Source: Marinicauda salina (GTDB taxonomy: Bacteria; Pseudomonadota; Alphaproteobacteria; Caulobacterales; Maricaulaceae). Taken from it: a DNA stretch of 64,000 nt. This document shows, in pieces, positions 1 through 64,000 of this stretch (position 1 is the first letter of the stretch; every line of letters begins with the position of its first letter). A program made the translations under genes and the position numbers. The notes below the pieces were generated by a model. That model searched no databases and was not told where the DNA came from. It was given only the letters and a program-made list of their open reading frames with translations. The DNA is taken from the NCBI RefSeq assembly GCF_003122085.1, contig NZ_QEXV01000001.1, positions 930,001 to 994,000 on the forward strand, read 5' to 3'.

Positions 1-631
1 CGTCATAGAAATAGCTCGCCGTCGGTTCGGCCTCGTCGAGCTGGGTGTAGGCGGCGATGCGCTCGGCGAGCGAGGCGGTGCGCGCGGTGAACGCGAAGCC
101 GTCCTCGGCGAGGCGTTCGGCGTCCGCGAAGCCCGCCGCCCAGGGCAGCGTCCCGTGTTCGCCGTGCGCCATGGCGAGCATCGCCACCGCGCCCGGCGCG
201 CCCACCGAACGGCCGGAGGTCCAGGCCGAGACGAAGTCCAGCGGTTCGCCGGCTTCGTCCAGGAACAGCGTCTCGTCGACGGCGGCCGGCGCCGTTTCGC
301 GGCCGTCATAGACGGTCATCTCGCCGCTTTCGCCGTCATAGCGGACCATGAAGGCGCCGCCGCCGAGTCCGGAGCTCTGGGGCTCCACCAGCCCGAGCAC
401 GGCCTGCACCGCGATCGCCGCATCGACGGCCGATCCGCCCGCGCGCAGCGCGTCGAGACCCGCCTCGACGGCGAGCGGATGGGCGGCGGCGACCATCGCC
501 TCGCGCGGCGTTTCGCCGGCTGCGGCCGCATCTTCGGGCGGGGCGACGGCGCTGGTCTCGGTCTCTCCGCAGGCCGCGAGCGCGAGGGCGAAAACGGCGC
601 CGGCGGCGCGGGGGAACGGGAATCGGATCAT
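1..631 (-). CDS. ggt: gamma-glutamyltransferase, N-terminal 210 residues (gene continues past the window edge)
   Basis: The product would transfer or hydrolyse the gamma-glutamyl group of glutathione and related peptides in the periplasm. The start is the ATG at 631. A lipoprotein-like leader ends in LALAAC, so the protein is probably membrane-anchored. The family hallmarks GGSAVDAAIA (about residues 65-75) and GLGGGAFMV (about 89-97) are present. The C-terminal half, with the autocatalytic Thr and the small subunit, lies outside the window, so activity cannot be judged. The gene is divergent from the P1 peptidase at 704, with 72 bp between the two starts. Family assignment is confident; substrate is not resolved. 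Confidence 0.88.
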   Translation of the reverse strand, partial: MIRFPFPRAAGAVFALALAACGETETSAVAPPEDAAAAGETPREAMVAAAHPLAVEAGLDALRAGGSAVDAAIAVQAVLGLVEPQSSGLGGGAFMVRYDGESGEMTVYDGRETAPAAVDETLFLDEAGEPLDFVSAWTSGRSVGAPGAVAMLAMAHGEHGTLPWAAGFADAERLAEDGFAFTARTASLAERIAAYTQLDEAEPTASYFYD

Positions 632-703
632 GTCGGGGCTTGCTCTCGGCTGTTCAGGCCGCACCATAACGCGGCCGCCGCGCCGGAAAAGGGACGGATC
701 ATC

Positions 704-1684
704 ATGGCTTCGCCGGGACCATCCAACGACCTTACCGACGTCGCCGGCCTCGCGGTCGGGCAGGCCGAGGACGCCGCGGCGCGCACGGGCGTCACCGTCA
801 TTCTCGGCGATGCGCCGGTGGTCGCCGCCGTCGACGTGCGCGGGGGCGGGCCGGGCACGCGCGAAACCGACGCGCTCGCGCCGGGCGGCCTCGTCGAGCG
901 CGCCGACGCGGTCGTGCTGGCGGGCGGTTCGGTCTACGGGCTGGCCGCCGCCGACGCCGTCGCGGCGAAGCTGGGCGCGGCCGGCCGCGGCTTCGCCCTG
1001 ATGGACATGCCCGGCGTCCCGCCCTCGCCGATCGTGCCGGCGGCCATCCTGTTCGATCTCGCCAATGGCGGCGACAAGACCTGGGGCGACGAGCCGCCCT
1101 ATAGACGTCTCGGTGCGGAAGCGTTTGACGCCGTCGGCGGACCGGTGACGCTCGGTCGCGCCGGCGCCGGCTTCGGCGCACAGGCCGGGGCCCATCCCGG
1201 CGGCGCAGGATCGGCGAGCCTGGTGTCATCGGACGGCGCGACGGTCGCCGCGCTGGCGTGCGTCAACAGCTTCGGTTCCGTGACGATGCCCGGATGCGAC
1301 GCCTACTGGGCTTGGCCGCTGGAGATCGACGGCGAGTTCGGCGGCGTTCGGCCGCCGGCCGGCCTCGCCTTCGATCCGGAGGATTGGGGCGCGGCGAAGG
1401 CCGAGGGCGCGCCGCGGGCCAACACCACGCTCGCCGTCGTCGCCACCGACGTCGCGCTCACCCGCGACCAGGCGCGCCGCGTCGCGGTCATGGCCCAGGA
1501 CGGCCTGGCGCGTGCGATCCGGCCCGCCCACGCCCCGTTCGACGGCGACGTCGTGTTCGCGCTGTCGACGGAACGGCGCGCCCTGGCCGAGCCCGCCGCC
1601 TACACCGTCGCGCGGATCGGACAGATGGCGGCCGACTGCCTGGCGCGCGCGATCGCCCGCGGCGTTCACGCCGCGCGCAAATAG
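704..1684 (+). CDS. P1 family peptidase (DmpA/S58-type aminopeptidase-like)
   Basis: This 326-residue protein belongs to the self-processing S58/P1 family, whose members release N-terminal residues from peptides or esters and are made as a proenzyme cut into two chains. Visible family features are GGGPGTRETDAL near residue 47 and VLAGGSVYGL near residue 70. The VNSFGSV stretch near residue 188 is where homologues carry a conserved Asn-containing strand. The ATG at 704 was chosen because GGGACGG lies just upstream and the protein then begins with the usual 'DVAGLAVGQ' segment; the frame stays open further upstream but that part antisenses the ggt gene. No signal peptide is seen, so it is probably cytoplasmic. 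Exact substrate is unknown. Confidence 0.85.
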   Translation: MASPGPSNDLTDVAGLAVGQAEDAAARTGVTVILGDAPVVAAVDVRGGGPGTRETDALAPGGLVERADAVVLAGGSVYGLAAADAVAAKLGAAGRGFALMDMPGVPPSPIVPAAILFDLANGGDKTWGDEPPYRRLGAEAFDAVGGPVTLGRAGAGFGAQAGAHPGGAGSASLVSSDGATVAALACVNSFGSVTMPGCDAYWAWPLEIDGEFGGVRPPAGLAFDPEDWGAAKAEGAPRANTTLAVVATDVALTRDQARRVAVMAQDGLARAIRPAHAPFDGDVVFALSTERRALAEPAAYTVARIGQMAADCLARAIARGVHAARK

Positions 1685-1865
1685 GCCCGGACGCTCGAGG
1701 GAGGCGCCCGGGCCAGGTGGGTAATGCCTTGTCTATGTGGCGTCCGGACCGGCAAGCGGCGTGCGGGGGAGGGACGGGGTGTTCACACCTCGCCAGCCCG
1801 GACAGGGGGAGAACGCGGCGCGGCGCGGGCGGGTTCCCCGCGCGCTGAAGAAAATCCGGCGCGGA

Positions 1866-1991
1866 TCAGATCTCCTCGTCGAGCTCTTCGCCCGCTTCCT
1901 CGAGATCCTGCCCGGCGCCCTGGAGCGTATTGCAGCCGGCCGCGCCGAGCAGCATGAAGACTCCGGCGATCAGCGCAAAAAAGCGTTTCAT
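1866..1991 (-). CDS. small entericidin-like lipoprotein (41 aa)
   Basis: A 41-residue protein with an N-terminal hydrophobic leader and lipobox (GAAGC, Cys at about 19), followed by NTLQGAGQDLEEAGEELDEEI. The pattern C-N-T-x-x-G-x-G-x-D is that of the entericidin A/B family, short cell-envelope lipoproteins often linked to stress or stationary phase. The ATG at 1991 lies 4 bp beyond the stop of the sensor kinase gene, so it is probably the last gene of the nepR-ecfG-kinase transcript and may be under general stress control. That link is inference from position. A similar gene lies at 14552-14683. Confidence 0.72.
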   Translation of the reverse strand: MKRFFALIAGVFMLLGAAGCNTLQGAGQDLEEAGEELDEEI

Positions 1992-1995
1992 GATC

Positions 1996-3861
1996 TCATC
2001 CCTGTTGCGGTCGGGGCGCTGGCCCCTGTTCGCCGTCAACGCCGGGCGCGTCGGAATCGTTCTTCCCCTCGTCGACGGCGAGCGGGAAGCGGACCTCGGC
2101 GACATGGCCGCCGCCCGGCGCCGGGCCGCTTCGGGCCTCGCCGCCGAGCTGGCGGGCGAAGGCGTCGAACAGCGAGCCGCCCACGCCGCGGCGCTTGCCG
2201 GACTTCTTCGTCTCGACGGCGCCGACGCCGTCGTCGACCACGCTCGCGCAGGCCAGCCCGCCCGGACCGGCCTCGACGTCCTCCTCCCAGGGATCGCACA
2301 GCCGCACCCGCACGCTCAGCCGTCCGGAGGCGCGATCGGTGAAAGCGTGCTTGTAGGCGTTGGTCATCGCCTCGGTGACGAACAGGGCGAGCGGGGCGGC
2401 GCGCTCGGCGTCGAGCGCGATGTCGGCGATGTCGGTCTCCAGCGCGACATGGCTCTCGTCGCCGCCGGTCGCGGCGTGCGTCAGCCGGCACAGCTCGTCC
2501 AGGAACGGCTTCAGGCGCACCCGGCCGACATCGCCGGCCTCGTAGAGACTGCGATGCACCAGCGCCAGCGCGTTGATGCGCGTCTGGGCGTCGGCCAGCG
2601 CCCGGCGGCCGGCGGGATCCTCCATGGCGTTCATCTGCAGGTTCAGCAGGCTCGTGATGATCTGGAGATTGTTCTTCACCCGGTGGTGGATCTCCTTGAT
2701 GAGCGTCTGCTTCTGATCGAGGCTCGCCTGCAGCTCCGCGTCGCGTTTCGCGATCGAGCGCGCCATCCAGTCGAAAGTCTCGGAGAGTTCGCGCATCTCG
2801 CCCGGCGCCACGCGCGCCTGCAGCGGGCGGACGCTGTAGCGACCGCGGCCATAGGCCGAGGCCAGGCGGCGCAGATAGGCGAGCCAGCGCAGCACCAGCG
2901 CATCGGTCGCCACCCAGACCGCCGTCAGCGCCAGCAGATACATCGACAGCGGCAGCAGCACCGTACCCGCCAGGTCCAGCCCGGCGAAGGCGATCAGGTC
3001 GGGGGCGGGGCGGGCGGCGAGCGCGTAGAGCGCGCCGCCGAAGAGCGGGGTCAACGCATGCATCACCGCGCGGCCGTCCGGCGCGTCGCGGATGAACCAG
3101 GCGAGGCCGTCCTCGCGCGCCTCGGCGAGGATCTCCGGCGCGATCGGCTGGAGCGGGGCGGCGACCGGGGCGCCGGCGATGCGCCCGCGCGCATCGACCA
3201 GGCCGATCTCGGCGTCGTCGGGCGCCCCCGGCGACGTCTCCGGAAGCGTGGTCCGCACCCCAGCCGCCAGCGCGCCGTCGAACCCGCCGGCCGCGCCGGG
3301 GGCGGCGACGGCGGCGCGGAGGAGCATGCCCGAGCCCGCCGGATCCGGCTCGAATCCGCCGAACGCGACGCCGTCGCCCGGCTGAAGGCGCGCCGCCCAG
3401 CCGGAGTCCCCGGCCGGTCCGGCCGAGCACAGCACCGTTCCGTCGCCGTCGAGGCGCGCCAGGTCGGCGTAGACCGGGTCGACGTCGAGGGCGCGGTCCA
3501 GCGCGCCCTCGCAGCCCGCGACGCCGCCGCGCACCTGGGGATGGCGCGCCAGCGTGCGAAGCTCGGCGCCGACGGTCTCAAGCGCTTCGCGCTCCTCGCG
3601 CGCGGCGATCTGCGCCCGCAGCCCGAGCGCCTCGCGGCGCGCCTCGAGATCGGTCCGGTAATCGAGATAGATCTTGAACACGCTGAGCGCGAGCACCGGC
3701 AGAAGCGCCACGCCCACGACGATCAGCAGGCGCAGCCGCAGTCCGAAGCGGCGTTCGCGGGGATGGGGGAAGAAGGCGTGGTGTTCGCCTTCGGCTTCGC
3801 CCTCGAGAAGCGGCGCCTCAGGAGGCCGATCGCTCGGCCGCGGCCCTGTGGATGTAGTCAA
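1996..3861 (-). CDS. sensor histidine kinase, HisKA_2/HWE type, of the general stress response
   Basis: A membrane sensor kinase of about 621 residues. One transmembrane helix lies near residues 42-62, an extracytoplasmic sensor region of about 225 residues follows, and a second membrane segment lies near 293-320. The phosphoacceptor box EIHHRVKNNLQ is centred near residue 391, and the ATPase domain shows the EAMTNAYKHAF N-box and DDGVGA. The HRVKNN box is typical of HisKA_2 kinases such as PhyK that phosphorylate PhyR, so the likely partner is the PhyR encoded at 4754. The gene overlaps the 3' end of ecfG by 44 bp and the first start candidate is a TTG at 3861; no ATG precedes the first helix, so the start is uncertain. 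Confidence 0.85.
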   Translation of the reverse strand: MTTSTGPRPSDRPPEAPLLEGEAEGEHHAFFPHPRERRFGLRLRLLIVVGVALLPVLALSVFKIYLDYRTDLEARREALGLRAQIAAREEREALETVGAELRTLARHPQVRGGVAGCEGALDRALDVDPVYADLARLDGDGTVLCSAGPAGDSGWAARLQPGDGVAFGGFEPDPAGSGMLLRAAVAAPGAAGGFDGALAAGVRTTLPETSPGAPDDAEIGLVDARGRIAGAPVAAPLQPIAPEILAEAREDGLAWFIRDAPDGRAVMHALTPLFGGALYALAARPAPDLIAFAGLDLAGTVLLPLSMYLLALTAVWVATDALVLRWLAYLRRLASAYGRGRYSVRPLQARVAPGEMRELSETFDWMARSIAKRDAELQASLDQKQTLIKEIHHRVKNNLQIITSLLNLQMNAMEDPAGRRALADAQTRINALALVHRSLYEAGDVGRVRLKPFLDELCRLTHAATGGDESHVALETDIADIALDAERAAPLALFVTEAMTNAYKHAFTDRASGRLSVRVRLCDPWEEDVEAGPGGLACASVVDDGVGAVETKKSGKRRGVGGSLFDAFARQLGGEARSGPAPGGGHVAEVRFPLAVDEGKNDSDAPGVDGEQGPAPRPQQG

Positions 3862-4417
3862 CGAAGTCCTCCGCGCCGCTCGCCGCCGTGTTCTTCGACG
3901 GCGCGAGATCGGCCGAGTCCGAAAGCAGCGCCTCGACGGCGTTGCGCGCCCGGCTGACCCGGCTCTTCACCGTGCCGACGGCGCAGCCGCAGATCTCGGC
4001 GGCTTCCTCGTAGCTGAATCCGCCCGCGCCGACCAGCACGAGCGCCTCGCGCTGCTCCGAGGGGAGCCGATCGAGGGCGCGGCGCAGGTCGTCGAGATCC
4101 ATCGCGCCGTCCTGGGCGCCGTTCGATGTGAGCGCGGCCTCGGGAATCTCGCCGCCGCGCTCGGACTTGCGCCAAGCGCGCCGGCGCTCGGAGTAGAAGT
4201 GATTGCGCAGGATCATGAAGGTCCACGCCCGGATCGAGGTGCCCGGCTTGAACCGGTCCTGCGCTTTCCAGGCCTTGACCAGCGTCTCCTGGACCAGGTC
4301 GTCGGCTTCGACGGGATCGCCGCACAGGCTGCGCGCGAAGGCGCGCAGGTGCGGGATCGCCCCGGTGAGCTCGTCCTGGAAGCTGGGCGCGGCGTCGGCG
4401 TCTTCGCTATCGGCCAT
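3818..4417 (-). CDS. ecfG: RNA polymerase sigma factor EcfG (general stress response)
   Basis: A 199-residue ECF sigma factor. Region 2 is visible as ARSLCGDPVEADDLVQETLV followed by RAWTFMILRNHFYSERRR, and region 4 as LPSEQREALVLVG with the helix-turn-helix YEEAAEICGCAVGTVKSRV. This is the EcfG subgroup that directs transcription of general stress genes from GGAAC-N16/17-CGTT promoters. The ATG at 4417 is preceded by GAGGGCG and overlaps the end of nepR by 11 bp, a translationally coupled arrangement typical of sigma and anti-sigma pairs. The frame is open further upstream but that part duplicates nepR in another frame. Expected control: sequestration by NepR, release by phosphorylated PhyR. 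Confidence 0.95.
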   Translation of the reverse strand: MADSEDADAAPSFQDELTGAIPHLRAFARSLCGDPVEADDLVQETLVKAWKAQDRFKPGTSIRAWTFMILRNHFYSERRRAWRKSERGGEIPEAALTSNGAQDGAMDLDDLRRALDRLPSEQREALVLVGAGGFSYEEAAEICGCAVGTVKSRVSRARNAVEALLSDSADLAPSKNTAASGAEDFVDYIHRAAAERSAS

Positions 4418-4616
4418 CTTCGCGCCCTCCGCTGCGGCGCGACTTCGCCAGCTTGTCGAGCAGCTCCCGGAATTCGTCCGGGACGGGCTCGCTGGCGACG
4501 TCATCATAATACTCGCGGAGACGGTCGCCCAGTGCGCGCCGGCGCGCAATGCGATCCGTAGTTTCCCGGATGGGCGGCGCGCTGTGCTTTTTCGGCTGGT
4601 TTTCCGACATCGACAT
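4407..4616 (-). CDS. nepR: anti-sigma factor NepR
   Basis: A 69-residue protein with the NepR core LGDRLREYYDDVASEPVPDEFRELLDKL in its C-terminal half (read in two helical segments). NepR binds and inactivates EcfG; phosphorylated PhyR, through its sigma-like domain, titrates it away. Start candidates are the ATG at 4616, preceded by GGGAAG at good spacing, and the ATG at 4610. The first is preferred; a still longer version from 4661 runs into the promoter. The gene heads the nepR-ecfG-kinase operon, and its stop overlaps the ecfG start. Confidence 0.93.
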   Translation of the reverse strand: MSMSENQPKKHSAPPIRETTDRIARRRALGDRLREYYDDVASEPVPDEFRELLDKLAKSRRSGGREDGR

Positions 4617-4664
4617 CCGTCGCTTCCCGACCGGCGTTGCTTTCTTCTGCTTACGTATCACCTG

Positions 4665-4690
4665 AACAGGTCTGAATCCGAATTGGTTCC
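4665..4690 (-). promoter_or_regulatory. candidate sigma-EcfG promoter for nepR-ecfG
   Basis: On the minus strand GGAACC (4690-4685) is followed after 16 bp by TGTT (4668-4665), a one-mismatch version of the EcfG consensus GGAAC-N16/17-CGTT. It lies 48 bp before the nepR start, consistent with autoregulation of the stress sigma factor. The -35 box forms one arm of a palindrome with the -35 of the phyR promoter. Confidence 0.6.
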
Positions 4691-4694
4691 TGCC

Positions 4695-4720
4695 GGAACC
4701 ATCGCCCGCGGGCGTCCGTT
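4695..4720 (+). promoter_or_regulatory. sigma-EcfG promoter for phyR
   Basis: GGAACC (4695-4700) and CGTT (4717-4720) are separated by 16 bp, an exact match to the EcfG promoter consensus, 33 bp before the phyR ATG. This predicts that phyR is induced by the sigma factor it releases. Confidence 0.8.
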
Positions 4721-4753
4721 CCGTCCGCGACTGTGCGGCAAAGCGGAATTCCC

Positions 4754-5569
4754 ATGAGTCTTATCGACGAGTTCAGCACGCACCTGCCCTTCCTGCGGCG
4801 TTACGCCCGGGCGCTCACCGGCGATCAGGCCGCCGGCGACGCCCATGTCCGCGCCGCGCTGGAAGCCGCCGCATCCGACGAGATCGGCTGGGATGCCTCG
4901 GCGCCGCCGCGGGTGGCGCTCTACCAGATCTTCCATGCGCTGTGGGCCAGCGGCTCGGCCAATCTGGAACCCGCGGCGCCCCCCGCCGACGGCCCGGACG
5001 CCCGGCTGCAGAATGTGGGTCCGCGCAGCCGGGAGGCGTTGCTGCTCACCGCGATGGAGGGCTTCACCGTCGAGGAGGCCGCGCGCATCCTCGATCTTGA
5101 CGAGGAGGCGACGCGCGCGCTCATCGCGCGGGCCCACGAGGAGATCGAGTCGGACCTCAAGACCGAGGTGCTGGTCATCGAGGACGAGCCGATCATCGCC
5201 GCCGACCTCGAGAACATCGTCGGCGATCTCGGTCACGACGTCGTCGCGATCGCGCGCACCCGCGACGAGGCCGTCTCGGCCGCCCGCGATCTCGAGCCCG
5301 GCCTGGTGCTCGCCGACATCCAGCTCGCCGACGACAGCTCCGGCATCGACGCGGCCAATGCGATCCTCGAGGAGATGTCGGTTCCGGTGATCTTCATCAC
5401 CGCGTTTCCCGAGCGCCTGCTCACCGGCGACCGGCCCGAGCCGGCCTTCCTGATCACCAAGCCCTTCCTGCCCGACGCGGTGAAGGCGGCCGTCGCCCAG
5501 GCGCTGTTCTTCGACGACAGCTCGCGACCGCCGGGCGAGGACGGTCAGGCCGCCGACGCCCGGGTCTGA
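4754..5569 (+). CDS. phyR: response regulator PhyR (anti-anti-sigma)
   Basis: A 271-residue two-domain protein. Residues 1-135 form a sigma-ECF-like domain (LPFLRRYARALTGDQAAGDA, then LLLTAMEGFTVEEAARILDL) that mimics EcfG and binds NepR. Residues about 138-255 form a receiver domain with the acidic pair EDE (about 143-145), phosphoacceptor Asp188 in VLADIQL, Thr in FITAFPE and Lys in ITKPF. Phosphorylation opens the protein so it captures NepR and frees EcfG. The ATG at 4754 is chosen because the conserved domain starts directly after it; a longer form from 4733 adds seven residues without support. It is divergent from nepR-ecfG. Confidence 0.95.
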   Translation: MSLIDEFSTHLPFLRRYARALTGDQAAGDAHVRAALEAAASDEIGWDASAPPRVALYQIFHALWASGSANLEPAAPPADGPDARLQNVGPRSREALLLTAMEGFTVEEAARILDLDEEATRALIARAHEEIESDLKTEVLVIEDEPIIAADLENIVGDLGHDVVAIARTRDEAVSAARDLEPGLVLADIQLADDSSGIDAANAILEEMSVPVIFITAFPERLLTGDRPEPAFLITKPFLPDAVKAAVAQALFFDDSSRPPGEDGQAADARV

Positions 5570-5682
5570 GACCGGTCGGGAGCGCAGGCGAATTCGACGC
5601 AGACGCCGTCTTGCAAAGCCCCCGCCGCGCGGCTAGGTTCCGCGCCTTCCGAGCCGGGCGCGTTCGCGCCGCCCGGCTCCCG

Positions 5683-5759
5683 GCGCCGGTAGCTCAGCTG
5701 GATAGAGCACCAGACTACGAATCTGGGGGTCGGGGGTTCGAATCCTCCCCGGCGCGCCA
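5683..5759 (+). tRNA. tRNA-Arg (anticodon ACG)
   Basis: A 77-nt cloverleaf including the encoded CCA. The acceptor stem GCGCCGG pairs perfectly with CCGGCGC, the D-loop has AGCTCAGCTGGATAGAGC, the anticodon arm is CCAGA-CTACGAA-TCTGG, and the T-arm contains GGTTCGAAT. Anticodon ACG, with A34 modified to inosine, reads CGU, CGC and CGA. Confidence 0.97.
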
Positions 5760-5972
5760 TTCATCTCCTCGACATGACGAAGCAGACGGGCGCGGCGCTT
5801 TGCGCGCCGCGGATCGATCCACACGCCCTGTTTCTCCCGTCGCGTCGACGGCGTCGTCTGAACTCGCACAGTGCGGCGGCGCCCCGCGACGCGGCGCCGG
5901 ACCGTTCGTGACAAATCCAGGATTTCGTGGAGAATAAGACGAGCTCAAAACAGACGCAGGAGGAACGCCGTG

Positions 5973-6689
5973 ATGATTCAATCTTTTCACTCAAGCGCGG
6001 CGACGTTCCTCGCTGCACTGCTTCTCGCCTTCAGCTTTGTTTTTGCAGCGGATTCCGAGGCGCAGGGATCCCCGTCGGCGGGCTTCTGCGCGCTCACGGA
6101 CGAGGCCTTGCTCGCCGAACTCGACGGGGCGTGGAACCTCACGCAGGGCCCGGGGGTCGTCAATGCGGGCTACATGCAGATTCCGTCGCCGCCGCACCCG
6201 CCGGTCCCGGTGACCTTCGAATTCGACCCGGAACGCGGCGTCGTCGACATCGTCGCCGCGGACCTGTCCGACAACATGATCATGTTCGCGTCCGTGCCCT
6301 CGATCGCCGAAGATCTGGCCAGGCTGGCCGAGGAGGGCGCCGAGCCCGGCCCGCCGACCGAGTGTCCGTGGTCGGTCGTTCCGACGCTGATCGGGACGAA
6401 TTTCTACGAACTCGTCGACGATCAATACAGCGGCGGCCACTCGGTCGCGCATCTGTGCAGCGCGGACAGATGGCGCAATCCCGAGCCGGGCGGTTATTAC
6501 GACAGCGAGGACGCGCGGGCGTGGTTCGACCGGAACTGCCAGCGCGAGCGCGCGGACGGCGAGTTGCAGATGACGCTCTATCTGCGCTTCTCCGGTCCCG
6601 ACGCCGGGGCGGGCACGATCTTCTTCTCGGGCGAACAGGACGGATATACGGCCATGGCCGTCGCGCCGGTGACGCTGTCGCGGCGGTGA
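5973..6689 (+). CDS. secreted protein of unknown function
   Basis: A 238-residue protein with a signal peptide: hydrophobic stretch FLAALLLAFSFVFAA ending near residue 27. The mature part has several cysteines (in FCAL, ECPW, HLCS and NCQR), which could form disulfides in the periplasm, and a proline-rich IPSPPHPPVPV segment. No family was recognised. AGGAGG lies 9 nt before the ATG at 5973; the GTG directly before it (5970) is an alternative start with better spacing. The gene stands alone between tRNA-Arg and another unknown membrane protein. Confidence 0.7.
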   Translation: MIQSFHSSAATFLAALLLAFSFVFAADSEAQGSPSAGFCALTDEALLAELDGAWNLTQGPGVVNAGYMQIPSPPHPPVPVTFEFDPERGVVDIVAADLSDNMIMFASVPSIAEDLARLAEEGAEPGPPTECPWSVVPTLIGTNFYELVDDQYSGGHSVAHLCSADRWRNPEPGGYYDSEDARAWFDRNCQRERADGELQMTLYLRFSGPDAGAGTIFFSGEQDGYTAMAVAPVTLSRR

Positions 6690-6784
6690 ACGCAAGTCGG
6701 CGAGCCGTCCGCACCGCAACGCTTTCCTTGACGCCTTGCGCAGGCGCCAAGCGCCGCTAAGCTCGCCCCCGAAGGGGAGGGGGC

Positions 6785-7348
6785 ATGCGGCTCATATTTA
6801 CGATTCTCGGCATTGTGCTGGGCGCGGCGTCGCTGGCGTCGCTGGTGCAGCGCCTCCTTGATGTCGGTCTGGCGCCGCTATCTCGAGAAGTCATTGAATA
6901 CTATCGATGGTTCATGAACGAGATCGTGAGGACCTGGCTTTTTGACTGGTGGGTGTACGTTTTCGACTGGACGGTCGCTCAGTGGCATCTGGACGTTTTT
7001 GCGCTGTGGGTGCTCGCTTTCGGGGCTATATTTCGCGTCTACATGTATGGCAGAAACAAGCTTGATTTCGAAGAAATAGGATATCTAATAATCTTTCTTG
7101 CGACAGCTCCATTCGCTTTCCTCATTATTTTAGTGATGCCGATGTATACATTGATGAAAAACAGAAAACAATTTGAGAAAGAGCATGCCCGCATTGAAGA
7201 AAGTGTGGGGCGAGAACTGCCCTACGATGCGGAATTCTTCATGGCGAACGAACGCCGGAGCGCCTGGCTTGGCATGGCCGCACTGCTCGCGACTCCCGTC
7301 GGCACGGCCGCCTTCTTCATCTGGAACGCGGTTCAACTCGCGCCCTGA
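6785..7348 (+). CDS. membrane protein of unknown function (187 aa)
   Basis: Predicted hydrophobic segments lie at about residues 3-22, 50-62, 70-88, 100-122 and 160-182, with a charged stretch (MKNRKQFEKEHARIEESVG) between the last two. GGGGAGGGGG sits just before the ATG, a strong ribosome binding site. The middle of the gene (about 7020-7200) is visibly richer in A and T than its neighbours, which hints at horizontal acquisition or relaxed selection. No family was recognised. Confidence 0.65.
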   Translation: MRLIFTILGIVLGAASLASLVQRLLDVGLAPLSREVIEYYRWFMNEIVRTWLFDWWVYVFDWTVAQWHLDVFALWVLAFGAIFRVYMYGRNKLDFEEIGYLIIFLATAPFAFLIILVMPMYTLMKNRKQFEKEHARIEESVGRELPYDAEFFMANERRSAWLGMAALLATPVGTAAFFIWNAVQLAP

Positions 7349-7484
7349 CCGCCGGTGCGCCGGGCATCGCCGGCGTCGCGCTGGTCCGGTTGCTACTCCG
7401 CCTTGCATCCGGCCTCGAAACCGGCTGCGATGAGGCTCCCGCCTGACGGCTTCAGCAGTCTCATCGCCATCGAGGACCAACCGG

Positions 7485-8408
7485 ATGGATCCAATTCGCT
7501 TCGACGGCCGGGTGGCCGTGGTCACCGGCGCGGGCGCCGGGCTCGGACGCTCGCACGCGCTGGCGCTCGCCAGCCGCGGCGCGAAGGTCGTGGTCAACGA
7601 TCTCGGCGGCGCGGTCGACGGGACCGGCGCTTCGCAGAGCGCCGCCGAGGCGGTCGTCGCCGAGATCGAGGCCGAAGGCGGCGAGGCCTTCGCCCACGGC
7701 GCCAACGTCACCAGGCCCGACGAGGTCGAGGACATGATCGGCCGGGCGCTGTCGCGCTGGGGCAAGGTCGACATCCTGGTCAACAACGCCGGCATCCTGC
7801 GCGACAAGTCCTTCGCCAAGATGAGCCTGGAGGATTTCCGCGCCGTCCTCGACGTCCATCTCTGGGGCTCGGTGGTGTGTACGAAGGCGGTCTGGGAGCC
7901 GATGCGCGAAGCCCAGTACGGCCGCATCGCGATGACCAGCTCGTCGTCGGGCCTCTACGGCAATTTCGGCCAGTCGAACTACGGCGCGGCGAAGATGGGC
8001 CTTGTCGGGCTGATGAACGTGCTCCACCTCGAGGGGCAGAAGTACGGCATCCGCGTGAACACGCTCGCGCCGACGGCGCGCACGCGCATGACCGAGGGGC
8101 TGATCCCCGAGGAGGCCGCCCAACTCATGACCCCCGAATCCGTCACCGCCGGGCTGGTCTATCTCGTCAGCGAGGACGCGCCCGCGCGCGCGATCCTGTG
8201 CGCCGGGGCGGGCGGCTACGCGGCGACGAAGATCTACGAGACGCCGGGGATCTACCTGCCGCCCGAGGAGCAGACCCCGGAGAACGTGGCGAAGAATTTC
8301 GACCGCATCACCGCCGCCGAGGGCCAGCAGGAGTTCGAACAGGGCGGCCAGCAGACGTTCAAGTTCGTCGAGTACGCCGCGAAGCATCTCGGCGTTAAGC
8401 TGGGCTGA
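7485..8408 (+). CDS. SDR-family oxidoreductase, 3-hydroxyacyl-CoA dehydrogenase-like
   Basis: A 307-residue short-chain dehydrogenase of the type found in peroxisomal multifunctional enzyme 2. The nucleotide-binding motif [12 protein letters not shown] is near residue 15, NNAG near residue 100, a catalytic Ser in TSSSSGLYG, and Tyr166 with Lys170 in the YGAAK motif. The 'GRSHA' sequence and the VNDLGG after the second strand are typical of the subfamily that oxidises 3-hydroxyacyl-CoA with NAD+. A C-terminal tail of about 60 residues follows the fold. The thiolase at 8452 follows after 43 bp, so the pair probably works in consecutive beta-oxidation steps. Confidence 0.88.
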
Positions 8409-8451
8409 GCCCGAACCCGCATCGTTCCAACGGCTCGAAGGAGCATCCCCC

Positions 8452-9654
8452 ATGCGTGAAGCCGTCATCGTCTCCACCGCGCGCACCCCGATCGGCAAGG
8501 CCTATCGCGGCGCGTTCAACAACACCCAGGCCCAGGAGCTCGGCGGGCACGTCATCAAGCACGCCGTCGAGCGCGCCAAGGCCGATCCAAAGTCCATCGA
8601 CGACGTCGTCATGGGCGCGGCCATGCAGCAGGGCACGACGTTCCAGAACACCGCCCGGCAGTGCGCCATCCGCGCCGGCCTGCCGACTTCGGTCGCGGGT
8701 ATGAGCGTCGACCGCCAGTGCGCCTCGGGCATGATGGCGATCGCCATCGCGGCGAAACAGATCGTCTCCGACGGCATGACCACCGTCGTCGGCGGCGGGC
8801 TGGAGTCGATCTCGCTGGTTCAGAACGAGCACATGAACCTGCACCGGGCCTTCGATCCCTGGATCAACGAGCACCGGCCCGATCTCTACATGTCGATGAT
8901 CGAGACCGCCGAGGTCGTCGCCGAGCGCTACAACGTCTCGCGCGAGGCCCAGGACGAGTACGCGCTGCAGTCCCAGCAGCGCACCGCCGCCGCCCAGGAG
9001 GCGGGCAAGTTCGACGACGAGATCACGCCGCTGCCCTCGACCCAGCTGGTCAAGGACAAGCAGACCGGCGAGATCTCGGAGAAAGCCGTCACGCTCGAGA
9101 AGGACGAAGGCAACCGGCCCGAGACCACGCTGGACGGCCTGTCCGGCCTCAACCCGGTCTTCGCCGGCGGCCAGCGGGTCGAGCAGGGCAAGTTCATCAC
9201 CGCGGGCAACGCCAGCCAGCTCTCCGACGGCGCCTCGGCCTCGGTGCTGATGGAGGCCAAGGCGGCGGAAAAGGCCGGCCTCGAGCCGCTCGGCGTCTAT
9301 CGCGGCATCGCGGTCGCCGGCCTCGATCCCGACGAGATGGGCATCGGCCCGGTCCACGCCGTGCCGAAGCTGTTGAAGGCCAACGGCCTGAAGATGGACG
9401 ATATCGGGCTGTGGGAATTGAACGAGGCCTTCGCCTGCCAGGTGCTCTATTCCCGCGACACGCTGGGAATCCCCAACGAGAACCTCAATGTCGACGGCGG
9501 CGCGATCTCGATCGGCCATCCCTACGGCATGTCGGGCGCGCGCATGGTCGGCCACGCCCTGATCGAGGGCAAGCGCCGCGGCGTGAAATACGTCGTGTGC
9601 ACGATGTGCGTCGGCGGCGGCATGGGCGCGGCCGGCCTGTTCGAGGTGGTGTAG
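8452..9654 (+). CDS. acetyl-CoA C-acyltransferase (thiolase)
   Basis: A 400-residue thiolase. The acylated nucleophile is Cys90 in RQCASGMM; the other catalytic elements are NEAFACQ, the His in [11 protein letters not shown] and the C-terminal [10 protein letters not shown]. Thiolases cleave 3-ketoacyl-CoA to acetyl-CoA or run in reverse. Its place directly behind a 3-hydroxyacyl-CoA dehydrogenase-like SDR supports a degradative fatty-acid or related role. A clear AGGAG precedes the ATG. Chain length preference cannot be told. Confidence 0.93.
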
Positions 9655-9666
9655 GGGGCGCGACTC

Positions 9667-11085
9667 CTACTCCGCGAAGCCCGCCCGCACGGCCTCGAGC
9701 CGGCGGTCCAGCTCGGCGCGCGGCAGCCAGTCGCCGTCGCGCACGACGCCCTCGATCTCGCGCGTCGCGGCGATGTCGTCGAGCGGGTTTGCGGCGAGCA
9801 CGACCAGGTCGGCGGCGCAGCCTTCGGCGACGCAGCCCCATTCGTCGGCCAGCCCCAGGAACTCCGCCGGGTTGGTCGTGGCCGCGCGCAGCGCCTCGGC
9901 CGGCGTCAGCCCGGCCTCGACGAGATGGCCCAGCTCCCGGTGTATGGAGAAGCCGGGGACCACGAAGGCCTCCGGCGCGTCGGTGCCGGCGAGCAGGCCG
10001 GCGCCGGCGTCGTTCAGGGCCTCGACCAGGCGGAAATTTTCCGCGGCGAGCCGGCGGAGCGCCCTGATCTGGGCGTCGTCCAGGAACTGGAAGCGGAAAT
10101 TGTTTTCCGGCCGCCATTGGGCGAGCTGATCGGGATGGACATAGGCCATCTCGGGTCGGGCGAACGCGGCGGCGTGCTCGTCGGACGGCGTGTTGGTCGC
10201 GATCGACGCGATCAGGGTGGGCGTGTTCCAGACGCCGCTTTCGGCGGTTTCGCGCGCCAGCGCGGCGCGGTCGTCGGCGTCGAACAGGTCGGCCGCCGAG
10301 CCGCCTTCGGCTTCGGCCCGGGACAGCGCCTGCATCAGGCGGGGAAAGGCCTGCTCGGGCGCGACGGGCCCGTCGGGCAGGCCGACCGATTCCTCGGCGT
10401 AGGCGAACCAGTAGCCCTGCAGGTGCTCGATCGAGGCCATGCCGGACGCCAGCGCCTGATCGATCGGAACGGCGAACGGGACATGACCGGCGAAAGGCAG
10501 GCCGACGGCGGCGGCCTCGTCGGCCAGCGCGGCGAACAGCGCCGGCCTCAGCCGGTCATAGGTCTTGATGAAGTCGAAGCCGGCCTCCGCCTGCTCGCGG
10601 ACCAGCGCGCGGATCTCGTCGGGCGTTTGCGCCGACGGCCCGTCCGGGTAGGTCGGCGGCGATCCGTCCAGGCCGGGACTCCCCGCGACGATCTCGGGGC
10701 CGAACAGCGTTCCCTCAGCGATCGCCTCGCGCATGGCCAGCGTGTCCGGACCGCCCCACATGTCGCGCACCAGGGTCACGCCGTTGGCGACGTAGAGCGG
10801 CAACTGGTCGCGCCGGCGCAGATGCACGTGCATGTCGGCGAGGCCGGGCATCAGGTATCGGCCCTCGCCGTCGATCTCCGCATCCGCCTCGACCGGGCGG
10901 TCGGCGGGCAGGATCGCGGCGACGCGTCCGTCCTCGATCAGCACGTTGCGCGGCCCGCTCGCCGCGCCCGCTTCGACGTCGATGACCGAGACTTCGAGGA
11001 TGGCGAGTTCGCCCGACGGCGGGGTTTCGCGGGAGCACGCCGCGAGGAGCGCCACGGTCAACATGACCGCCGTCCGGATCAGCAT
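9667..11085 (-). CDS. amidohydrolase-family lipoprotein
   Basis: A 472-residue metal-dependent hydrolase of the imidazolonepropionase-like group. It begins with a lipoprotein leader (VALLAAC, Cys near residue 17). The metal-binding motif DMHVHL follows PGLA near residue 89, later histidines occur in FAGHVPF and IEHLQG, and the metal or catalytic Asp is in AGTDAPEAF. Proteins of this type cleave cyclic amides or act as Xaa-Pro or carboxy-dipeptidases; the substrate is unknown. GGAG precedes the ATG at 11085. A paralogue, also a lipoprotein, is at 57194. Confidence 0.87.
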   Translation of the reverse strand: MLIRTAVMLTVALLAACSRETPPSGELAILEVSVIDVEAGAASGPRNVLIEDGRVAAILPADRPVEADAEIDGEGRYLMPGLADMHVHLRRRDQLPLYVANGVTLVRDMWGGPDTLAMREAIAEGTLFGPEIVAGSPGLDGSPPTYPDGPSAQTPDEIRALVREQAEAGFDFIKTYDRLRPALFAALADEAAAVGLPFAGHVPFAVPIDQALASGMASIEHLQGYWFAYAEESVGLPDGPVAPEQAFPRLMQALSRAEAEGGSAADLFDADDRAALARETAESGVWNTPTLIASIATNTPSDEHAAAFARPEMAYVHPDQLAQWRPENNFRFQFLDDAQIRALRRLAAENFRLVEALNDAGAGLLAGTDAPEAFVVPGFSIHRELGHLVEAGLTPAEALRAATTNPAEFLGLADEWGCVAEGCAADLVVLAANPLDDIAATREIEGVVRDGDWLPRAELDRRLEAVRAGFAE

Positions 11086-11169
11086 GACGCAATCTCCGCG
11101 GCCGCTCGAACCTGCGCCCACGAGGGTTCGCCGCAGCGGCGTCCGGGTCAAGTCCGTCGGTCGCGCGCC

Positions 11170-12678
11170 TTACTCCCCGCCCCACCCGTAGGCGTGCTCG
11201 ATGATGTGGAACAGGGTGTGCTGCTCCATCACGCCGTCGACGAGATGGGCCTGCGGGCCGGTCGCGTAGGCGATCACGTCCTCGCCGGAATGGGCCTCCG
11301 AGCCCATCGGCACGGCGGATTCCTGGCGATAGTCCGGATCGCGCGCCTCGGCGTCGGTCAGCGCGCCGTCGGCGGGGCGCTGATGCGGGCCGGTGTAGTA
11401 GCCGAGCGTCGTGTAGGGACGGCCGTCCCGGGCGGGGTAGGCAGGCGTCGCGTCCTCGGAAAGATCCGGGGCCGGGGGATGGACCAGGCCGAGGATCGGA
11501 TTGCCGCGCCGGGGATAGCCCGCCATCGTGAAGGTGTGGCCGTGATCGGCGGTCACCAGGATCAGCGTCTCGTCAAGGTCGACCATCGCCGCGGCGCGGT
11601 CGATCGCCTGGGCGAATTCCTGCGCGTCGGCGAGCGCCCGATAGGCGTTCGTGGCGTGATGGGCGTGGTCGACGCGGCCGGCCTCGACCATCAGGTAGAA
11701 CCCGTCGGCGTCGCGCGACAGCCGCTCGATCGCGACCGCGGTCATCTCCTCGAGCGAGGGCTCTGCAGTCGGGTCGCGGTCGGCCTCGTAGCTCATGTGC
11801 GAATCCGTGAACAGGCCGAGCACCGGGGCGTCGCCGTCGGCCGCGGCGAGCAGGGAGTCGCGGTCTTCGACATAGGCGCCGCCGGCGCTGCGCCACTCCG
11901 CCGTCAGGTCGCGGCCGTCGGCGCGCTGACCGCCGGCTTCGGCGGTCAGAAAGGCCGCGCGGCCGCCGCCGAGCGCGAGGTCGATCCCGTCGCCGCGGTC
12001 GAATTCGACGAGCTGGCGGGCGATGTCGCGGCAGCCGGCCTCGACCGCCTCGGCGGGCATCGCCGCGTCGGTCTCCCAGCCGCGATCGGGCACGTGGGCG
12101 TAGGCCGTCGCCGGGGTGGCGTGGGTGAGCCGCGCCGTCGACACGACGCCGGTGGCCAGCCCGCGATCCTCGGCGCGCTCCAGCAGCGTGGCGGGCAGCG
12201 CGGCGTCGGGCGCGCAGGTCTCCAGCGTGTGGCGGGCGTAGACGGAAATGGCGCCGGTGTGGGTCTTGATACCGGTGTGGATCGCCGTCGCGGTGGCCGC
12301 CGAGTCGGGAACCTGCGCGTTCTCGGAATAGGTCTTCACCAGCGCCGAATGGCCCCAGCGCTCGAACGGCAGGTAGTGCTCCTCGCCGCTCATGCCGCGT
12401 TGCTGGCCGTCATAGATGCGCGCCGCCGTGATCGTGCCGAGGCTCATGCCGTCGGCGATGAAGACGATGACGTTGCGCGCACGGCCGTCCCGCACGGGGC
12501 GGTTCAGGCGCTCGGCGAGCTCGGCCCGCCCGAGCGCGCGCCACTCCGCGCCGGGCCCCTCGAAGGCGGCAGGCTCGGCGGCGCCGGTTTCGGCGATCGC
12601 GGCGTCCTCGGCGATCGGCGTGGCGCAGGCGGCGAGAAAGGCGGCGAGAAGGGCGGCGGCGGAACGGCGTGTCGACAT
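11170..12678 (-). CDS. alkaline phosphatase (PhoA superfamily)
   Basis: A 502-residue lipoprotein-type alkaline phosphatase. The leader ends at FLAAC (Cys about 18). The metal-binding start NVIVFIADGMSLG, the nucleophile in PDSAATATA, the GRVDHAHHA metal site and VTADHGHTF are all present. It hydrolyses phosphate monoesters in the cell envelope and could feed the Pst system encoded at 24.5-28.8 kb. Only a weak Pho-box-like sequence is seen upstream (one CCGTCAC unit at 12742-12748 on the minus strand). The ATG at 12678 is chosen because the signal peptide begins there. Confidence 0.92.
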   Translation of the reverse strand: MSTRRSAAALLAAFLAACATPIAEDAAIAETGAAEPAAFEGPGAEWRALGRAELAERLNRPVRDGRARNVIVFIADGMSLGTITAARIYDGQQRGMSGEEHYLPFERWGHSALVKTYSENAQVPDSAATATAIHTGIKTHTGAISVYARHTLETCAPDAALPATLLERAEDRGLATGVVSTARLTHATPATAYAHVPDRGWETDAAMPAEAVEAGCRDIARQLVEFDRGDGIDLALGGGRAAFLTAEAGGQRADGRDLTAEWRSAGGAYVEDRDSLLAAADGDAPVLGLFTDSHMSYEADRDPTAEPSLEEMTAVAIERLSRDADGFYLMVEAGRVDHAHHATNAYRALADAQEFAQAIDRAAAMVDLDETLILVTADHGHTFTMAGYPRRGNPILGLVHPPAPDLSEDATPAYPARDGRPYTTLGYYTGPHQRPADGALTDAEARDPDYRQESAVPMGSEAHSGEDVIAYATGPQAHLVDGVMEQHTLFHIIEHAYGWGGE

Positions 12679-12824
12679 GGCGGTAGAGTCCCCGGGGCGA
12701 TGGTCGGCGTGTTGTGAACGACGACGATTTAACGCACGAATGTGACGGTTCTCGAAAGCCCGGCGGATATGACGGCGCGCCGGCCACGAGCGCCGCATCG
12801 TGCAGCCGCCGTCAGGGAGCGCGC

Positions 12825-13712
12825 ATGACCGTCAGGCTGACCCTGCTCTTCAATCCCTACGCCGGCGCGATGCAGAGGCCCGGCGGCGCGGGGCTGAGGG
12901 CGCGTCTGGAGGCGGCCGCGCAATGGGCCGACGTCGCCGTGCGCGTGGTTGGCGACGACGCCGCGGCGGCGGCGCGAGAAGCCTGCGACGAGGGCGCGGA
13001 CATCCTCGCCGTCGCCGGCGGCGACGGCACCGCGCGCGCCGTCGCCGAAGCCGCCGCGAAGTCGGCTTGTCCCGTCTCGGTCATGCCGCTGCCGCTGGGC
13101 ACGACGAACCTCCTGCCGCGCCGGCTCTACGGCGTGCGCACCGCCGAGCAGATCCTCGCCGAGGCGAAGGACTACACGCCGGTCCGGCTGCACGCCGGCG
13201 CGCTTGGCGAGCGCTATTTCTTCATCCTCGCCGCGGCGGGCTTTCCCTCCCGGCTCGCCGAGGCGCGCGAGGACATCCGGCTGCGCGGCAAGGGGCGGCG
13301 CTTTCTCGACGCGCTGGGGCGGGCGCGCAGCGCGCTGGGTTCGGCCTTCAAGCCGAGCCTCAAGCTCTACGCCGACGGCTCGCCGGTCTATTTCCACCGC
13401 GCCAGCGCCGTGCTGGTCGCGCCGGGCGGGCTCGACGCCGTGCTCTCGATGGGGCCGGTCGAGGCGGGGCGGACGCAGCTGGAGTGCATCGCCGCGCGCC
13501 CCCGCCACGTCTTCGACGCCGCCGGCATCACGGTCGCCGCGCTCATGCGCGACTGGCGCGAGCACGCCCGCGTGCGCCAGCGCTGGGTCGACGAGCTCGT
13601 GGTGCGCGGCCGCGACCGCCTGCCGGTGATGCTCGACGGCGAACCCGCCGAAATCGACAGCCCCGCGGCCTTCTCCTTCATTCCCGAAGCTGCGAGCTTC
13701 CTGGCGCCGTGA
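12825..13712 (+). CDS. diacylglycerol/lipid kinase family protein
   Basis: A 295-residue protein with the DAGK catalytic domain: FNPYAG near residue 8, the nucleotide loop AGGDGTARAVAE near residue 62, and PLGTTNLLPR near residue 88. This family phosphorylates diacylglycerol, sphingoid bases or related lipids at the membrane. The ATG at 12825 is preceded by CAGGGAG. The stop overlaps the GTG start of the phosphoesterase gene by 4 bp, so the two are probably translated together. The lipid substrate is unknown. Confidence 0.87.
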   Translation: MTVRLTLLFNPYAGAMQRPGGAGLRARLEAAAQWADVAVRVVGDDAAAAAREACDEGADILAVAGGDGTARAVAEAAAKSACPVSVMPLPLGTTNLLPRRLYGVRTAEQILAEAKDYTPVRLHAGALGERYFFILAAAGFPSRLAEAREDIRLRGKGRRFLDALGRARSALGSAFKPSLKLYADGSPVYFHRASAVLVAPGGLDAVLSMGPVEAGRTQLECIAARPRHVFDAAGITVAALMRDWREHARVRQRWVDELVVRGRDRLPVMLDGEPAEIDSPAAFSFIPEAASFLAP

Positions 13713-14539
13713 CCCGGATCCTGCATATCGCCGACCTGCATTTCGGCCGCGAGGACGAGCGCCTGGTCGCCGCGCTCGCCGAGGAGGCCGAGCGCCTCGC
13801 CCCCGACGTGATCGTCGCCGCCGGCGATCTTACCACGTTCGGCCGGCGCCGCGAGTTCGCGGCCTGCCGCGCCCTGTTCGAGCGCTTCTCCGCGCCGGTG
13901 GTCGCCTCGCCGGGCAATCACGACGTGCCCTACGCCAACATGTTCTCGCGGCTGGTCTCGCCCTGGGGACGCTTTCATCACCGCATGGGCGACACCGTCG
14001 CGCCGCGCTACCGCGATCACCAGATCGCCGTGGAGAGCTTCGAGACGGCGCGCGGGGCGCAATGGCGGCTCGACTGGTCGCTGGGCAAGGCCCGACCCGA
14101 CCAGGCGCGCGAAGTCGCCCGGCGGCTCGCCGCCCACGGCGGACGCGAGACGCTGCGGGTCGTCGCCTGTCACCATCCGCTGGTCGCGCCGGGCGGGCTG
14201 ACGGGGCGGGCGAAGACGAAATACGGCGCGGCGGCCGCCGACGTGTTCATCCAGGGCGGCGCGGATCTCGTGCTGACCGGCCACATGCACCAGGTCTTCG
14301 CCCTGGTCGAGCGCTGGGACGGCCATTCATGCTGGTTCGTCGGCGCCTCCACGGCGCTGTCCAGGCGCACGCGCGACGAGCCGGCCGGGTTCAACGTGCT
14401 CGACGTCGACGACCATCACTTCTCGATGCACGTCCATGTCGCTACGCCGGAGGGCGGCTTCGTCCGCTCCGAGACGCGCCGGCTCGATCGCGCCGAGGCC
14501 GAGCTCGTGCCCGAGCATCCCGGCGAACCGGGGATCTAG
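13709..14539 (+). CDS. metallophosphoesterase
   Basis: A 276-residue calcineurin-like phosphoesterase. Metal ligands are seen in order: ADLHFGRED (D and H of motif I), AAGDLTTFG (motif II), PGNHDVPY (motif III), ACHHPL and GHMHQV. The start is the GTG at 13709, which overlaps the stop of the lipid kinase gene (GTGA), making coupled translation likely. Similar DAGK plus phosphoesterase pairs occur in alphaproteobacteria; the partner could act on a phospholipid or a UDP-lipid, but this is inference. Confidence 0.87.
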   Translation: MTRILHIADLHFGREDERLVAALAEEAERLAPDVIVAAGDLTTFGRRREFAACRALFERFSAPVVASPGNHDVPYANMFSRLVSPWGRFHHRMGDTVAPRYRDHQIAVESFETARGAQWRLDWSLGKARPDQAREVARRLAAHGGRETLRVVACHHPLVAPGGLTGRAKTKYGAAAADVFIQGGADLVLTGHMHQVFALVERWDGHSCWFVGASTALSRRTRDEPAGFNVLDVDDHHFSMHVHVATPEGGFVRSETRRLDRAEAELVPEHPGEPGI

Positions 14540-14551
14540 CGCCCGCCGGCG

Positions 14552-14683
14552 CTAGTCGGTGGTGACGTCCTCGATGGTCTCGCCGGTGCGGGTGATGTCG
14601 CGTCCGAGACCCTGGATGGTCTGGCAGGCGGCGAGGGCGGACGCCGCGGCGAGCACGGCGGCGAAGCGAAGGGCGAGTTTCAT
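14552..14683 (-). CDS. small entericidin-like lipoprotein (43 aa)
   Basis: Read on the minus strand from the ATG at 14683, the product has a leader with lipobox LAAC (Cys20), then QTIQGLGRDITRTGETIEDV and a short tail. C-Q-T-x-x-G-x-G-x-D-I matches entericidin A/B family lipoproteins. Its stop lies 12 bp from the stop of the convergent phosphoesterase gene. It is a second member of the family in this window (see 1866-1991). Function in this organism is unknown; the family is linked to envelope stress. Confidence 0.75.
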   Translation of the reverse strand: MKLALRFAAVLAAASALAACQTIQGLGRDITRTGETIEDVTTD

Positions 14684-14750
14684 GAGGCGGAGTCTCCGGC
14701 GCGGGCCCAGGATGAAATCGCCGGAAGGATAGCCCGAGGCGCGCGCGGGC

Positions 14751-14790
14751 GAAAAGAAAAAGGCGCCCCGGGACGGACCCGGAGCGCCTT
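14751..14790 (-). terminator. rho-independent terminator of the M13 peptidase gene
   Basis: On the minus strand a GC-rich hairpin (AAGGCGC...GCGCCTT with an inner CCGGG/CCCGG stem, 14760-14790) is followed by a run of mostly T (14761-14751). It starts 24 bp after the stop codon of the peptidase at 14814. Confidence 0.8.
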
Positions 14791-14813
14791 CAGGGTTGCG
14801 CGGTCGGCCGCGA

Positions 14814-16850
14814 CTACCAGATCGAGACGCGGTCCTCCTCGGGCAGGTAGAGATCGTCGTCCTCGGAGACGTCGAACGCGGCGTACCAGGCGTCCATGTT
14901 GCGCACGACGCCGTTGACGCGGAATTCCGACGGGCTGTGCGGATCCGTGCGGATGCGCGAGATCAGGTTGTCCTCGCGATACAGGCGCCGCCAGACCTGG
15001 GCCCAGGCCAGGAAGAAGCGCTGATCGCCGGTGAAGCCGTCGATGACGGGCGCCTCGCCGTCGGGATAGTTGGCCTCGACGTAGTCGCGCCAGGCCGCGT
15101 AGGCCATCTCCATGCCGCCCAGGTCGCCGATATTCTCGCCCAGCGTGAAGCGGCCGTTGACGGTGTAGCCCTCGACGGGGACGTACTGGTCGTACTGGGC
15201 GACCAGCTCGTCGGAGCGCTCGACGAAGCGCTCGTTGGTCTCTTCGGTCCACCAGTCGCGGATCCGGCCCTCGGCGTCGAAGCGGCGGCCCTGGTCGTCG
15301 AAACCGTGGCCGATCTCGTGACCAATCACCGCGCCGATGGCGCCGTAATTGATCGCCGGGTCGGCGTTCGGGTCGAAGAAGGGCGGCTGCAGGATGCCCG
15401 CCGGGAAGGTGATCTGGTTGAGCAGCGGGTTGTAGCTGGCGTTGACCACCTGCGGCGGCCAGTTCCACTCGCGCCGGTCGACCGGTCCGGCGAGGTCCTC
15501 GAGATCCTCGCTCCACTGGAACTCGGCCATGCGGATGCGGTTGCCGAAATAGTCGTCGGCGTTGATCTCGAGGCCCGTGAAGTCGTCCCAGACATCGGGA
15601 TAGCCGATGCGCGGTTCGAACGTAGAGAGTTTCTCCAGCGCCTCGGCGCGGGTCTCCTCGTCCATCCAGGACAGCGTCTCCAGCCGGTCGCCGAAGGCGT
15701 CGACGAGATTGGCCACGAGGCCTTCCATCTGCTCGCGCGACGACGGCGGGAAGTGGCGGTCGACATAGATCTGGCCGATGGCGTGGCCGAGCTGGCCGCC
15801 GACCAGGTTGACGCCGCGCTTCACGCGCGGGCGCTGCTCCTCGATGCCGTTCAGCGTCGCGGAGAAGAACTCGAAATTGGCCTGGTCGAACTCGTCGCCG
15901 AGCCAGGCGGCCCGATCCGACAGGAAGTGGAAGGTCAGGTAGTCGCGCAGCGTCGCGATGTCGGTTCCGGAGAAGATCTCGCCCGCGCCGGCGATCGCGC
16001 TCGGCGTCGTCACCACGAAGCTGTCGCGGCCGCCGAGACCGAGATTGTCGAGGTTCGACTCCCAGCTGAACTGCGGGGCCAGCTCCTGGAGTTCGGCGAG
16101 GCTCATGACGTTGTAGATCTCGGTGATCTCGCGGGTGCGCTCCTGCTCCCAGTGCACCTCGGCGAGCGCGGTCTCGAGCGCCATGATCGCCTCGGCCTTC
16201 TCCGTGCCGCCCTCGATCCCGGCGAGCTCGAAGACGCGCGCGATATAGTCGAGATAGGCGGCGCGATAGCGCTGCGAGGCCTCGTCGTCCTCGAGGTAAT
16301 AGTCGCGGTTCGGCATGCCGAGGCCGGACTGGCCGAGGAAGAGGGTGTAGACCGACGTGTCCTGGGGATCGGGCACCACGCCCACGCCCCACGGCGCGGC
16401 GTAGTGGACGGTCGCGAACATCGCCGCGGCGTCGTCCCAGTCCTCGATGGCGGCGATCTCGTCCAGCCAAGGCTGCGCCGGCTCGAGCCCGCGCGCATTG
16501 ATCGTCTCGACGTCCATCCAGCTGTTGAACAGGTCGCCGACGAGCTGGGCGTTGGAGCCCGTCTCGACGTTCTCCTGGGCGGCGGCGTCCTCGATGATGG
16601 CGAGCACATCGTCCTCGGCCTCGATCGCCAGCTTGGTGAACATGCCGTAGTTCGACCGGTCGGCCGGGATCTCGGTGCGCTCCAGCCACGCCTCGTTGGC
16701 GAACTGGAAGAAGTCGTCGCCCGGATCGAGCTCGGCGTTCATGCCCGAAACGTCGAAGCCGAAATCGCCGATCTCGGGTTCGGCGTCCTGGGCGAAGGCG
16801 GCCGCGCCGCTCATCGCGATCACGCTCGTGGCGAGCAGAAGTCGTTTCAT
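14814..16850 (-). CDS. M13 family (neprilysin/PepO-like) zinc metallopeptidase
   Basis: A 678-residue secreted endopeptidase. The signal peptide MKRLLLATSVIAMSGAAAFA directs it to the periplasm. The zinc site is GHEIGHGFDDQG with His511 and His515 and catalytic Glu512, and the third ligand is the Glu of ENIGDLGG; the substrate-binding motif VNASYNP is also present. Length matches PepO-type enzymes (about 650-700). The ATG at 16850 follows GAGGGGAACG. The frame is open further upstream but has no leader there. A terminator lies downstream. Confidence 0.95.
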   Translation of the reverse strand: MKRLLLATSVIAMSGAAAFAQDAEPEIGDFGFDVSGMNAELDPGDDFFQFANEAWLERTEIPADRSNYGMFTKLAIEAEDDVLAIIEDAAAQENVETGSNAQLVGDLFNSWMDVETINARGLEPAQPWLDEIAAIEDWDDAAAMFATVHYAAPWGVGVVPDPQDTSVYTLFLGQSGLGMPNRDYYLEDDEASQRYRAAYLDYIARVFELAGIEGGTEKAEAIMALETALAEVHWEQERTREITEIYNVMSLAELQELAPQFSWESNLDNLGLGGRDSFVVTTPSAIAGAGEIFSGTDIATLRDYLTFHFLSDRAAWLGDEFDQANFEFFSATLNGIEEQRPRVKRGVNLVGGQLGHAIGQIYVDRHFPPSSREQMEGLVANLVDAFGDRLETLSWMDEETRAEALEKLSTFEPRIGYPDVWDDFTGLEINADDYFGNRIRMAEFQWSEDLEDLAGPVDRREWNWPPQVVNASYNPLLNQITFPAGILQPPFFDPNADPAINYGAIGAVIGHEIGHGFDDQGRRFDAEGRIRDWWTEETNERFVERSDELVAQYDQYVPVEGYTVNGRFTLGENIGDLGGMEMAYAAWRDYVEANYPDGEAPVIDGFTGDQRFFLAWAQVWRRLYREDNLISRIRTDPHSPSEFRVNGVVRNMDAWYAAFDVSEDDDLYLPEEDRVSIW

Positions 16851-16884
16851 CAGGTCGTTCCCCTCTTGTGGATTGGCTGGTTGA

Positions 16885-16914
16885 CCGGCGGCGCAGATAT
16901 TACTGCGCCGCCGG
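16885..16914. terminator. perfect 12-bp hairpin between the RND operon and the M13 gene
   Basis: CCGGCGGCGCAG and its complement flank a 6-nt loop ATATTA. It lies 6 bp after the stop of the RND permease gene and 34 bp before the M13 start. There is no good T-run on either strand, so it could be a rho-assisted terminator or mRNA 3' end stabiliser for the efflux operon. Confidence 0.5.
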
Positions 16915-16920
16915 CGTTTG

Positions 16921-19900
16921 TCATTCCGCCGGCTGCTCGGCGTGACCGACATCGACTTCCTCGTCCTTGCCGCTGACATGGCCGGAATAGGTCGCGCCGA
17001 TGCCGGGGTGGCGCTGGCCGGTCCAAAGAGTCTGGATCAGCCGCTTCACGTCGACGCCGACGGCGTAGAGCGCCGGCACGAGGAAGAGCGTCAGGAACAG
17101 CGCGAAGATCACCGCGAAGCCGAGCGAGATCACCATCGGCTTGAGGAACTGCGCCGCGGTCGAGCGCTCGGCGATCATCGGCAGCACGCCGATGAAGGTC
17201 GTCACCGTGGTCAGCAGGATCGGCCGGAAGCGCTGCACGCCGGCGTCGACCAGCGCCTGGAAGGCGCCCACGCCGCGGCTCCTGAGCCGGTTCACGAAAT
17301 CGACGAGCACGAGATTGTCGTTGATGACGATGCCCGCGGCCGCGCCGATGCCGAACATCGAGAACAGCGCGAACGCCTCGCCCAGGATGAGATGGCCGAA
17401 CACCGCGCCGGCGAAGGCGAACGGAATGGCGGTCATGATCATCAGCGGCTGGGCGTAGGAGCCGAACGCCACCGCCAGCAGGACGTACATCAGGCCGATC
17501 ATGATCACCTGGAGACCGATCACCTCCTGCATGAACTCCTGCTGGGCCTCGGCCTCGCCGATCGCGCCGACGGAGACGCCCGGGAAGCGCTGCTCCCACT
17601 CGGGGAAGAAGGTCTCCTCGAGCTCGCGGCGGATCTCGCCGGCCGCGTCGCGGTCGGTCAGCTCGGCGCTGACGGTCACGGTCCGCTGACGCTCGCGCCG
17701 CCGGATGCGGCTGATGCCCGGAGCGAACTCGGCGTCGGCGACGGCGGCCAGCGGCACCTCGCGGCCGTCATTGGTGCGGATGCGCAGATTGTTGATGGCG
17801 TCGAGGCTCTCGCGGGACTCGCGCGGGTAGCGCACCATCACCCGGACGTCCTCGCCGCCGCGCGGCAGGCGCTGGACCTCCTGGCCGTAGAAGGCCTGGC
17901 GGACCTGGCTGGTGACGTCGGCGAGCGTGAGCCCGAGCGCTTCGGCGTCCGGCTTCAGCGACAGGCGCAGCTCCTCGGCCGAGGTCTGCAGGTTGTCCAC
18001 GACGTCGTAGGTGACCTCATAGGCGCGCAGGCGGTCCTTGAGATCCTCGGCGGCGTCGCGCAGCACGTCGAGATCGGAGTGATTGATCGCGAACTCCAGC
18101 CCGGGCCCGACCTGGTTGAGCGTCGAGTCGAAGCGGATCTCCTCGGCGTCCGGGATCGGGCCGAGCGCGTCGCGCAGCCGCTGCGCCACGTCGGCGGTCG
18201 GGATGCGGCCGGGCCGGTCCTCGGGCGGGGCTATATTGATCCAGGCCCGAACACTGCCGTCAGTGGCCAGCGTCGAGCGGTTCATGATCATGTCGCGCTC
18301 GCCCGGGAACTCCTCGCGATAGGCGAGCTGGACCTCCTCCTCGGCCTCGTCGAGCCGCTGGCGGATCGTTTCGGTCCGCGACCAAGGCGTGCCCTCGGCG
18401 AGCGTGATGTTCACGCGGATGAGGTCGCTCTCGATTTCCGGCATGAAGCTCATCGCCACGCGACCGGTGCTCATCAGCACGATCGACAGGCCGAACGCGC
18501 CGATGAACAGGATGATCGTCGCGTAGCGGTGCCGGATGGCCGCAGCCAGCGTCGGCGCATACATCCGCCGGGCGAACCAGACGAGGCTGTCGGCGATCCC
18601 GTTCTGCAGCGCGAGGAAGGGACCGAGGATCCCCGAGCGCTTCTGCGGCCCGATATGCGACAGGTGCGCGGGCAGGATCAGCAGCGATTCGATCAGCGAG
18701 AAGGCCAGCGCGGCGACGATCACCAGCGAGATCTGGCGCGTGAACTGCACCTCGGGTCCGGACAGCAGCATCCAGGGCGCGAAGGCCATCATCGTCGTGA
18801 TCACCGCGAACACGACCGGCTTGGCCACCATCTGCACGCCGACGATGCCCGCGGTGAGGCCGCGCTCGCCGCGTTCGACGCGATTGTGGATGTTCTCGCC
18901 CACGATGATGGCGTCGTCGACGACCACGCCGATCACGATCAGGAAGGCGAACAGGGACAGGAAGTTCAGCGTGATGCCGATCAGCGGCAGCACCATGAAG
19001 GCGCCGGCGAAGGCCGTCGCGATGCCGATCGTCACCCAGAAGGCCACGATCGGGCGCAGGAACAGCACCAGCACGGCGAGCACCAGGGCGAGGCCGAGCA
19101 GCGCGGAATTGCCGATCACGGTCAGCTGCGAGTTGAACTGGTCGGCGCCGTCCCACCATTCGGACAGCTGGACCGAGCTCGGCAGCTCGGACTGCTTGCG
19201 CTCCATGTAGGCCTTCAGGCCGTTCGACACGGTGATGATGTCGGAATTGCCCGTCGAGCGGACCGCGACGATCACCATCTCCTCGCCGTTGAAGGTGGCC
19301 CGCAGATTGGCGTCCTGCAGCCCGTCGATCACGTTGGCGACGTCGCCGACGCGCACCACGCCGCCTTCGGGCGTCTGGCGCACGACGATGTTCTCGAACT
19401 CGGCCGCGGTGTCGGCGAGCTGGCGCGAGGTGATGCGCACATCGCCGAGATCGGTCCGCACCGAACCCGCCGAGGCGTTGATCGACGCGTTCGAGATGGC
19501 CCGGGCGACGTCGGAGAAGGTGACGCCGTAGCGCCGCATGTTCTCCTCGGAGACCTCGATGGAGACCTCCTCGTTGAGCGTGCCCATGACGTCGACGAGG
19601 GACACGTCGGGAACCGTCGAGGAAACCTCGTCGCGGATCTCGCGGGCGATGCGCTGGAGCTCGCGCCGGTCGACGTCGCCGTGCACGGCGAAGCCGGCGA
19701 TCTGGTCCTGGTTGCGCCACTGGCGCACGATCGGCCGGTAGGCGTCGCGCGGCAGGTTGTTCACAGAGTTCACGCGGCGTTCAATCTCGTTGACGAACTC
19801 GCCCGCGTCGAGGGTCGACTCGCCCTCGACCCAGATCCGCGCCGAGCCCTCGCTGGCCGTGGCGGTCAGCTCGTCGATGCCGTCGATGTCGGAGAGCGCC

Positions 19901-20136
19901 TCCTCGATGCGGACGATGATCTGCTCCTCGACGTCCTGGGGCGACGCGCCCGGCCAGGACATCGAGATCGTCGCGCCCGGGAACTGGGCGCCGGGATTGT
20001 TCTCCCGCTGCATCGAATTGAAGCCGATGACGCCGCCGATGAGCGCGATGATCATCAGCAGGTTCGCCGCCACGGAGTTGCGCGCCCACCAGGCGAGAAT
20101 GCCGCGGCTCTCGTATTCGTCAGGTCGTTGAACCAT
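16921..20136 (-). CDS. RND efflux transporter, inner-membrane permease
   Basis: A 1071-residue AcrB-family pump subunit. The N-terminal helix (SVAANLLMIIALIGGVIGF) is followed by the large periplasmic loop, then the first block of helices with GVVVDDAIIVGENI (the TM4 Asp pair of RND transporters), a second periplasmic loop, and the C-terminal helices with GIVINDNLVLVDF. It exchanges protons for hydrophobic compounds. The N-terminus 'RGILAWWARNSVAANLLM' resembles RND members of unknown substrate rather than classical multidrug AcrB. Operon order is outer-membrane factor, adaptor, pump, with 29 bp between adaptor and pump. AGGAGC precedes the start. Confidence 0.94.
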   Translation of the reverse strand: MVQRPDEYESRGILAWWARNSVAANLLMIIALIGGVIGFNSMQRENNPGAQFPGATISMSWPGASPQDVEEQIIVRIEEALSDIDGIDELTATASEGSARIWVEGESTLDAGEFVNEIERRVNSVNNLPRDAYRPIVRQWRNQDQIAGFAVHGDVDRRELQRIAREIRDEVSSTVPDVSLVDVMGTLNEEVSIEVSEENMRRYGVTFSDVARAISNASINASAGSVRTDLGDVRITSRQLADTAAEFENIVVRQTPEGGVVRVGDVANVIDGLQDANLRATFNGEEMVIVAVRSTGNSDIITVSNGLKAYMERKQSELPSSVQLSEWWDGADQFNSQLTVIGNSALLGLALVLAVLVLFLRPIVAFWVTIGIATAFAGAFMVLPLIGITLNFLSLFAFLIVIGVVVDDAIIVGENIHNRVERGERGLTAGIVGVQMVAKPVVFAVITTMMAFAPWMLLSGPEVQFTRQISLVIVAALAFSLIESLLILPAHLSHIGPQKRSGILGPFLALQNGIADSLVWFARRMYAPTLAAAIRHRYATIILFIGAFGLSIVLMSTGRVAMSFMPEIESDLIRVNITLAEGTPWSRTETIRQRLDEAEEEVQLAYREEFPGERDMIMNRSTLATDGSVRAWINIAPPEDRPGRIPTADVAQRLRDALGPIPDAEEIRFDSTLNQVGPGLEFAINHSDLDVLRDAAEDLKDRLRAYEVTYDVVDNLQTSAEELRLSLKPDAEALGLTLADVTSQVRQAFYGQEVQRLPRGGEDVRVMVRYPRESRESLDAINNLRIRTNDGREVPLAAVADAEFAPGISRIRRRERQRTVTVSAELTDRDAAGEIRRELEETFFPEWEQRFPGVSVGAIGEAEAQQEFMQEVIGLQVIMIGLMYVLLAVAFGSYAQPLMIMTAIPFAFAGAVFGHLILGEAFALFSMFGIGAAAGIVINDNLVLVDFVNRLRSRGVGAFQALVDAGVQRFRPILLTTVTTFIGVLPMIAERSTAAQFLKPMVISLGFAVIFALFLTLFLVPALYAVGVDVKRLIQTLWTGQRHPGIGATYSGHVSGKDEEVDVGHAEQPAE

Positions 20137-20165
20137 GTCGGTTGCTCCTGTCTGCGCGCGGCTGA

Positions 20166-21431
20166 TCAGCCGGCGCGCGCCACGGCCGCTTCGGAGGTCT
20201 GTTCGCCCTCGGCCTCGTCGTCATCGGACTCGGCGTCGGTCTCGTCGAGCGGCTGGCCGTCGGGGCCCAGCGGGGTGATGCTCATGCCGTCCGCGGCGCC
20301 GCGGACGGGCGAGGTCACCACGCGCTCGCCGGCCTCGACGCCGGAGGCGAGGACGACCTGGTCGGCGGTCGTGTTGATCACCGTGGCGTTGCGGATCGAC
20401 AGCGTGCCGTCCGGCTCGGCGACATAGACCTGGTTCTCGCCGCGCAGGGCGCTGCGGGGCAGGATATAGGCCTGCTCGATGGCGCGGCCCTCGATCGCAG
20501 CGTCGACGAACAGCCCGACCGCCAGCGGCGCGCCGGTCTCTTCGGCGGCCGCGCCGTAGGGATCGTCGACCTCGACCATGGCCGACATGGTGCGCGTGCG
20601 CGGGTCGATGGCGCTGTCGGTGCGCACCAGTTCGCCCGTCCATTCGCGGCGTTCGCCGGCGACGGTCGCCGTCAGGGCCACCGACGGGCCGGGAGTGTCC
20701 TCCGTCGCGCGGAAGGCGACCGGGATGCCCAGCTGACCGAGCTCGGCGTCGGTCAGCGGCAGCCGGACCTGGGCGACATTGGTGGAGAAGACCCGGCCGA
20801 TCTGCACGCCCGGCGAAACATACTGGCCGACATCGGCCATCTTCTCGCGGACGCGGCCGTCGAACGGCGCGGAGATGCGGGTCCGCCGCAGGTTGAGGCG
20901 GGCCTCGGCCAGGCTCGCCTCGGCGGCGGCCAGCTGGGCGCGCGCATCGGCGAGCTGCGGCTGACGGAGAGTCAGCGGGGAGGCTTCGCCCTCGCCGATC
21001 GCCTCCCACTCCTGGCGGGCGAGATCGGATTCGGCCTCCTCGCGGATCAGCTGCTGGCGGCGCTGGGCGACCAGGGCCTCGGCGCGCGTGACGGCGAGCT
21101 GATAGTCCTCGTCCTCGAGGCGGATCAGCGTCTCGCCGGCCTCGAAGAAGCCGCCGTCGACGAAGCTCGGATTGACGTACTGGATGCGACCGGAGACCTG
21201 CGCGGTGAGCGAGATCTCCGTGAGCGGGCGCACCTCGCCCTGGGTGCGCACGGTCAGGCGGACCGGGGAGGTTTCCGCTTCCGTGACGAACACCGCGGTG
21301 GGCTGGGGCGTGAAGTCCGCCCGCTCGGGCTGGGGCGCCGTCTGCACCAGCGTGGTGAAGACGATGAAGAACGTGACCGCCAATCCGGCTGGCAATCCGA
21401 AGAGAATGAGGCGACCGACCGACTTTCTCAT
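20166..21431 (-). CDS. RND efflux periplasmic adaptor (membrane fusion protein)
   Basis: A 421-residue adaptor that bridges the pump and the outer-membrane factor. One N-terminal membrane helix (LILFGLPAGLAVTFFIVFTTLV) is followed by a beta-barrel/lipoyl half motif (VRPLTEISLTAQVSGRI), a coiled-coil hairpin at about residues 110-185 rich in Ala, Glu and Arg, the second lipoyl half (ISAPFDGRVREKMADVGQYV), and the barrel domain. The C-terminal tail is unusually acidic (DETDAESDDDEAEGEQ). The ATG at 21431 is preferred over the TTG at 21437. Confidence 0.93.
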   Translation of the reverse strand: MRKSVGRLILFGLPAGLAVTFFIVFTTLVQTAPQPERADFTPQPTAVFVTEAETSPVRLTVRTQGEVRPLTEISLTAQVSGRIQYVNPSFVDGGFFEAGETLIRLEDEDYQLAVTRAEALVAQRRQQLIREEAESDLARQEWEAIGEGEASPLTLRQPQLADARAQLAAAEASLAEARLNLRRTRISAPFDGRVREKMADVGQYVSPGVQIGRVFSTNVAQVRLPLTDAELGQLGIPVAFRATEDTPGPSVALTATVAGERREWTGELVRTDSAIDPRTRTMSAMVEVDDPYGAAAEETGAPLAVGLFVDAAIEGRAIEQAYILPRSALRGENQVYVAEPDGTLSIRNATVINTTADQVVLASGVEAGERVVTSPVRGAADGMSITPLGPDGQPLDETDAESDDDEAEGEQTSEAAVARAG

Positions 21432-21458
21432 GACCAACTCTCTTTATTTTCGAGTGTT

Positions 21459-22865
21459 CTAGTTATTGATGCCCGCGACGCCGCCGCCGGATGCAAAGTC
21501 TCCGGCGATGGCGAGGTGCAGGGCGACGCGGTTGTCCGCGCGTTCGCGCCGGGCCGCGATGAGCTGCGACTCCGCGCTGATGAGCCGGGACTGCGCGTCC
21601 AGCAGCTCGAAGATGGTGGCGACGCCGCTGGCGTACTGGCGTTCGACGAGCTGCAGCGCGGCTTCGGCTTCCTGGCGCGCCTCGGCCAGCGCGGCGACGC
21701 GATCGGCCAGGGTCTGGTCGGCGTAGATCGCGTCCTCGGCTTCGCGCAGCGCGGCGAGCGCGGTCTCGACGTAGCGGGCCGCTTGCTGGCGGGCGACCGC
21801 TTCGGTCCTGTCGCGTTCGGCGCGCAGCGCGCCGCCGCGGAAGATGGGCGCCAGGATCGACGCTGAAACCGTCTCGATCAGGGCGTCGCTGTCGAACAGG
21901 TCGCCGGCGTCCTCGGTCTGGCTGCTCACCGCCGCGCGCAGGTTGAGGCCGGGATAGAGCGCCTTGCGCGCGGCGCGCGCGGAGAAGCCCGACGCGGCCA
22001 GGCGGGACTCGGCGGCGACGACGTCCGGCCGGCGCGCGAGCAGGGCCTCCGGGCCGCCGGGATCGGGCAGGCCGCCCAGCTCCGGCAGGTCCGTCTCGTG
22101 TTCGATCCGGCCGCCCGGATAGCGGCCGAGCAGCGCCTCGAGGCGCCGGGCCGCGGCGGCTTCCGCGCGCTGTCGCGACGCCAGGCCGGCCCGGGTCGAG
22201 GCCAGAGCCGAGCGCTGGGTGCGCACGTCGGAAGACCGCGCGACGCCGCGCTCGAAGCGGCGCTCGACGATGGCGAGCTGCCGGGCGCGCGTCTCTACGT
22301 CGTACGCGGCGAGCTCGGTCTGCAGGCGCGCTTCGATGAGCGCGAACCAAGCCTGGGCGGTGGCGCCGGCGATCGACAGCTGCGCCCCGTAGAGGTCGGC
22401 GCGCGCCGCCTCGGCGCTGAGCGCGCCGGCGCGGGCGTTGTCGGTGAGCCGGCCCCAGACGTCGATCTGCCAGCTCGCCTCGACACCGAAATCGTAGCCG
22501 GTGCTGTCGCCGGCGGCGGTGTCGGTCTGGCTGATCCCGGTCGACGCGTCGACGCTGGGCAGGCGCGGCGCGCCGGCGGCGCGGGCGCTGGCCTGCGCAG
22601 CCTCCAGGCTTGCGGCGGCGGCGGCCACGGTCGGGTTGGCGTCGAGCGCCTCGCCGACCAGCGCGCTCAGGCGGGGATCGTTGAACGCCGCGACCCAGTC
22701 GTCGGCGCGGGCCTCGGTCGTCTCCGGGCTGGCCAGGAACGTTTCGGGCGCGTCGATATCGGGCGCGACGGCGAGCTCGGGCGCGCCGGCGCAGGCGGCG
22801 ACGGTGAGCGTGGCGGAAATGAGCAGTGAGCGCCGGAGCAAGGGCCCCCTCCATTCATGGATCAT
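21459..22865 (-). CDS. outer-membrane efflux lipoprotein, NodT/OprM family
   Basis: A 468-residue TolC-like channel subunit. A signal sequence ends in TVAAC (Cys about 25), so the mature protein is lipid-anchored. Two internal repeats of the outer membrane efflux protein domain are visible, each with Ala-rich helices (LDANPTVAAAAASLEAAQA and the later AEARQEAEAALQLVERQYA), and the family motif WQIDVWGRL occurs near residue 130. It is the first gene of the three-gene efflux operon. The upstream 169 bp (to phoR) is AT-richer than average and must carry divergent promoters. Confidence 0.93.
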   Translation of the reverse strand: MIHEWRGPLLRRSLLISATLTVAACAGAPELAVAPDIDAPETFLASPETTEARADDWVAAFNDPRLSALVGEALDANPTVAAAAASLEAAQASARAAGAPRLPSVDASTGISQTDTAAGDSTGYDFGVEASWQIDVWGRLTDNARAGALSAEAARADLYGAQLSIAGATAQAWFALIEARLQTELAAYDVETRARQLAIVERRFERGVARSSDVRTQRSALASTRAGLASRQRAEAAAARRLEALLGRYPGGRIEHETDLPELGGLPDPGGPEALLARRPDVVAAESRLAASGFSARAARKALYPGLNLRAAVSSQTEDAGDLFDSDALIETVSASILAPIFRGGALRAERDRTEAVARQQAARYVETALAALREAEDAIYADQTLADRVAALAEARQEAEAALQLVERQYASGVATIFELLDAQSRLISAESQLIAARRERADNRVALHLAIAGDFASGGGVAGINN

Positions 22866-23034
22866 GTTCAGCTGTCACCCGACCCTATTCAGGGCTTTCT
22901 GAAAGTCAATCAAAATTTATCGAAAAACGCTAAAAAGTTCTCGAATTACGAAAAATTCATGCGGCGAGCAGGGTTGATCGGATGCGAGATTCAGACGGAT
23001 GCGGAAATTCGAAAAAGCATGATAACAAGCGATT
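22866..23034. promoter_or_regulatory. AT-rich divergent promoter region between the efflux operon and phoR
   Basis: This 169-bp gap is much richer in A and T than its surroundings. It contains the imperfect inverted repeat TTCAG-N6-CTGAA (about 22888-22905) and one CTGTCAC heptamer at 22873-22879 without convincing partner repeats. No regulator gene for the efflux pump is adjacent, and no clear -35/-10 pair stands out. Confidence 0.4.
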
Positions 23035-24459
23035 ATGGCCGAACTTCGGAGGTCCGATCCCGGCGGACGAGAAAACCGTTCCCGTCCTCGCGCCCGCGAC
23101 GTCGTCGCCGTCGCCGCGGTCGGCGTGTTCATGCTGGTCTTCCTGACGGTTTCGGGCGAACTCGCCTTCGCGCCGTTCGTCGGCGCGGCGCTGGCGCTGG
23201 CCGCGCTCGCGCTGATCTACTATCTGGGCGCGCTCGGCGTCGCCGGTCCGGGACCGCGGCCCGCCGCGGCGAGCACCGTCCGGCCGGTCGACAGCGAGAC
23301 CGCCGAGGCGATGCTCGATCGGTTGTCGCTCCCCGTCCTTCTCATCGGTCCCGCGGGGCGGATCGAACGGGCCAACCCGGCGGCGCGCGCGTTCCTGGGC
23401 CTCGGGGTCGAGCGCGGCCTGCTCTCGACCGTCCTGCGTCAGCCGCGCGTGCTGGAGGCGGTGAACGCGGCATTGCGCGGCGAGCGCGGCGCGACGGTCG
23501 AGTACTCGACGCGGGCGCCGCTCGAGAGCCATGTCCGCGCCATCGTCGAGCCGATCCGGCTGCCGACGCCCGAGCAGACGCCGCTGCGCGCCATGCTGGT
23601 GCTGGCCGACGAGACCGCGTCGAAGCGGGCCGAGCGGATGCGCGCCGACTTCCTCGCCAACGCCAGCCACGAGCTGCGCACGCCGCTCGCCTCGCTCAGC
23701 GGCTTCATCGACACGCTGAGCGGCCCCGCCAGGGACGATCCCGAGGCGAGCGAGCGCTTTCTCGGCATCATGCGCGAGCAGACCGAGCGCATGCGCCGCC
23801 TGATCAACGATCTGCTCTCGCTCAGCCGCGTGGAGATGAACGAGCACGTGCCGCCGTCGGGCGAGTGCGACCTGGCGGCGCTTGCGGGCGATGTCGTGCG
23901 CACGCTGTCGCCGATGGCCGAGCCGCGCGGCCTCTCGATCGCCGTCGAGGCGCCCGACGAACCCGTCCGCATCGGCGGCGATCGCGACCAGATCTACGAG
24001 GTGATCGAGAATCTCGTGGAGAACGCGCTGAAATATTCGCGCGACGGCGGCCGGGTGCGGATCGTCGTGCGGACCGATCGAAGCCGCGACTCCGCCGAGC
24101 AGCCGGCCGAGCGCATCGCCGCGGATTCGGCCCGGCTGACGCTCGCCGCGCCGGCGATCGATCCCGCCGCGCGCTACGCCGTCGTACGCGTCTACGACGA
24201 GGGCGCGGGAATCGAACGCCGATACCTGCCCCGGCTGTCCGAGCGATTCTTCCGCGTCAGCGGCCAGAAGAGCGGACCCAGGTCCGGCACCGGACTGGGC
24301 CTGGCCATCGTAAAGCACATCGTCTCGCGTCATCGCGGCGGGTTCGCCGTCGAGAGCGCGCCGGGTTCGGGATCCGTATTCACCGTTTTCTTTCCAACGG
24401 TTGAGGCGGATTCGGCCGCCCGAACCGAAGATGACGCCGACGCTGTCACAAAACCGTAG
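23035..24459 (+). CDS. phoR: phosphate-regulon sensor kinase PhoR
   Basis: A 474-residue kinase. Two membrane helices lie near residues 22-65, a PAS-like region near 90-190 (SLPVLLIGPAGRIERANPAARAFLG), the phosphoacceptor His212 in ANASHELRTPL, and an ATPase domain with ENLVENALKYS (N box), DEGAGI (G1), and GTGLGLAIVKHI (G2). The short periplasmic part and the PAS domain are typical of PhoR. It heads phoR-pstC-pstA-pstB-phoU-phoB, so the assignment is strong. It senses phosphate through the Pst complex and PhoU and phosphorylates PhoB. No strong ribosome binding site precedes the ATG. Confidence 0.93.
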   Translation: MAELRRSDPGGRENRSRPRARDVVAVAAVGVFMLVFLTVSGELAFAPFVGAALALAALALIYYLGALGVAGPGPRPAAASTVRPVDSETAEAMLDRLSLPVLLIGPAGRIERANPAARAFLGLGVERGLLSTVLRQPRVLEAVNAALRGERGATVEYSTRAPLESHVRAIVEPIRLPTPEQTPLRAMLVLADETASKRAERMRADFLANASHELRTPLASLSGFIDTLSGPARDDPEASERFLGIMREQTERMRRLINDLLSLSRVEMNEHVPPSGECDLAALAGDVVRTLSPMAEPRGLSIAVEAPDEPVRIGGDRDQIYEVIENLVENALKYSRDGGRVRIVVRTDRSRDSAEQPAERIAADSARLTLAAPAIDPAARYAVVRVYDEGAGIERRYLPRLSERFFRVSGQKSGPRSGTGLGLAIVKHIVSRHRGGFAVESAPGSGSVFTVFFPTVEADSAARTEDDADAVTKP

Positions 24460-24471
24460 TCTAAACGTCAT
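24443..24471 (+). promoter_or_regulatory. candidate Pho box upstream of pstC
   Basis: Three heptamers with exact 11-bp periodicity, CTGTCAC, CCGTAGT and ACGTCAT, separated by 4-bp spacers AAAA and CTAA. The first is a perfect PhoB half-site, the others are degenerate (4/7 to 5/7). The site overlaps the last codons of phoR and lies 80 bp before the pstC start, so pstC-phoB can be induced separately from phoR. Confidence 0.6.
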
Positions 24472-24550
24472 ATGACGGGCCCGACCGAGCCCGGGGCCGC
24501 GGCGGCGGCCGCAGGGCGGGGCTTTCGCGCCGCAACCGACTGACGGATTG

Positions 24551-26209
24551 ATGCAGGCTGCTCTCTTTACTGCGCTCGCGCTCGTCGTGCTGACCGCGAT
24601 CGGCCTGCTCGTGGGGCGTCGGCGGGCTTTCGCCGCCGCCGCCGGCGCGCCCGTCCGGCTGCATTCCCTGCCGTCCTATCACGGTTATTTCGTCGCGCTC
24701 TGGACCGGCGCGCCCGCCGCCGTCCTGCTGGCGCTGTACGGCGTGTTCGGCGCGACCATCGTCGATTCCCTGACCATGGCCGAGCTGCAGGAGGAGGCGG
24801 CTCCGCTTCTTCGCGCCTACGAGGAGCGGCTCGCCGGCGACGCCGAGATCGCCGCGCTGCGCGAGGACGAGGCGCGCATCGCCGAGGCGCTCGCCGCGGC
24901 GCGCAGCGAATCCGGCGCGCACGAGACGATCAATCGCCTCTCGCGGGAGCGGACGACGGTGGCCGATTCGCTCGCGCGCCAGCGCAGGGAGATCGCCGCG
25001 GAAACCGCGGCGCGCGCGCCCGACAGCGAGGCCGGCCTGCGCGCCCGGGCGGGATTCGAATACGCGCTGGCGCCGCGGGAACGGCGCCAGCTGTTCATCG
25101 CCGACGCGCGGGCCCTGGCGTTCGGCGAAGGCACCGCCAGCCGCGATGCGCCGACGCTGCGCGCGGCGGCCCGCGCGATGCGGCCGCTGGAGAGCCGCAT
25201 GAAATGGGGCGTGGCGGGCGGGGCGATCGCGCTCGCGCTTGCAGGCTTCGCCTGGGCCCGCAGCCGGGTCGGGCCGGACTTCCGCGCGCGCAACCGCGTC
25301 GAGCGCGTGGTCGGCGGCGTGCTGATGCTGGCCTCGGCCATCGCCATCCTCACCACGCTGGGCATCGTGCTGTCGCTCCTGTTCGAGAGCCTGCGCTTCT
25401 TCGAATCCATCGACTGGCGCCTGCACGAATTCCTGTTCGGCACGCAGTGGAGCCCGCAGATCGCCATCCGGGACGACCAGGTGGGCCAGTCGGGCGCGTT
25501 CGGCGCGGTGCCGCTGTTCGCCGGCACCGGGCTCATCACCCTGATCGCGATGGCCGTGGCCGTGCCGGTCGGCCTGATGTCGGCGATCTACCTGTCGGAA
25601 TACGCCGGCTCGACCATGCGCGCCTGGGCCAAGCCGATGCTCGAGATCCTCGCGGGCATCCCGACCGTGGTCTACGGCTTCTTCGCCCTGCTCACGGTCG
25701 GGCCGTTCCTGCGCGACCTGGCGCTGTTTCTCGGCTACGAGGACGCCGTCACCCAGAGCGCGCTGTCGGCGGGCCTGGTGATGGGCGTGATGATCATCCC
25801 CTTCGTGTCCTCGCTGTCCGACGACGTGATCAACGCCGTGCCCCAGGCGCTGCGCGACGGGTCCTACGCCATGGGCGCGACCAAGTCGGAAACCGTCCGC
25901 GGCGTGGTGGTTCCCGCGGCCCTGCCGGGCATCGTCGGCGCCGTGCTGCTGGCGGTGTCGCGCGCCGTCGGCGAGACGATGATCGTGGTGATGGCCGCCG
26001 GCCAGGGCGCCAATCTGACGGCCAACCCGCTCGAGGCGGTCACGACGATCACCGTCCAGATCGTCATGCTGCTCACCGGCGACCAGGAGTTCGACAGCCC
26101 CAAGACGCTGTCGGCGTTCGCGCTCGGCCTGGTGCTGTTCGCCCTGACGCTGATCTTCAACATCATCGCGCTGCGCGTGGTTCAGAGGTTCCGGGAAAAG
26201 TATGACTGA
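24551..26209 (+). CDS. pstC: phosphate ABC transporter permease PstC with long N-terminal extension
   Basis: A 552-residue protein; the classical PstC fold occupies only the C-terminal 300 or so residues (VLMLASAIAILTTLGIV onward, with the permease loop EILAGIPTVVYGFFAL and VPQALRDGSYAMGATKSE). Before it lie two N-terminal helices and an approximately 160-residue extracytoplasmic segment rich in Glu, Ala and Arg that looks like a coiled coil (about residues 78-170). This corresponds to the N-terminal region described as DUF3708 in alphaproteobacterial and marine PstC. The ATG at 24551 is used; the TTG just before it is an alternative. It overlaps pstA by 8 bp. Confidence 0.92.
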   Translation: MQAALFTALALVVLTAIGLLVGRRRAFAAAAGAPVRLHSLPSYHGYFVALWTGAPAAVLLALYGVFGATIVDSLTMAELQEEAAPLLRAYEERLAGDAEIAALREDEARIAEALAAARSESGAHETINRLSRERTTVADSLARQRREIAAETAARAPDSEAGLRARAGFEYALAPRERRQLFIADARALAFGEGTASRDAPTLRAAARAMRPLESRMKWGVAGGAIALALAGFAWARSRVGPDFRARNRVERVVGGVLMLASAIAILTTLGIVLSLLFESLRFFESIDWRLHEFLFGTQWSPQIAIRDDQVGQSGAFGAVPLFAGTGLITLIAMAVAVPVGLMSAIYLSEYAGSTMRAWAKPMLEILAGIPTVVYGFFALLTVGPFLRDLALFLGYEDAVTQSALSAGLVMGVMIIPFVSSLSDDVINAVPQALRDGSYAMGATKSETVRGVVVPAALPGIVGAVLLAVSRAVGETMIVVMAAGQGANLTANPLEAVTTITVQIVMLLTGDQEFDSPKTLSAFALGLVLFALTLIFNIIALRVVQRFREKYD

Positions 26210-27944
26210 CGCGCCCGCTTCATCCCGCGACATCCGCGCGGCGGTCGAGGCCCGCCTCGCCAAGCGCCATCGCGCGGAGCGCCGCTTCCGCGCCTACGGG
26301 CTCGGCGCGATCGGGTTGGCGCTCGTCTTCCTGGTCCTGCTGCTCGGCTCGATCGTGCTGCAGGCCGCCGGGGCGTTCACCGCGCACCGGCTGACCCTGC
26401 CCGTCGAGATCGAACGCGCGGCGGTCGATCCGCGCGGCGACATGAGCGAGGCGTCGCTGCGCCGGGGCTCCTACAACACGGTCATTCAGCAGGCCCTGCG
26501 CGAACAGTTCCCCTCGGTGTCGGACGCCTCGGCCCTGCGCGAGCTGTTCGGCCTGTACTCGGCGGTGAACGCCGCGCGCCTGCTCAACCAGGTGGTCGAC
26601 GATCCCGATCTCGTCGGCGAGCGGATCGAGTTCGCGATGCCGCTGTCCGACGACGCCGACCTCTATCTCAAGGGCGCGACGGTCGACGAGACGCGCCGGC
26701 CCGGTTCGGCGCCGATCACTATCGCGATCGAGGACGGCGCGGCGCGCATCGAGGGCGAGGCGCCGGTGTTCGCCGCATTCCTCGACGCCATGGACGCCGT
26801 CGTGCGCGAGCGCGTCGCCGCCGCGCGCGAGCGGGCCGAGGCCGCCCGCGCCGCGGCGTCGGGCGCGGCGACCCGCGACGAGGCGGCCGCCGCGCGCGCC
26901 GAGGCCGAACGCAGCGCGGCTCTGGCCGACCGGCTCGAGGCGCGCCTCGGGGCCGATCCGGTGACGCTCGGACCGGGCACGCCCAGCCTGTTCGTGGCGG
27001 CCGCCGACGGCGTCGTCGCGATCGAGCGCATCGCCGCCGACGGGCGCAGCGCGGTCGGGACCCCGGTGATCGCGCCGCAAGCGACGGGGCGCATGGACGA
27101 CTGGACGCTGTGGGAGCTGGAGACGCCGCCCTCGGCGCGGCGGATCTCGGACCGCCAGATCGTCTGGACGCGCGCGCTCGAGGAACGCGGCTTCGTCCAG
27201 AACGCCTTCAACACCACCCTGTTCACCCACGCCGACAGCCGCGAGCCGGAGCTCGCCGGCGTGCTCGGCGCGATGATCGGCTCGATGCTGACCATGCTGG
27301 TGACGATGGCGCTCGCCGTGCCGATCGGCGTCGGCGCGGCGGTCTATCTCGAGGAGTTCGCGCCGAAGAACCGGATCACCGGGATCATCGAGGTCAACAT
27401 CAACAATCTCGCCGCGGTGCCCTCGATCGTGTTCGGCCTGCTCGGCCTCGCCGTGTTCATCAACTTCTTCGGGCTGCCGCGCTCGGCGCCGCTGGTCGGC
27501 GGCATGGTGCTCGCGCTGATGACGCTGCCCACCGTCATCATCTCCTCGCGCGCCGCGCTGAAGGCCGTGCCGCCGTCGATCCGCGAAGCCGCGCTCGGCG
27601 TCGGCGCATCGAAGACCCAGGCGGTGTTCGGCCACGTGATCCCGCTGGCCGCGCCGGGCATGCTCACCGGCTCGATCATCGGCCTGGCGCAGGCGCTGGG
27701 CGAGACCGCGCCGCTGCTGATGATCGGCATGGTGGCCTTCATCGCCGATCCGCCCACGGTCGGGCCGGCCGGATTCACCGAGCCGGCCACCGTGATGCCC
27801 GTCCAGATCTTTCTCTGGTCCGGCGCGGCCGAACGCGCCTTCGAAGCCCGCACTGCGGCGGCCATCCTGGTGCTGCTCGCCCTGATGGTGATCTTCAACG
27901 CGGCGGCCATCTGGCTGCGCCGCCGGTTCGAACGGAGATGGTGA
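26202..27944 (+). CDS. pstA: phosphate ABC transporter permease PstA with N-terminal extension
   Basis: A 580-residue protein. After one N-terminal helix (about residues 30-55) comes an extracytoplasmic region of about 300 residues that matches the DUF3333 type in its first part and includes an Ala/Glu/Arg coiled-coil stretch (about 200-255). The permease domain follows ([54 protein letters not shown]). The start ATG lies inside the end of pstC (ATGACTGA overlap). The extension is longer than in typical DUF3333 PstA proteins as I know them. Confidence 0.93.
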
Positions 27945-28768
27945 CCGTGTACGACGAAGCCCGCGCGAGCGGAGACGCCGAGACTGTCTACCACGCCGCC
28001 GAGGAATCGCGGGCGACGAAGGTCGCCACGCGCGACGTCGACGTGTTCTACGCCGACAAGCAGGCGCTCGACTCGATCAGCGTCGACATCCCCGATCGCT
28101 CCGTGACGGCCTTCATCGGCCCGTCGGGCTGCGGCAAGTCGACCTTCCTGCGCTGCATCAACCGCATGAACGACACGATCGACACCGCCCGCGTGAGCGG
28201 ATCGATCACGATCGACGGCGAGGAGATCAACGATCGCGCCGTCGATCCGGTGGTGCTGCGCGCGCGCGTCGGGATGGTTTTCCAGAAGCCCAACCCGTTC
28301 CCGAAATCGATCTACGACAATGTCGCCTACGGCCCGAAGATCCACGGCCTGGCTTCCGACCGCGCCGAGCGCGACGCCATCGTCGAGACCAGCCTGAAGA
28401 AGGCCGGCCTCTGGGACGAGGTCGCCGACCGGCTCCACACGCCCGGCACCGCGCTGTCGGGCGGCCAGCAGCAGCGCCTCGTCATCGCGCGCGCGATCGC
28501 GGTCAACCCGGAGGTGATCCTGATGGACGAGCCGTGCTCGGCGCTCGACCCGATCGCCACGGCCAAGATCGAAGAGCTGATCGACGAGCTGCGGCAGAAC
28601 TACTGCATCATCATGGTCACCCACTCGATGGCGCAGGCCGCGCGCGTCTCCCAGATGACCGCCTTCTTCCATCTCGGCGCGCTGGTGGAGTTCGGGCCGA
28701 CCGAGCAGATGTTCACCAACCCGAGCGATCAACGCACGCAGGACTATATTACGGGACGGTTCGGATGA
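27938..28768 (+). CDS. pstB: phosphate ABC transporter ATP-binding protein PstB
   Basis: A 276-residue ATPase that powers phosphate import. Walker [10 protein letters not shown] (about residue 61), the PstB-typical [19 protein letters not shown], the signature LSGGQQQRL and Walker B VILMDEP are all present, with the His-loop in VTHSM. The N-terminus has an extra 25 or so residues ahead of the core. The start is uncertain between the ATG at 27938, overlapping the pstA stop, and the GTG at 27947, which has GGAG at better spacing. Confidence 0.96.
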
Positions 28769-28812
28769 GCCGGCCGCAAGGCCGCTTCCCGCGGCGCTGA
28801 AAGGATTTCGCC

Positions 28813-29526
28813 ATGACGCAGCAAGGCGCAGGCCACCAGCACATCGTCAAGGCCTTCTCCGAGGAGCTCGAGCATCTCGCCGGCGACGTCGCGACCATGG
28901 GCGGGCTCGCCGAGAGCATGGTCTCCGACGCCGTCGAGGCGGTCGTCAAGCGCGACGGGCGTCTCGCCGAGGACGTGGTCGAACGCGACAAGCAGGTCGA
29001 TACCTATCATCGCGACCTTGAGCGCCAGATCATCCGCCTGCTCGCCCTGCGTCAGCCGATGGCCACCGACCTGCGCTCGTGCATCGCCGCGCTCAAGATC
29101 TCCTCGGACCTCGAACGCGTCGGCGATCTCGCCAAGTCGATCGCCCGGCGGGTGCGCGTCCTGAACAGGAGCGAGCCGGTGGCGCTGACCAAGTCGGTCG
29201 AGCGCATGGCGCGCCTCGTCCAGTCCCAGCTCCACGAGGTGCTCGACGCCTACGCGACCGGCGAGATCGAGCGCGCCGTCGGCGTCTGGGAGCGCGATGA
29301 CGAGGTCGACGAGCACTACAACTCGCTGTTCCGCGAGCTGATCACCTACATGATGGAGGACCCGAAGATGATCGGGGCCGCCGCCCATCTCCTGTTCGTC
29401 GCGAAGAATCTCGAGCGGATGGGCGATCACGCCACCAACATCGCCGAGGACATCCATTATGTCGTCACGGGCAAGGAGCTGACGGCCGAGCGTCCGCGCG
29501 GGCCGCGGCCGGAAGCGCCGGAGTAG
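28813..29526 (+). CDS. phoU: phosphate signalling protein PhoU
   Basis: A 237-residue helical protein with the two PhoU repeats: metal-binding EExxxD-type motifs in VVERDKQVDTYHRDLE (repeat 1) and WERDDEVDEHYNSLFRELI (repeat 2), and the family signatures SSDLERVGDLAKSIA and AKNLERMGDHATNIAEDI. It links the Pst transporter to PhoR and represses the Pho response when phosphate is plentiful. It lies 44 bp after pstB and 16 bp before phoB. Confidence 0.96.
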   Translation: MTQQGAGHQHIVKAFSEELEHLAGDVATMGGLAESMVSDAVEAVVKRDGRLAEDVVERDKQVDTYHRDLERQIIRLLALRQPMATDLRSCIAALKISSDLERVGDLAKSIARRVRVLNRSEPVALTKSVERMARLVQSQLHEVLDAYATGEIERAVGVWERDDEVDEHYNSLFRELITYMMEDPKMIGAAAHLLFVAKNLERMGDHATNIAEDIHYVVTGKELTAERPRGPRPEAPE

Positions 29527-29542
29527 AGCAGGGAATCGCGCC

Positions 29543-30232
29543 ATGCAGGCTCATGTTCTTGTGGTCGAGGACGAGGACGCGCTCGCCGAGCTGCTCCAGT
29601 ACAATCTGAACAAGGAAGGCTTCCGCGTGTCCGTCGCCGGCGACGGCGAGGAGGCGATGATGCTTGTCGAGGAAGACCAGCCCGACGTCGTCATCCTGGA
29701 CTGGATGCTCCCCAAGCTGTCGGGCATCGAAGTGTGCCGGCGCCTGCGCGGCCGCCAGGAAACCCGCAACGTGCCGATCATCATGCTCACCGCGCGCGGC
29801 GAGGAGGGCGACCGGATCCGCGGGCTGGACACCGGCGCCGACGACTACATCGTCAAGCCTTTCCTGATGAAGGAGCTGTTCGCGCGCCTGCGCGCCGTGC
29901 TCCGCCGCATTCGGCCGGGTCTGGCCGAGGACAAGGTCACGTGCGGCGACATCACCATCGACCGCGCCGCCCATCGCGTGGTGCGCGGCGGCGAGGAGAT
30001 CCACCTCGGGCCCACCGAGTTCCGTCTGCTCGATCACCTGATGCAGCACCCCGGCCGCGTCTTTTCGCGCGAGCAGCTGCTCGACGCGGTCTGGGGCGCG
30101 GACGTCTATGTCGAGGCCCGCACCGTCGACGTCCATGTCGGCCGGCTGCGCAAGGCGCTGAACAAGCACGCCGAAACCGATCCGATCCGCACGGTGCGCT
30201 CCGCCGGCTACGCGCTGAACGCGCCGGCCTGA
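29543..30232 (+). CDS. phoB: phosphate-regulon response regulator PhoB
   Basis: A 229-residue OmpR-family regulator. The receiver domain (1-120) has the acidic residues EDED near 9-12, phosphoacceptor Asp53 in VVILDWMLPK, Thr in MLTARG and Lys in DDYIVKPF. The C-terminal winged helix contains LGPTEFRLLDHLMQHPGRVF and ARTVDVHVGRLRKAL. It binds Pho boxes such as the candidate at 24443. It is the last gene of the phosphate operon. Confidence 0.96.
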   Translation: MQAHVLVVEDEDALAELLQYNLNKEGFRVSVAGDGEEAMMLVEEDQPDVVILDWMLPKLSGIEVCRRLRGRQETRNVPIIMLTARGEEGDRIRGLDTGADDYIVKPFLMKELFARLRAVLRRIRPGLAEDKVTCGDITIDRAAHRVVRGGEEIHLGPTEFRLLDHLMQHPGRVFSREQLLDAVWGADVYVEARTVDVHVGRLRKALNKHAETDPIRTVRSAGYALNAPA

Positions 30233-30278
30233 TCGCGCCGCGCGGGGCGGTGGCGCGGCTCTCGCGGCGCCACTAGGG

Positions 30279-30301
30279 TGCGCCTTTTCATTGAAGGCGC
30301 A
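30279..30301. terminator. hairpin between phoB and the Rieske gene
   Basis: TGCGCCTT and AAGGCGCA form a perfect 8-bp stem around a 7-nt loop (TTCATTG). A second, partly overlapping hairpin uses GGCGC (30266-30270) and GCGCC (30279-30283) followed by TTTTC. The two structures are mutually exclusive. It may end the phoB transcript; it sits 10 bp before the oxygenase start. Confidence 0.5.
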
Positions 30302-30311
30302 ATGCGCAGCC

Positions 30312-31400
30312 ATGACCGAAGAAACGTCATTCCTTTCGCATCTCTGGTATCTCGGCGCGCCGTCGCGACGGCTCAAGCCTGGAGCGATGCTGCGCAAGGT
30401 GATCATGGGCCAGCCGATTTTGCTTGCCCGCGATTCCGAGGGGAAGGCGTTCGCAATCCGCGATATCTGCCCGCATCGCGGAATCCCGTTGTCCGAGGGC
30501 CGGTTGCTCGAGGACGAAAGCGGCGCAGTCGAAATCGAATGCGCCTATCACGGCTGGCGGTTCGGTCGGGAAGGGCGCTGCAAGGCGATCCCCTCGCTCG
30601 TCGAGGGCCAGCAAGTGGACCTGTCGAAGATCTGCGTGCGGCGCTATCCCGTGCGCGAGCATCAGGGGCTGGTGTGGGTGTTCGTCTGCGACACGCCGGT
30701 CGAAGGCCCGGCGATGGCGGAGGCCGAGCCGGTGGAGCCGCCGTTTCCGCCGCCCGACATACCCGGCGTGGGCGAGCGGCGGCCCAACTATGTCCACGTC
30801 GTCGAATTCGCCTGTCATGTGGACAATGCGATCATCGGTCTGATGGACCCGGCGCACGGGCCCTATGTCCACCAGTCCTGGTACTGGCGCAGCTCGGGGA
30901 ACATGTACGAGAAGGAGAAGCGTTTCGCGCCGGTCGAACGCGGCTTCTCGATGGTCAATCACCCGCCCTCGAGCAATTCGCTAGCCTACAGGGTGCTGGG
31001 CGGAAAGCCGACGACGGAGATCGCGTTCCGGCTGCCGGGCGTGCGTACGGAGCATGTCCGCGTCGGCGAGCGCTTCGTGACCTCGCTCACCGTCGTCACC
31101 CCGATCGATCATGAGCGCACCGAGGTCACCCAGGTGCTGTACTGGGATCACCCCGTGCTGACCGCGCTCAAGCCCCTGCTGGGCGTCTTCGCGCGCGCCT
31201 TCCTCGACCAGGATCGCGTCATCGTCCAGAAGCAGTACGAGGGCCTGAAGTTCAATCCGCGCCTGATGCTGATCAACGACGCCGACGTTCAGGCGAAGTG
31301 GTACTTCAGAATGAAGAAGGCCTGGACGCGGTCGGTCGAGACCGGCGCGGAGTTCGTTCACCCGCTGCAGGACGAGGTCACGCTGCGCTGGCGCAGCTGA
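30312..31400 (+). CDS. Rieske non-heme iron oxygenase, alpha subunit type
   Basis: A 362-residue protein. The Rieske [2Fe-2S] ligands are CPHRG (Cys, His, near residue 54) and CAYHGW (Cys, His, near residue 77), spaced as in ring-hydroxylating oxygenases. The mononuclear iron site is likely in MDPAHGPYVHQSW, where the two His follow the family pattern D-x2-H-x3/4-H. It would hydroxylate or demethylate an aromatic or lipid substrate with electrons from a separate reductase; none is encoded nearby. The ATG at 30312 starts the conserved region (FLSHLWYLG). Confidence 0.88.
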   Translation: MTEETSFLSHLWYLGAPSRRLKPGAMLRKVIMGQPILLARDSEGKAFAIRDICPHRGIPLSEGRLLEDESGAVEIECAYHGWRFGREGRCKAIPSLVEGQQVDLSKICVRRYPVREHQGLVWVFVCDTPVEGPAMAEAEPVEPPFPPPDIPGVGERRPNYVHVVEFACHVDNAIIGLMDPAHGPYVHQSWYWRSSGNMYEKEKRFAPVERGFSMVNHPPSSNSLAYRVLGGKPTTEIAFRLPGVRTEHVRVGERFVTSLTVVTPIDHERTEVTQVLYWDHPVLTALKPLLGVFARAFLDQDRVIVQKQYEGLKFNPRLMLINDADVQAKWYFRMKKAWTRSVETGAEFVHPLQDEVTLRWRS

Positions 31401-31410
31401 CCCGCAAGAA

Positions 31411-31440
31411 GAAGGGCGGCGCCGCGCGGCCCCGCCCTTC
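31411..31440. terminator. bidirectional hairpin between the convergent Rieske gene and gcrA
   Basis: GAAGGGCGG pairs with CCGCCCTTC across a 12-nt GC-rich loop. It lies 11 bp after the oxygenase stop and 29 bp from the gcrA stop. T-rich bases on each side are weak, so strength is uncertain. Confidence 0.55.
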
Positions 31441-31468
31441 GTCTTCGTCCCGGCGATCCCCGCTTCGC

Positions 31469-32005
31469 TCAGAAATTCACCCGGCGCGTCGCCTGCAGGC
31501 TGTCGAGCACGGCGCGCGCGTCGTCGGTCGGCTTGCGCTTGCGCTTGGACTGCGGCTGGTAGGCCATCTCGGCGTGCGCCTCGCAATACGCGCCGCCCGG
31601 CGAGGCCTTGCGGCCGCAGAAGCGGAAGGTGGCGTCGGCCGGGTCGCCGATGGGCCATTTGCACATGCTCTCGCGCAGCGTCAGCACCGTGGCGTACTCG
31701 CCGTTGGGCAGGCGGGCGGCCTCGACCGGCGCGGGCCTGGGCGCCGGCGCGGGGGCGGACTTGGCCGCGGCCGGCTTCGAACGCGCCGGCGCATTCGGGG
31801 TCCGGCGCGGCTTGGCGGCGGGCTTCGACACGACGCGGCGGGTCGGGCGCGACGGCGCGGCGCGGCCCGACAGCCCAAGGCGGTGCACCTTGCCGATCAC
31901 GGCGTTGCGGGTGACGCCGCCGAGCTCCTTGGCGATCTGGCTTGCGCTCAGACCCTCAGCCCACAGTTTTTTCAGCGTTTCCACGCGTTCTTCGGTCCAA
32001 GCCAT
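31469..32005 (-). CDS. gcrA: cell-cycle regulator GcrA
   Basis: A 178-residue protein. The N-terminal helix-turn-helix (MAWTEERVETLKKLWAEG, SASQIAKELGGVTRNAVIGKVHRLGLSGR) and the C-terminal cysteine-containing sigma70-interaction domain (CKWPIGDP, FCGRKA, YCEAHAEMAYQP) are diagnostic, joined by an Ala/Pro/Lys-rich linker. GcrA is a sigma70 cofactor that activates promoters carrying CcrM-methylated GANTC sites in alphaproteobacteria. GAGGAGCG precedes the ATG at 32005. One GANTC site lies upstream at 32141-32145. Confidence 0.97.
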   Translation of the reverse strand: MAWTEERVETLKKLWAEGLSASQIAKELGGVTRNAVIGKVHRLGLSGRAAPSRPTRRVVSKPAAKPRRTPNAPARSKPAAAKSAPAPAPRPAPVEAARLPNGEYATVLTLRESMCKWPIGDPADATFRFCGRKASPGGAYCEAHAEMAYQPQSKRKRKPTDDARAVLDSLQATRRVNF

Positions 32006-32232
32006 GGCGGTGCGCTCCTCGCCTGCTACGCTCTGCACGAAACCTACCCGTTGGGGCGGCGCCCGGCCTCAATCCCAATATCTTGGGGCCGGACACGAGA
32101 TACAGTATCCAAGGGCGGTTTCGACACAAGATGCGGAAACGAATCGGGCGTGGATAACTGCCGCAGCCGGCGCCTCGCGCAGCCGCGCCGGGCCGTGCTA
32201 GAGGACCGTCAACCCCGCCGCCGGAGTCGCCC

Positions 32233-33066
32233 ATGGCCGAAGACGCCGCCAAGCAACCCGCCGTTCCCGGCGCCGCCTCGCCGGAGCCCCGCGCGATCGG
32301 CGCGGTCAACTGGCTCGGCCTGTGGACGCTGTACAAGAAGGAGGTCCGCCGCTTCCTGAAGGTCAGCTTCCAGACGGTGCTGGCCCCGGTCGCGACGACG
32401 CTGCTCTACATGACGGTGTTCTCGCTCGCCATCGGCGCGCGCCGCGGCGACGTCAACGGGATCGAGTTCACCGCCTTCCTGGCGCCCGGCCTGGTCATGA
32501 TGGGGCTTCTGAACAACGCCTTCGCCAATTCGTCCTCGTCGCTGATCGTGGCGAAGGTCCAGGGCAACACCGTCGATTTCCTGATGCCGCCGCTATCGCC
32601 GGCCGAGCTGGCGGCGGGCTTCATCGGCGGCGCCATGACGCGCGGCGTCATCGTGGCCGCGGCCACCGCGATCGTCATCGCACCCTTCGTCGACATGTCG
32701 ATCGCGCACGCCGGCGCGGTCGCCTTCTACGGGCTGTCGGCGGCGGCGATGCTGTCGATGGTCGGCGTGATCGCGGGCATCTGGGCCGAGAAGTTCGACC
32801 ATCTCGCGGTGATCACGAACTTCATCATCATGCCGCTCGCCTTCCTGTCGGGGACGTTCTACTCGATCGAGATCCTGCCCGAGCCGTTCCAGACGATCAG
32901 TCATTTCAACCCGGTTTTCTACATGATCGACGGGTTCCGTTACGGCTTCATCGGCCAGGCCGACGGCGCGCTGTGGATCGGCGCCGTCGCGATCACCGCC
33001 ATCAATCTCGCCCTGCTCGCGGCGAGCTATCTCGTCCTGCGCACGGGATGGCGCTTGAAGACCTGA
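32233..33066 (+). CDS. ABC-2 type transporter permease
   Basis: A 277-residue integral membrane protein with six predicted helices and the ABC-2 hallmarks YKKEVRRFLKV at the N-terminus, GLVMMGLLNNAFANSSSSLIVAKVQG, and PLAFLSGTFYSIEILPEP in the last third. Such permeases export polysaccharides, lipids or drugs with a separate ATPase, but no ATPase gene is adjacent, so the partner must be encoded elsewhere. The gene is divergent from gcrA and followed by a hairpin and argD. Confidence 0.9.
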   Translation: MAEDAAKQPAVPGAASPEPRAIGAVNWLGLWTLYKKEVRRFLKVSFQTVLAPVATTLLYMTVFSLAIGARRGDVNGIEFTAFLAPGLVMMGLLNNAFANSSSSLIVAKVQGNTVDFLMPPLSPAELAAGFIGGAMTRGVIVAAATAIVIAPFVDMSIAHAGAVAFYGLSAAAMLSMVGVIAGIWAEKFDHLAVITNFIIMPLAFLSGTFYSIEILPEPFQTISHFNPVFYMIDGFRYGFIGQADGALWIGAVAITAINLALLAASYLVLRTGWRLKT

Positions 33067-33068
33067 GC

Positions 33069-33096
33069 GCGGCGGGCGTAAACCCGCCGCATCTTT
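33069..33096 (+). terminator. hairpin terminator after the ABC-2 permease gene
   Basis: GCGGCGGG and CCCGCCGC form a perfect 8-bp stem with loop CGTAAA, followed by ATCTTT. It begins 3 bp after the stop codon and ends 24 bp before the argD start. Confidence 0.6.
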
Positions 33097-33119
33097 ACCG
33101 GACCGAATGGAGCGACCGC

Positions 33120-34304
33120 ATGCCGAAGCCCTTGATGGAGACCTACGCCCCGCCCGAGCAGATCTTCGAGCGCGGCGAGGGCGTGTTCCTCTACGAGCGC
33201 AGCGGGGAGGAGTATCTCGACTTCATCTCGGGCATCGCGGTCAACGGCCTCGGCCACGCCCATCCCAAGGCGGTCGCCGCGCTCAAGGCGCAGGCCGAGA
33301 AGCTCTGGCACACCTCGAACATGTTCCGCGTGCCCGGCCAGATCGAGCTCGCTGAGAAATACTGCCGCGACAGCTTCGCCGACCGCGTCTTCTTCACCAA
33401 TTCCGGCGCCGAGGCGATCGAGTGCGCGCTCAAGACGGCGCGGCATTACCACTACGCCAATGGCCAGCCCGACCGCTATCGGATCGTGACGGTGACGGGC
33501 GCCTTCCACGGCCGGACCTACGGGGCGATCAACGCCGGCGGCAATCCGAAATACCTGGAAGGCTTCGGCCCCCGCATGGAGGGCTTCGACCAGATCGAGT
33601 TCGGCGATCACGACGCGCTGCGCGCCGCCGTCACCGACCAGACCGCGGCGGTCCTCGTCGAGCCGGTCCAGGGCGAGGGCGGGGTCCGCGAGATCCCGGA
33701 AGTCTGCCTGCGCGGCCTGCGCGAGCTGTGCGACGAGCGCGGCGCGCTGCTGATCTATGACGAGGTCCAGTGCGGCGCCGGGCGCACCGGCAAGCTCTGG
33801 GCCCATCACTGGGCGGGCGACGCCGCGCCCGACATCATGGCCGTGGCCAAGGGCGTCGGCGGCGGCTTCCCGCTGGGCGCCTGCCTGGCCACCGACGCCT
33901 GCGGCGAGCACATGGTCGTGGGCACCCACGGCTCGACCTTCGGCGGCAATCCGCTGGCGATGGCGGTGGGCAATGTCGTCTATGACGAGCTCACCCGCGA
34001 AGGCTTCCTCGACCATGTCGTCGAGATCTCGAACTTCCTGCGCCAGCAGCTCGGCTCGGTCGCCGACGCGCATTCCGACAAGGTCGAGGAAGTGCGCGGC
34101 AAGGGCCTGCTGCTCGGGCTGAAGCTGCGCGAGGGCTATGTGAACAAGACTCTGGCGAAGCACGCCCGCGATCACCACCTGCTGATCGGAGCGGCCGGGG
34201 ACAATGTCGCGCGCATGGCCCCGCCGCTGATCATCGAGGAGGCGCACGCGCGCCGGGCCGTCGAGACGCTCGACGCGGCTCTGGGCGCGCTGCAGCCCGA
34301 ATAG
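33120..34304 (+). CDS. argD: acetylornithine/succinyldiaminopimelate aminotransferase
   Basis: A 394-residue class III PLP aminotransferase. The PLP-phosphate site NSGAEAIE, the YDEVQCGAGRTGKLWAH motif and the Schiff-base Lys in IMAVAKGVGGGFPLG are present. Short length and the initial 'MPKPLMETYAPPEQIFERGEG' type start fit ArgD, which makes N-acetylornithine in arginine synthesis and can serve lysine synthesis. hslO follows after 11 bp; in many alphaproteobacteria argF stands between the two, but not here. ATGGAGCG precedes the ATG. Confidence 0.93.
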   Translation: MPKPLMETYAPPEQIFERGEGVFLYERSGEEYLDFISGIAVNGLGHAHPKAVAALKAQAEKLWHTSNMFRVPGQIELAEKYCRDSFADRVFFTNSGAEAIECALKTARHYHYANGQPDRYRIVTVTGAFHGRTYGAINAGGNPKYLEGFGPRMEGFDQIEFGDHDALRAAVTDQTAAVLVEPVQGEGGVREIPEVCLRGLRELCDERGALLIYDEVQCGAGRTGKLWAHHWAGDAAPDIMAVAKGVGGGFPLGACLATDACGEHMVVGTHGSTFGGNPLAMAVGNVVYDELTREGFLDHVVEISNFLRQQLGSVADAHSDKVEEVRGKGLLLGLKLREGYVNKTLAKHARDHHLLIGAAGDNVARMAPPLIIEEAHARRAVETLDAALGALQPE

Positions 34305-34315
34305 ACGGAGCCTTC

Positions 34316-35287
34316 ATGGCGGAGAACACGACGCCGTCGCTGGGCGAGCTCGGCGGCGCAGACGACATTGTCGCGGCGTTTCAGCTGGAGCGGCGACCCG
34401 TGCGCGGGCGCATCGCCCGGCTCGGCCCGGTCGCCGACAAGATCCTGTCGGCGCACGACTATCCCGACTCGGTGGGCGCGCTCGCCGGCGAGGCGGTGCT
34501 GCTCGCCCTGCTGATCGGCGACGCGCTGAAGTTCGAGGGCCGGCTGATCGTCCAGGCCAGCGGCCGCAACGAGTCCGCCAGCGGCATCGAGGGCCGCGGC
34601 GCGGTGTCCTTCGTCGTCGCCGACTACACCACGGGAGAGGGCGTGCGCGCCTTCGCCAAGTACGACGCCGAGGCCGTCGCCGCCATCGAGGCCGAGCACG
34701 GTCCGCGCCCGGGCGCGGAGACGCTGCTCGGCCCGGGCGTGTTCGCCATGACCATCGACCAGGGCGCGGACACCGACCGCTACCAGGGCGTCGTCGAGAT
34801 CGACGGCCCGACGCTGGCCGCCAGCGCCGAGCACTATTTCCGCCAGTCCGAGCAGGTGCCCACGCGCATTCGGCTGGCCGTCGGCCAGGAGATGGTCGCC
34901 GGCGGCGAGACGCGCTGGCGCGCGGGCGGGGCGCTGATCCAGAAGATCGCCGAGGGCGAGGCAGAGGACGCCGATCCGGATGCGTTCGAGAACGCGCTCG
35001 CCCTGTTCGAGACGACCGAGGACGCCGAGCTGCTCGATCCGGACGTCTCCGCGGGCCGGCTCCTGTTCCGGCTGTTCCACGAGGACGGCGTGCGTCTCTA
35101 CGAGTCGCGCTCCGTGGAGCGGCGCTGCACCTGCGAGCGCGAGCGGCTGGCGCGGATCCTCGCGAGCTTCTCCGACGACGATCAGGCGCACATGATGCAG
35201 GACGGCGAGATCGTCATGACCTGCGAGTACTGCAATATCGACTGGAAATTCGCGCCCGAGGAGGTCGAGGCGGCCGGCCGCAACTGA
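34316..35287 (+). CDS. hslO: redox-regulated chaperone Hsp33
   Basis: A 323-residue holdase chaperone activated by oxidation and heat. The N-terminal domain is intact (LSAHDYPDSVGALAGEAVLLALL, then ASGRNESASGIEGRGAV). The C-terminal redox switch has the four zinc-binding cysteines as CTC (after RR) and CEYC (near the C-terminus), the expected C-x-C and C-x2-C pairs. It is probably cotranscribed with argD. Confidence 0.94.
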   Translation: MAENTTPSLGELGGADDIVAAFQLERRPVRGRIARLGPVADKILSAHDYPDSVGALAGEAVLLALLIGDALKFEGRLIVQASGRNESASGIEGRGAVSFVVADYTTGEGVRAFAKYDAEAVAAIEAEHGPRPGAETLLGPGVFAMTIDQGADTDRYQGVVEIDGPTLAASAEHYFRQSEQVPTRIRLAVGQEMVAGGETRWRAGGALIQKIAEGEAEDADPDAFENALALFETTEDAELLDPDVSAGRLLFRLFHEDGVRLYESRSVERRCTCERERLARILASFSDDDQAHMMQDGEIVMTCEYCNIDWKFAPEEVEAAGRN

Positions 35288-35345
35288 CGGCTTGGAGCGG
35301 CGTTCGGGGCGGGGCATGATAACCCTTCGCGTGGAGGGTATATTG

Positions 35346-36329
35346 ATGAATTTCCGTATCGTGCTGGCGCTGGCGGGCCTCGTCCTTTCTGCGCCGGCCG
35401 CCGCCGCCGAAGGCGTCGATCCGCTCACCGCCGAGGTGCGCAGCGAAGACGCGCGGCGCTTCGTCGCCGTGTTCGAGGCCGCCGACGGCGCCCCGACGGC
35501 GGAGGCGCTGCAGGCCGGCTATCTCGACGGCGCCGGCCGTGGCGTGGAGATATTCACGCCGAACCGCATCATTTCGGCGGAGAACCTCGCCGCGCGCATC
35601 GCCGCCGACCCCGAGGCGTATCGGCGCGCGATCGATGTCTGCCTGCCGATCGCGGAAGCCTCGAGCGCGGACCTGCGTTCGATCTATCTGGGGCTTCAGA
35701 GCGTCTTCCCCGACCGTCCGCTGCCGGAGATCCACGTCGTTTTCGGCGCGGGCAATTCGGGCGGGACAGCCGGTCCGGACGCCCAGGTGCTGGGCCTCGA
35801 GGTCATCTGCGAGGTCGCGGAGACGCCGGAGGATGCGCGCACGTATTTCCGCCATTTCTTCGCCCACGAGACCGTGCATGTCCTGCAGATGCAAACCGGT
35901 CTCGAGGGCGAGTTCGCCGACCCCCTGCTTGGCTATTCGATGGCGGAGGGGATGGCCGATTTCATCGCCATGCTGGTCACCGGGACCGTGCCCGACGCCG
36001 ACAAGGACAGCTGGGCCCGCGAGCGCGAGGCCGAGCTTTGGCGGCGGTTCGACGCCGACCGGACCACGATCCGCAGCGCCCTCGAGGCCGGCGCGGACCT
36101 GAACGAGCCGCCGCCCGAAGTCGCGGAAGCCTACGGCCGGTGGCTCGCGAATTTCCGCCGGGCGCCGGAGGGCTGGCCCCACGAGGCGGGCTACTGGGTC
36201 GGCCGGCGGATCGCGCAGGCCTATTTCGACCGGGCCGAGGACAAGCGCGCGGCGATCGACACGCTGCTGCGTCTGGAGGGTCCCGAGGCGATTCTCGCCG
36301 CCAGCGGCTACGCGGACCGGTTCGAGTAG
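35346..36329 (+). CDS. secreted putative zinc metallopeptidase (HExxH protein)
   Basis: A 327-residue protein with a signal peptide (NFRIVLALAGLVLSAPAAAA). A gluzincin-like motif AHETVHVLQ is near residue 178 and is followed about 25 residues later by EGMADFIA, which could give the third zinc ligand (Glu), as in the DUF2268/GldB-related group of predicted Zn proteases. GGAGG lies before the ATG at 35346. Catalytic activity is inferred from the motif only. It converges on the TrkH gene with 1 bp between the stops. Confidence 0.7.
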   Translation: MNFRIVLALAGLVLSAPAAAAEGVDPLTAEVRSEDARRFVAVFEAADGAPTAEALQAGYLDGAGRGVEIFTPNRIISAENLAARIAADPEAYRRAIDVCLPIAEASSADLRSIYLGLQSVFPDRPLPEIHVVFGAGNSGGTAGPDAQVLGLEVICEVAETPEDARTYFRHFFAHETVHVLQMQTGLEGEFADPLLGYSMAEGMADFIAMLVTGTVPDADKDSWAREREAELWRRFDADRTTIRSALEAGADLNEPPPEVAEAYGRWLANFRRAPEGWPHEAGYWVGRRIAQAYFDRAEDKRAAIDTLLRLEGPEAILAASGYADRFE

Positions 36330-36330
36330 C

Positions 36331-37785
36331 TCACCCCCGCCAGAAGCCCGGCGTGAGCAGGACCAGCAGCGTCATGATCTCCAGCCGGCCGATCAGCATG
36401 GCCGCGGTCATCACCCATTTCGCCGCGTCGGGCAGGGACTGGAACGTCCCCGCCGGGCCGATCGTCGCGCCCAGGCCGGGGCCGACATTGGCCAGCGTCG
36501 TGGCCGCGCCCGAAACCGCCGTGACCGGGTCGAGCCCGATCAGCGACAGCGCGGCGGCCGACGCCGCGAAGGTCGCGAAGAAGACGAAGAAGAAGCCGAG
36601 CACCGAGCGCAGCGTGGCGTCGGGCAGGATCTTGCCGCGATAGCGCACCGGGCGCACGGCGTGCGGGCGGACATACTGGACGATGTAGGCCCGCAGCGCG
36701 GCCGCCGCGATCTGGTAGCGGAAGATCTTCACCGAGCACGTCGTCGATCCGGCGCAGCCGCCGACGAACATCAGCGTGAAGAAGATCGCCGCCGCGCCGC
36801 CGCCCCACAGATTGTAGTCGGCGCTGGCGTAGCCGGTGCCGGTGAGGATCGACACGCCGTTCACCGCGGCCATCCTGAGCGCGGAGCCCGCATTGGGTTC
36901 GACCTCGTTGAAGACGAGCCAGCCCGTCAGGCTCGCCGCCGCGACGAGCGCCACGCCGAGGAAGGCGCGCGCCTGGCTGTCGGTGAACAGCATGTCGGGC
37001 CGCCCCGTCGCCGCGCGCAGATAGAGCAGGAAGGGCAGGGCGGAGAGGATCATGAAGACCAGCGCGACAAGGTCGGCGCCGCCGGCGGCGAACGCGCCGA
37101 TCGAGCCGTCATGGGTGGAGAAGCCGCCTGTCGCGACGGTCGTCATGGCGTGGGCGACCGCGTCGAAGGGCGTCATGTCGGCGGCGAGATAGGCCAGGAA
37201 GCAGGCGAAGCTGAGGACCAGGTAGGCGACGCCCACGGTCGCGGCGATCTGGCCGGCGCGCGGCAGCGCCTTCTCGGTCTTCTCCGAGCTCTCCAGCCGG
37301 AAGAGCTGCATGCCGCCGACGCCGAGCAGCGGCCAGATCGCCATCGCGGTCACGATGATGCCCACTCCGCCGATCCACTGAAGGATCGCCCGCCAGAGCA
37401 GGATCCCCGCCGGCTGGTCCTGCAGGCCCGTCATCACCGTCGCGCCCGTCGTGGTGATGCCCGAGGTCGCCTCGAAGATCGCGTCGGTCCAGCTGAGCCC
37501 GACCCCGGCGAGCTTGAGCGGCACGGCGGCGGCGAAGGCCAGCAGAACCCAGGACCCTCCGGCGATCAGGATGGCGCCGCGCGGGGTGAGATCGCGCACC
37601 GCGCCGCGACCCATCAGCGCCATCACGCCGCCCGCGAACAGGCCGAGCACGGCCGATCCGAAGAAGGCGTGCGCCGACTGGGCGTCGGTGTTGAGATCGA
37701 CGATGGCGGGCACGAGCTGCGCCGCCGACAGCGCCGCGAGCATCATGCCCAGGATGAACAGGACGGTTCGGAAGGAAGGGCTCAC
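36331..37785 (-). CDS. TrkH/KtrB family potassium transporter
   Basis: A 484-residue membrane protein with four P-loop repeats characteristic of K+ uptake subunits: TSGITTTGATV, TVATGGFSTHDGS, ILTGTGYASADY and TLANVGPGLG, each with the selectivity-filter Gly. The 'WRAILQWIGGVGIIV' segment is typical of TrkH. It needs a cytoplasmic TrkA/KtrA partner, which is not adjacent. The start is a GTG at 37785, only 12 bp from the end of a MITE at 37798, so the native promoter and leader have been displaced; the start could be different in the ancestor. Confidence 0.93.
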   Translation of the reverse strand: MSPSFRTVLFILGMMLAALSAAQLVPAIVDLNTDAQSAHAFFGSAVLGLFAGGVMALMGRGAVRDLTPRGAILIAGGSWVLLAFAAAVPLKLAGVGLSWTDAIFEATSGITTTGATVMTGLQDQPAGILLWRAILQWIGGVGIIVTAMAIWPLLGVGGMQLFRLESSEKTEKALPRAGQIAATVGVAYLVLSFACFLAYLAADMTPFDAVAHAMTTVATGGFSTHDGSIGAFAAGGADLVALVFMILSALPFLLYLRAATGRPDMLFTDSQARAFLGVALVAAASLTGWLVFNEVEPNAGSALRMAAVNGVSILTGTGYASADYNLWGGGAAAIFFTLMFVGGCAGSTTCSVKIFRYQIAAAALRAYIVQYVRPHAVRPVRYRGKILPDATLRSVLGFFFVFFATFAASAAALSLIGLDPVTAVSGAATTLANVGPGLGATIGPAGTFQSLPDAAKWVMTAAMLIGRLEIMTLLVLLTPGFWRG

Positions 37786-37797
37786 CGGCCGCGCCTA

Positions 37798-38072
37798 GGG
37801 TCCGGACACAATTCTTTTGCCGCAGTGAGCGGCGGGATTTTGGTTTGTGGCCAGGCGCGGTCCCGCAGGAAAGGCGGCCCTTTTCAAGGGACCGCAACGC
37901 CGCCACGGGCCGAAAGATCGCCGCTCGGTGCGAAACCAAGCAGCCTCAGCCGACTGAGCGGCGGCCTGTCGCGTCAAGCCGCTTGGCCGGGAATGGCCCC
38001 GGCCTGCGCGTCTTTCCTCCCATCCCTTGCTCATTCGGCTGTCACTCCGACAAAAGAATTGAGTCCGGACCC
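37798..38072. mobile_element. 275-bp miniature inverted-repeat element (MITE), TA-flanked
   Basis: The two ends are inverted repeats of 32 bp with three mismatches. The left end starts GGGTCCGGACACAATTCTTT and the right end, read inward on the minus strand, starts GGGTCCGGACTCAATTCTTT. TA dinucleotides flank it directly (37796-37797 and 38073-38074), the duplication expected for IS630/Tc1-mariner type transposases. It has no coding capacity for a transposase, so it would move only with help from a full element elsewhere. It separates apaG from trkH, which read in the same direction; the G of the apaG stop codon is the first base of the element. Confidence 0.85.
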
Positions 38073-38464
38073 TAGTGCAGCGTGAACCGGTCGTGCGGGG
38101 TGTCGAGCGAAAAGGCCGGGATGTCGGCGCAGAACTCCTCGCCGTCCTTCGACCGCATGACATAGGCGCCCGACATGAAGCCCGACGGCGTCGGCAGAGG
38201 CGCCCCGGAGGTGTAGCGATACCGGCCGCCCGGCTTGATGACGGGCTGCTCGCCCACGACGCCGTCGCCGCGCACGATCTCGGTGCGGTTCATCGCGTCG
38301 GTGATCCGCCATTCCCGCGACATCAGCTGGATCGGCTGGGCGCGCGTGTTCTCGATCTCGACGGTGTAGGACCAGACGAACCGGCTTTCGCCCGGCTCGG
38401 ACTCGTCGTCGAGATAGTCCGGCTCGACCTTGATCACGACGCCGCGCGTCTCGCTCCTGTACAT
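38072..38464 (-). CDS. apaG: ApaG domain protein (Co2+/Mg2+ efflux-linked)
   Basis: A 130-residue all-beta protein of the ApaG family: FVWSYTVEIEN, SREWRITDAMN, GDGVVGEQPVIKPGGRYRYTSG and GFMSGAYVM are conserved blocks. Function is uncertain in bacteria; loss affects cobalt and magnesium handling and nucleotide metabolism. The ATG at 38464 follows GGAG at good spacing; a longer form from 38500 lacks a ribosome binding site. The stop TAG is built from the TA target site and the first base of the MITE. Confidence 0.93.
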   Translation of the reverse strand: MYRSETRGVVIKVEPDYLDDESEPGESRFVWSYTVEIENTRAQPIQLMSREWRITDAMNRTEIVRGDGVVGEQPVIKPGGRYRYTSGAPLPTPSGFMSGAYVMRSKDGEEFCADIPAFSLDTPHDRFTLH

Positions 38465-38623
38465 GGCGCTCCGGCCTCCCTGCGAAGCCTGATCTGACAT
38501 CTAACGCGTGAATTGCTCAAGAGGCGCCGCGCGGTCGGCTGGACTTCCGGCGCCCCATGCTGGAATGGTCGATCCCTCCGGTCGGCCGATTCCGGCCGCC
38601 GTCAAACGAAAGGCCGCCGCCGC

Positions 38624-39649
38624 ATGACCGCGCCCGCGGGCATCCTGCCAGACGTCGATCTCGAGGCCCTCGCCGGGTCCGGCGCCATCACGGCCGCCGC
38701 CCCGCTCGAGGCCGGCCAGATCCAGCCCGCCAGCGTCGACCTCCGCCTGGCGCGCCGCGCCTGGCGGCTGCGCGCGAGCTTCCTGCCGGGCCCCGAGCGC
38801 GCCGTCGCCGAGCGGCTCGACGGCGACCTCGTCATGCACGAGCTCGACCTGGACGGCGGGGCGGTGCTCGAGACGGGCTGCGTCTATCTCGCCGAGCTGC
38901 AGGAATCGCTCGCCCTGCCCGCCGACGTCGCCGGGGCCATGAATCCCAAGAGCTCGACGGGCCGGCTCGACGTGTTCACGCGCGTGATCGCAGACCGCGC
39001 CGGCGCCTTCGACCAGGTCCCGGCGGGCTATCGGGGCCCGCTCTATGTCGAGATCTGTCCGCGCACCTTCTCGGTGCTCGCTCGGCCGGGCGACCGGCTG
39101 GTGCAGGCCCGGCTGCGCCGCGGCCCGCACGCGGCGACCCGGACGCTGACGCTGTCGGTCGATCTCGCCGGCCGCGGCGACGCGCCCATCGGCTATCGCG
39201 CCAAGCGCCATTCCCCGCTCGTCGATCTCGCGCAGCCCGGCGGCCACGCCGCGCCGGCCTTCTGGGAGCCGGTGCGCGCCCCGGGCGGGCGCATCGTGCT
39301 GGATCCCGGCGAGTTCTACATCCTGGCCTCGCGGGAGGCCGTCGAGATCCCGGTCGGCGAGGCCGCCGAGATGGCGCCCATCGCCCCGGAGATCGGCGAG
39401 TTCCGCGCCCACTACGCCGGCTTCTTCGATCCCGGCTTCGGCGTCGACGCCGCCGGCGGCGCCGGCTCGCGGGCTGTCCTGGAGGTGCGCGGCCGCGACG
39501 TGCCCTTCATCCTGGAACACGGCCAGCCGGTCGCCCGGCTCGTCTACGAGCAGATGGCCGGCGCGGTGGCGACGCCCTACGGCGCGTCAGGCTCGAACTA
39601 CCAGGCCCAGGGGCTGAAGCTGTCCAAGCACTTCGCCGGCGCGGCCTAA
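38624..39649 (+). CDS. dcd: 2'-deoxycytidine 5'-triphosphate deaminase, two-domain form
   Basis: A 341-residue protein with two copies of the DCD/dUTPase fold. The first copy has QPASVDLRL and MNPKSSTGRLDVFTRV (the catalytic-site 'SS-GR' strand); the second has HYAGFFDPGFG and VPFILEHGQPVARLVYEQM. This long duplicated form is usual in alphaproteobacteria and supplies dUTP for thymidylate synthesis. The ATG at 38624 starts the conserved part. It overlaps the convergent radical SAM gene by 4 bp. Confidence 0.9.
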   Translation: MTAPAGILPDVDLEALAGSGAITAAAPLEAGQIQPASVDLRLARRAWRLRASFLPGPERAVAERLDGDLVMHELDLDGGAVLETGCVYLAELQESLALPADVAGAMNPKSSTGRLDVFTRVIADRAGAFDQVPAGYRGPLYVEICPRTFSVLARPGDRLVQARLRRGPHAATRTLTLSVDLAGRGDAPIGYRAKRHSPLVDLAQPGGHAAPAFWEPVRAPGGRIVLDPGEFYILASREAVEIPVGEAAEMAPIAPEIGEFRAHYAGFFDPGFGVDAAGGAGSRAVLEVRGRDVPFILEHGQPVARLVYEQMAGAVATPYGASGSNYQAQGLKLSKHFAGAA

Positions 39650-40596
39650 CCCGAGCAGCTCGCCCCGCCGAGGACGCAGAACTGGGTGCAGAAGCGGTGA
39701 TTGAGCTTCACCGGCCTGAGCGCCTCGGCGAGCGTCGTCGCCATCTCGAAGCCGTCGTCATAGGGGATGAGCGTGCACGACAGCACGACCGGCCCGTCGG
39801 CGTTCTTGCGGCGGACCACCATCCGGCTGGTCGCGCACATCACCGCGCGCGGATCGACGCCGAGAATGTCCCAGCAGGCGGTCGTGATCTCGGGCGGCTC
39901 GCCGGCGGGATCCATTTCCGGGAACACGACCAGCTGCGCGGGATCGGCGGCGTCGACGGGAATGTCGCGTTCGGCGAACAGCGCGGCGAAGCCCGCCCGC
40001 GCATCGGCCTCGCTCTCGGCGAAGGCGGCCCGGCCCGCCGCCGACAGGCGGAAGCCCTCGCGCGCCAGCCACTCCATGCCGGTCATCGCGGACTCGAACG
40101 CGCCCTCGGCGCGCTCGGCGTCGTGGCGTTCGGCGGTGTAGTGATCGAGGCTCACCCGCATCGTCAGGCGGTCGCCGAACCGTTCGCGCAGGTCGACCAG
40201 GCCGCGCTGCACGCGCGGGCGCATCATCGGCTTCATCGCGTTGGTCAGGATCAGCGCGTCGTGGCCGCGTTCCAGCGCCATCTCGGCGAGCCGGATCATG
40301 GCCGGGTTCATGAAGGGCTCGCCGCCGGTGAAGCCGATCTCGATGGGCCCGCAGCCCAGCGCGTCGACCTCGTCGAGATAGCCCGCGACGTCGGCCTCGC
40401 TCAGGTAGACGAGGCTGTCATTGGTCGGCGAGCTCTCGATATAGCAGTTGGCGCACTCGATATTGCACAGCGTGCCGGTGTTGAACCACAGCGTCTCGAG
40501 CCGCTCGAAGCCGACCGCGGCGCGCGTCTCGCCCTTCGCGGTGACGTCGGGATGGGAGAAGGGGGCGAGCTGGACGGGCTGGTTCAAGGCGGCCAC
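39646..40596 (-). CDS. radical SAM protein of unknown substrate
   Basis: A 316-residue protein with the [4Fe-4S]/SAM motif CNIECANC (CxxxCxxC, near residue 44), GFTGGEPFMNP for SAM binding and VSLDHYTAERHD. The C-terminal region holds a further cysteine group (FCTQFCVLGGASC plus CTL and CATS upstream), suggesting an auxiliary cluster as in SPASM/Twitch enzymes. Substrate is not identified, and no small peptide precursor gene was seen next to it. The first start is a GTG at 40596; no ATG is near. Confidence 0.82.
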   Translation of the reverse strand: MAALNQPVQLAPFSHPDVTAKGETRAAVGFERLETLWFNTGTLCNIECANCYIESSPTNDSLVYLSEADVAGYLDEVDALGCGPIEIGFTGGEPFMNPAMIRLAEMALERGHDALILTNAMKPMMRPRVQRGLVDLRERFGDRLTMRVSLDHYTAERHDAERAEGAFESAMTGMEWLAREGFRLSAAGRAAFAESEADARAGFAALFAERDIPVDAADPAQLVVFPEMDPAGEPPEITTACWDILGVDPRAVMCATSRMVVRRKNADGPVVLSCTLIPYDDGFEMATTLAEALRPVKLNHRFCTQFCVLGGASCSG

Positions 40597-40689
40597 CGGG
40601 ATTGCTTCTCGGAGGGAAGCTATGGCGCGTCCCGCCCCGTCTCAACGCCGCGGCGCTGAACATTTCGTGTTCGCCGCGTGCGGGGGGCG

Positions 40690-40860
40690 TCAGAAATACA
40701 GCCCGATATTGATGTTGAAGCGGTGCTCCCACTCGCCGTCTCCGCCGCCGGCGAGCGCGTCGCCGAAATCCCGCCCGATCCAGGCATTGTTCCGGCCCGA
40801 TGCGATGTCGGCCTGGATGAAGACCGGGCCGCGCACGTCCAGCGCTGCGCTTTCGCGCGA
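40690..40860 (-). pseudogene. C-terminal remnant of a beta-barrel-like outer-membrane protein
   Basis: One minus-strand frame ending at the TGA at 40690 encodes RGPVFIQADIASG, NNAWIGRDFGDALAGGGDG and EHRFNINIGLYF. Alternating polar and hydrophobic residues and a terminal Phe are typical of outer-membrane barrel proteins. Upstream the frame meets a stop at about 40898 with no start codon, so only about 57 residues remain. The parent family was not recognised with certainty. Confidence 0.45.
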
Positions 40861-41339
40861 GGCGTCAGGAGAAGACGTTCATCAAGGCGAGTAGAAGCAA
40901 TGGGTCTATTGCCGCGAGCCGCTGGTCGAAAAAGACGAAACTCGTGTGTCGACCACGATAAGAAAGATACATGAGGCAAAACCCCTTACAGCTACCCTCC
41001 TACAAGCGAGGGCATTGCCATTGTCATGCGCCCAATGCTCATCCGGCGAGAAATGAGTTCAGATTAAATGCAGTCGCGTCGCGACGCCCTGCGCTGACAG
41101 GCGCCGGCGGCGCGTCCGCCGCGGCGAATTGTGGAAAACCCGGGTGATTTTCGGCCGGGGATTTAGTCGTCATTCACCCTGCGGGGCGATCGTGGGCGCA
41201 TGACGAGCGAGCGACAGCCCCGATCCTGCCCCCGCACCCACCACTTTCGAACTCGGCGCAGCCGACAGGGTTTCGGTTGGCTGCATATCTCAACGTATCC
41301 ACTATGCCCGCGTGATCTTCTAGGCGGGAGGAACTGCGC
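40861..41339. other. gene-poor stretch without recognisable features
   Basis: Nothing convincing was found here on either strand. GC content is somewhat lower than around it, and there is no strong hairpin, tRNA or promoter. A 47-codon frame at 41200-41343 overlaps the next start by ATGA but has a composition (very Arg-rich) that argues against a real protein. Confidence 0.4.
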
Positions 41340-41609
41340 ATGAGTAAGAGCATCATCTGTCCGGAAGGCCGATCCTGTTCGGGCGGCACTCAGGGCCGGC
41401 AGCACGATCTTACGCCCGAGCAAATCGCCCGGATCATGGCGGCGGACCCAGCTTTGGAGGAGGAGCTGTCAGCCGGAGCGCAACGGTGCGGATATTGTGG
41501 TGCGGTTTATCTGGCAACGAAGCGGCGGACGCTCGGGTGGTTAGATAACGGCGTTCATAATGAGGGCTGGATCCCCAAAGGCGAGCGCTCGCCCAAGGCG
41601 GATGTGTGA
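41340..41609 (+). CDS. small cysteine-motif protein of unknown function
   Basis: An 89-residue protein. A RCGYCGAVYL segment near residue 48 forms a CxxC knuckle, and two more cysteines (ICPEGRSC) lie near the N-terminus; together they could bind zinc. It ends with a basic tail. GGGAGGAA before the ATG is one of the better ribosome binding sites in the window, which supports a real gene. No family was recognised. It lies in a decayed, gene-poor stretch upstream of tRNA-Gly, where foreign genes often insert. Confidence 0.6.
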   Translation: MSKSIICPEGRSCSGGTQGRQHDLTPEQIARIMAADPALEEELSAGAQRCGYCGAVYLATKRRTLGWLDNGVHNEGWIPKGERSPKADV

Positions 41610-41793
41610 TTGTGGTTCCCAGGGTAGGGCTTGCCAACGCTCGATCCTGGACGCGAACACCCCGCGAACTCGCTTCGGGACTATTTCGGGACTCGCGAGC
41701 ACGGAATATACGGTTTGTTCGGGTTCGTGCGGAGATGCCGCGCTTGCCAGCCTCGCCCGTTTGCCCTTATTTCGTAGGTCTGCCGCGCTTCTC

Positions 41794-41867
41794 GCGGGTG
41801 TAGCTCAATGGTAGAGCAGCAGCTTCCCAAGCTGACGACGAGGGTTCGATTCCCTTCACCCGCTCCA
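41794..41867 (+). tRNA. tRNA-Gly (anticodon CCC)
   Basis: A 74-nt cloverleaf with encoded CCA. Acceptor stem GCGGGTG pairs with CACCCGC; D-arm GCTCAATGGTAGAGC; anticodon loop TTCCCAA gives anticodon CCC, reading GGG; T-arm GAGGGTTCGATTCCCTT. The first anticodon-stem pair (position 27-43) is G opposite A, a mismatch, while the other four pairs are intact. Confidence 0.95.
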
Positions 41868-41893
41868 GGCGCGCGCGGACGCGGCGCCCCATC

Positions 41894-42745
41894 GTGACGT
41901 CCCGATCGGATCGCTCCCCAAAGCACATCGTCGACATCCTCATCGAGGAGCGCGCGCCGCGGCTCGCCGCGAGCCCGCTCTGGCCGCTGCTGCAGCCGCT
42001 CCTGCGCGCCATGCTCAATTATCGCGAGGCGCGCCGGATGGCCGACGCGATCGCGCCGCTGGGCGGCTACGCCGCGCTCGATCATGTGAGCGACCTGCTG
42101 CGCCTGAGCGTGTCGACCGACGGGCTCGACCATGTGCCGCGGCAAGGCCGCTGCATCCTGATGATGAACCATCCCACGGGCATCGCCGACGGGATCGCGG
42201 TCTACGACGCCGTGCGCCCGGTCCGGCCGGACATCTGCTTCTTCGCCAACGCCGACGCCCACCGGGTCTGTCCGGGCTTTTCCGAGTCCCTGATCCCCGT
42301 CGACTGGCCGGCGGAGACGCGCACGCTCAAGTCGGCCAAGCGCACGCTCAAGCGCGCCCGCCAGGCCCTCGACGCCGAGCGGCTGATCGGCGTCTTCCCC
42401 GCCGGCGCCATCGCGCGGGTGAAGAACGGCCGGCTGGAGGATCCGCCCTGGGAGCATTCGGCCGCAGCCCTGGCGCGCAAGCACGCCGCGCCCGTCGTCC
42501 CGGTCCATGTCGCCGGGCCGTTCTCGCGGCTGTTCCACCTGTTCGACAAGGTCTCCGAGGAGCTGCGCGACATCACGCTCTTCCACGAACTCCTCAACAA
42601 GAAGCGCGGCGACTACCGGCTGATCTTCGGCGCGCCGATCCCGCCCGCCGCGCTCGCCGGCGACGCCGCCGACGTCACCGCGCGGGTGAAGGCCTATGTC
42701 GAGCGCTCGCTGACCGACGCCGACGCGCCGCCATTCCCCGGCTGA
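41894..42745 (+). CDS. lysophospholipid acyltransferase-family protein (PlsC-like, hemolysin subgroup)
   Basis: A 283-residue protein. The catalytic motif is NHPTGIADG (His and Asp separated by five residues, as in the putative-hemolysin LPLAT group), followed by the substrate-binding FPAGAIARVKNG and PVVPVHVAG. It would transfer an acyl chain to a lysophospholipid or similar acceptor at the inner membrane. The start is the GTG at 41894, 27 bp after tRNA-Gly. Its 3' end overlaps the convergent ligase gene by 52 bp. Together the two match the two halves of Aas. Confidence 0.85.
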   Translation: MTSRSDRSPKHIVDILIEERAPRLAASPLWPLLQPLLRAMLNYREARRMADAIAPLGGYAALDHVSDLLRLSVSTDGLDHVPRQGRCILMMNHPTGIADGIAVYDAVRPVRPDICFFANADAHRVCPGFSESLIPVDWPAETRTLKSAKRTLKRARQALDAERLIGVFPAGAIARVKNGRLEDPPWEHSAAALARKHAAPVVPVHVAGPFSRLFHLFDKVSEELRDITLFHELLNKKRGDYRLIFGAPIPPAALAGDAADVTARVKAYVERSLTDADAPPFPG

Positions 42746-44343
42746 TCGTCGTCGAAGAGATTGCGGACCCGCGTGTAGTCGGGCTTGCCGGTCGCCAGCA
42801 GCGGCACGTCGTCGACCACGCGGATGCGCGAGGGGATGACGAGGCGGGAACAGCCGCGCTCGCGCGCGCCTTCGCCGAACGCCTCCCGGTCCGCGTCGGA
42901 CTGGTCGGTCACGAGGACGATCGCTTCGCCCTTCCTGTCGGCGTGAAGCGCGATCGCGGCGTGGTGCGCGTCTGGCCACAGCGCGCGGGCGCACGACTCG
43001 ACGTCGTCGAGCGAGACCATCTCGCCGCCGATCTTGGCGAAGCGCTTGATGCGGCCGGTGACCGTGATGAAGCCGTCGGAATCGACTTCGGCCAGGTCCT
43101 CGGTGTCGAACCAGCGACCGGTCCGCGCCTCGACCGCGCCGCGGCGCTCGGGATCGAGATAGCCCAGCATGATATTTGGGCCGCGCACGAGCAGCCGCGC
43201 GCCGGCCTTGATTCCGGGAACGCGCTCGAGCCGGGCCTTCATGCCGGGCAGCAGCCGGCCCACCGTGCCGGGCCTGTCGGCGTCGGGCTGGTTGACGGCG
43301 ATCACCGGTCCGCACTCGGTCAGACCGTAGCCCTGCAGGACGGCGGCGGAGGACTTGCGCGCGAACAGCCGCTTCGTCGCATCGCTCATGCGCTCGCCGC
43401 CGAGCACGACATAGCGCAGGCCCTCGAGCGCGTCCTTGTCCGCCGCGCGGGCGTAATACCGCGCGAACGTGTCGGTGGAGACGAGCACGTTCGCCCCGGT
43501 CTTCGCGATCAGCTCGGGGATCAGCTTGCGGTCAAGCGGCGAGGGGTGGAGCACGGTCTTCATGCCGCCGAGGATCGGCAGCAGCACGCCGCCGGTCAGC
43601 CCGAAGCCGTGGAAGATCGGCAGGGCGTTGAAGAACACCCAGTCGGGGTCGAAGGGGATGTGGGCGCGGCACTGGGCGATGTTGGCGAGGATGTTGGCGT
43701 GGCTGAGCGCGACGCCCTTGGGCGTTCCCGTCGTGCCCGAGGTGAACAGGAGGACGGCCGGGTCGTCCGGCGAGGTCCTCGCCAGGCCCGGATCCGGCAG
43801 GGCGGCGCGGACGCCGGCGACGAGCTTGTCGAGCGCGCCGATCTCGGCCCGGACGTCCTCCAGCCGAACGAGCTCGACATCGGTCTCCAGGCTTTCGGCG
43901 AGGGCCTCGAGCCCGGCGGCCTCGATGAAGCGCCGCGAGGTGACGACCGTCTTCACGTCGGCCAGCTCGCAGGCGGCGCGAATATGGGCCGCGCCGGCGG
44001 TGAAATTGAGCATGGCCGGCGTGCGCCCGGCGGCGTGGAGCGCGAAGACGGCGATGACGGCCGGCGCGGCGGTCGGCAGCAGCACGCCGACCGCCTTGTC
44101 TCCGCGGGTCTTCCGCGCGAGCCGTCCGCCGAGCGCGTAGGCCGCCTGGATCAGCCGGTCATAGCCGATCGGCTCTCCGTCGCCGTCCTGGAGGATCGGG
44201 GTCGACCCGCCATGGCGGCGCCGGGCGTCGCGCAGGGCGCCCAGAAGCGTCCCGGCGAACGCGGCGGTGTCGAGCGTCGCGCCTTCCCACGTCTCGAGGA
44301 CCTCGCCCCGGGATGCGTCCTGATCGGCGTCGTCGGACTCCAA
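42694..44343 (-). CDS. AMP-binding acyl-activating enzyme (acyl-ACP/acyl-CoA synthetase, Aas C-terminal-like)
   Basis: A 549-residue adenylate-forming enzyme. The phosphate-binding loop LLFTSGTTGTPKGV, the YGLTECGPV motif and WFDTEDLAEVDSDGFITVTGR are clear, with the catalytic Lys expected in TGKPDYTRV near the C-terminus. The closest resemblance is to the ligase half of E. coli Aas. The TTG at 44343 is chosen because AGGAGG lies 6 nt upstream and no ATG precedes the domain. Substrate chain and acceptor are inferred, not shown. Confidence 0.87.
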   Translation of the reverse strand: MESDDADQDASRGEVLETWEGATLDTAAFAGTLLGALRDARRRHGGSTPILQDGDGEPIGYDRLIQAAYALGGRLARKTRGDKAVGVLLPTAAPAVIAVFALHAAGRTPAMLNFTAGAAHIRAACELADVKTVVTSRRFIEAAGLEALAESLETDVELVRLEDVRAEIGALDKLVAGVRAALPDPGLARTSPDDPAVLLFTSGTTGTPKGVALSHANILANIAQCRAHIPFDPDWVFFNALPIFHGFGLTGGVLLPILGGMKTVLHPSPLDRKLIPELIAKTGANVLVSTDTFARYYARAADKDALEGLRYVVLGGERMSDATKRLFARKSSAAVLQGYGLTECGPVIAVNQPDADRPGTVGRLLPGMKARLERVPGIKAGARLLVRGPNIMLGYLDPERRGAVEARTGRWFDTEDLAEVDSDGFITVTGRIKRFAKIGGEMVSLDDVESCARALWPDAHHAAIALHADRKGEAIVLVTDQSDADREAFGEGARERGCSRLVIPSRIRVVDDVPLLATGKPDYTRVRNLFDDDQPGNGGASASVSERST

Positions 44344-44430
44344 TGCGGGCCTCCTGCACGCGCTGCGGCCATTCACGCGACCGGCGCATGCATCAATAAC
44401 GCCCAATCCAGCATGGAAGTTCGCAGCGCT

Positions 44431-45180
44431 TCACGCCGGCGTGTAGCCGCGATCGGCGCGCTTCATCGCGAAGACCTGCGCGAGCAGATCGTCCGTCAGC
44501 GTCGCCTCCGGCGGGCCTTCCGCAGCGACGCGCCCGCCGTCGAGGACGATCACCCGGTCCGCCCAGCCCAAAACCGCGTCGAGATCGTGCAGCGCGGCGA
44601 TGACGGCGCGACCGGCCTCGGCCTCGCCTCGCAGCACGGCCAGCGCGTCGTGCTGGTGGCGCAGGTCGAGCGCGGTCACGGGCTCGTCGGCCAAGAGGAC
44701 CGGCGCGCGGGCGGCGAGCGCCCGGGCGAGATGGACGCGGGCCTGCTCGCCGCCCGACAGCGCGTCGACGCGGCGGCCGGCGAGCGCGGCCGCATCGGCG
44801 CGGTCGAGCGCGGCGTCGACGGCGGCGCGGTCGTCCGCGTCCAGCCGGTCATAGGGCGCGCCGCCCCAGGCGAAGCGGCCGAGCGCGGCGAGGTCGCGCG
44901 CGCGGATCGCCCAGGCCGTATCGCGCGCCTGCGGCAGATAGCTCGCCCGGCGCCCGCGCTCGCGCGGGTCGAGCGAAGAGACGGACGCGCCGCCGAGCCG
45001 GGCTTCGCCCTCGGCCAGCGGAACCAGGCCGAGCGCGGCGCGGATCGCCGTCGACTTGCCCGCCCCGTTGGGCCCGACGAGGGCGACGCACTCGCCCGGA
45101 CCGACGGAGAACGAGACGCCGTCGAGGACGCGGCGGCCGCCGAGATCGACCGAGACGGTATCCAGCTCCAGCACGCTCAT
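44431..45180 (-). CDS. btuD: vitamin B12 ABC transporter ATP-binding protein
   Basis: A 249-residue ATPase with Walker A GPNGAGKST (about residue 37), signature LSGGEQARVHLARAL and Walker B VLLADEPVTALD, of the FecE/BtuD group that powers import of cobalamin, heme or siderophores. It overlaps the permease gene by 4 bp. The cobalamin riboswitch ahead of the operon points to B12 as the substrate. It is the last gene of btuB-btuF-btuC-btuD. Confidence 0.88.
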   Translation of the reverse strand: MSVLELDTVSVDLGGRRVLDGVSFSVGPGECVALVGPNGAGKSTAIRAALGLVPLAEGEARLGGASVSSLDPRERGRRASYLPQARDTAWAIRARDLAALGRFAWGGAPYDRLDADDRAAVDAALDRADAAALAGRRVDALSGGEQARVHLARALAARAPVLLADEPVTALDLRHQHDALAVLRGEAEAGRAVIAALHDLDAVLGWADRVIVLDGGRVAAEGPPEATLTDDLLAQVFAMKRADRGYTPA

Positions 45181-46166
45181 CGTCCGATGCTCCGATTACG
45201 CGCGGCGATCCAGACGAAGGCCGGCGCGCCCACGAGGGCGGCAGCGACGCCGAGCTTGAGCTCCTGGGTGAAGGGAGCGAGCCGGATCGCGAGATCGGCG
45301 AGCACCAGCATGATCCCGGCCGTGAGCGCGCTCGGGACGATCAGGTCGGCGGGATCGTGCTTCACCAGCGGGCGGACGACGTGGGGCGCGACGATGCCCA
45401 CGAAGCCGATCATGCCGGCGACCGCCACCGCCGCGCCCGTCATCAGCGCCGTCCCCGCGATGACGAGCGCGCGGGTGCGTTTCAGGTCGACGCCGAGGGT
45501 GAAGGCGGCCTCCTCGCCCAGGGCGAGCGCGCGCAGACCGGGCGCGGCGGCGAGCGCGAGCCCCAGCCCGGCGATCCAGAACGGCGCGGCGAAGCCGAGA
45601 TCGGCCCAGCTGCGGTTGGCGACCGAGCCCAGCAGCCAGTTCACCAGGTCCGACAGCGAGAACGGGTTGGGCGCGAGATTCATCGCCAGCGCGGTCAGCG
45701 CCCCGGCGAAGCTCGAGATTCCGACGCCGACGAGGATGAGCTGGACCGAGCCGATGCGTGTCGCGCCCAGCGTATAGAGCAGGGCGGTCGCGCCGAGCGC
45801 GAAGGCCACCGCGAGGCCCGGCACGGCGAGCGTCGTCAGCGCGGCGAGATTGAAATAGATGGCGACCACCGCGCCCAGCGCCGCCGAGCCGGAGACGCCG
45901 AGCACGCCGGGATCGGCGAGCGGATTCCTCAGAAGCCCCTGCAGCGCCGCGCCGCTGGCGCCCAGCGCGCCGCCGACGAGGAAGGCGGCGAGCGCGCGCG
46001 GCAGGCGGATGTCCCACACGATGATCCGGACGGGTTCGCGCCCCGCGCCCGCGACGCCGGCCAGCGTCTCGCCCACCGAGAGCGGCGCGCTGCCCGCGAG
46101 ACAGGCGAGCGCGATGGAGACGAGGCTCGCCGCGGCGAGCGCGAGGAGGAGGCCCGTCCGGCTCAC
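45177..46166 (-). CDS. btuC: vitamin B12 ABC transporter permease
   Basis: A 329-residue FecCD-family permease with about ten helices; IRLPRALAAFLVGGALGASGAALQGLLRNPLADPGVLGVSGSAAL (read in parts) near residue 55-100 and GFVGIVAPHVVRPLVKHDPADL in the last third are family hallmarks. The start is a GTG at 46166 that overlaps the stop of btuF by 4 bp (GTGA). It would form the membrane channel with BtuD. Confidence 0.9.
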   Translation of the reverse strand: MSRTGLLLALAAASLVSIALACLAGSAPLSVGETLAGVAGAGREPVRIIVWDIRLPRALAAFLVGGALGASGAALQGLLRNPLADPGVLGVSGSAALGAVVAIYFNLAALTTLAVPGLAVAFALGATALLYTLGATRIGSVQLILVGVGISSFAGALTALAMNLAPNPFSLSDLVNWLLGSVANRSWADLGFAAPFWIAGLGLALAAAPGLRALALGEEAAFTLGVDLKRTRALVIAGTALMTGAAVAVAGMIGFVGIVAPHVVRPLVKHDPADLIVPSALTAGIMLVLADLAIRLAPFTQELKLGVAAALVGAPAFVWIAARNRSIGR

Positions 46167-46999
46167 GGCGCGGCCGCCAAGCGGCGGGCTTCGACCTGGC
46201 GGCGCGCGTCGAGCGCGGCCTCGGCGAGCAGCCATGACGTGCAGCCGATCTGCGCGCCCGAGAGATGGGCGGTCTCGGCGTTCTCCAGCAGCGTCTGCAG
46301 CGCGCCGTGACGGGTATAGCTCCAGGCGTCGGACTGCGTGGCCAGCGTGTCGAAGAAGCCGGTCACGATCGTTTCGGGCGGATCGAGCACGAGGCGTTCG
46401 AGCGGCAGCATGCGCCAGCCCGCCGTATCGCGGAGCGCGTTCTCGAAGCCGGCGGCCTCGAACACGGCGTGCATGATCGTGCCCGAGCCCGTCGTCGCGC
46501 CCGAGGCGGTGAGGTAGAGCGCGGTGCGGCCGTCGCCGCCCCCGCGGCCGGCCTCGGCCAGCGTGGCGTCCATCTCGGCGATGAGCGCCTCGCCGCGAGC
46601 TTCCTGCTCGAGGGCGGCGGCGACGGCGCGGATATTGGCGCGGATGTCGTCGAAGTCGGCGGCGTAGGCGATCTGCACGGTGTCGATGCCGACGCGGTCG
46701 TAGAAGCCGCGCGCCCGCGGTCCGCCGCCATAGCTGCGCACGACGAGATCGGGCTCGAGCGCGAGCACGTCCTCGGCCAGCGCGCGCACCTGAGGCAGGC
46801 CGGCGGCGTCTTCGCGCAGCGCGCTGTAGTCGCGGTCGGCTTCCGGCGACAGGGCGCGGATCTGGTCGCGGTCGGCGAGCGCGAGCACGTACTGGTCGGC
46901 GCAATAGTCCAGCGACACGGTCGCCGGCGGGTCGGCGAAGGCGGCCGGGGCGAGGGCGAACGCCCCCGCCGCGGCGGCGATATGCGTGCGCAGGCTCAT
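46163..46999 (-). CDS. btuF: vitamin B12 ABC transporter substrate-binding protein
   Basis: A 278-residue periplasmic protein with signal peptide (THIAAAAGAFALAPAAFA). The class III binding-protein fold is seen in VSLDYCADQYVLALADRDQIRALS, the interdomain segment ALEPDLVVRSYGG and the C-terminal lobe. Homologues bind cobalamin, heme or iron chelates; the operon context with a B12 riboswitch argues for cobalamin. Its stop overlaps btuC and its start overlaps the btuB stop by 4 bp. Confidence 0.85.
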   Translation of the reverse strand: MSLRTHIAAAAGAFALAPAAFADPPATVSLDYCADQYVLALADRDQIRALSPEADRDYSALREDAAGLPQVRALAEDVLALEPDLVVRSYGGGPRARGFYDRVGIDTVQIAYAADFDDIRANIRAVAAALEQEARGEALIAEMDATLAEAGRGGGDGRTALYLTASGATTGSGTIMHAVFEAAGFENALRDTAGWRMLPLERLVLDPPETIVTGFFDTLATQSDAWSYTRHGALQTLLENAETAHLSGAQIGCTSWLLAEAALDARRQVEARRLAAAP

Positions 47000-48927
47000 C
47001 GCGCGTATCTCAGCCCGACCATGACGCGGCGCGGCGCCCCGGCGAAGGCCGCCGGGTTCTCCCAGGTCTCGTCGAAGACGTTCTTCGCCGCGGCGAACGC
47101 CTCGATCCGGTCGGTCACGTCGAAGGTCCCGGACAGGTTCACGAGCTCGTAGGCGTCGATGACTGCGCCCGAGGCGACGAAGACGCCGTCATCGTCATAG
47201 GTCACGTCGCGGCGCTCGCCCACGAAGACATACTCCAGGCTGAGCGCGGCGCGCTCGACCGGCCGCCAGCGCGCCGAGGCCGACCAGGCGTGCGGGGGTC
47301 GGCGCAGCAGGCGCGCGCCGGTGACCGCGTTGATCGCGTCGGTGAAGGTGTAGTCCACCCGGACGTCCAGGCGCTCGCTCGGCGCGATCGCGACGAAGGC
47401 CTCGAAGCCCTCGATCTCGGCCTCGCCGATATTGACGTTCTGGCCGGTGAATGTGGTGAAGTCGAACTCGGTCTCGATCAGGTCCTCGATGTCCTGATCG
47501 AACCAGGTCGCGCCGAAGCGCACGCCGTCTTCGGCGCCGAACGCGGGCAGGGCGGTCGCGAAGCCGAGCTCCCAGCCGACGCTTTCTTCGGGTTCGAGAT
47601 CGGGGTTGGGCGTGATGAAGGCCGACGAGGCGAAGCGCTCCGACAGGGTCGGCGCCTTGAAGGCCGAGCCGATCGAGCCGACGAGGCGGGTGCGCAGCTC
47701 TGGCAAGTGGACCACGGCGCCGATATCGGCCGTCGTCTCGGTCCCGAAATTCTCGTAGTCGTCGACGCGCGCCGAGGCGGTGAGATCGACGCGGTCGCCG
47801 AGGCCGGCCTGGCCGACCACGAAGCCGCCCCAGGCCTCCTCGACGACGGAGAGCGGCGCGGCGAAAGCGGCGTCGGTCTCGATGTCCTCGCGCTGGTATT
47901 GCGCGCCGAAGCTCACGCGCGGGTCGCGCAGCCCGCTCGCGCCGGGCCGCCAGACATTGAGCCATTCGGCGAAGGTGCGCTCCCCCTCATACGTGTCGGT
48001 GATGACGCCGCCGTCGCGGTTCTCGAGATCGTTGAGCACCTGGCCGCCGCGCAGGCGGCTGGTGAAGCCGCCGTCCCGGCTCGTCCAGGCCGCGCCCATG
48101 CGCCAGACGGCGTAGTCGTCGGCGTTGACGAGGTCGGGGTCGTCGGCGCGCTGGAACCCGCTCGCGCCGCCGGAGAAGGTGTCGACCTCGCTTTCGGCCG
48201 AACGCAGGCGCACCAGGCCTTCCAGCGTCACCCCGCCGTCGAGATCGTATTCGCCGGTCGCCGTCAGCACCGCGAACTCCGCGCCGTCGCGATCGCCGGT
48301 CGCCGTCGACATGCGCGAAGGCGTGACGTCGTAGCCGTCGGTCTCCATCGCCTCGACGGTCAGGCCGTAGCGCGCGCGCTCCGTCGAGCCGGCGGCGCCG
48401 ACAAGGCCGCGCACGGTGGAGAATTCGCCCACGGCGATCTCGGCGTAGGGCTCGAAGGCGGTCTCGCCGCCCAGGCGCGGGATGATGTTCACCGCGCCGC
48501 CGATCGCGTCGGAGCCGTAGACCGAGGACAGCGGGCCGCGGACCACCTCGACGCGGGCGGCGTCGCCGACCAGTTCCGAGCCGAAATTGAAGATCCCGTT
48601 GGCGCTGGCGGGATCGTTGAGCCGGATCCCGTCGAGCAGGGCGAGGGTGTGCTTGGAGTTCGCCCCGCGCAGGAAGACCGAGGTCAGCGACCCGGCGGGG
48701 CCGGACTGGGCGACGGTGACGCCCGGCAGGTCGGCGAGCGCCTCGGAGAGCGTGGCGACGGCCTCGAGCTCGATATCGGCGCGCTCGACCGTGGAGACCG
48801 AGGCGGGCAGGCGCTCGGCCTCGGTCTCGAAGCGCGTGCCGGTGACGATGACGGCGTCGTCGGCGCTCTCGGCCAGGGCGGGCGCGCTCGCGCCCAGCAG
48901 GAGGAGTGAAAGAGTCGATCTGATCAT
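46996..48927 (-). CDS. btuB: TonB-dependent outer-membrane receptor, BtuB-like
   Basis: A 643-residue receptor with signal peptide (TLSLLLLGASAPALA). The Ton box region DDAVIVTGTR, the plug motif LADLPGVTVAQSG, LRGANSKHTLALLDGIRLND and VRVEVVRGPLSSVYGSDAIGGAVNI-type strands (in parts) are present, followed by a beta-barrel that ends in a terminal YAR near the stop. BtuB takes cobalamin across the outer membrane with TonB. The ATG at 48927 is used; the frame remains open through the riboswitch but that is not coding. Confidence 0.92.
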   Translation of the reverse strand: MIRSTLSLLLLGASAPALAESADDAVIVTGTRFETEAERLPASVSTVERADIELEAVATLSEALADLPGVTVAQSGPAGSLTSVFLRGANSKHTLALLDGIRLNDPASANGIFNFGSELVGDAARVEVVRGPLSSVYGSDAIGGAVNIIPRLGGETAFEPYAEIAVGEFSTVRGLVGAAGSTERARYGLTVEAMETDGYDVTPSRMSTATGDRDGAEFAVLTATGEYDLDGGVTLEGLVRLRSAESEVDTFSGGASGFQRADDPDLVNADDYAVWRMGAAWTSRDGGFTSRLRGGQVLNDLENRDGGVITDTYEGERTFAEWLNVWRPGASGLRDPRVSFGAQYQREDIETDAAFAAPLSVVEEAWGGFVVGQAGLGDRVDLTASARVDDYENFGTETTADIGAVVHLPELRTRLVGSIGSAFKAPTLSERFASSAFITPNPDLEPEESVGWELGFATALPAFGAEDGVRFGATWFDQDIEDLIETEFDFTTFTGQNVNIGEAEIEGFEAFVAIAPSERLDVRVDYTFTDAINAVTGARLLRRPPHAWSASARWRPVERAALSLEYVFVGERRDVTYDDDGVFVASGAVIDAYELVNLSGTFDVTDRIEAFAAAKNVFDETWENPAAFAGAPRRVMVGLRYAR

Positions 48928-49084
48928 GTTGTTTCCGTTCGCAGCCGGGGCGGAGCCGGACCCGGCGGGTTCGCGATTCATCGACGCCCGCGCCGGTCTC
49001 CCGGCGTCGCTCCGGCGTCCGGATGCGTCGCTGCGAACGGTTGTTCCGCTGTCCGTGGACTGCTCCCGGTCCCGGAACGAGCGA

Positions 49085-49276
49085 CCTGTGGGCGGCAGGT
49101 CTCCTGGCTTGCGGGTCACGGCCGGCGCGCCGCCTTCCCGGATCAGGGACGATCCAGTGGCTGCTGGCGCGCGGCTCGCCGCTGACAGTTGCGGGCACAG
49201 CCCCGGACTCGATGCGCGCGGGACGCGCGTCTCACCGGGTTCCCTCTTCGCCTCCTCGCGGAGGAACCGCCGGGGC
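49085..49276 (-). ncRNA. cobalamin (B12) riboswitch
   Basis: On the minus strand the leader of btuB carries the known cobalamin aptamer order: GGTTCC near its 5' end, GGGAACCCGGTGAGA, the core GGGGCTGTGCCCGCAACTGT, CCACTGG, GGGAAGGCG, and the B12 box GCCAGGAGACCTGCC (positions about 49108-49094). Binding of adenosylcobalamin is expected to shut off expression of the downstream btuB-btuF-btuC-btuD genes. A GC-rich stretch between the aptamer and btuB (about 48980-49090) could hold the expression platform. Confidence 0.93.
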
Positions 49277-49359
49277 ATGGTTTATGTCCGCCGCATGCGC
49301 CGGGTCAAGGCGGGGGCGGACCAAAGGCCGCGCTGTCGCATCGCGCCGGCGCAGGCTAG

Positions 49360-50010
49360 ATGAAGACCATGACCAGGCGTTCGAATCCGCTGAGCCGCGG
49401 GCTGCGCCGCTGGCGCCGGCGGCTGCGCGTGTTCGCCGGCCGGCTCGACCGCGCCGCGCGCGGACCGCATGCGCTCGCCGCGCTGTTCGCAGGCTCGGTG
49501 ATCGAATCGACGGTGTTTCCCTGGCCGATCGAGTTTCCCCTGCTCGCGCGCATGCTGCAGGGCCGGGCCAAGGTCTTTCCCGCCGCGGCGGTGGTGACGC
49601 TGGGCTCGGCGCTGGGTTGCCTGATCGCCTATCTCGGCGGCGTCGCGGCCTGGGACGCGCTGTCTCCGGTGATCGCCGAACCGGGCGCACGCGAAAGCGC
49701 GCTCGCCGCGGCGCGGGAGCGGATCGATCGCGCCGGCGCGCTGGCGGTCTTTCTCGGCATGATGACGCCGCTGCCGGTGCAGATCACCAGCTTCGCCGCC
49801 GGACTCGCCGGGGTGAACCCCGCGCTCTTTCTCGCCGCCGTACTGGCCGGCCGGACGGTGCGCTACTTCTCGATGGCCGTCCTCGTCTACGCCTTCGGCG
49901 AGCGGATCACGGCATGGTGGCGCGCGCGTCCGCCGGCGCTCCGCGCGGCCGGGGTCGGGGCGTTCCTGCTCGCCTTCATCGCCGCGGCCGTCTGGGTCGC
50001 GACGCCCTGA
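49360..50010 (+). CDS. YqaA/VTT-family membrane protein
   Basis: A 216-residue protein with a very basic N-terminus (MTRRSNPLSRGLRRWRRRLR) and four or five membrane helices. FAGSVIESTVFPWPIEFPLLARML, TLGSALGCLIAYLGG and GMMTPLPVQITSFAAGLAGVNPALF match the YqaA subgroup of the SNARE-associated/VTT (DedA-like) superfamily, some members of which flip lipids. Its own role is unknown. It starts 80 bp beyond the riboswitch, on the opposite strand. Confidence 0.8.
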   Translation: MKTMTRRSNPLSRGLRRWRRRLRVFAGRLDRAARGPHALAALFAGSVIESTVFPWPIEFPLLARMLQGRAKVFPAAAVVTLGSALGCLIAYLGGVAAWDALSPVIAEPGARESALAAARERIDRAGALAVFLGMMTPLPVQITSFAAGLAGVNPALFLAAVLAGRTVRYFSMAVLVYAFGERITAWWRARPPALRAAGVGAFLLAFIAAAVWVATP

Positions 50011-50092
50011 AACCCGCCCAGGACGGGACTCAATGGTTGCGCGAGTTTCCCCGGTTTGCTTCCCTTTACGCGAGTTTGACCGGGGGGGAATC

Positions 50093-52045
50093 ATGAAACG
50101 GACGCTCATCTCGCTCGCCGCCGCGGCGGTCATGTCCGCGCCTGCGTTCGCGCAGCAATACGCCGACTTCGCCGCCATCGAGGTCGGCTGGCAGCTCGAT
50201 CTCTCGCAGGACGGACGCTACGTCTCGCTGGGATGCGGGGCGGGCAATGAACGCTCGCTGTGCATCTACGATCTCGTGGGCGGCGGGGATCCGCAGATCA
50301 TGACCCCGCCCGACGACGCCCGCATCACCGGCGCCGAATGGGCGAGCGACCGGTATCTGTTGATCTATCTGGATACGGTGACCGAGCTGAACACGACGTC
50401 GGGACTGCACGATGTCCTCGTCAGCCGGATCGCCAGCTACGACATCGAGGAGAGCGATGCGGCGCTGATGATGACGGGCCGGAACGTGACGAGCGCGCTC
50501 GACAATGTCTCCTCGCTCGATCTCGACGATCCCGAGCATATCCTGATGCAGGTCTCGGTGCGGACGAGCGGCGGCAACCGCAATTCCAGCATCACCCGGG
50601 AGGAGATCGCGACCAATGTCTACCGGGTGCGGCTCGAGGATGGTCGTGACCGACGAATTGAACGCCTTCGCGGCGAGACCTTCCGCCGGATGTTCGACGC
50701 CGACGGCGAGCCGATTGCGGACATACGTCTCGACGAACGACGCCGGGAATTCGCCATCGCCCGGGTCGACGAGCGCGAGCCGGTCTATCTCGGCGAGCAC
50801 ACCGGCGAACTGCCCAGCGTGCATCATTCCGGCGAATCCGACTCCGTGCTTGTTCAGTTCTATGAAGGCGAGCGGCGCGGCCTCAACCGGCTCGACCTGC
50901 AGACCGGAGAGTTCACGCCCGCCGTCGAGGAATCATTGCAGGGGCTTATCGTCGACCCGGTCACCGACCCCTGGTCGCAGGCGTTTGTGGGCGCGGGCGT
51001 CTTCACGCCTGAGGGGCTGCCCGAAGAAATCTATACGGACGAGGAGCTGGCGAGCCTGCGCGAGGCCTTGGCCGGTGCGCTGGGCGCGGACCTGCTCAAC
51101 CTGATTTCCTGGTCCGCCGACCGCTCCATGATCGCCTTCGAAACCCGCGAGCCGGGACGACCGGCGGCGTATTACGTGTTTGACCGGAACGCTGGCCAGG
51201 TGAACCCGCTGGGCACGGAGGCGCCGCGGCTCGAGGGACGCCGGCTGGGCGATCAGATCGCGTTTTCCTACGAGGCGTCCGACGGGCTGGAGATTCCCGC
51301 GTATGTCACGCTGCCGCCGGGTGCGACCGAGGCGGACGGCCCGTTCCCGCTCGTCGTCATGCCCCACGGAGGCCCGCAGAGCCGGGACGACGCCACCTTC
51401 GACTGGTGGGCTCAGGCTTATGCTTCGCTGGGCTATGCCGTACTTCAGGCGAATTTCCGAGGTTCGTCGGGATACGGCCGAGACTTCATCGAAGCGGGCT
51501 TCGGCGAATTCGGCGGCAAGATGGTCCAGGACAATATCGACGGCGCCCGGCATCTCGTGGACGCCGGCATCGCCAGAGAGGGCGGCTATTGCACGGCGGG
51601 CGCCTCCTACGGCGGGTATGCCGCGCTGATGATGGGCATCCTCGATCCGGAGAATGTCGAGTGCGTGATCGCCACCGCGCCGGTGATCGACGCGATGTCG
51701 GTGCTCGCAGAGGCCAACGCGGCGGGCAGCGAAATCCGTCTGGATTACTGGGAGAACTATATCGGCTCCCTGCATGTCGGCCGCGACGAGGCCGCCGAGG
51801 TGTCCGCGGAAACACGCGCTCACGAGATCGAGGCGCCGGTCCTGCTCGTTCATGGCGACGAGGACCTCACGGTTCCGGTCACCCAGTCCGAACGCATGGC
51901 CGAGGCGCTGGAGACCGTCGGCGGCGAGGTCGAGCTGATCGTGCTCGAGGGGGAGGACCACTATCTCGGCAAGGCGTCCTCGCGGCTGACCATTCTCGAG
52001 GAGTCGCGCGCGCTGCTGGAGCGCGCGCTGCCGGTGCTCGAATAG
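50093..52045 (+). CDS. S9 family (prolyl oligopeptidase/acylaminoacyl-type) peptidase, copy 1
   Basis: A 650-residue secreted serine peptidase. The signal peptide MKRTLISLAAAAVMSAPAFA sends it to the periplasm. The N-terminal 380 residues form a beta-propeller-like domain; the C-terminal alpha/beta-hydrolase has the nucleophile in AGASYGGYAAL, the Asp in HGDEDLTVP and the His in GEDHYL. S9 enzymes cut short peptides. CCGGGGGGG lies before the ATG at 50093. A tandem paralogue follows after 116 bp, with near-identical 3' ends. Confidence 0.92.
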   Translation: MKRTLISLAAAAVMSAPAFAQQYADFAAIEVGWQLDLSQDGRYVSLGCGAGNERSLCIYDLVGGGDPQIMTPPDDARITGAEWASDRYLLIYLDTVTELNTTSGLHDVLVSRIASYDIEESDAALMMTGRNVTSALDNVSSLDLDDPEHILMQVSVRTSGGNRNSSITREEIATNVYRVRLEDGRDRRIERLRGETFRRMFDADGEPIADIRLDERRREFAIARVDEREPVYLGEHTGELPSVHHSGESDSVLVQFYEGERRGLNRLDLQTGEFTPAVEESLQGLIVDPVTDPWSQAFVGAGVFTPEGLPEEIYTDEELASLREALAGALGADLLNLISWSADRSMIAFETREPGRPAAYYVFDRNAGQVNPLGTEAPRLEGRRLGDQIAFSYEASDGLEIPAYVTLPPGATEADGPFPLVVMPHGGPQSRDDATFDWWAQAYASLGYAVLQANFRGSSGYGRDFIEAGFGEFGGKMVQDNIDGARHLVDAGIAREGGYCTAGASYGGYAALMMGILDPENVECVIATAPVIDAMSVLAEANAAGSEIRLDYWENYIGSLHVGRDEAAEVSAETRAHEIEAPVLLVHGDEDLTVPVTQSERMAEALETVGGEVELIVLEGEDHYLGKASSRLTILEESRALLERALPVLE

Positions 52046-52161
52046 ACCAGGCGCCGGTCGAGGCGGCTGCGGCTAACGGCGCGGCCTCCCTTGGCCGGTC
52101 TCGATCGACCTCCGACGGTCGCGGCCTGGTTCCGCTTCAAGGGATTTCGACGGGGGAAATC

Positions 52162-54045
52162 GTGAAACGAACACTCATCTCGCTCGCTGCGGCGGCGGTT
52201 CTGTCCGCACCGGCGATCGCGCAGGACTATGCCGACTTCGCCGCCATCGAACTCGGCTGGCAGGTCGATCTGTCTCAGGACGGCCGCTACATCGCGCTGG
52301 GATGCGGGGCGGGCAACGAGCGCTCCCTGTGCATCTACGATCTGGTCGGCGGGGACGAGCCGCAGATCATGACGCCCCCGGACGACGCGCGCATCACCGG
52401 CGCCCGGTGGGCGAACGATCGCTATCTGCTGATCTATCTGAACACGCGGACGGAGTACGGAGGGCATTTCGTCAGCCGGGTCGCCAGCTATGACGTCGAG
52501 GAGGGCGACGCGGCGCTGATGATCACGGGAAGGGCTGGGACGCGCCGTCTCGACCAGATCGTCTCGCTCGATCTCGATGATCCCGAGCACATACTGATGC
52601 AGACCGTGACGACTATACTCCGGGTTCGCCTGGAGGACGGCCGGGACGAGAGGGTCGAACGCATTAGCAGCAGGACTTTCTTCCGCCGTATGTTCGACGC
52701 CAACGGCGAGCCGGTGGCGGATCTGCTCGCGGACGAGCGGCGTCGGGAGTTCGCCATCCGGCGGGTCGATGAGAGAGAGCCGGTCTATCTGGACGAGCAT
52801 CGCGGCGATGAACTGCCCAGCGTCTACCTCTCGGGCGCGCGCGATTCCCTCCTCATCCAGTTTCCGACGGGCTCGAACCGCGGGCTCAACCGCCTGGATC
52901 TGGAGACGGGCGAGCTCTCCCCGGCCGTCGACGAGTCGCTTCAGGGGGTGACGGTTTCTCCATTCCTCGACCCGTGGTCCCACGCTCTGGTCGGCGCGAG
53001 CATATTCGAGGACGATATGCCCGAGACGACCCTCTATGACGACGAGCTTGCGGACCTGGCGGAGGCGCTCTCAAGCGCGCTCGATGCGGATCATCTCAAT
53101 CTTCTGACGTGGTCGGCGGACAGGCAGGTCATCGCCTTCGAGACCCTTGAGCCCGGCCAGCCGGCCGATCTGTACGTGTTCCATCGCGAAGCCGGCCAGG
53201 TCAGCCGGCTTGGGTCGCAGGCCCCGCGCCTGGAAGGCCGAGCGCTCGGTCGCCAGATCGCGTTTTCCTACGAGGCCTCCGACGGGCTCGAGATCCCCGC
53301 CTATCTCACGCTTCCACCAGGAATGACGGAAGAGGACGGTCCATTCCCCCTCGTCGTCATGCCGCACGGCGGCCCGCAAAGCCGGGATCTGGCGGTCTTC
53401 GATTGGTGGGCGCAGGCCTACGCTTCGCTCGGCTACGCCGTGCTGCAGCCGAACTTCAGGGGCTCGGACGGCTATGGCCAGGAGTTCATCGAGGCCGGAT
53501 ACGGCGAGTTCGGCGGCAAGATGATCCAGGACAATATCGACGGCGCCCGGCATCTCGTGGAGGCGGGTATCGCCAGAGAAGGCGGCTATTGCGCCGCGGG
53601 CGCCTCATACGGCGGGTATGCCGCGCTGATGATGAGCATCCTCGATTCACAGAATGTCGTGTGCGTGATCGCCGTCGCCCCCGTGGTCGATGCGATCTCC
53701 CTGCTGGCGTCGGCTAATGAAACGGACAACGAATACGGCATGGATTACTGGGAGAACTATATCGGATCGCTTTACGTGAGCTCTGACGAGGTCGACCAAG
53801 TGTCCGCTCAGGCCCGCGCCCACGAGATCGACGCGCCCGTTCTGCTCATCCACGGCGACGAGGACTACACCGTGCCGCTGTCCCAATCCGAATGGATGGA
53901 GCGCGAAATGGAGGACGCCGGCGGCGAGGTCGAGCTGATCACCCTCGAGGGCGAGGACCACTATCTCGGCAAGGCGTCCTCGCGGCTGACCATTCTCGAG
54001 GAGTCGCGCGAGCTGCTGGAGCGCGCGCTGCCGGTGCTCGAATAG
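52162..54045 (+). CDS. S9 family peptidase, copy 2 (tandem paralogue)
   Basis: A 627-residue paralogue of the gene at 50093. It starts with GTG, otherwise with the same leader type (KRTLISLAAAAVLSAPAIA). Catalytic Ser in AGASYGGYAAL, Asp in HGDEDYTVP and His in GEDHYL are intact, so both copies should be active. It is shorter because about 20 residues are missing in the propeller region (around residues 95-180). The last 95 bp differ from copy 1 at a single position, although earlier parts differ more, which suggests recent gene conversion. Confidence 0.92.
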   Translation: MKRTLISLAAAAVLSAPAIAQDYADFAAIELGWQVDLSQDGRYIALGCGAGNERSLCIYDLVGGDEPQIMTPPDDARITGARWANDRYLLIYLNTRTEYGGHFVSRVASYDVEEGDAALMITGRAGTRRLDQIVSLDLDDPEHILMQTVTTILRVRLEDGRDERVERISSRTFFRRMFDANGEPVADLLADERRREFAIRRVDEREPVYLDEHRGDELPSVYLSGARDSLLIQFPTGSNRGLNRLDLETGELSPAVDESLQGVTVSPFLDPWSHALVGASIFEDDMPETTLYDDELADLAEALSSALDADHLNLLTWSADRQVIAFETLEPGQPADLYVFHREAGQVSRLGSQAPRLEGRALGRQIAFSYEASDGLEIPAYLTLPPGMTEEDGPFPLVVMPHGGPQSRDLAVFDWWAQAYASLGYAVLQPNFRGSDGYGQEFIEAGYGEFGGKMIQDNIDGARHLVEAGIAREGGYCAAGASYGGYAALMMSILDSQNVVCVIAVAPVVDAISLLASANETDNEYGMDYWENYIGSLYVSSDEVDQVSAQARAHEIDAPVLLIHGDEDYTVPLSQSEWMEREMEDAGGEVELITLEGEDHYLGKASSRLTILEESRELLERALPVLE

Positions 54046-54065
54046 ACCGGGCCCGGGGACCCCGT

Positions 54066-54284
54066 CTAGAGGCGCGGCCGGCCTTGGCCGGTCTCGATGC
54101 CGAAAAAGCTCAGGAAGTGCGCGCCGACGACCAGCACAAAGGCGCCGGCGAAGATCGCCACCAGCGTCCAGGGCACGAGGCGCGGGCCCTTAAGCGGGTC
54201 GGCGGGCCGGCCGCCGCGCCACGCCGCCAGCGCGAACAGAGCCAGTCCGGCGATCATCAGGATCACGGTGACGGTCAGGTTCAT
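54066..54284 (-). CDS. small membrane protein (72 aa, two helices)
   Basis: Two hydrophobic helices (TVTVILMIAGLALFALAAW and PWTLVAIFAGAFVLVVGAHFL) separated by a polar, proline-containing loop. The ATG at 54284 lies inside the 3' end of the glycosyltransferase gene with a 95-bp overlap, so translation may be coupled. No family was recognised. Convergent with the S9 gene copy 2, with 20 bp between stops. Confidence 0.6.
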   Translation of the reverse strand: MNLTVTVILMIAGLALFALAAWRGGRPADPLKGPRLVPWTLVAIFAGAFVLVVGAHFLSFFGIETGQGRPRL

Positions 54285-55719
54285 TGACGGGCTCCCGCGC
54301 GACGCGGCTCACCCCGTGACGCGTCTTGGCCCACACATAGGGCGCGGCGGCGAGCTCGCGCAAGGCGCGCAGCATGGCCGGCCATTGCAGGAGCCAGTAG
54401 GCGGGCATCGCCGCGACCGCCCGCGGCCGCGGCGTGAACCCGGCGCGTCGCGCGCCGGAGGCCGCCGCCGCCATCGCGCAGGCGTAACCCGTCGCGAGCC
54501 CGGCCGCCGCGACGGCGACCGGCCAGCCCGAGACGAGGCCCGCCGCCCAGGCGCCCGCTCCGAGCAGGACGCCGAGGGTCGCCGGGGCGTGGATCATCGC
54601 GCTCAGGACATTGGCGCCGAGGGTGAGCTGCAGCGCGAGCACGCCGCCGGGGCCGGCCGCGGCGGCCAGCCCGCGCGGGTCGCGCATCTGGACGAGCCAG
54701 GTCGCGAGATGGCCCTTGAGCCAGCGGCTGCGCTGCGCCGTCCAGGCGGCCCGCGCCACCGGCGCCTCCTCCAGCGTGCCCGGTTCGATCAGCCCGCAGC
54801 GCCAGCCGTCGCGGGCGAGCCGAAAGCCGAGATCGGCGTCCTCGGTCACGTTGAACGGATCCCAGGCCCCGCAGGCCTCGAGCGCGCTCCGCCGGAACAC
54901 GTTGCTCGTGCCCCCGAGCGGCAGCGGCCAGCCGAGCCGCCGGCACAGCGGCAGCAGGGCGTGGAAGTGCGCGGCGTATTCCAGCGCGAACTGGCCCGTC
55001 AGCCAGGTTTCGCCCCGGTTGTACCAGCCAAGCGGCGCCTGCATGCAGCCGAGGCGCGCGTCTGCGGCGAAGGCCTCGGCCGCGGCGCGCAGCTGGTCGG
55101 GCGCGGGCGCGTCCTCGGCGTCGTAGACGGCGACGAGCTCGCCGCGCGCCTCGGCGAGCGCGACGTTGAGCGCCTTCGGCTTGGTGCGCGGGCCGACGGC
55201 GGCGATCTCGATCACCCGCGCGCCGCATCGCGCCGCCGCGGCGTGCGCGGCGGCCAGCGTCTCGGCGTCGTCGGCCTCGATCGCGAGCAGGATCTCCAGC
55301 CGGTCGGCGGGATAGTCCGTCGCGGCGAGATGCGCGCAGAGATCGCCGACGACCTCGGCCTCGCGATGCAGCGCGGCGATGACCGAGACGGCGGGCAGGG
55401 CCTCGTCGGACAGGGGGCGGCGCGCATCGTATCGCGGCGGGGCGAGCGCAGCGGCGAGGCGCAGGAGGCTGACCGCCGCGAACACGGCGCCGCCCAGCGC
55501 GCCCGCGGCGATCAGCATGACGCCCGGCGCAAGGAGGGTCGCGCCGAGCGCGAACAGGCCCGGACCGGCGATGAGCGCGGCGGGCGGGGACAGCCGGGAT
55601 CGCGCGCTCGCCTCGGGCCTGTGCTCGATGAGGTGGAAAGCCGCACGCCAGGCCTGGCGGGCCCGCGTTCGCGACGACGGGGCGTGCGACCGGATCGAGC
55701 GCGTTCGCGCGTCAGCCAT
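54190..55719 (-). CDS. family 2 glycosyltransferase, membrane-bound
   Basis: A 509-residue processive-type GT2 protein. Two helices near residues 40-95 are followed by the catalytic domain: VSVIAALHREAEVV, the DxD-like VYDAEDAPAPDQ, the acceptor motif TEDADLGFRLARDG and QRSRWLKG (the QxxRW box), then helices at the C-terminus. This order resembles cellulose synthase-like and N-acetylglucosaminyl transferases that build extracellular polysaccharide. The last 30 or so residues are coded inside the overlapping small membrane protein gene and look like shadow coding (Arg-rich), so the ancestral stop may have been earlier. The ATG at 55719 follows GGGGCGAGG. Confidence 0.87.
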   Translation of the reverse strand: MADARTRSIRSHAPSSRTRARQAWRAAFHLIEHRPEASARSRLSPPAALIAGPGLFALGATLLAPGVMLIAAGALGGAVFAAVSLLRLAAALAPPRYDARRPLSDEALPAVSVIAALHREAEVVGDLCAHLAATDYPADRLEILLAIEADDAETLAAAHAAAARCGARVIEIAAVGPRTKPKALNVALAEARGELVAVYDAEDAPAPDQLRAAAEAFAADARLGCMQAPLGWYNRGETWLTGQFALEYAAHFHALLPLCRRLGWPLPLGGTSNVFRRSALEACGAWDPFNVTEDADLGFRLARDGWRCGLIEPGTLEEAPVARAAWTAQRSRWLKGHLATWLVQMRDPRGLAAAAGPGGVLALQLTLGANVLSAMIHAPATLGVLLGAGAWAAGLVSGWPVAVAAAGLATGYACAMAAAASGARRAGFTPRPRAVAAMPAYWLLQWPAMLRALRELAAAPYVWAKTRHGVSRVAREPVNEPDRHRDPDDRRTGSVRAGGVARRPARRPA

Positions 55720-55783
55720 GCCGCCTCGCCCCGTGCAGCCACCCAAGGCCGCATTCATACACCAAATGCGTGCAGAGAGCGAA

Positions 55784-56281
55784 TCAGCACTCTTTGGGGT
55801 TGAACAGGAGGACCCGCTCGCGCGCGCGCAGCGCCGGCGCGGCCGCATCGACGGCGAAGGCCGCCGCGGCGGCCGTGGGCCAGCCGCGCGGCAGTCCCTG
55901 ATTGTCGCCAGCGGCGGCGGCCAGCCCGTGAACGAAGGCGCCGATCCCCGGGTTGTGCCCGACCAGCACGATGCGCTCGGCGCCGTCGGCGAAGGCTTCG
56001 CGGGCGGCGCGCTCGAGCATGTCCTGAGAGGCGTGATAGAGCGCCATCGGATCGTCGACGGCGGGATCGCCCAGCGCCGGCGCGATGCGCGCCCAGGTTT
56101 CGCGGGTCCGCCGCGACGGCGAGACCAGCGCGCGGTCGGCTTTCAAGCCGGCGCCGGCCAGCGCCGCTCCGGCGCGGTCGGCGTCGGCGCGGCCGCGCTC
56201 GGTCAGCCCGCGCTCGAAATCGTCCTCGGCGTCCATCCGGTCGACGGCCTTGGCGTGGCGGACGAGGATGATCACGGGCAT
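55784..56281 (-). CDS. SixA-like phosphohistidine phosphatase (histidine phosphatase superfamily)
   Basis: A 165-residue branch-1 histidine phosphatase. The catalytic motif is RHAKAVD (RHG-like) near residue 8, further conserved residues are SPSRRTRETW and GHNPG (the second catalytic His). SixA-type enzymes remove phosphate from phosphohistidine in phosphotransfer proteins. Length fits SixA (about 160). Target is not known. It stands between the glycosyltransferase and peroxiredoxin genes. Confidence 0.85.
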   Translation of the reverse strand: MPVIILVRHAKAVDRMDAEDDFERGLTERGRADADRAGAALAGAGLKADRALVSPSRRTRETWARIAPALGDPAVDDPMALYHASQDMLERAAREAFADGAERIVLVGHNPGIGAFVHGLAAAAGDNQGLPRGWPTAAAAAFAVDAAAPALRARERVLLFNPKEC

Positions 56282-56411
56282 GATGCGACGCTGTCCTGTT
56301 TCGCGCGAACCGGCGCGATAGCAACCACGCCGGCGGGGTTGCGTCCAGAGCCTCGCCGTCTCAAGTAGACATCGAACGTCCCGACCCCTCCAGACCGAAA
56401 GGAGCCTCGCC

Positions 56412-57047
56412 ATGGGTCTTTTGCTCGGCGACACCGCCCCCGACTTCGAAGCCGAAACCACCGACGGCAAGATCAGTTTCCACGACTGGATCGGCGATGA
56501 CTGGGTGGTCTTCTTCTCCCACCCGGCCGACTACACGCCGGTCTGCACGACCGAGCTCGGCTACACCGCCAAGCTCAAGGAAGAGCTCGCCAAGCGGAAC
56601 GCGAAGGCCATCGCGCTGTCCATCGATCCGATCGAGGATCACGAGGGCTGGATCAAGGACATCGAGGAGACGCAGGGCTGCACGGTCGACTTCCCGATCA
56701 TCGCCGACGTCGACAAGTCGGTGTCCGAACTCTACCAGATGATCCATCCGAAGGCGGATCCGAAGGTCACCGTCCGCGCGGTCTACGTCATCGATCCGAA
56801 CAAGAAGATCCGCGCCACCTTCACCTATCCCCCGAGCGCGGGCCGGAATTTCGACGAGATCCTGCGGCTCATCGACTCGCTGCAGCTGACCGACGGCTAC
56901 AAGGTCGCCACGCCGGTCAACTGGCGCGCGGGCGAGGACGTCATCATCGTCCCGACCCTGTCCGACGAGGACGCCGACAAGCTGTTCCCGAAGGGCTACA
57001 AGAAGATCAAGCCCTATCTGCGCACTACGCCGCAGCCGAACAAGTAA
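56412..57047 (+). CDS. 1-Cys peroxiredoxin (Prx6/AhpC-TSA family)
   Basis: A 211-residue peroxidase. The peroxidatic Cys is in PVCTTE, within HPADYTPVCTTELG near residue 40, and the C-terminal arm PVNWRAGEDVIIVPTLSDEDA is typical of the Prx6 group, which reduces H2O2 and lipid or organic peroxides. No resolving Cys in the usual place is seen. The gene is monocistronic, with good GGAG before the ATG and a strong terminator after it. Confidence 0.94.
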   Translation: MGLLLGDTAPDFEAETTDGKISFHDWIGDDWVVFFSHPADYTPVCTTELGYTAKLKEELAKRNAKAIALSIDPIEDHEGWIKDIEETQGCTVDFPIIADVDKSVSELYQMIHPKADPKVTVRAVYVIDPNKKIRATFTYPPSAGRNFDEILRLIDSLQLTDGYKVATPVNWRAGEDVIIVPTLSDEDADKLFPKGYKKIKPYLRTTPQPNK

Positions 57048-57074
57048 ACCTTCCAGGCGCTTGCGATCATCGAG

Positions 57075-57109
57075 CGGCCGGTCCCGACCCCGGGGCCGGC
57101 CGTTTTTTT
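57075..57109 (+). terminator. rho-independent terminator of the peroxiredoxin gene
   Basis: CGGCCGG and CCGGCCG form the outer stem, the loop contains a further CCCCGGGG-like segment, and seven T follow directly. It ends 10 bp before the first of three operator-like palindromes. Confidence 0.92.
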
Positions 57110-57119
57110 GCGCGAGATT

Positions 57120-57176
57120 GTCAAGGCCACTTGACGTCAAGCTCACTTGACGATACATCAGTCAAGCGAACTTGAC
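57120..57176. promoter_or_regulatory. triple palindrome cluster (GTCAAG-N4-CTTGAC) upstream of the amidohydrolase gene
   Basis: Three copies of the 16-bp palindrome: GTCAAGGCCACTTGAC (57120-57135), GTCAAGCTCACTTGAC (57136-57151) and GTCAAGCGAACTTGAC (57161-57176). The first two abut exactly, the third follows after 9 bp. A TTGACG at 57131-57136 with a TACATC 17 bp later would place a sigma70 promoter under them. They are probably the operators of a dimeric repressor, most simply the XRE protein encoded at 59388. Confidence 0.7.
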
Positions 57177-57193
57177 AATCACAGGAGAGGTTC

Positions 57194-58663
57194 ATGTCGC
57201 GAAGGGTCTGGCTCACGGGAACCGCGTCGGCGGCGGCGTTATGTCTCGCCGCGTGCGCGCAAACGATCTCCGACGCGGCGCCGCCGCGCGGAGCGCTTTA
57301 TTCCGGTTTCACGCTGGTCGACCCAGTCGAACGAACCGTGGCCGAGGACGCCTGGCTGGTCGTGGAGAACGGGCGCATCGCCGATTTCGGCCACGGAAGA
57401 ATGCCGGACGGAGCCTTCCTCGAACGGCGCGACCTGTCCGGCCATTACGCGCTCCCCGGTTTCATCGACGTGCACGGTCATATCACCGCCGGTCCGCATG
57501 CGGTCGAGATCGTGGACGGCCAGCCCGTCATAACCATGGACAGCGACGACGCGATCACCGAGTTCAACGCTCGCATGGCCCTGGCCTTCGGCGTGACGAC
57601 GGTGCGCAATCCCGGCGCCGATCCCGAAGCGAGCGCGGCCTATGACAGGCGGATCGCTTCAGGCGAATGGATCGGGCCCGCAGCACTCCACGCCGGCGCC
57701 GTCATCGAGCCCCCGCCCATGGGCGGCGACGCTGTCGCCTATCCGCGCACGGAAGCCGAATGGGACCAGGAAGCCGCGCGCCAGGCGGCGCTCGGCATGC
57801 GGTACTTCAAGCTGTACACGGGCCTGAGCGAAGACGAGCTGGCGGCTGGGGTCGCGGCGGCGCGCGCCCACGGGCTTGAACCGATCGCCCATCTTGACGC
57901 CGTCAGCTGGACCCGCGCCGTCGAGCTGGGGGTGGCGGGCCTGCTGCATGCGCTGCCGACTAGTCAGGAGCTGCTCGAACCCGGCGCCCGGGAGGAATTC
58001 ATCGAACTGCGCGGCGCGGACTCGCGCTTCATGTATCAGTGGTTCGAGCGCGTCGATTTCGACGGGCCGCGGATGCAGCGCCTGTTCGACGTCTTGGTCG
58101 AAACCGGGACGACGGTCGATCTGACGCTTCAGGTCAATAAGCTGATGACCGGGCCTGATGCGCTGGATCGCATCTATCCGGCCGAGCACCGCGCCTACAT
58201 TCATCCGCGAACGCTCGCCGGGCTGCTGCAGTTCGCATCCGCGGCGATGACCGGCTGGACCGATGAGGACACAAGACGCGCCCAAGCCGCCATGGATAAC
58301 GTGTACGAGTTCGCGCACCGCCTCGACGATGCGGGCGTGCCCATCGGCGTGGGCACGGACGGGCCAGGCGGCGGACCCTTCTTCGCGACCGAGTTGGAAA
58401 TCATGGTCGAGGGCGGCTTCGAGCCTTGGCGGGTGCTGGAGCTCGCGACCGCCGGCGGCGCACGCGTCATGGGGCTGGAGAACGAGACCGGCCGCTGGGC
58501 CGATGGCTACCAGGCGGATGTGGTGTTTTTGCGCGCCAACCCGCTTCACGAGATCTCCGCCTCCCGCGAGGTGGCGTGGGTCATGACCGACGGCGTTCTG
58601 CACAGCTTCGACGACCTCGCCGGCAATCTCGGCGCGGTCTCCGACCGATCGAACGTCCAGTAA
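57194..58663 (+). CDS. amidohydrolase-family lipoprotein
   Basis: A 489-residue metal-dependent hydrolase. The leader ends in LCLAAC (Cys near residue 21). Metal ligands are in PGFIDVHGHITAG (HxH, near residue 95), FKLYTG (possible carboxylated Lys), HLDAVS, and the Asp in GVGTDGPGGG. It belongs to the same broad group as the protein at 9667 and acts in the cell envelope; substrate unknown. AGGAGAGG lies before the ATG. It is preceded by three palindromes and followed by a fourth, and is probably the first gene of the cluster ending with the XRE regulator. Confidence 0.86.
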   Translation: MSRRVWLTGTASAAALCLAACAQTISDAAPPRGALYSGFTLVDPVERTVAEDAWLVVENGRIADFGHGRMPDGAFLERRDLSGHYALPGFIDVHGHITAGPHAVEIVDGQPVITMDSDDAITEFNARMALAFGVTTVRNPGADPEASAAYDRRIASGEWIGPAALHAGAVIEPPPMGGDAVAYPRTEAEWDQEAARQAALGMRYFKLYTGLSEDELAAGVAAARAHGLEPIAHLDAVSWTRAVELGVAGLLHALPTSQELLEPGAREEFIELRGADSRFMYQWFERVDFDGPRMQRLFDVLVETGTTVDLTLQVNKLMTGPDALDRIYPAEHRAYIHPRTLAGLLQFASAAMTGWTDEDTRRAQAAMDNVYEFAHRLDDAGVPIGVGTDGPGGGPFFATELEIMVEGGFEPWRVLELATAGGARVMGLENETGRWADGYQADVVFLRANPLHEISASREVAWVMTDGVLHSFDDLAGNLGAVSDRSNVQ

Positions 58664-58672
58664 ATCGCAGAC

Positions 58673-58688
58673 GTCAAGCTCACTTGAC
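58673..58688. promoter_or_regulatory. fourth copy of the GTCAAG-N4-CTTGAC palindrome
   Basis: GTCAAGCTCACTTGAC lies between the amidohydrolase stop and the next start, and is identical to the middle copy at 57136-57151. It ends exactly 17 nt before the ATG at 58706, the same spacing as the third copy has to the amidohydrolase ATG. Confidence 0.7.
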
Positions 58689-58705
58689 AAACGGGAGAAA
58701 TCGCC

Positions 58706-58960
58706 ATGAGTTTCAAGCAACGCCTGCGCGGATTCGTCGGCGTGTTCGCCGCCGCCGTCGTGTTCCTCGCCTGGGCCGGCGTCGCCGCCGTCTGGGCGGC
58801 CGACATGCCGACGGCGATCTTCACCGCCGCGGTGGTCGTCGCCGCCTTCGCGACCGAAGGCGCGATTTGGGTCGCCGCCGTCGTGCTCGGCTGGTCGCTG
58901 TTCGAAAACCGCCGCGCGCTCTGGCGCCGGCTGACCGGCGGAAAGCAGGGAGAAGCTTGA
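58706..58960 (+). CDS. small membrane protein (84 aa, two helices)
   Basis: Two helices (FVGVFAAAVVFLAWAGVAAVW and IFTAAVVVAAFATEGAIWVAAVVLGWSLF), a basic C-terminal tail (RRALWRRLTGGKQGEA) and GGGAGA before the ATG. The stop overlaps the next start by one base. Its place between an operator-like palindrome and an XRE regulator suggests a partner role in the regulated unit. No family was recognised. Confidence 0.72.
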   Translation: MSFKQRLRGFVGVFAAAVVFLAWAGVAAVWAADMPTAIFTAAVVVAAFATEGAIWVAAVVLGWSLFENRRALWRRLTGGKQGEA

Positions 58961-59391
58961 TGGTCAGAGTGATCCTGGAGGCGAGCTCGGCGCCGCCGGC
59001 GGCGCGGCGGCGCTACATCGTCCGCTCGACGGCGCTGTCGGTTCTGTTCGGCGGCCTCATCATCGCCACCGCGATCCTCTCCAAGTCGGGCGCGGGAACG
59101 GGCTTGGTGCTGGCGCTCTGGGCGGCCTGCTGCCTGGCGCTCGCCGGCCTCGCCTACGAGTTCGTCGCGCTGATGCGGTCGCTGGATGAGCTTCAGATCC
59201 GCATCCATCTCGCAGCGCTGGCCATCGCCTTCGGCGCGGTGAGCGGGGTGGTGACGATGGCGGGCATGGCGGCGGGCTTCCTCGGCGCGGAAGGCTCGGA
59301 CTGGCCGTTCCTGTTCGCCGCCGCGGCGATGCCCGGCGGGGCGATCGGCTACATCATCGTTCTTCAGTTCGCCCAAAGGCGCTACGAATGA
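58960..59391 (+). CDS. four-helix membrane protein (143 aa)
   Basis: After a short cytoplasmic start (MVRVILEASSAPPAARRRY) come four predicted helices. The second and third are joined by FVALMRSLDELQIRIHLAA, a charged linker. Such small membrane proteins are often found directly in front of short XRE regulators in diverse bacteria, sometimes as the gene under control. The ATG is in the sequence TTGATG, overlapping the stop of the previous gene; the stop overlaps the start of the regulator gene by 4 bp (ATGA). Function unknown. Confidence 0.72.
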   Translation: MVRVILEASSAPPAARRRYIVRSTALSVLFGGLIIATAILSKSGAGTGLVLALWAACCLALAGLAYEFVALMRSLDELQIRIHLAALAIAFGAVSGVVTMAGMAAGFLGAEGSDWPFLFAAAAMPGGAIGYIIVLQFAQRRYE

Positions 59392-59585
59392 AGAACATCC
59401 TCCGCGAATTGAGAGCCGAGCACGGCTGGAGCCAGCAGGCGCTCGCCGACGAGCTGGGCGTGTCCCGCCAGACGGTCAACGCGCTGGAGCGGGGCAAGTA
59501 CGATCCCTCCCTGCCGCTGGCCTTCCGCATCGCGCGGGTCTTCGGCAAGCCGATCGAGGACATCTTCGACGACGAGCAGGCGTAG
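59388..59585 (+). CDS. XRE-family transcriptional regulator (65 aa)
   Basis: A single helix-turn-helix domain: LRAEHGWSQQALADELGVSRQTVNALERGKYDPS, followed by the dimerisation part LAFRIARVFGKPIEDIFDDE. This is the short YgzD-like type, which acts as a dimer on palindromes. It is the last gene of the overlapping set, and the four GTCAAG-N4-CTTGAC palindromes upstream of the first and second genes are good candidates for its binding sites. Direct evidence for binding is absent. Confidence 0.92.
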   Translation: MKNILRELRAEHGWSQQALADELGVSRQTVNALERGKYDPSLPLAFRIARVFGKPIEDIFDDEQA

Positions 59586-59620
59586 GAAGCCCGTTGCAAC
59601 GCGGCGCGGGGTGAGGGAAT

Positions 59621-61228
59621 TTGTTTCCCGTGCGCCGCTTCATTCCCTTCGCCCTCGCGGTCGGTCTCGCCGCGCTCAGCCTCGCCGCGGCGGCTTTCGT
59701 CAGCGCGTGGTGGCTGATCGCCGCGGCCGTGTTCGGACTGGCCGCCGGCGTGGGCGTCTACGATCTCGTCCAGCGCGATCACACGCTGTGGCGCAACTAT
59801 CCCGCCATCGCCCGCATTCGCTGGGTCTCCGAAGGCATCCGCCCCTTCATCCGCTCCTATTTCGTCGAGGGCGAAACCGACGGCCGGCCCTTCCACCGCG
59901 AGGAGCGGGCGCTCGTCTATCGCCGCTCGAAGAATATCGAGGGCGTCGAGCCGTTCGGCTCGACGACGGATTTCCGCCATACCGACATCGAGTGGATCCA
60001 GCACTCGATCGCGGCGAAGACCGGGGAGACCGCCAAGCGACGGCTGACGATCGGCGGACCGGATTGCGCGCAGCCCTACGACGCTTCGCTGTTCAACATC
60101 TCCGCGATGAGCTTCGGCGCGCTGGGCGGCCGCGCCGTCGAGGCGCTCAACAGGGGCGCGAAGCTGGGCGGTTTCGCCCACGACACCGGCGAGGGCGGGA
60201 TCTCGCGCCACCACCGTCACGGCGGCGATCTCATCTGGGAGATCGGGTCGGGCTATTTCGGCTGCCGCGCGAACGACGGGTCCTTCGATCCCGACCGCTT
60301 CGCCGAGCAGGCCCGCGACGACCAGGTCAAGATGGTCGAGATCAAGCTCTCCCAGGGCGCCAAGCCCGGCCATGGCGGCGTCCTGCCCGGGACCAAGGTC
60401 AACGCCGAGATCGCCGAGGCGCGCGGCGTGGCGATCGGCGAGGACTGCATCTCCCCGCCCGCCCACAGCGCGTTCTCGACCCCGATCGAGATGATGGAGT
60501 TCATCGCCCGCCTGCGCGAGCTGTCGGGCGGCAAGCCCGTCGGCTTCAAGCTGTGCGTGGGCAAGCGCAGCGAGACCTTCGCGCTGGCCAAGGCGATGCT
60601 GGAGACGGAGGTCACGCCCGACTTCATCGTCGTCGACGGCATCGAGGGCGGCACCGGCGCGGCGCCGACGGAGTTCATCGACGATATCGGCTCGCCCATG
60701 CGCAACGGGCTGATCATCGTGCGCGACGCGCTGGCCGGCGCCGGGCTGCGCGACCGGGTGAAGATCGGCGCGGCGGGCAAGATCCTCACCGGCGCGCGCT
60801 TCGCCAAGACGCTCGCGCTCGGCGCGGACTGGTGCAACTCGGCGCGCGGCTTCATGTTCGCGCTGGGCTGCGTGCAGTCGATGCAGTGCCACACCAATCG
60901 CTGCCCGACCGGCGTGACCACGCAGGATCCCTTGCGCCAGCGGGGCCTGGTCGTTCCCGACAAGGCCGAGCGGGTGGCGAACTTCCACCGCAACACGGTC
61001 GAGGCGCTCGTTGCGGTGTGCGCCGCGGCGGGCTGCGACGATCCCAAGGACATCCACCCCGAGCAGATCATGCGGCGCTCGGGCGCCGACAAGGCTTTCG
61101 CCTTCTCCGAGATCTATCCCGAGCTCGAGCCCGGCCAGCTCGTCGACGATCCCGGTTCGACGCGCTACGCCGCCGAGTGGGCGGCCGCCCGCGCCGACAG
61201 TTTCGAACCGGTCGGCAAGGCGGCGTGA
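59621..61228 (+). CDS. FMN-binding glutamate synthase-family protein with N-terminal membrane helices
   Basis: A 535-residue protein. The N-terminal 50 residues are hydrophobic (FIPFALAVGLAALSLAAAAFVSAWWLIAAAVFGLAAGVG, two helices, in parts). The rest is the FMN-binding (beta/alpha)8 barrel of glutamate synthase: GAKPGHGGVLPG, VDGIEGGTGAAPTEFIDDIG, and the [3Fe-4S] Cys cluster in QCHTNRCPTGVTTQD. It lacks the glutaminase domain, so it is not a full GOGAT; a membrane-linked oxidoreductase is likely. The start is uncertain: TTG at 59621 or GTG at 59630. Confidence 0.85.
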   Translation: MFPVRRFIPFALAVGLAALSLAAAAFVSAWWLIAAAVFGLAAGVGVYDLVQRDHTLWRNYPAIARIRWVSEGIRPFIRSYFVEGETDGRPFHREERALVYRRSKNIEGVEPFGSTTDFRHTDIEWIQHSIAAKTGETAKRRLTIGGPDCAQPYDASLFNISAMSFGALGGRAVEALNRGAKLGGFAHDTGEGGISRHHRHGGDLIWEIGSGYFGCRANDGSFDPDRFAEQARDDQVKMVEIKLSQGAKPGHGGVLPGTKVNAEIAEARGVAIGEDCISPPAHSAFSTPIEMMEFIARLRELSGGKPVGFKLCVGKRSETFALAKAMLETEVTPDFIVVDGIEGGTGAAPTEFIDDIGSPMRNGLIIVRDALAGAGLRDRVKIGAAGKILTGARFAKTLALGADWCNSARGFMFALGCVQSMQCHTNRCPTGVTTQDPLRQRGLVVPDKAERVANFHRNTVEALVAVCAAAGCDDPKDIHPEQIMRRSGADKAFAFSEIYPELEPGQLVDDPGSTRYAAEWAAARADSFEPVGKAA

Positions 61229-61311
61229 CGGGCCCCGCGCGTTGACGCGGCCGCGGGGCGGCGCTAGCTGCACGGCCGCGTATGAACCTTTCCGCCGGAG
61301 CCCGTCCCCCG

Positions 61312-62910
61312 ATGACCGATCTCGCCGACCTCGCCGCGAACGCCAAGGCCTGGCCCTTCGAACAGGCGCGGCTCGTGAAGAAGCGCGTCGAGACCCACGG
61401 CGTGAAGGGCGGTGCGGTCATCTTCGAGACCGGCTACGGCCCGTCGGGCCTGCCCCATATCGGGACCTTCGGCGAGGTCGCGCGCACCTCGATGGTGCGC
61501 CACGCCTTCCGCGTGCTCACCGACGACAAGTATCCCACGAGGCTCGTCGCCTTCTCCGACGACATGGACGGCTTCCGCAAGGTGCCGACCAACGTCCCCA
61601 ACCGGGACATGCTGGCCGAGCATCTCGGCAAGCCGCTCACCGACGTGCCCGACCCCTTCGGCACGCACGAGAGCTTCGCCCATCACAACAATGCGCGCCT
61701 GCGCGCCTTCCTCGACCAGTTCGACTTCGACTACGAGTTCCTGAGCTCGACCGAGCAATACCGGTCGGGGCGCTTCGACGAGGCGCTGCTCGCCATGCTC
61801 GAGCGCTTCGACGACGTGATGGCGGTGATGCTGCCCACGCTCGGCGAGGAGCGCCGCGCGAGCTACTCGCCCTTCCTGCCGGTCAGCCCGAAGACGGGCA
61901 AGGTGCTGCAGGTCCCGACGCTCGAACGGAACCCGTCGAAGGGCACGATCGTGTTCGAGGACGAGGACGGCGAAAAGACCGAGATCCCCGTCACCGGCGG
62001 CCATGTGAAGGTGCAGTGGAAGCCCGACTGGGCGCTCAGATGGGCCGCGCTCGGCGTCGATTACGAGATGAGCGGCAAGGACCTCATCGAGTCGGTGCGC
62101 GCCTCGTCGAAGATCTGCCGCGCGCTCGGCGGCCTGCCGCCGGAGGGCTTCAACTACGAGCTCTTCCTCGACGAGAACGGCGAGAAGATCTCGAAGTCCA
62201 AGGGCAACGGGCTGGCCGTCGAGGAATGGCTGCGCTACGCGCCGTGGGAGAGCCTGTCGCTCTACATGTTCCAGAAGCCCAAGACGGCCAAGCGGCTCTA
62301 TTTCGACGTCATCCCCAAGGCCGTCGACGAATACCGCCAGCATCTCGCGGCGTATCCGGACCAGCCCGCCGACAAGCGGCTGGAGAACCCGGTCTGGCAC
62401 ATCCATGACGGCGCGCCGCCCGCGGCGGGATCGTCGGCGATCAGCTTCGCGCTCCTGCTCAATCTCGTCTCGGCGGCCAACGTCCACGACAAGGACCGGC
62501 TGTGGGGCTTCATTTCGCGCTACGCCCCAGACGCGACGCCCGAGACCGAGCCCTTCCTCGACCGGATGGCGGACTACGCGCTCAGCTATTACGAGGACTT
62601 CGTCAAACCGACCAAGTCCTACCGCGCGCCCGACGCGACCGAGCGCGCCGCGATGGAGGACTTGGTCGGCCGCCTGAAGGCGCTCGACCCGGCCGAGAAG
62701 GATCCCGAGACGATCCAGACCGAGGTCTACGCCGCGGGCAAGGCGCACGAGTTCGACAATCTGCGCGACTGGTTCCGCGGCCTCTACGAGGTGCTGCTCG
62801 GCCAGTCACAGGGCCCGCGCTTCGGCGGCTTCGCGGCGATCTACGGCCTGCCCGAGACGATCGCGCTCATCGAGCGCGCGCTGGCGGGCGAGGACCTGAG
62901 CCAAGGGTGA
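61312..62910 (+). CDS. lysS: lysyl-tRNA synthetase, class I
   Basis: A 532-residue class I LysRS, the archaeal-type enzyme that most alphaproteobacteria use. The class I signatures are PHIGTFGE (HIGH-like, near residue 50) and KISKSKGNG (KMSKS, near residue 290). The C-terminal alpha-helical anticodon-binding domain is complete. The ATG at 61312 has GGAG at 61297-61300; a start at 61282 would add ten residues but has no ribosome binding site. It stands alone. Confidence 0.95.
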
Positions 62911-62926
62911 GGTCGCTCCTCAACCG

Positions 62927-63018
62927 TGTCATGGCCGGGCTCGTCCCGGCCATCCATCCGCCAAACTGGATCGCCGGAACACCCGCCTTCGCGGGCGCAG
63001 GCAAGTCCGGCGATGACG
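62927..63018. repeat. alphaproteobacterial palindromic intergenic repeat
   Basis: Two hairpin-forming parts: ATGGCCGGGCTCGTCCCGGC (62931-62950, extending to CCAT) and the outer GATCGCCGG...CCGGCGATGACG (62969-63018). The layout 'TGTCATGGCCGGG...CCCGGCCATCC...ATCGCCGG...CCGGCGATGACG' is common in intergenic regions of many alphaproteobacteria. It lies 16 bp after lysS and may act as a transcription end or be selfish DNA. Confidence 0.7.
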
Positions 63019-63062
63019 TAGAAGGAAGCGGCGGACTGCTGGCGTCGCCGGCGGCGTGCGCT

Positions 63063-63839
63063 ATGTCTTGGGCGATGCGCGCGCTGATGGCCTGTCTCTT
63101 ACTGATCGTCGCCGCCGGACCGGCTCTTGCGGACCCGTCCGGCGTCGATGGCGCGCGGGCGGCCTATGCCGAGGGGCGTTTCGCCGAAGCCGCCGCGATC
63201 GCGGGCGAGGGTTCGGCCGCCGACGCCCATGAACTCGCCGCGGCTGCGGAACTCGCCCGACTGATGACGAACGAGCCCGGTCTCGACCGGCCGGCCGCCG
63301 CGCACCGGGCGCGCGTCCACGCCGAGGCCGCGCTCGCGATCGACGATGCGCTCGCCGACGCCCATCTGCGCCTCGCCGCCGCGCTCGGCTTCCAGGGCCG
63401 CTTCACCAGCCCTCTGATGGCCTATCTGCGCGGCCTGCCGCAGCGGGGGCGCGATCACATCGCGACCGCGATCCGCCTCGATCCCGACGATCCGTGGGGC
63501 CACGCCATGCTCGGCGCCTGGCATCTCGAGGTCGTCCGCCGCGGCGGCGAGGGGACGCTGGGCGCGTCCCTGGACGAGGGTCTCGCGCGCTACGAGGCCG
63601 CCGTGCGCATGGCCGCGGACGAGCCGGGCATCCCCTATCATTTCGCGCTGGCGCTGATCGCGGCGGACCCGGACGCCTACGGCGAACGCGCCGAGGCGCT
63701 GCTCGAGCGCGCGATCGCCGCCGAACCCGAGGACGCCTTCGCCGAGGCCATGATCGACCAGGCGCGGAGCCTGCTGTCGCTGCTGCGGGACGACCCCGTC
63801 GCCGCGCAGGCCCATGCGATCGACCGGCTGGAACGCTGA
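63063..63839 (+). CDS. secreted TPR-like protein
   Basis: A 258-residue protein with a signal peptide (ALMACLLLIVAAGPALA) and helical pairs resembling tetratricopeptide repeats: GARAAYAEGRFAEAAAIAGEG, HAEAALAIDDALADAHLRLAAALG, HIATAIRLDPDDPWGHAMLGAWHLEV and ALLERAIAAEPEDAFAEAMID. Such proteins usually act as scaffolds. Start is uncertain: ATGs at 63063, 63075 and 63087 all lack strong ribosome binding sites. It follows the palindromic repeat. No specific function can be given. Confidence 0.75.
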   Translation: MSWAMRALMACLLLIVAAGPALADPSGVDGARAAYAEGRFAEAAAIAGEGSAADAHELAAAAELARLMTNEPGLDRPAAAHRARVHAEAALAIDDALADAHLRLAAALGFQGRFTSPLMAYLRGLPQRGRDHIATAIRLDPDDPWGHAMLGAWHLEVVRRGGEGTLGASLDEGLARYEAAVRMAADEPGIPYHFALALIAADPDAYGERAEALLERAIAAEPEDAFAEAMIDQARSLLSLLRDDPVAAQAHAIDRLER

Positions 63840-63841
63840 GG

Positions 63842-64000
63842 CTACTGGCTCGCCCAGACGATGCGCGCCATCCACTCGATCTCGGCGAGATCGAGCACGC
63901 GGGTTTCGTAGTCCGGATTGAGGGAGATCAGCTCGGCGGTCTTCGCCGTGGTGCGGCCCAGCTCCTTGGCCATCACCTCGCCGTCGCGGGTCTTCGCGAC
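63842..64000 (-). CDS. C-terminal end of an unidentified protein (continues past the window edge)
   Basis: A minus-strand frame ends at the TAG at 63842 and is open to the window edge. Its 52 residues include TRDGEVMAKELGRTTAKTAE, LISLNPDYETRVLDLAEIE and end with WMARIVWASQ. No family was recognised from this piece. It converges with the TPR-like gene with 2 bp between the stops. Confidence 0.6.
   Translation of the reverse strand, partial: VAKTRDGEVMAKELGRTTAKTAELISLNPDYETRVLDLAEIEWMARIVWASQ

What the first reader, a model, noticed from the sequence alone, without database searches (positions are those of the whole stretch)
37798..38074. A MITE inserted at a TA that is part of the apaG stop codon and next to the trkH start
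The 275-bp element has 32-bp terminal inverted repeats and TA flanks. The apaG stop TAG consists of the TA target plus the first base of the element, so insertion kept the reading frame closed by luck or because any TA plus G gives a stop. The other end lies 12 bp from the trkH GTG, so the element must now contain or replace the promoter and leader of a potassium transporter gene.
Basis: partly seen in the sequence, partly recalled or inferred. Interest (0 to 1): 0.6.

Follow-up and report, generated by a model that had tools for sequence, protein, structure and literature searches.

The report
Folded mobile element at a stop codon
A 275-base non-coding jumping element has landed exactly on the stop codon of apaG, just before a potassium-transporter gene, without altering either protein; it belongs to a widespread alphaproteobacterial group of folded mobile elements whose ends vary but whose folded core is conserved, which Rfam does not list.

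Summary
Window 37798-38072 (275 bp) has ~31-bp terminal inverted repeats (TIRs) and TA on both sides. The apaG stop TAG is the TA plus the element's first base, and the other end lies 12 bp from the trkH GTG. It is a real insertion: in 42 relatives apaG and trkH are adjacent with 18-228 nt between matches, against 289 here. It is the only copy in its genome.

The interpretation needs three corrections. (1) The matching autonomous elements are ~840-bp IS5-family (IS427-like) elements, not IS630. The own genome keeps one truncated IS5 transposase with a similar end. (2) Landing on a TAG stop is a recurrent pattern (59/135 element boundaries against 145/655 other CTAG sites, p = 5e-7): the ends begin with G, so a TA-stop is rebuilt. 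(3) Nothing shows that the element supplies a trkH promoter; trkH is probably the second gene of an apaG-trkH operon.

Beyond the finding, the interior is not IS-derived and not coding (pN/pS ~0.95). It is two head-to-head copies of a ~110-nt folded domain. In 43 matches 29 of 30 pairs show double changes (0/500 shuffles). Related elements, 160-300 bp with very different TIRs, occur across Alphaproteobacteria; Rfam has no match.

The parts
37798..38072 (.). MITE-like element, 275 bp (273 bp if the duplication is read as CTAG rather than TA)
   Evidence: TIRs; copies in other genomes; empty site
37798..37828 (+). terminal inverted repeat, trkH side (GGGTCCGGACACAATTCTTTTGCCG...)
38042..38072 (-). 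terminal inverted repeat, apaG side (GGGTCCGGACTCAATTCTTTTGTCG...); contains GACTC (a GANTC site)
   Evidence: sequence
37796..37797 (.). TA target duplication, trkH side (within CTAG 37795-37798)
   Evidence: sequence
38073..38074 (.). TA target duplication, apaG side (within CTAG 38072-38075), part of the apaG stop codon
   Evidence: sequence
37943..38055 (-). folded domain, first copy (sense on the minus strand)
   Evidence: covariance model R1
37815..37928 (+). folded domain, second copy, inverted (sense on the plus strand)
   Evidence: same model hits the opposite strand, E = 1.2e-5
37795..38034 (-). 79-codon open frame inside the element, ending at the TAG 9 nt before the trkH GTG; judged not to be a gene
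   Evidence: pN/pS ~0.95
38072..38500 (-). apaG; stop TAG at 38072-38074 is TA plus the element's first base
36331..37785 (-). trkH-like potassium transporter gene, GTG start 12 bp from the element

Best explanation
The feature is a non-autonomous transposable element (MITE). It was mobilised in trans by an IS5-family (IS427-like) transposase that recognises its ends and inserts at TA within CTAG. It landed on the TAG stop codon of apaG in an ancestral apaG-trkH operon. Because the target TA is duplicated and each end begins with G, the stop was rebuilt and both proteins stayed intact; only ~275 nt of strongly folded sequence was added between the two genes. The interior does not come from an IS and is not coding: it is two inverted copies of one ~110-nt folded domain shared by a large alphaproteobacterial group of similar elements with different terminal repeats. 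Shown: insertion, single copy, empty site in relatives, TIR match to IS5 elements, no protein-level selection, conserved fold and covariation. Inferred: mobilisation by that transposase, operon status, and the effect on trkH, most likely lower or uncoupled expression by read-through from apaG rather than a new promoter.
For: Single copy and TIRs. Empty site: 42 relatives with apaG-trkH gaps of 18-228 nt, median 39, against 289 here. Copies at other sites in G167, G195, G139, G203, G206 and G213. Same ends on 840-bp elements flanked by CTAG with IS5-family transposases. Truncated IS5 transposase with end ctag|GGCCTGTACTCAATT in the own genome. Boundary TAG as the end of a long open frame in 59/135 element ends against 145/655 control CTAGs, p = 4.7e-7. 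Non-coding: pN/pS ~0.95, flat codon positions. Fold: 62 interior pairs, 94.4% paired, 23 with double changes, 0/500 shuffles; 43 domain matches, 29/30 pairs with double changes. Independent check: 15 of 18 class-wide model hits examined have flanking TIRs with at most 1 mismatch in 14 bp, about 0.0025 expected per locus. Interior shares only ~15 nt, the TIR, with the IS elements.
Against: No intact partner transposase was found in this genome, so mobilisation is inferred from end similarity. No same-genus genome was available, so the exact base-level empty site is not shown. The 43 domain rows were aligned to a covariance model, which favours its own structure, and they include both halves of some elements. 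Whether the fold works as RNA or DNA is unresolved.
Confidence: 0.84

Rival explanations
1. IS630/Tc1-mariner-derived MITE, as the reader proposed from the TA target.
For: TA duplication at both ends; IS630 elements are known to target TA (own knowledge).
Against: The ~840-bp element with the same ends that was scanned encodes an IS5-family transposase, and the others encode visibly similar proteins; IS427-group IS5 elements also give a 2-bp duplication and are 832-865 bp (PMC3281130).
Confidence: 0.05
2. A resident regulatory element (attenuator or leader) of trkH rather than an insertion.
For: Strong fold directly upstream of trkH.
Against: Absent from the same junction in 42 relatives; copies sit next to unrelated genes.
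Confidence: 0.03
3. The element carries a small gene: the 79-codon frame with a Shine-Dalgarno-like GGAG and ATG.
For: The frame is open in most copies and copy lengths mostly differ by multiples of 3 (275/278); SD and ATG are conserved in most copies.
Against: pN/pS ~0.95 with equal change at all codon positions; SD and ATG lie inside a conserved helix; some copies are shifted or truncated; other frames are also often open in this high-GC sequence.
Confidence: 0.04
4. The covariation reflects quasi-palindrome correction (template switching that copies one hairpin arm onto the other) rather than selection on the fold.
For: In the pairs predicted on both strands G-U and A-C cells are about equal (11 vs 14), as expected for DNA-level homogenisation.
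Against: Conserved bases lie in the internal loops (AGGA, GnAG, TCAAG, GAC) across families, which homogenisation does not explain; with columns chosen by Watson-Crick pairing only, G-U exceeds A-C 35 to 13 on the domain-sense strand.
Confidence: 0.25

Closest known systems
IS5 family, IS427 group insertion sequences (e.g. IS1248, ISPaes2 of Paracoccus; PMC3281130)
   Same: The ~840-bp elements with the window's ends have the size, the split open frames, the short TIRs and the TA/CTAG flanks of this group; NF033580 transpos_IS5_3 matches.
   Different: The window element has no transposase and shares only the terminal ~15 bp with them.
Bacterial MITEs with conserved folded transcripts (NEMIS/Correia, ERIC; reviewed in PMC2229807)
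   Same: Small, TIR-flanked, TA at the ends, strong stem-loop, intergenic.
   Different: Two head-to-head copies of one domain; the same core is found under many unrelated TIRs; 1-9 detected copies per genome.
Caulobacter CIR repeats (described in PMC2229807)
   Same: Alphaproteobacterial, structured in two arms, carry GANTC sites; some ends here contain GACTC.
   Different: CIR are ~110 bp and listed without TIRs; sequences were not compared because the source paper was not held.

Membership tests
MITE (non-autonomous TIR element) | terminal inverted repeats and target duplication | tested here: met
MITE (non-autonomous TIR element) | no transposase of its own | tested here: met
   275 bp, non-coding
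MITE (non-autonomous TIR element) | copies at other sites and an empty site in relatives | tested here: met
   other genomes yes; own genome single copy; empty site
IS5/IS427-mobilised element | same ends as an IS with an IS5-family transposase | tested here: met
   the matching IS lie in other alphaproteobacterial genomes
IS5/IS427-mobilised element | matching intact transposase in the same genome | tested here: not met
   only a truncated relative (189 aa) with a similar left end
IS5/IS427-mobilised element | transposition by that transposase | not testable with these tools
   needs a transposition assay
IS630-derived MITE | ends shared with an IS630 transposase element | tested here: not met
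   elements with these ends carry IS5-type transposases
Rfam RNA family | match above the gathering score | tested here: not met
   no element matches a family at its gathering score
Caulobacter CIR repeat | sequence similarity to CIR1-CIR4 | not tested
   CIR sequences not available

The most novel reading that the evidence does not exclude
The conserved ~110-nt folded domain is a functional RNA or DNA module that spreads by exchanging transposon ends: one structured passenger, paired head-to-head so that a sense copy is made whichever way it is transcribed, carried by several unrelated transposase systems across Alphaproteobacteria.
Probability: 0.3. Interest if true: 0.72.

Novelty: new variant of a known kind. 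Interest (0 to 1): 0.48.

Why it matters
As a single insertion it is ordinary, but it shows a general route by which TA/CTAG-targeting elements settle harmlessly: they land on TAG stop codons and rebuild them, even between the genes of an operon. The larger point is that the element's interior belongs to a widely spread, strongly covarying folded family that keeps its core while its transposon ends change. MITEs are usually explained as deleted copies of an IS; here the core is shared and the ends differ, which raises the testable question of what the core does.

Tried and rejected
Small conserved gene inside the element: rejected, pN/pS ~0.95. Strand-specific RNA in the close family: no strand bias in the pairs predicted on both strands (11 G-U vs 14 A-C), split by domain not significant; in the wider family a G-U excess of 35 to 13, treated as suggestive only because some chosen columns are redundant and the rows come from model hits. 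Rfam: nothing above gathering; the weak BASRCI408 and CI27 hits in L243 lie outside the element. Plasmid and phage collections: no match. sigma-70 promoter scan: none found, weak for high-GC alphaproteobacteria. Literature searches for CTAG-targeting IS and stop codons, and for alphaproteobacterial structured MITEs, gave no direct precedent in the titles and abstracts returned from the held library.

Full report
Observation. The window has at 37798-38072 a 275-bp stretch bounded by inverted repeats (34-nt arms at 91% when the flanking CTA/G is included) and by TA on both sides. The end motif is found only at these two points in the window. apaG (38072-38500, minus, PF04379) ends CAC TAG, with T and A from the target and G from the element. 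The trkH-like gene (36331-37785, minus, PF02386) starts 12 bp beyond the other end.

It is an insertion. It has no second copy in the 2.89-Mb genome. In 42 relatives of the same family or order apaG and trkH lie side by side on one strand with 18-228 nt (median 39) between the protein matches; here the gap is 289. In relatives apaG typically ends in ...H plus stop (TAG, TGA or TAA) and trkH starts soon after, for example CACTAG then GCTCTC then GTG in G068. Copies of the element, 70-75% identical, sit next to unrelated genes in G167, G195 and G139, and a search from G195 found further copies in G203, G206 and G213. No same-genus genome was available, so the empty site is shown at family level, not base by base.

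Which transposase. The pattern TAGGGTCCGGACNCAATT occurs at more than 118 places, in alphaproteobacterial genomes as far as the titles tell. Elements bounded by it fall into ~840 bp and 115-320 bp classes. The 840-bp class is flanked by CTAG and carries split reading frames with similar proteins; the one scanned against the libraries (L132) matches DDE_Tnp_1 and NCBIfam transpos_IS5_3. The IS427 group of the IS5 family is described as 832-865 bp with mostly 2-bp duplications, some members with two overlapping frames (PMC3281130). IS630 is therefore not supported. The own genome holds one truncated relative (189 aa, NF033580) whose left end is ctag|GGCCTGTACTCAATT; no intact partner was found.

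The stop codon. Because these ends begin with G, any in-frame TA at the target reads TAG after insertion, and a TAG or TAA stop is rebuilt. Among 135 unique element boundaries, 59 have an open frame of at least 100 codons ending at the boundary TAG, against 145 of 655 other CTAG sites in the same DNA (Fisher p = 4.7e-7). Members of the window's own group show the same, on both sides in G195a, G223 and L242. Open frames were not checked gene by gene, so the fraction of true genes is not known. The window case is one example of a common outcome; the likely reason is that insertions inside genes are lost while insertions on TAG stops are tolerated (inference).

The interior. Nine near-full-length copies align over 281 columns. 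A 79-codon frame with an upstream GGAG exists, but pN/pS is ~0.95 with equal change at the three codon positions, so it is not a maintained gene. The 62 interior pairs of the consensus fold are 94.4% formed, 23 of them with changes on both sides, above all 500 shuffles and all slid controls. A covariance model of one half (113 nt) finds related domains in 23 of 398 genomes of the order, up to 9 hits in a genome, and in 15 of 385 genomes across the class. In 43 aligned matches 29 of 30 pairs show double changes (covariation 0.693 vs 0.221 shuffled), with conserved bases in the internal loops. The other half of the same element matches the same model on the opposite strand (window 37815-37928, E = 1.2e-5; likewise in further loci), and several elements show inverted similarity between halves by plain alignment (the window copy itself does not, z = 1.0). 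The element is thus two head-to-head copies of one domain.

Ends versus core. Most hits lie inside TIR-bounded elements of roughly 160-300 bp, mostly flanked by TA, but their TIRs differ greatly, for example GGGTCAGGACCTG, GGCCGTAAACTC, GGTAGTGTATTC, GGCTCTGTGGCC, GAGCCCCGGGCG and AGCCCGGATTTCTCACCA. The outer TIRs were not part of the model, and 15 of 18 class-wide hits examined have them with at most one mismatch in 14 bp, where chance gives about 0.0025 per locus. The core shares nothing beyond the TIR with the IS5 elements. A core that stays while ends change is the new point. Whether transposases of other families act on the other ends was not tested.

Function. Rfam has no match for the elements above its gathering scores. 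Whether the fold acts as RNA or DNA is open: strand tests are neutral in the close family and suggest the domain-sense strand in the wider family. Quasi-palindrome correction remains a real rival for part of the covariation. For trkH, I expect reduced or uncoupled expression by read-through from apaG; this is inference. A promoter inside the element has no support (a weak test in such genomes).

Verdict. Observation confirmed; MITE supported; IS630 and the promoter claim not supported; the stop-codon position explained as a recurrent outcome; the structured core family is the most interesting result, rated a new variant of a known kind.

Noticed in passing
G000:C1:816739-817353 (L195:1116-1758): Truncated IS5-family transposase (189 aa) with intact left end ctag|GGCCTGTACTCAATT, lacking its 3' part; a possible relic of the mobilising element.
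   Followed up: partly
window 38057-38072 and the ends of the 840-bp IS5 elements (L029, L034, L063 etc.): Many of these ends contain GACTC or GAATC, i.e. a GANTC site (CcrM methylation site), which could tie transposition to replication; other TIRs of the group lack it.
   Followed up: no
L203, L204, L205 (G208, G212, G127): A related sequence with other inverted ends (GTCTGGTCTTCCGGAATTTT) lies at the same place in three genomes, so some copies are old and shared.
   Followed up: no
L071:3230-3491, L040:5126-5285, L025:41-306: Other MITEs with the window's TIRs have interiors that look like distant versions of the same folded domain; L040 (160 bp) seems to hold a single domain.
   Followed up: no
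L082:4791-5042: By contrast this MITE with the same TIRs is a plain internal deletion of an ~840-bp IS5 element (86% identical to L034 over 158 bp).
   Followed up: partly
L263, L264, L269, L277, L278 (class-wide hits): Copies of the folded domain carry TIRs of the form TAGCCCGGATTTCTCACCA, probably served by a different transposase.
   Followed up: no
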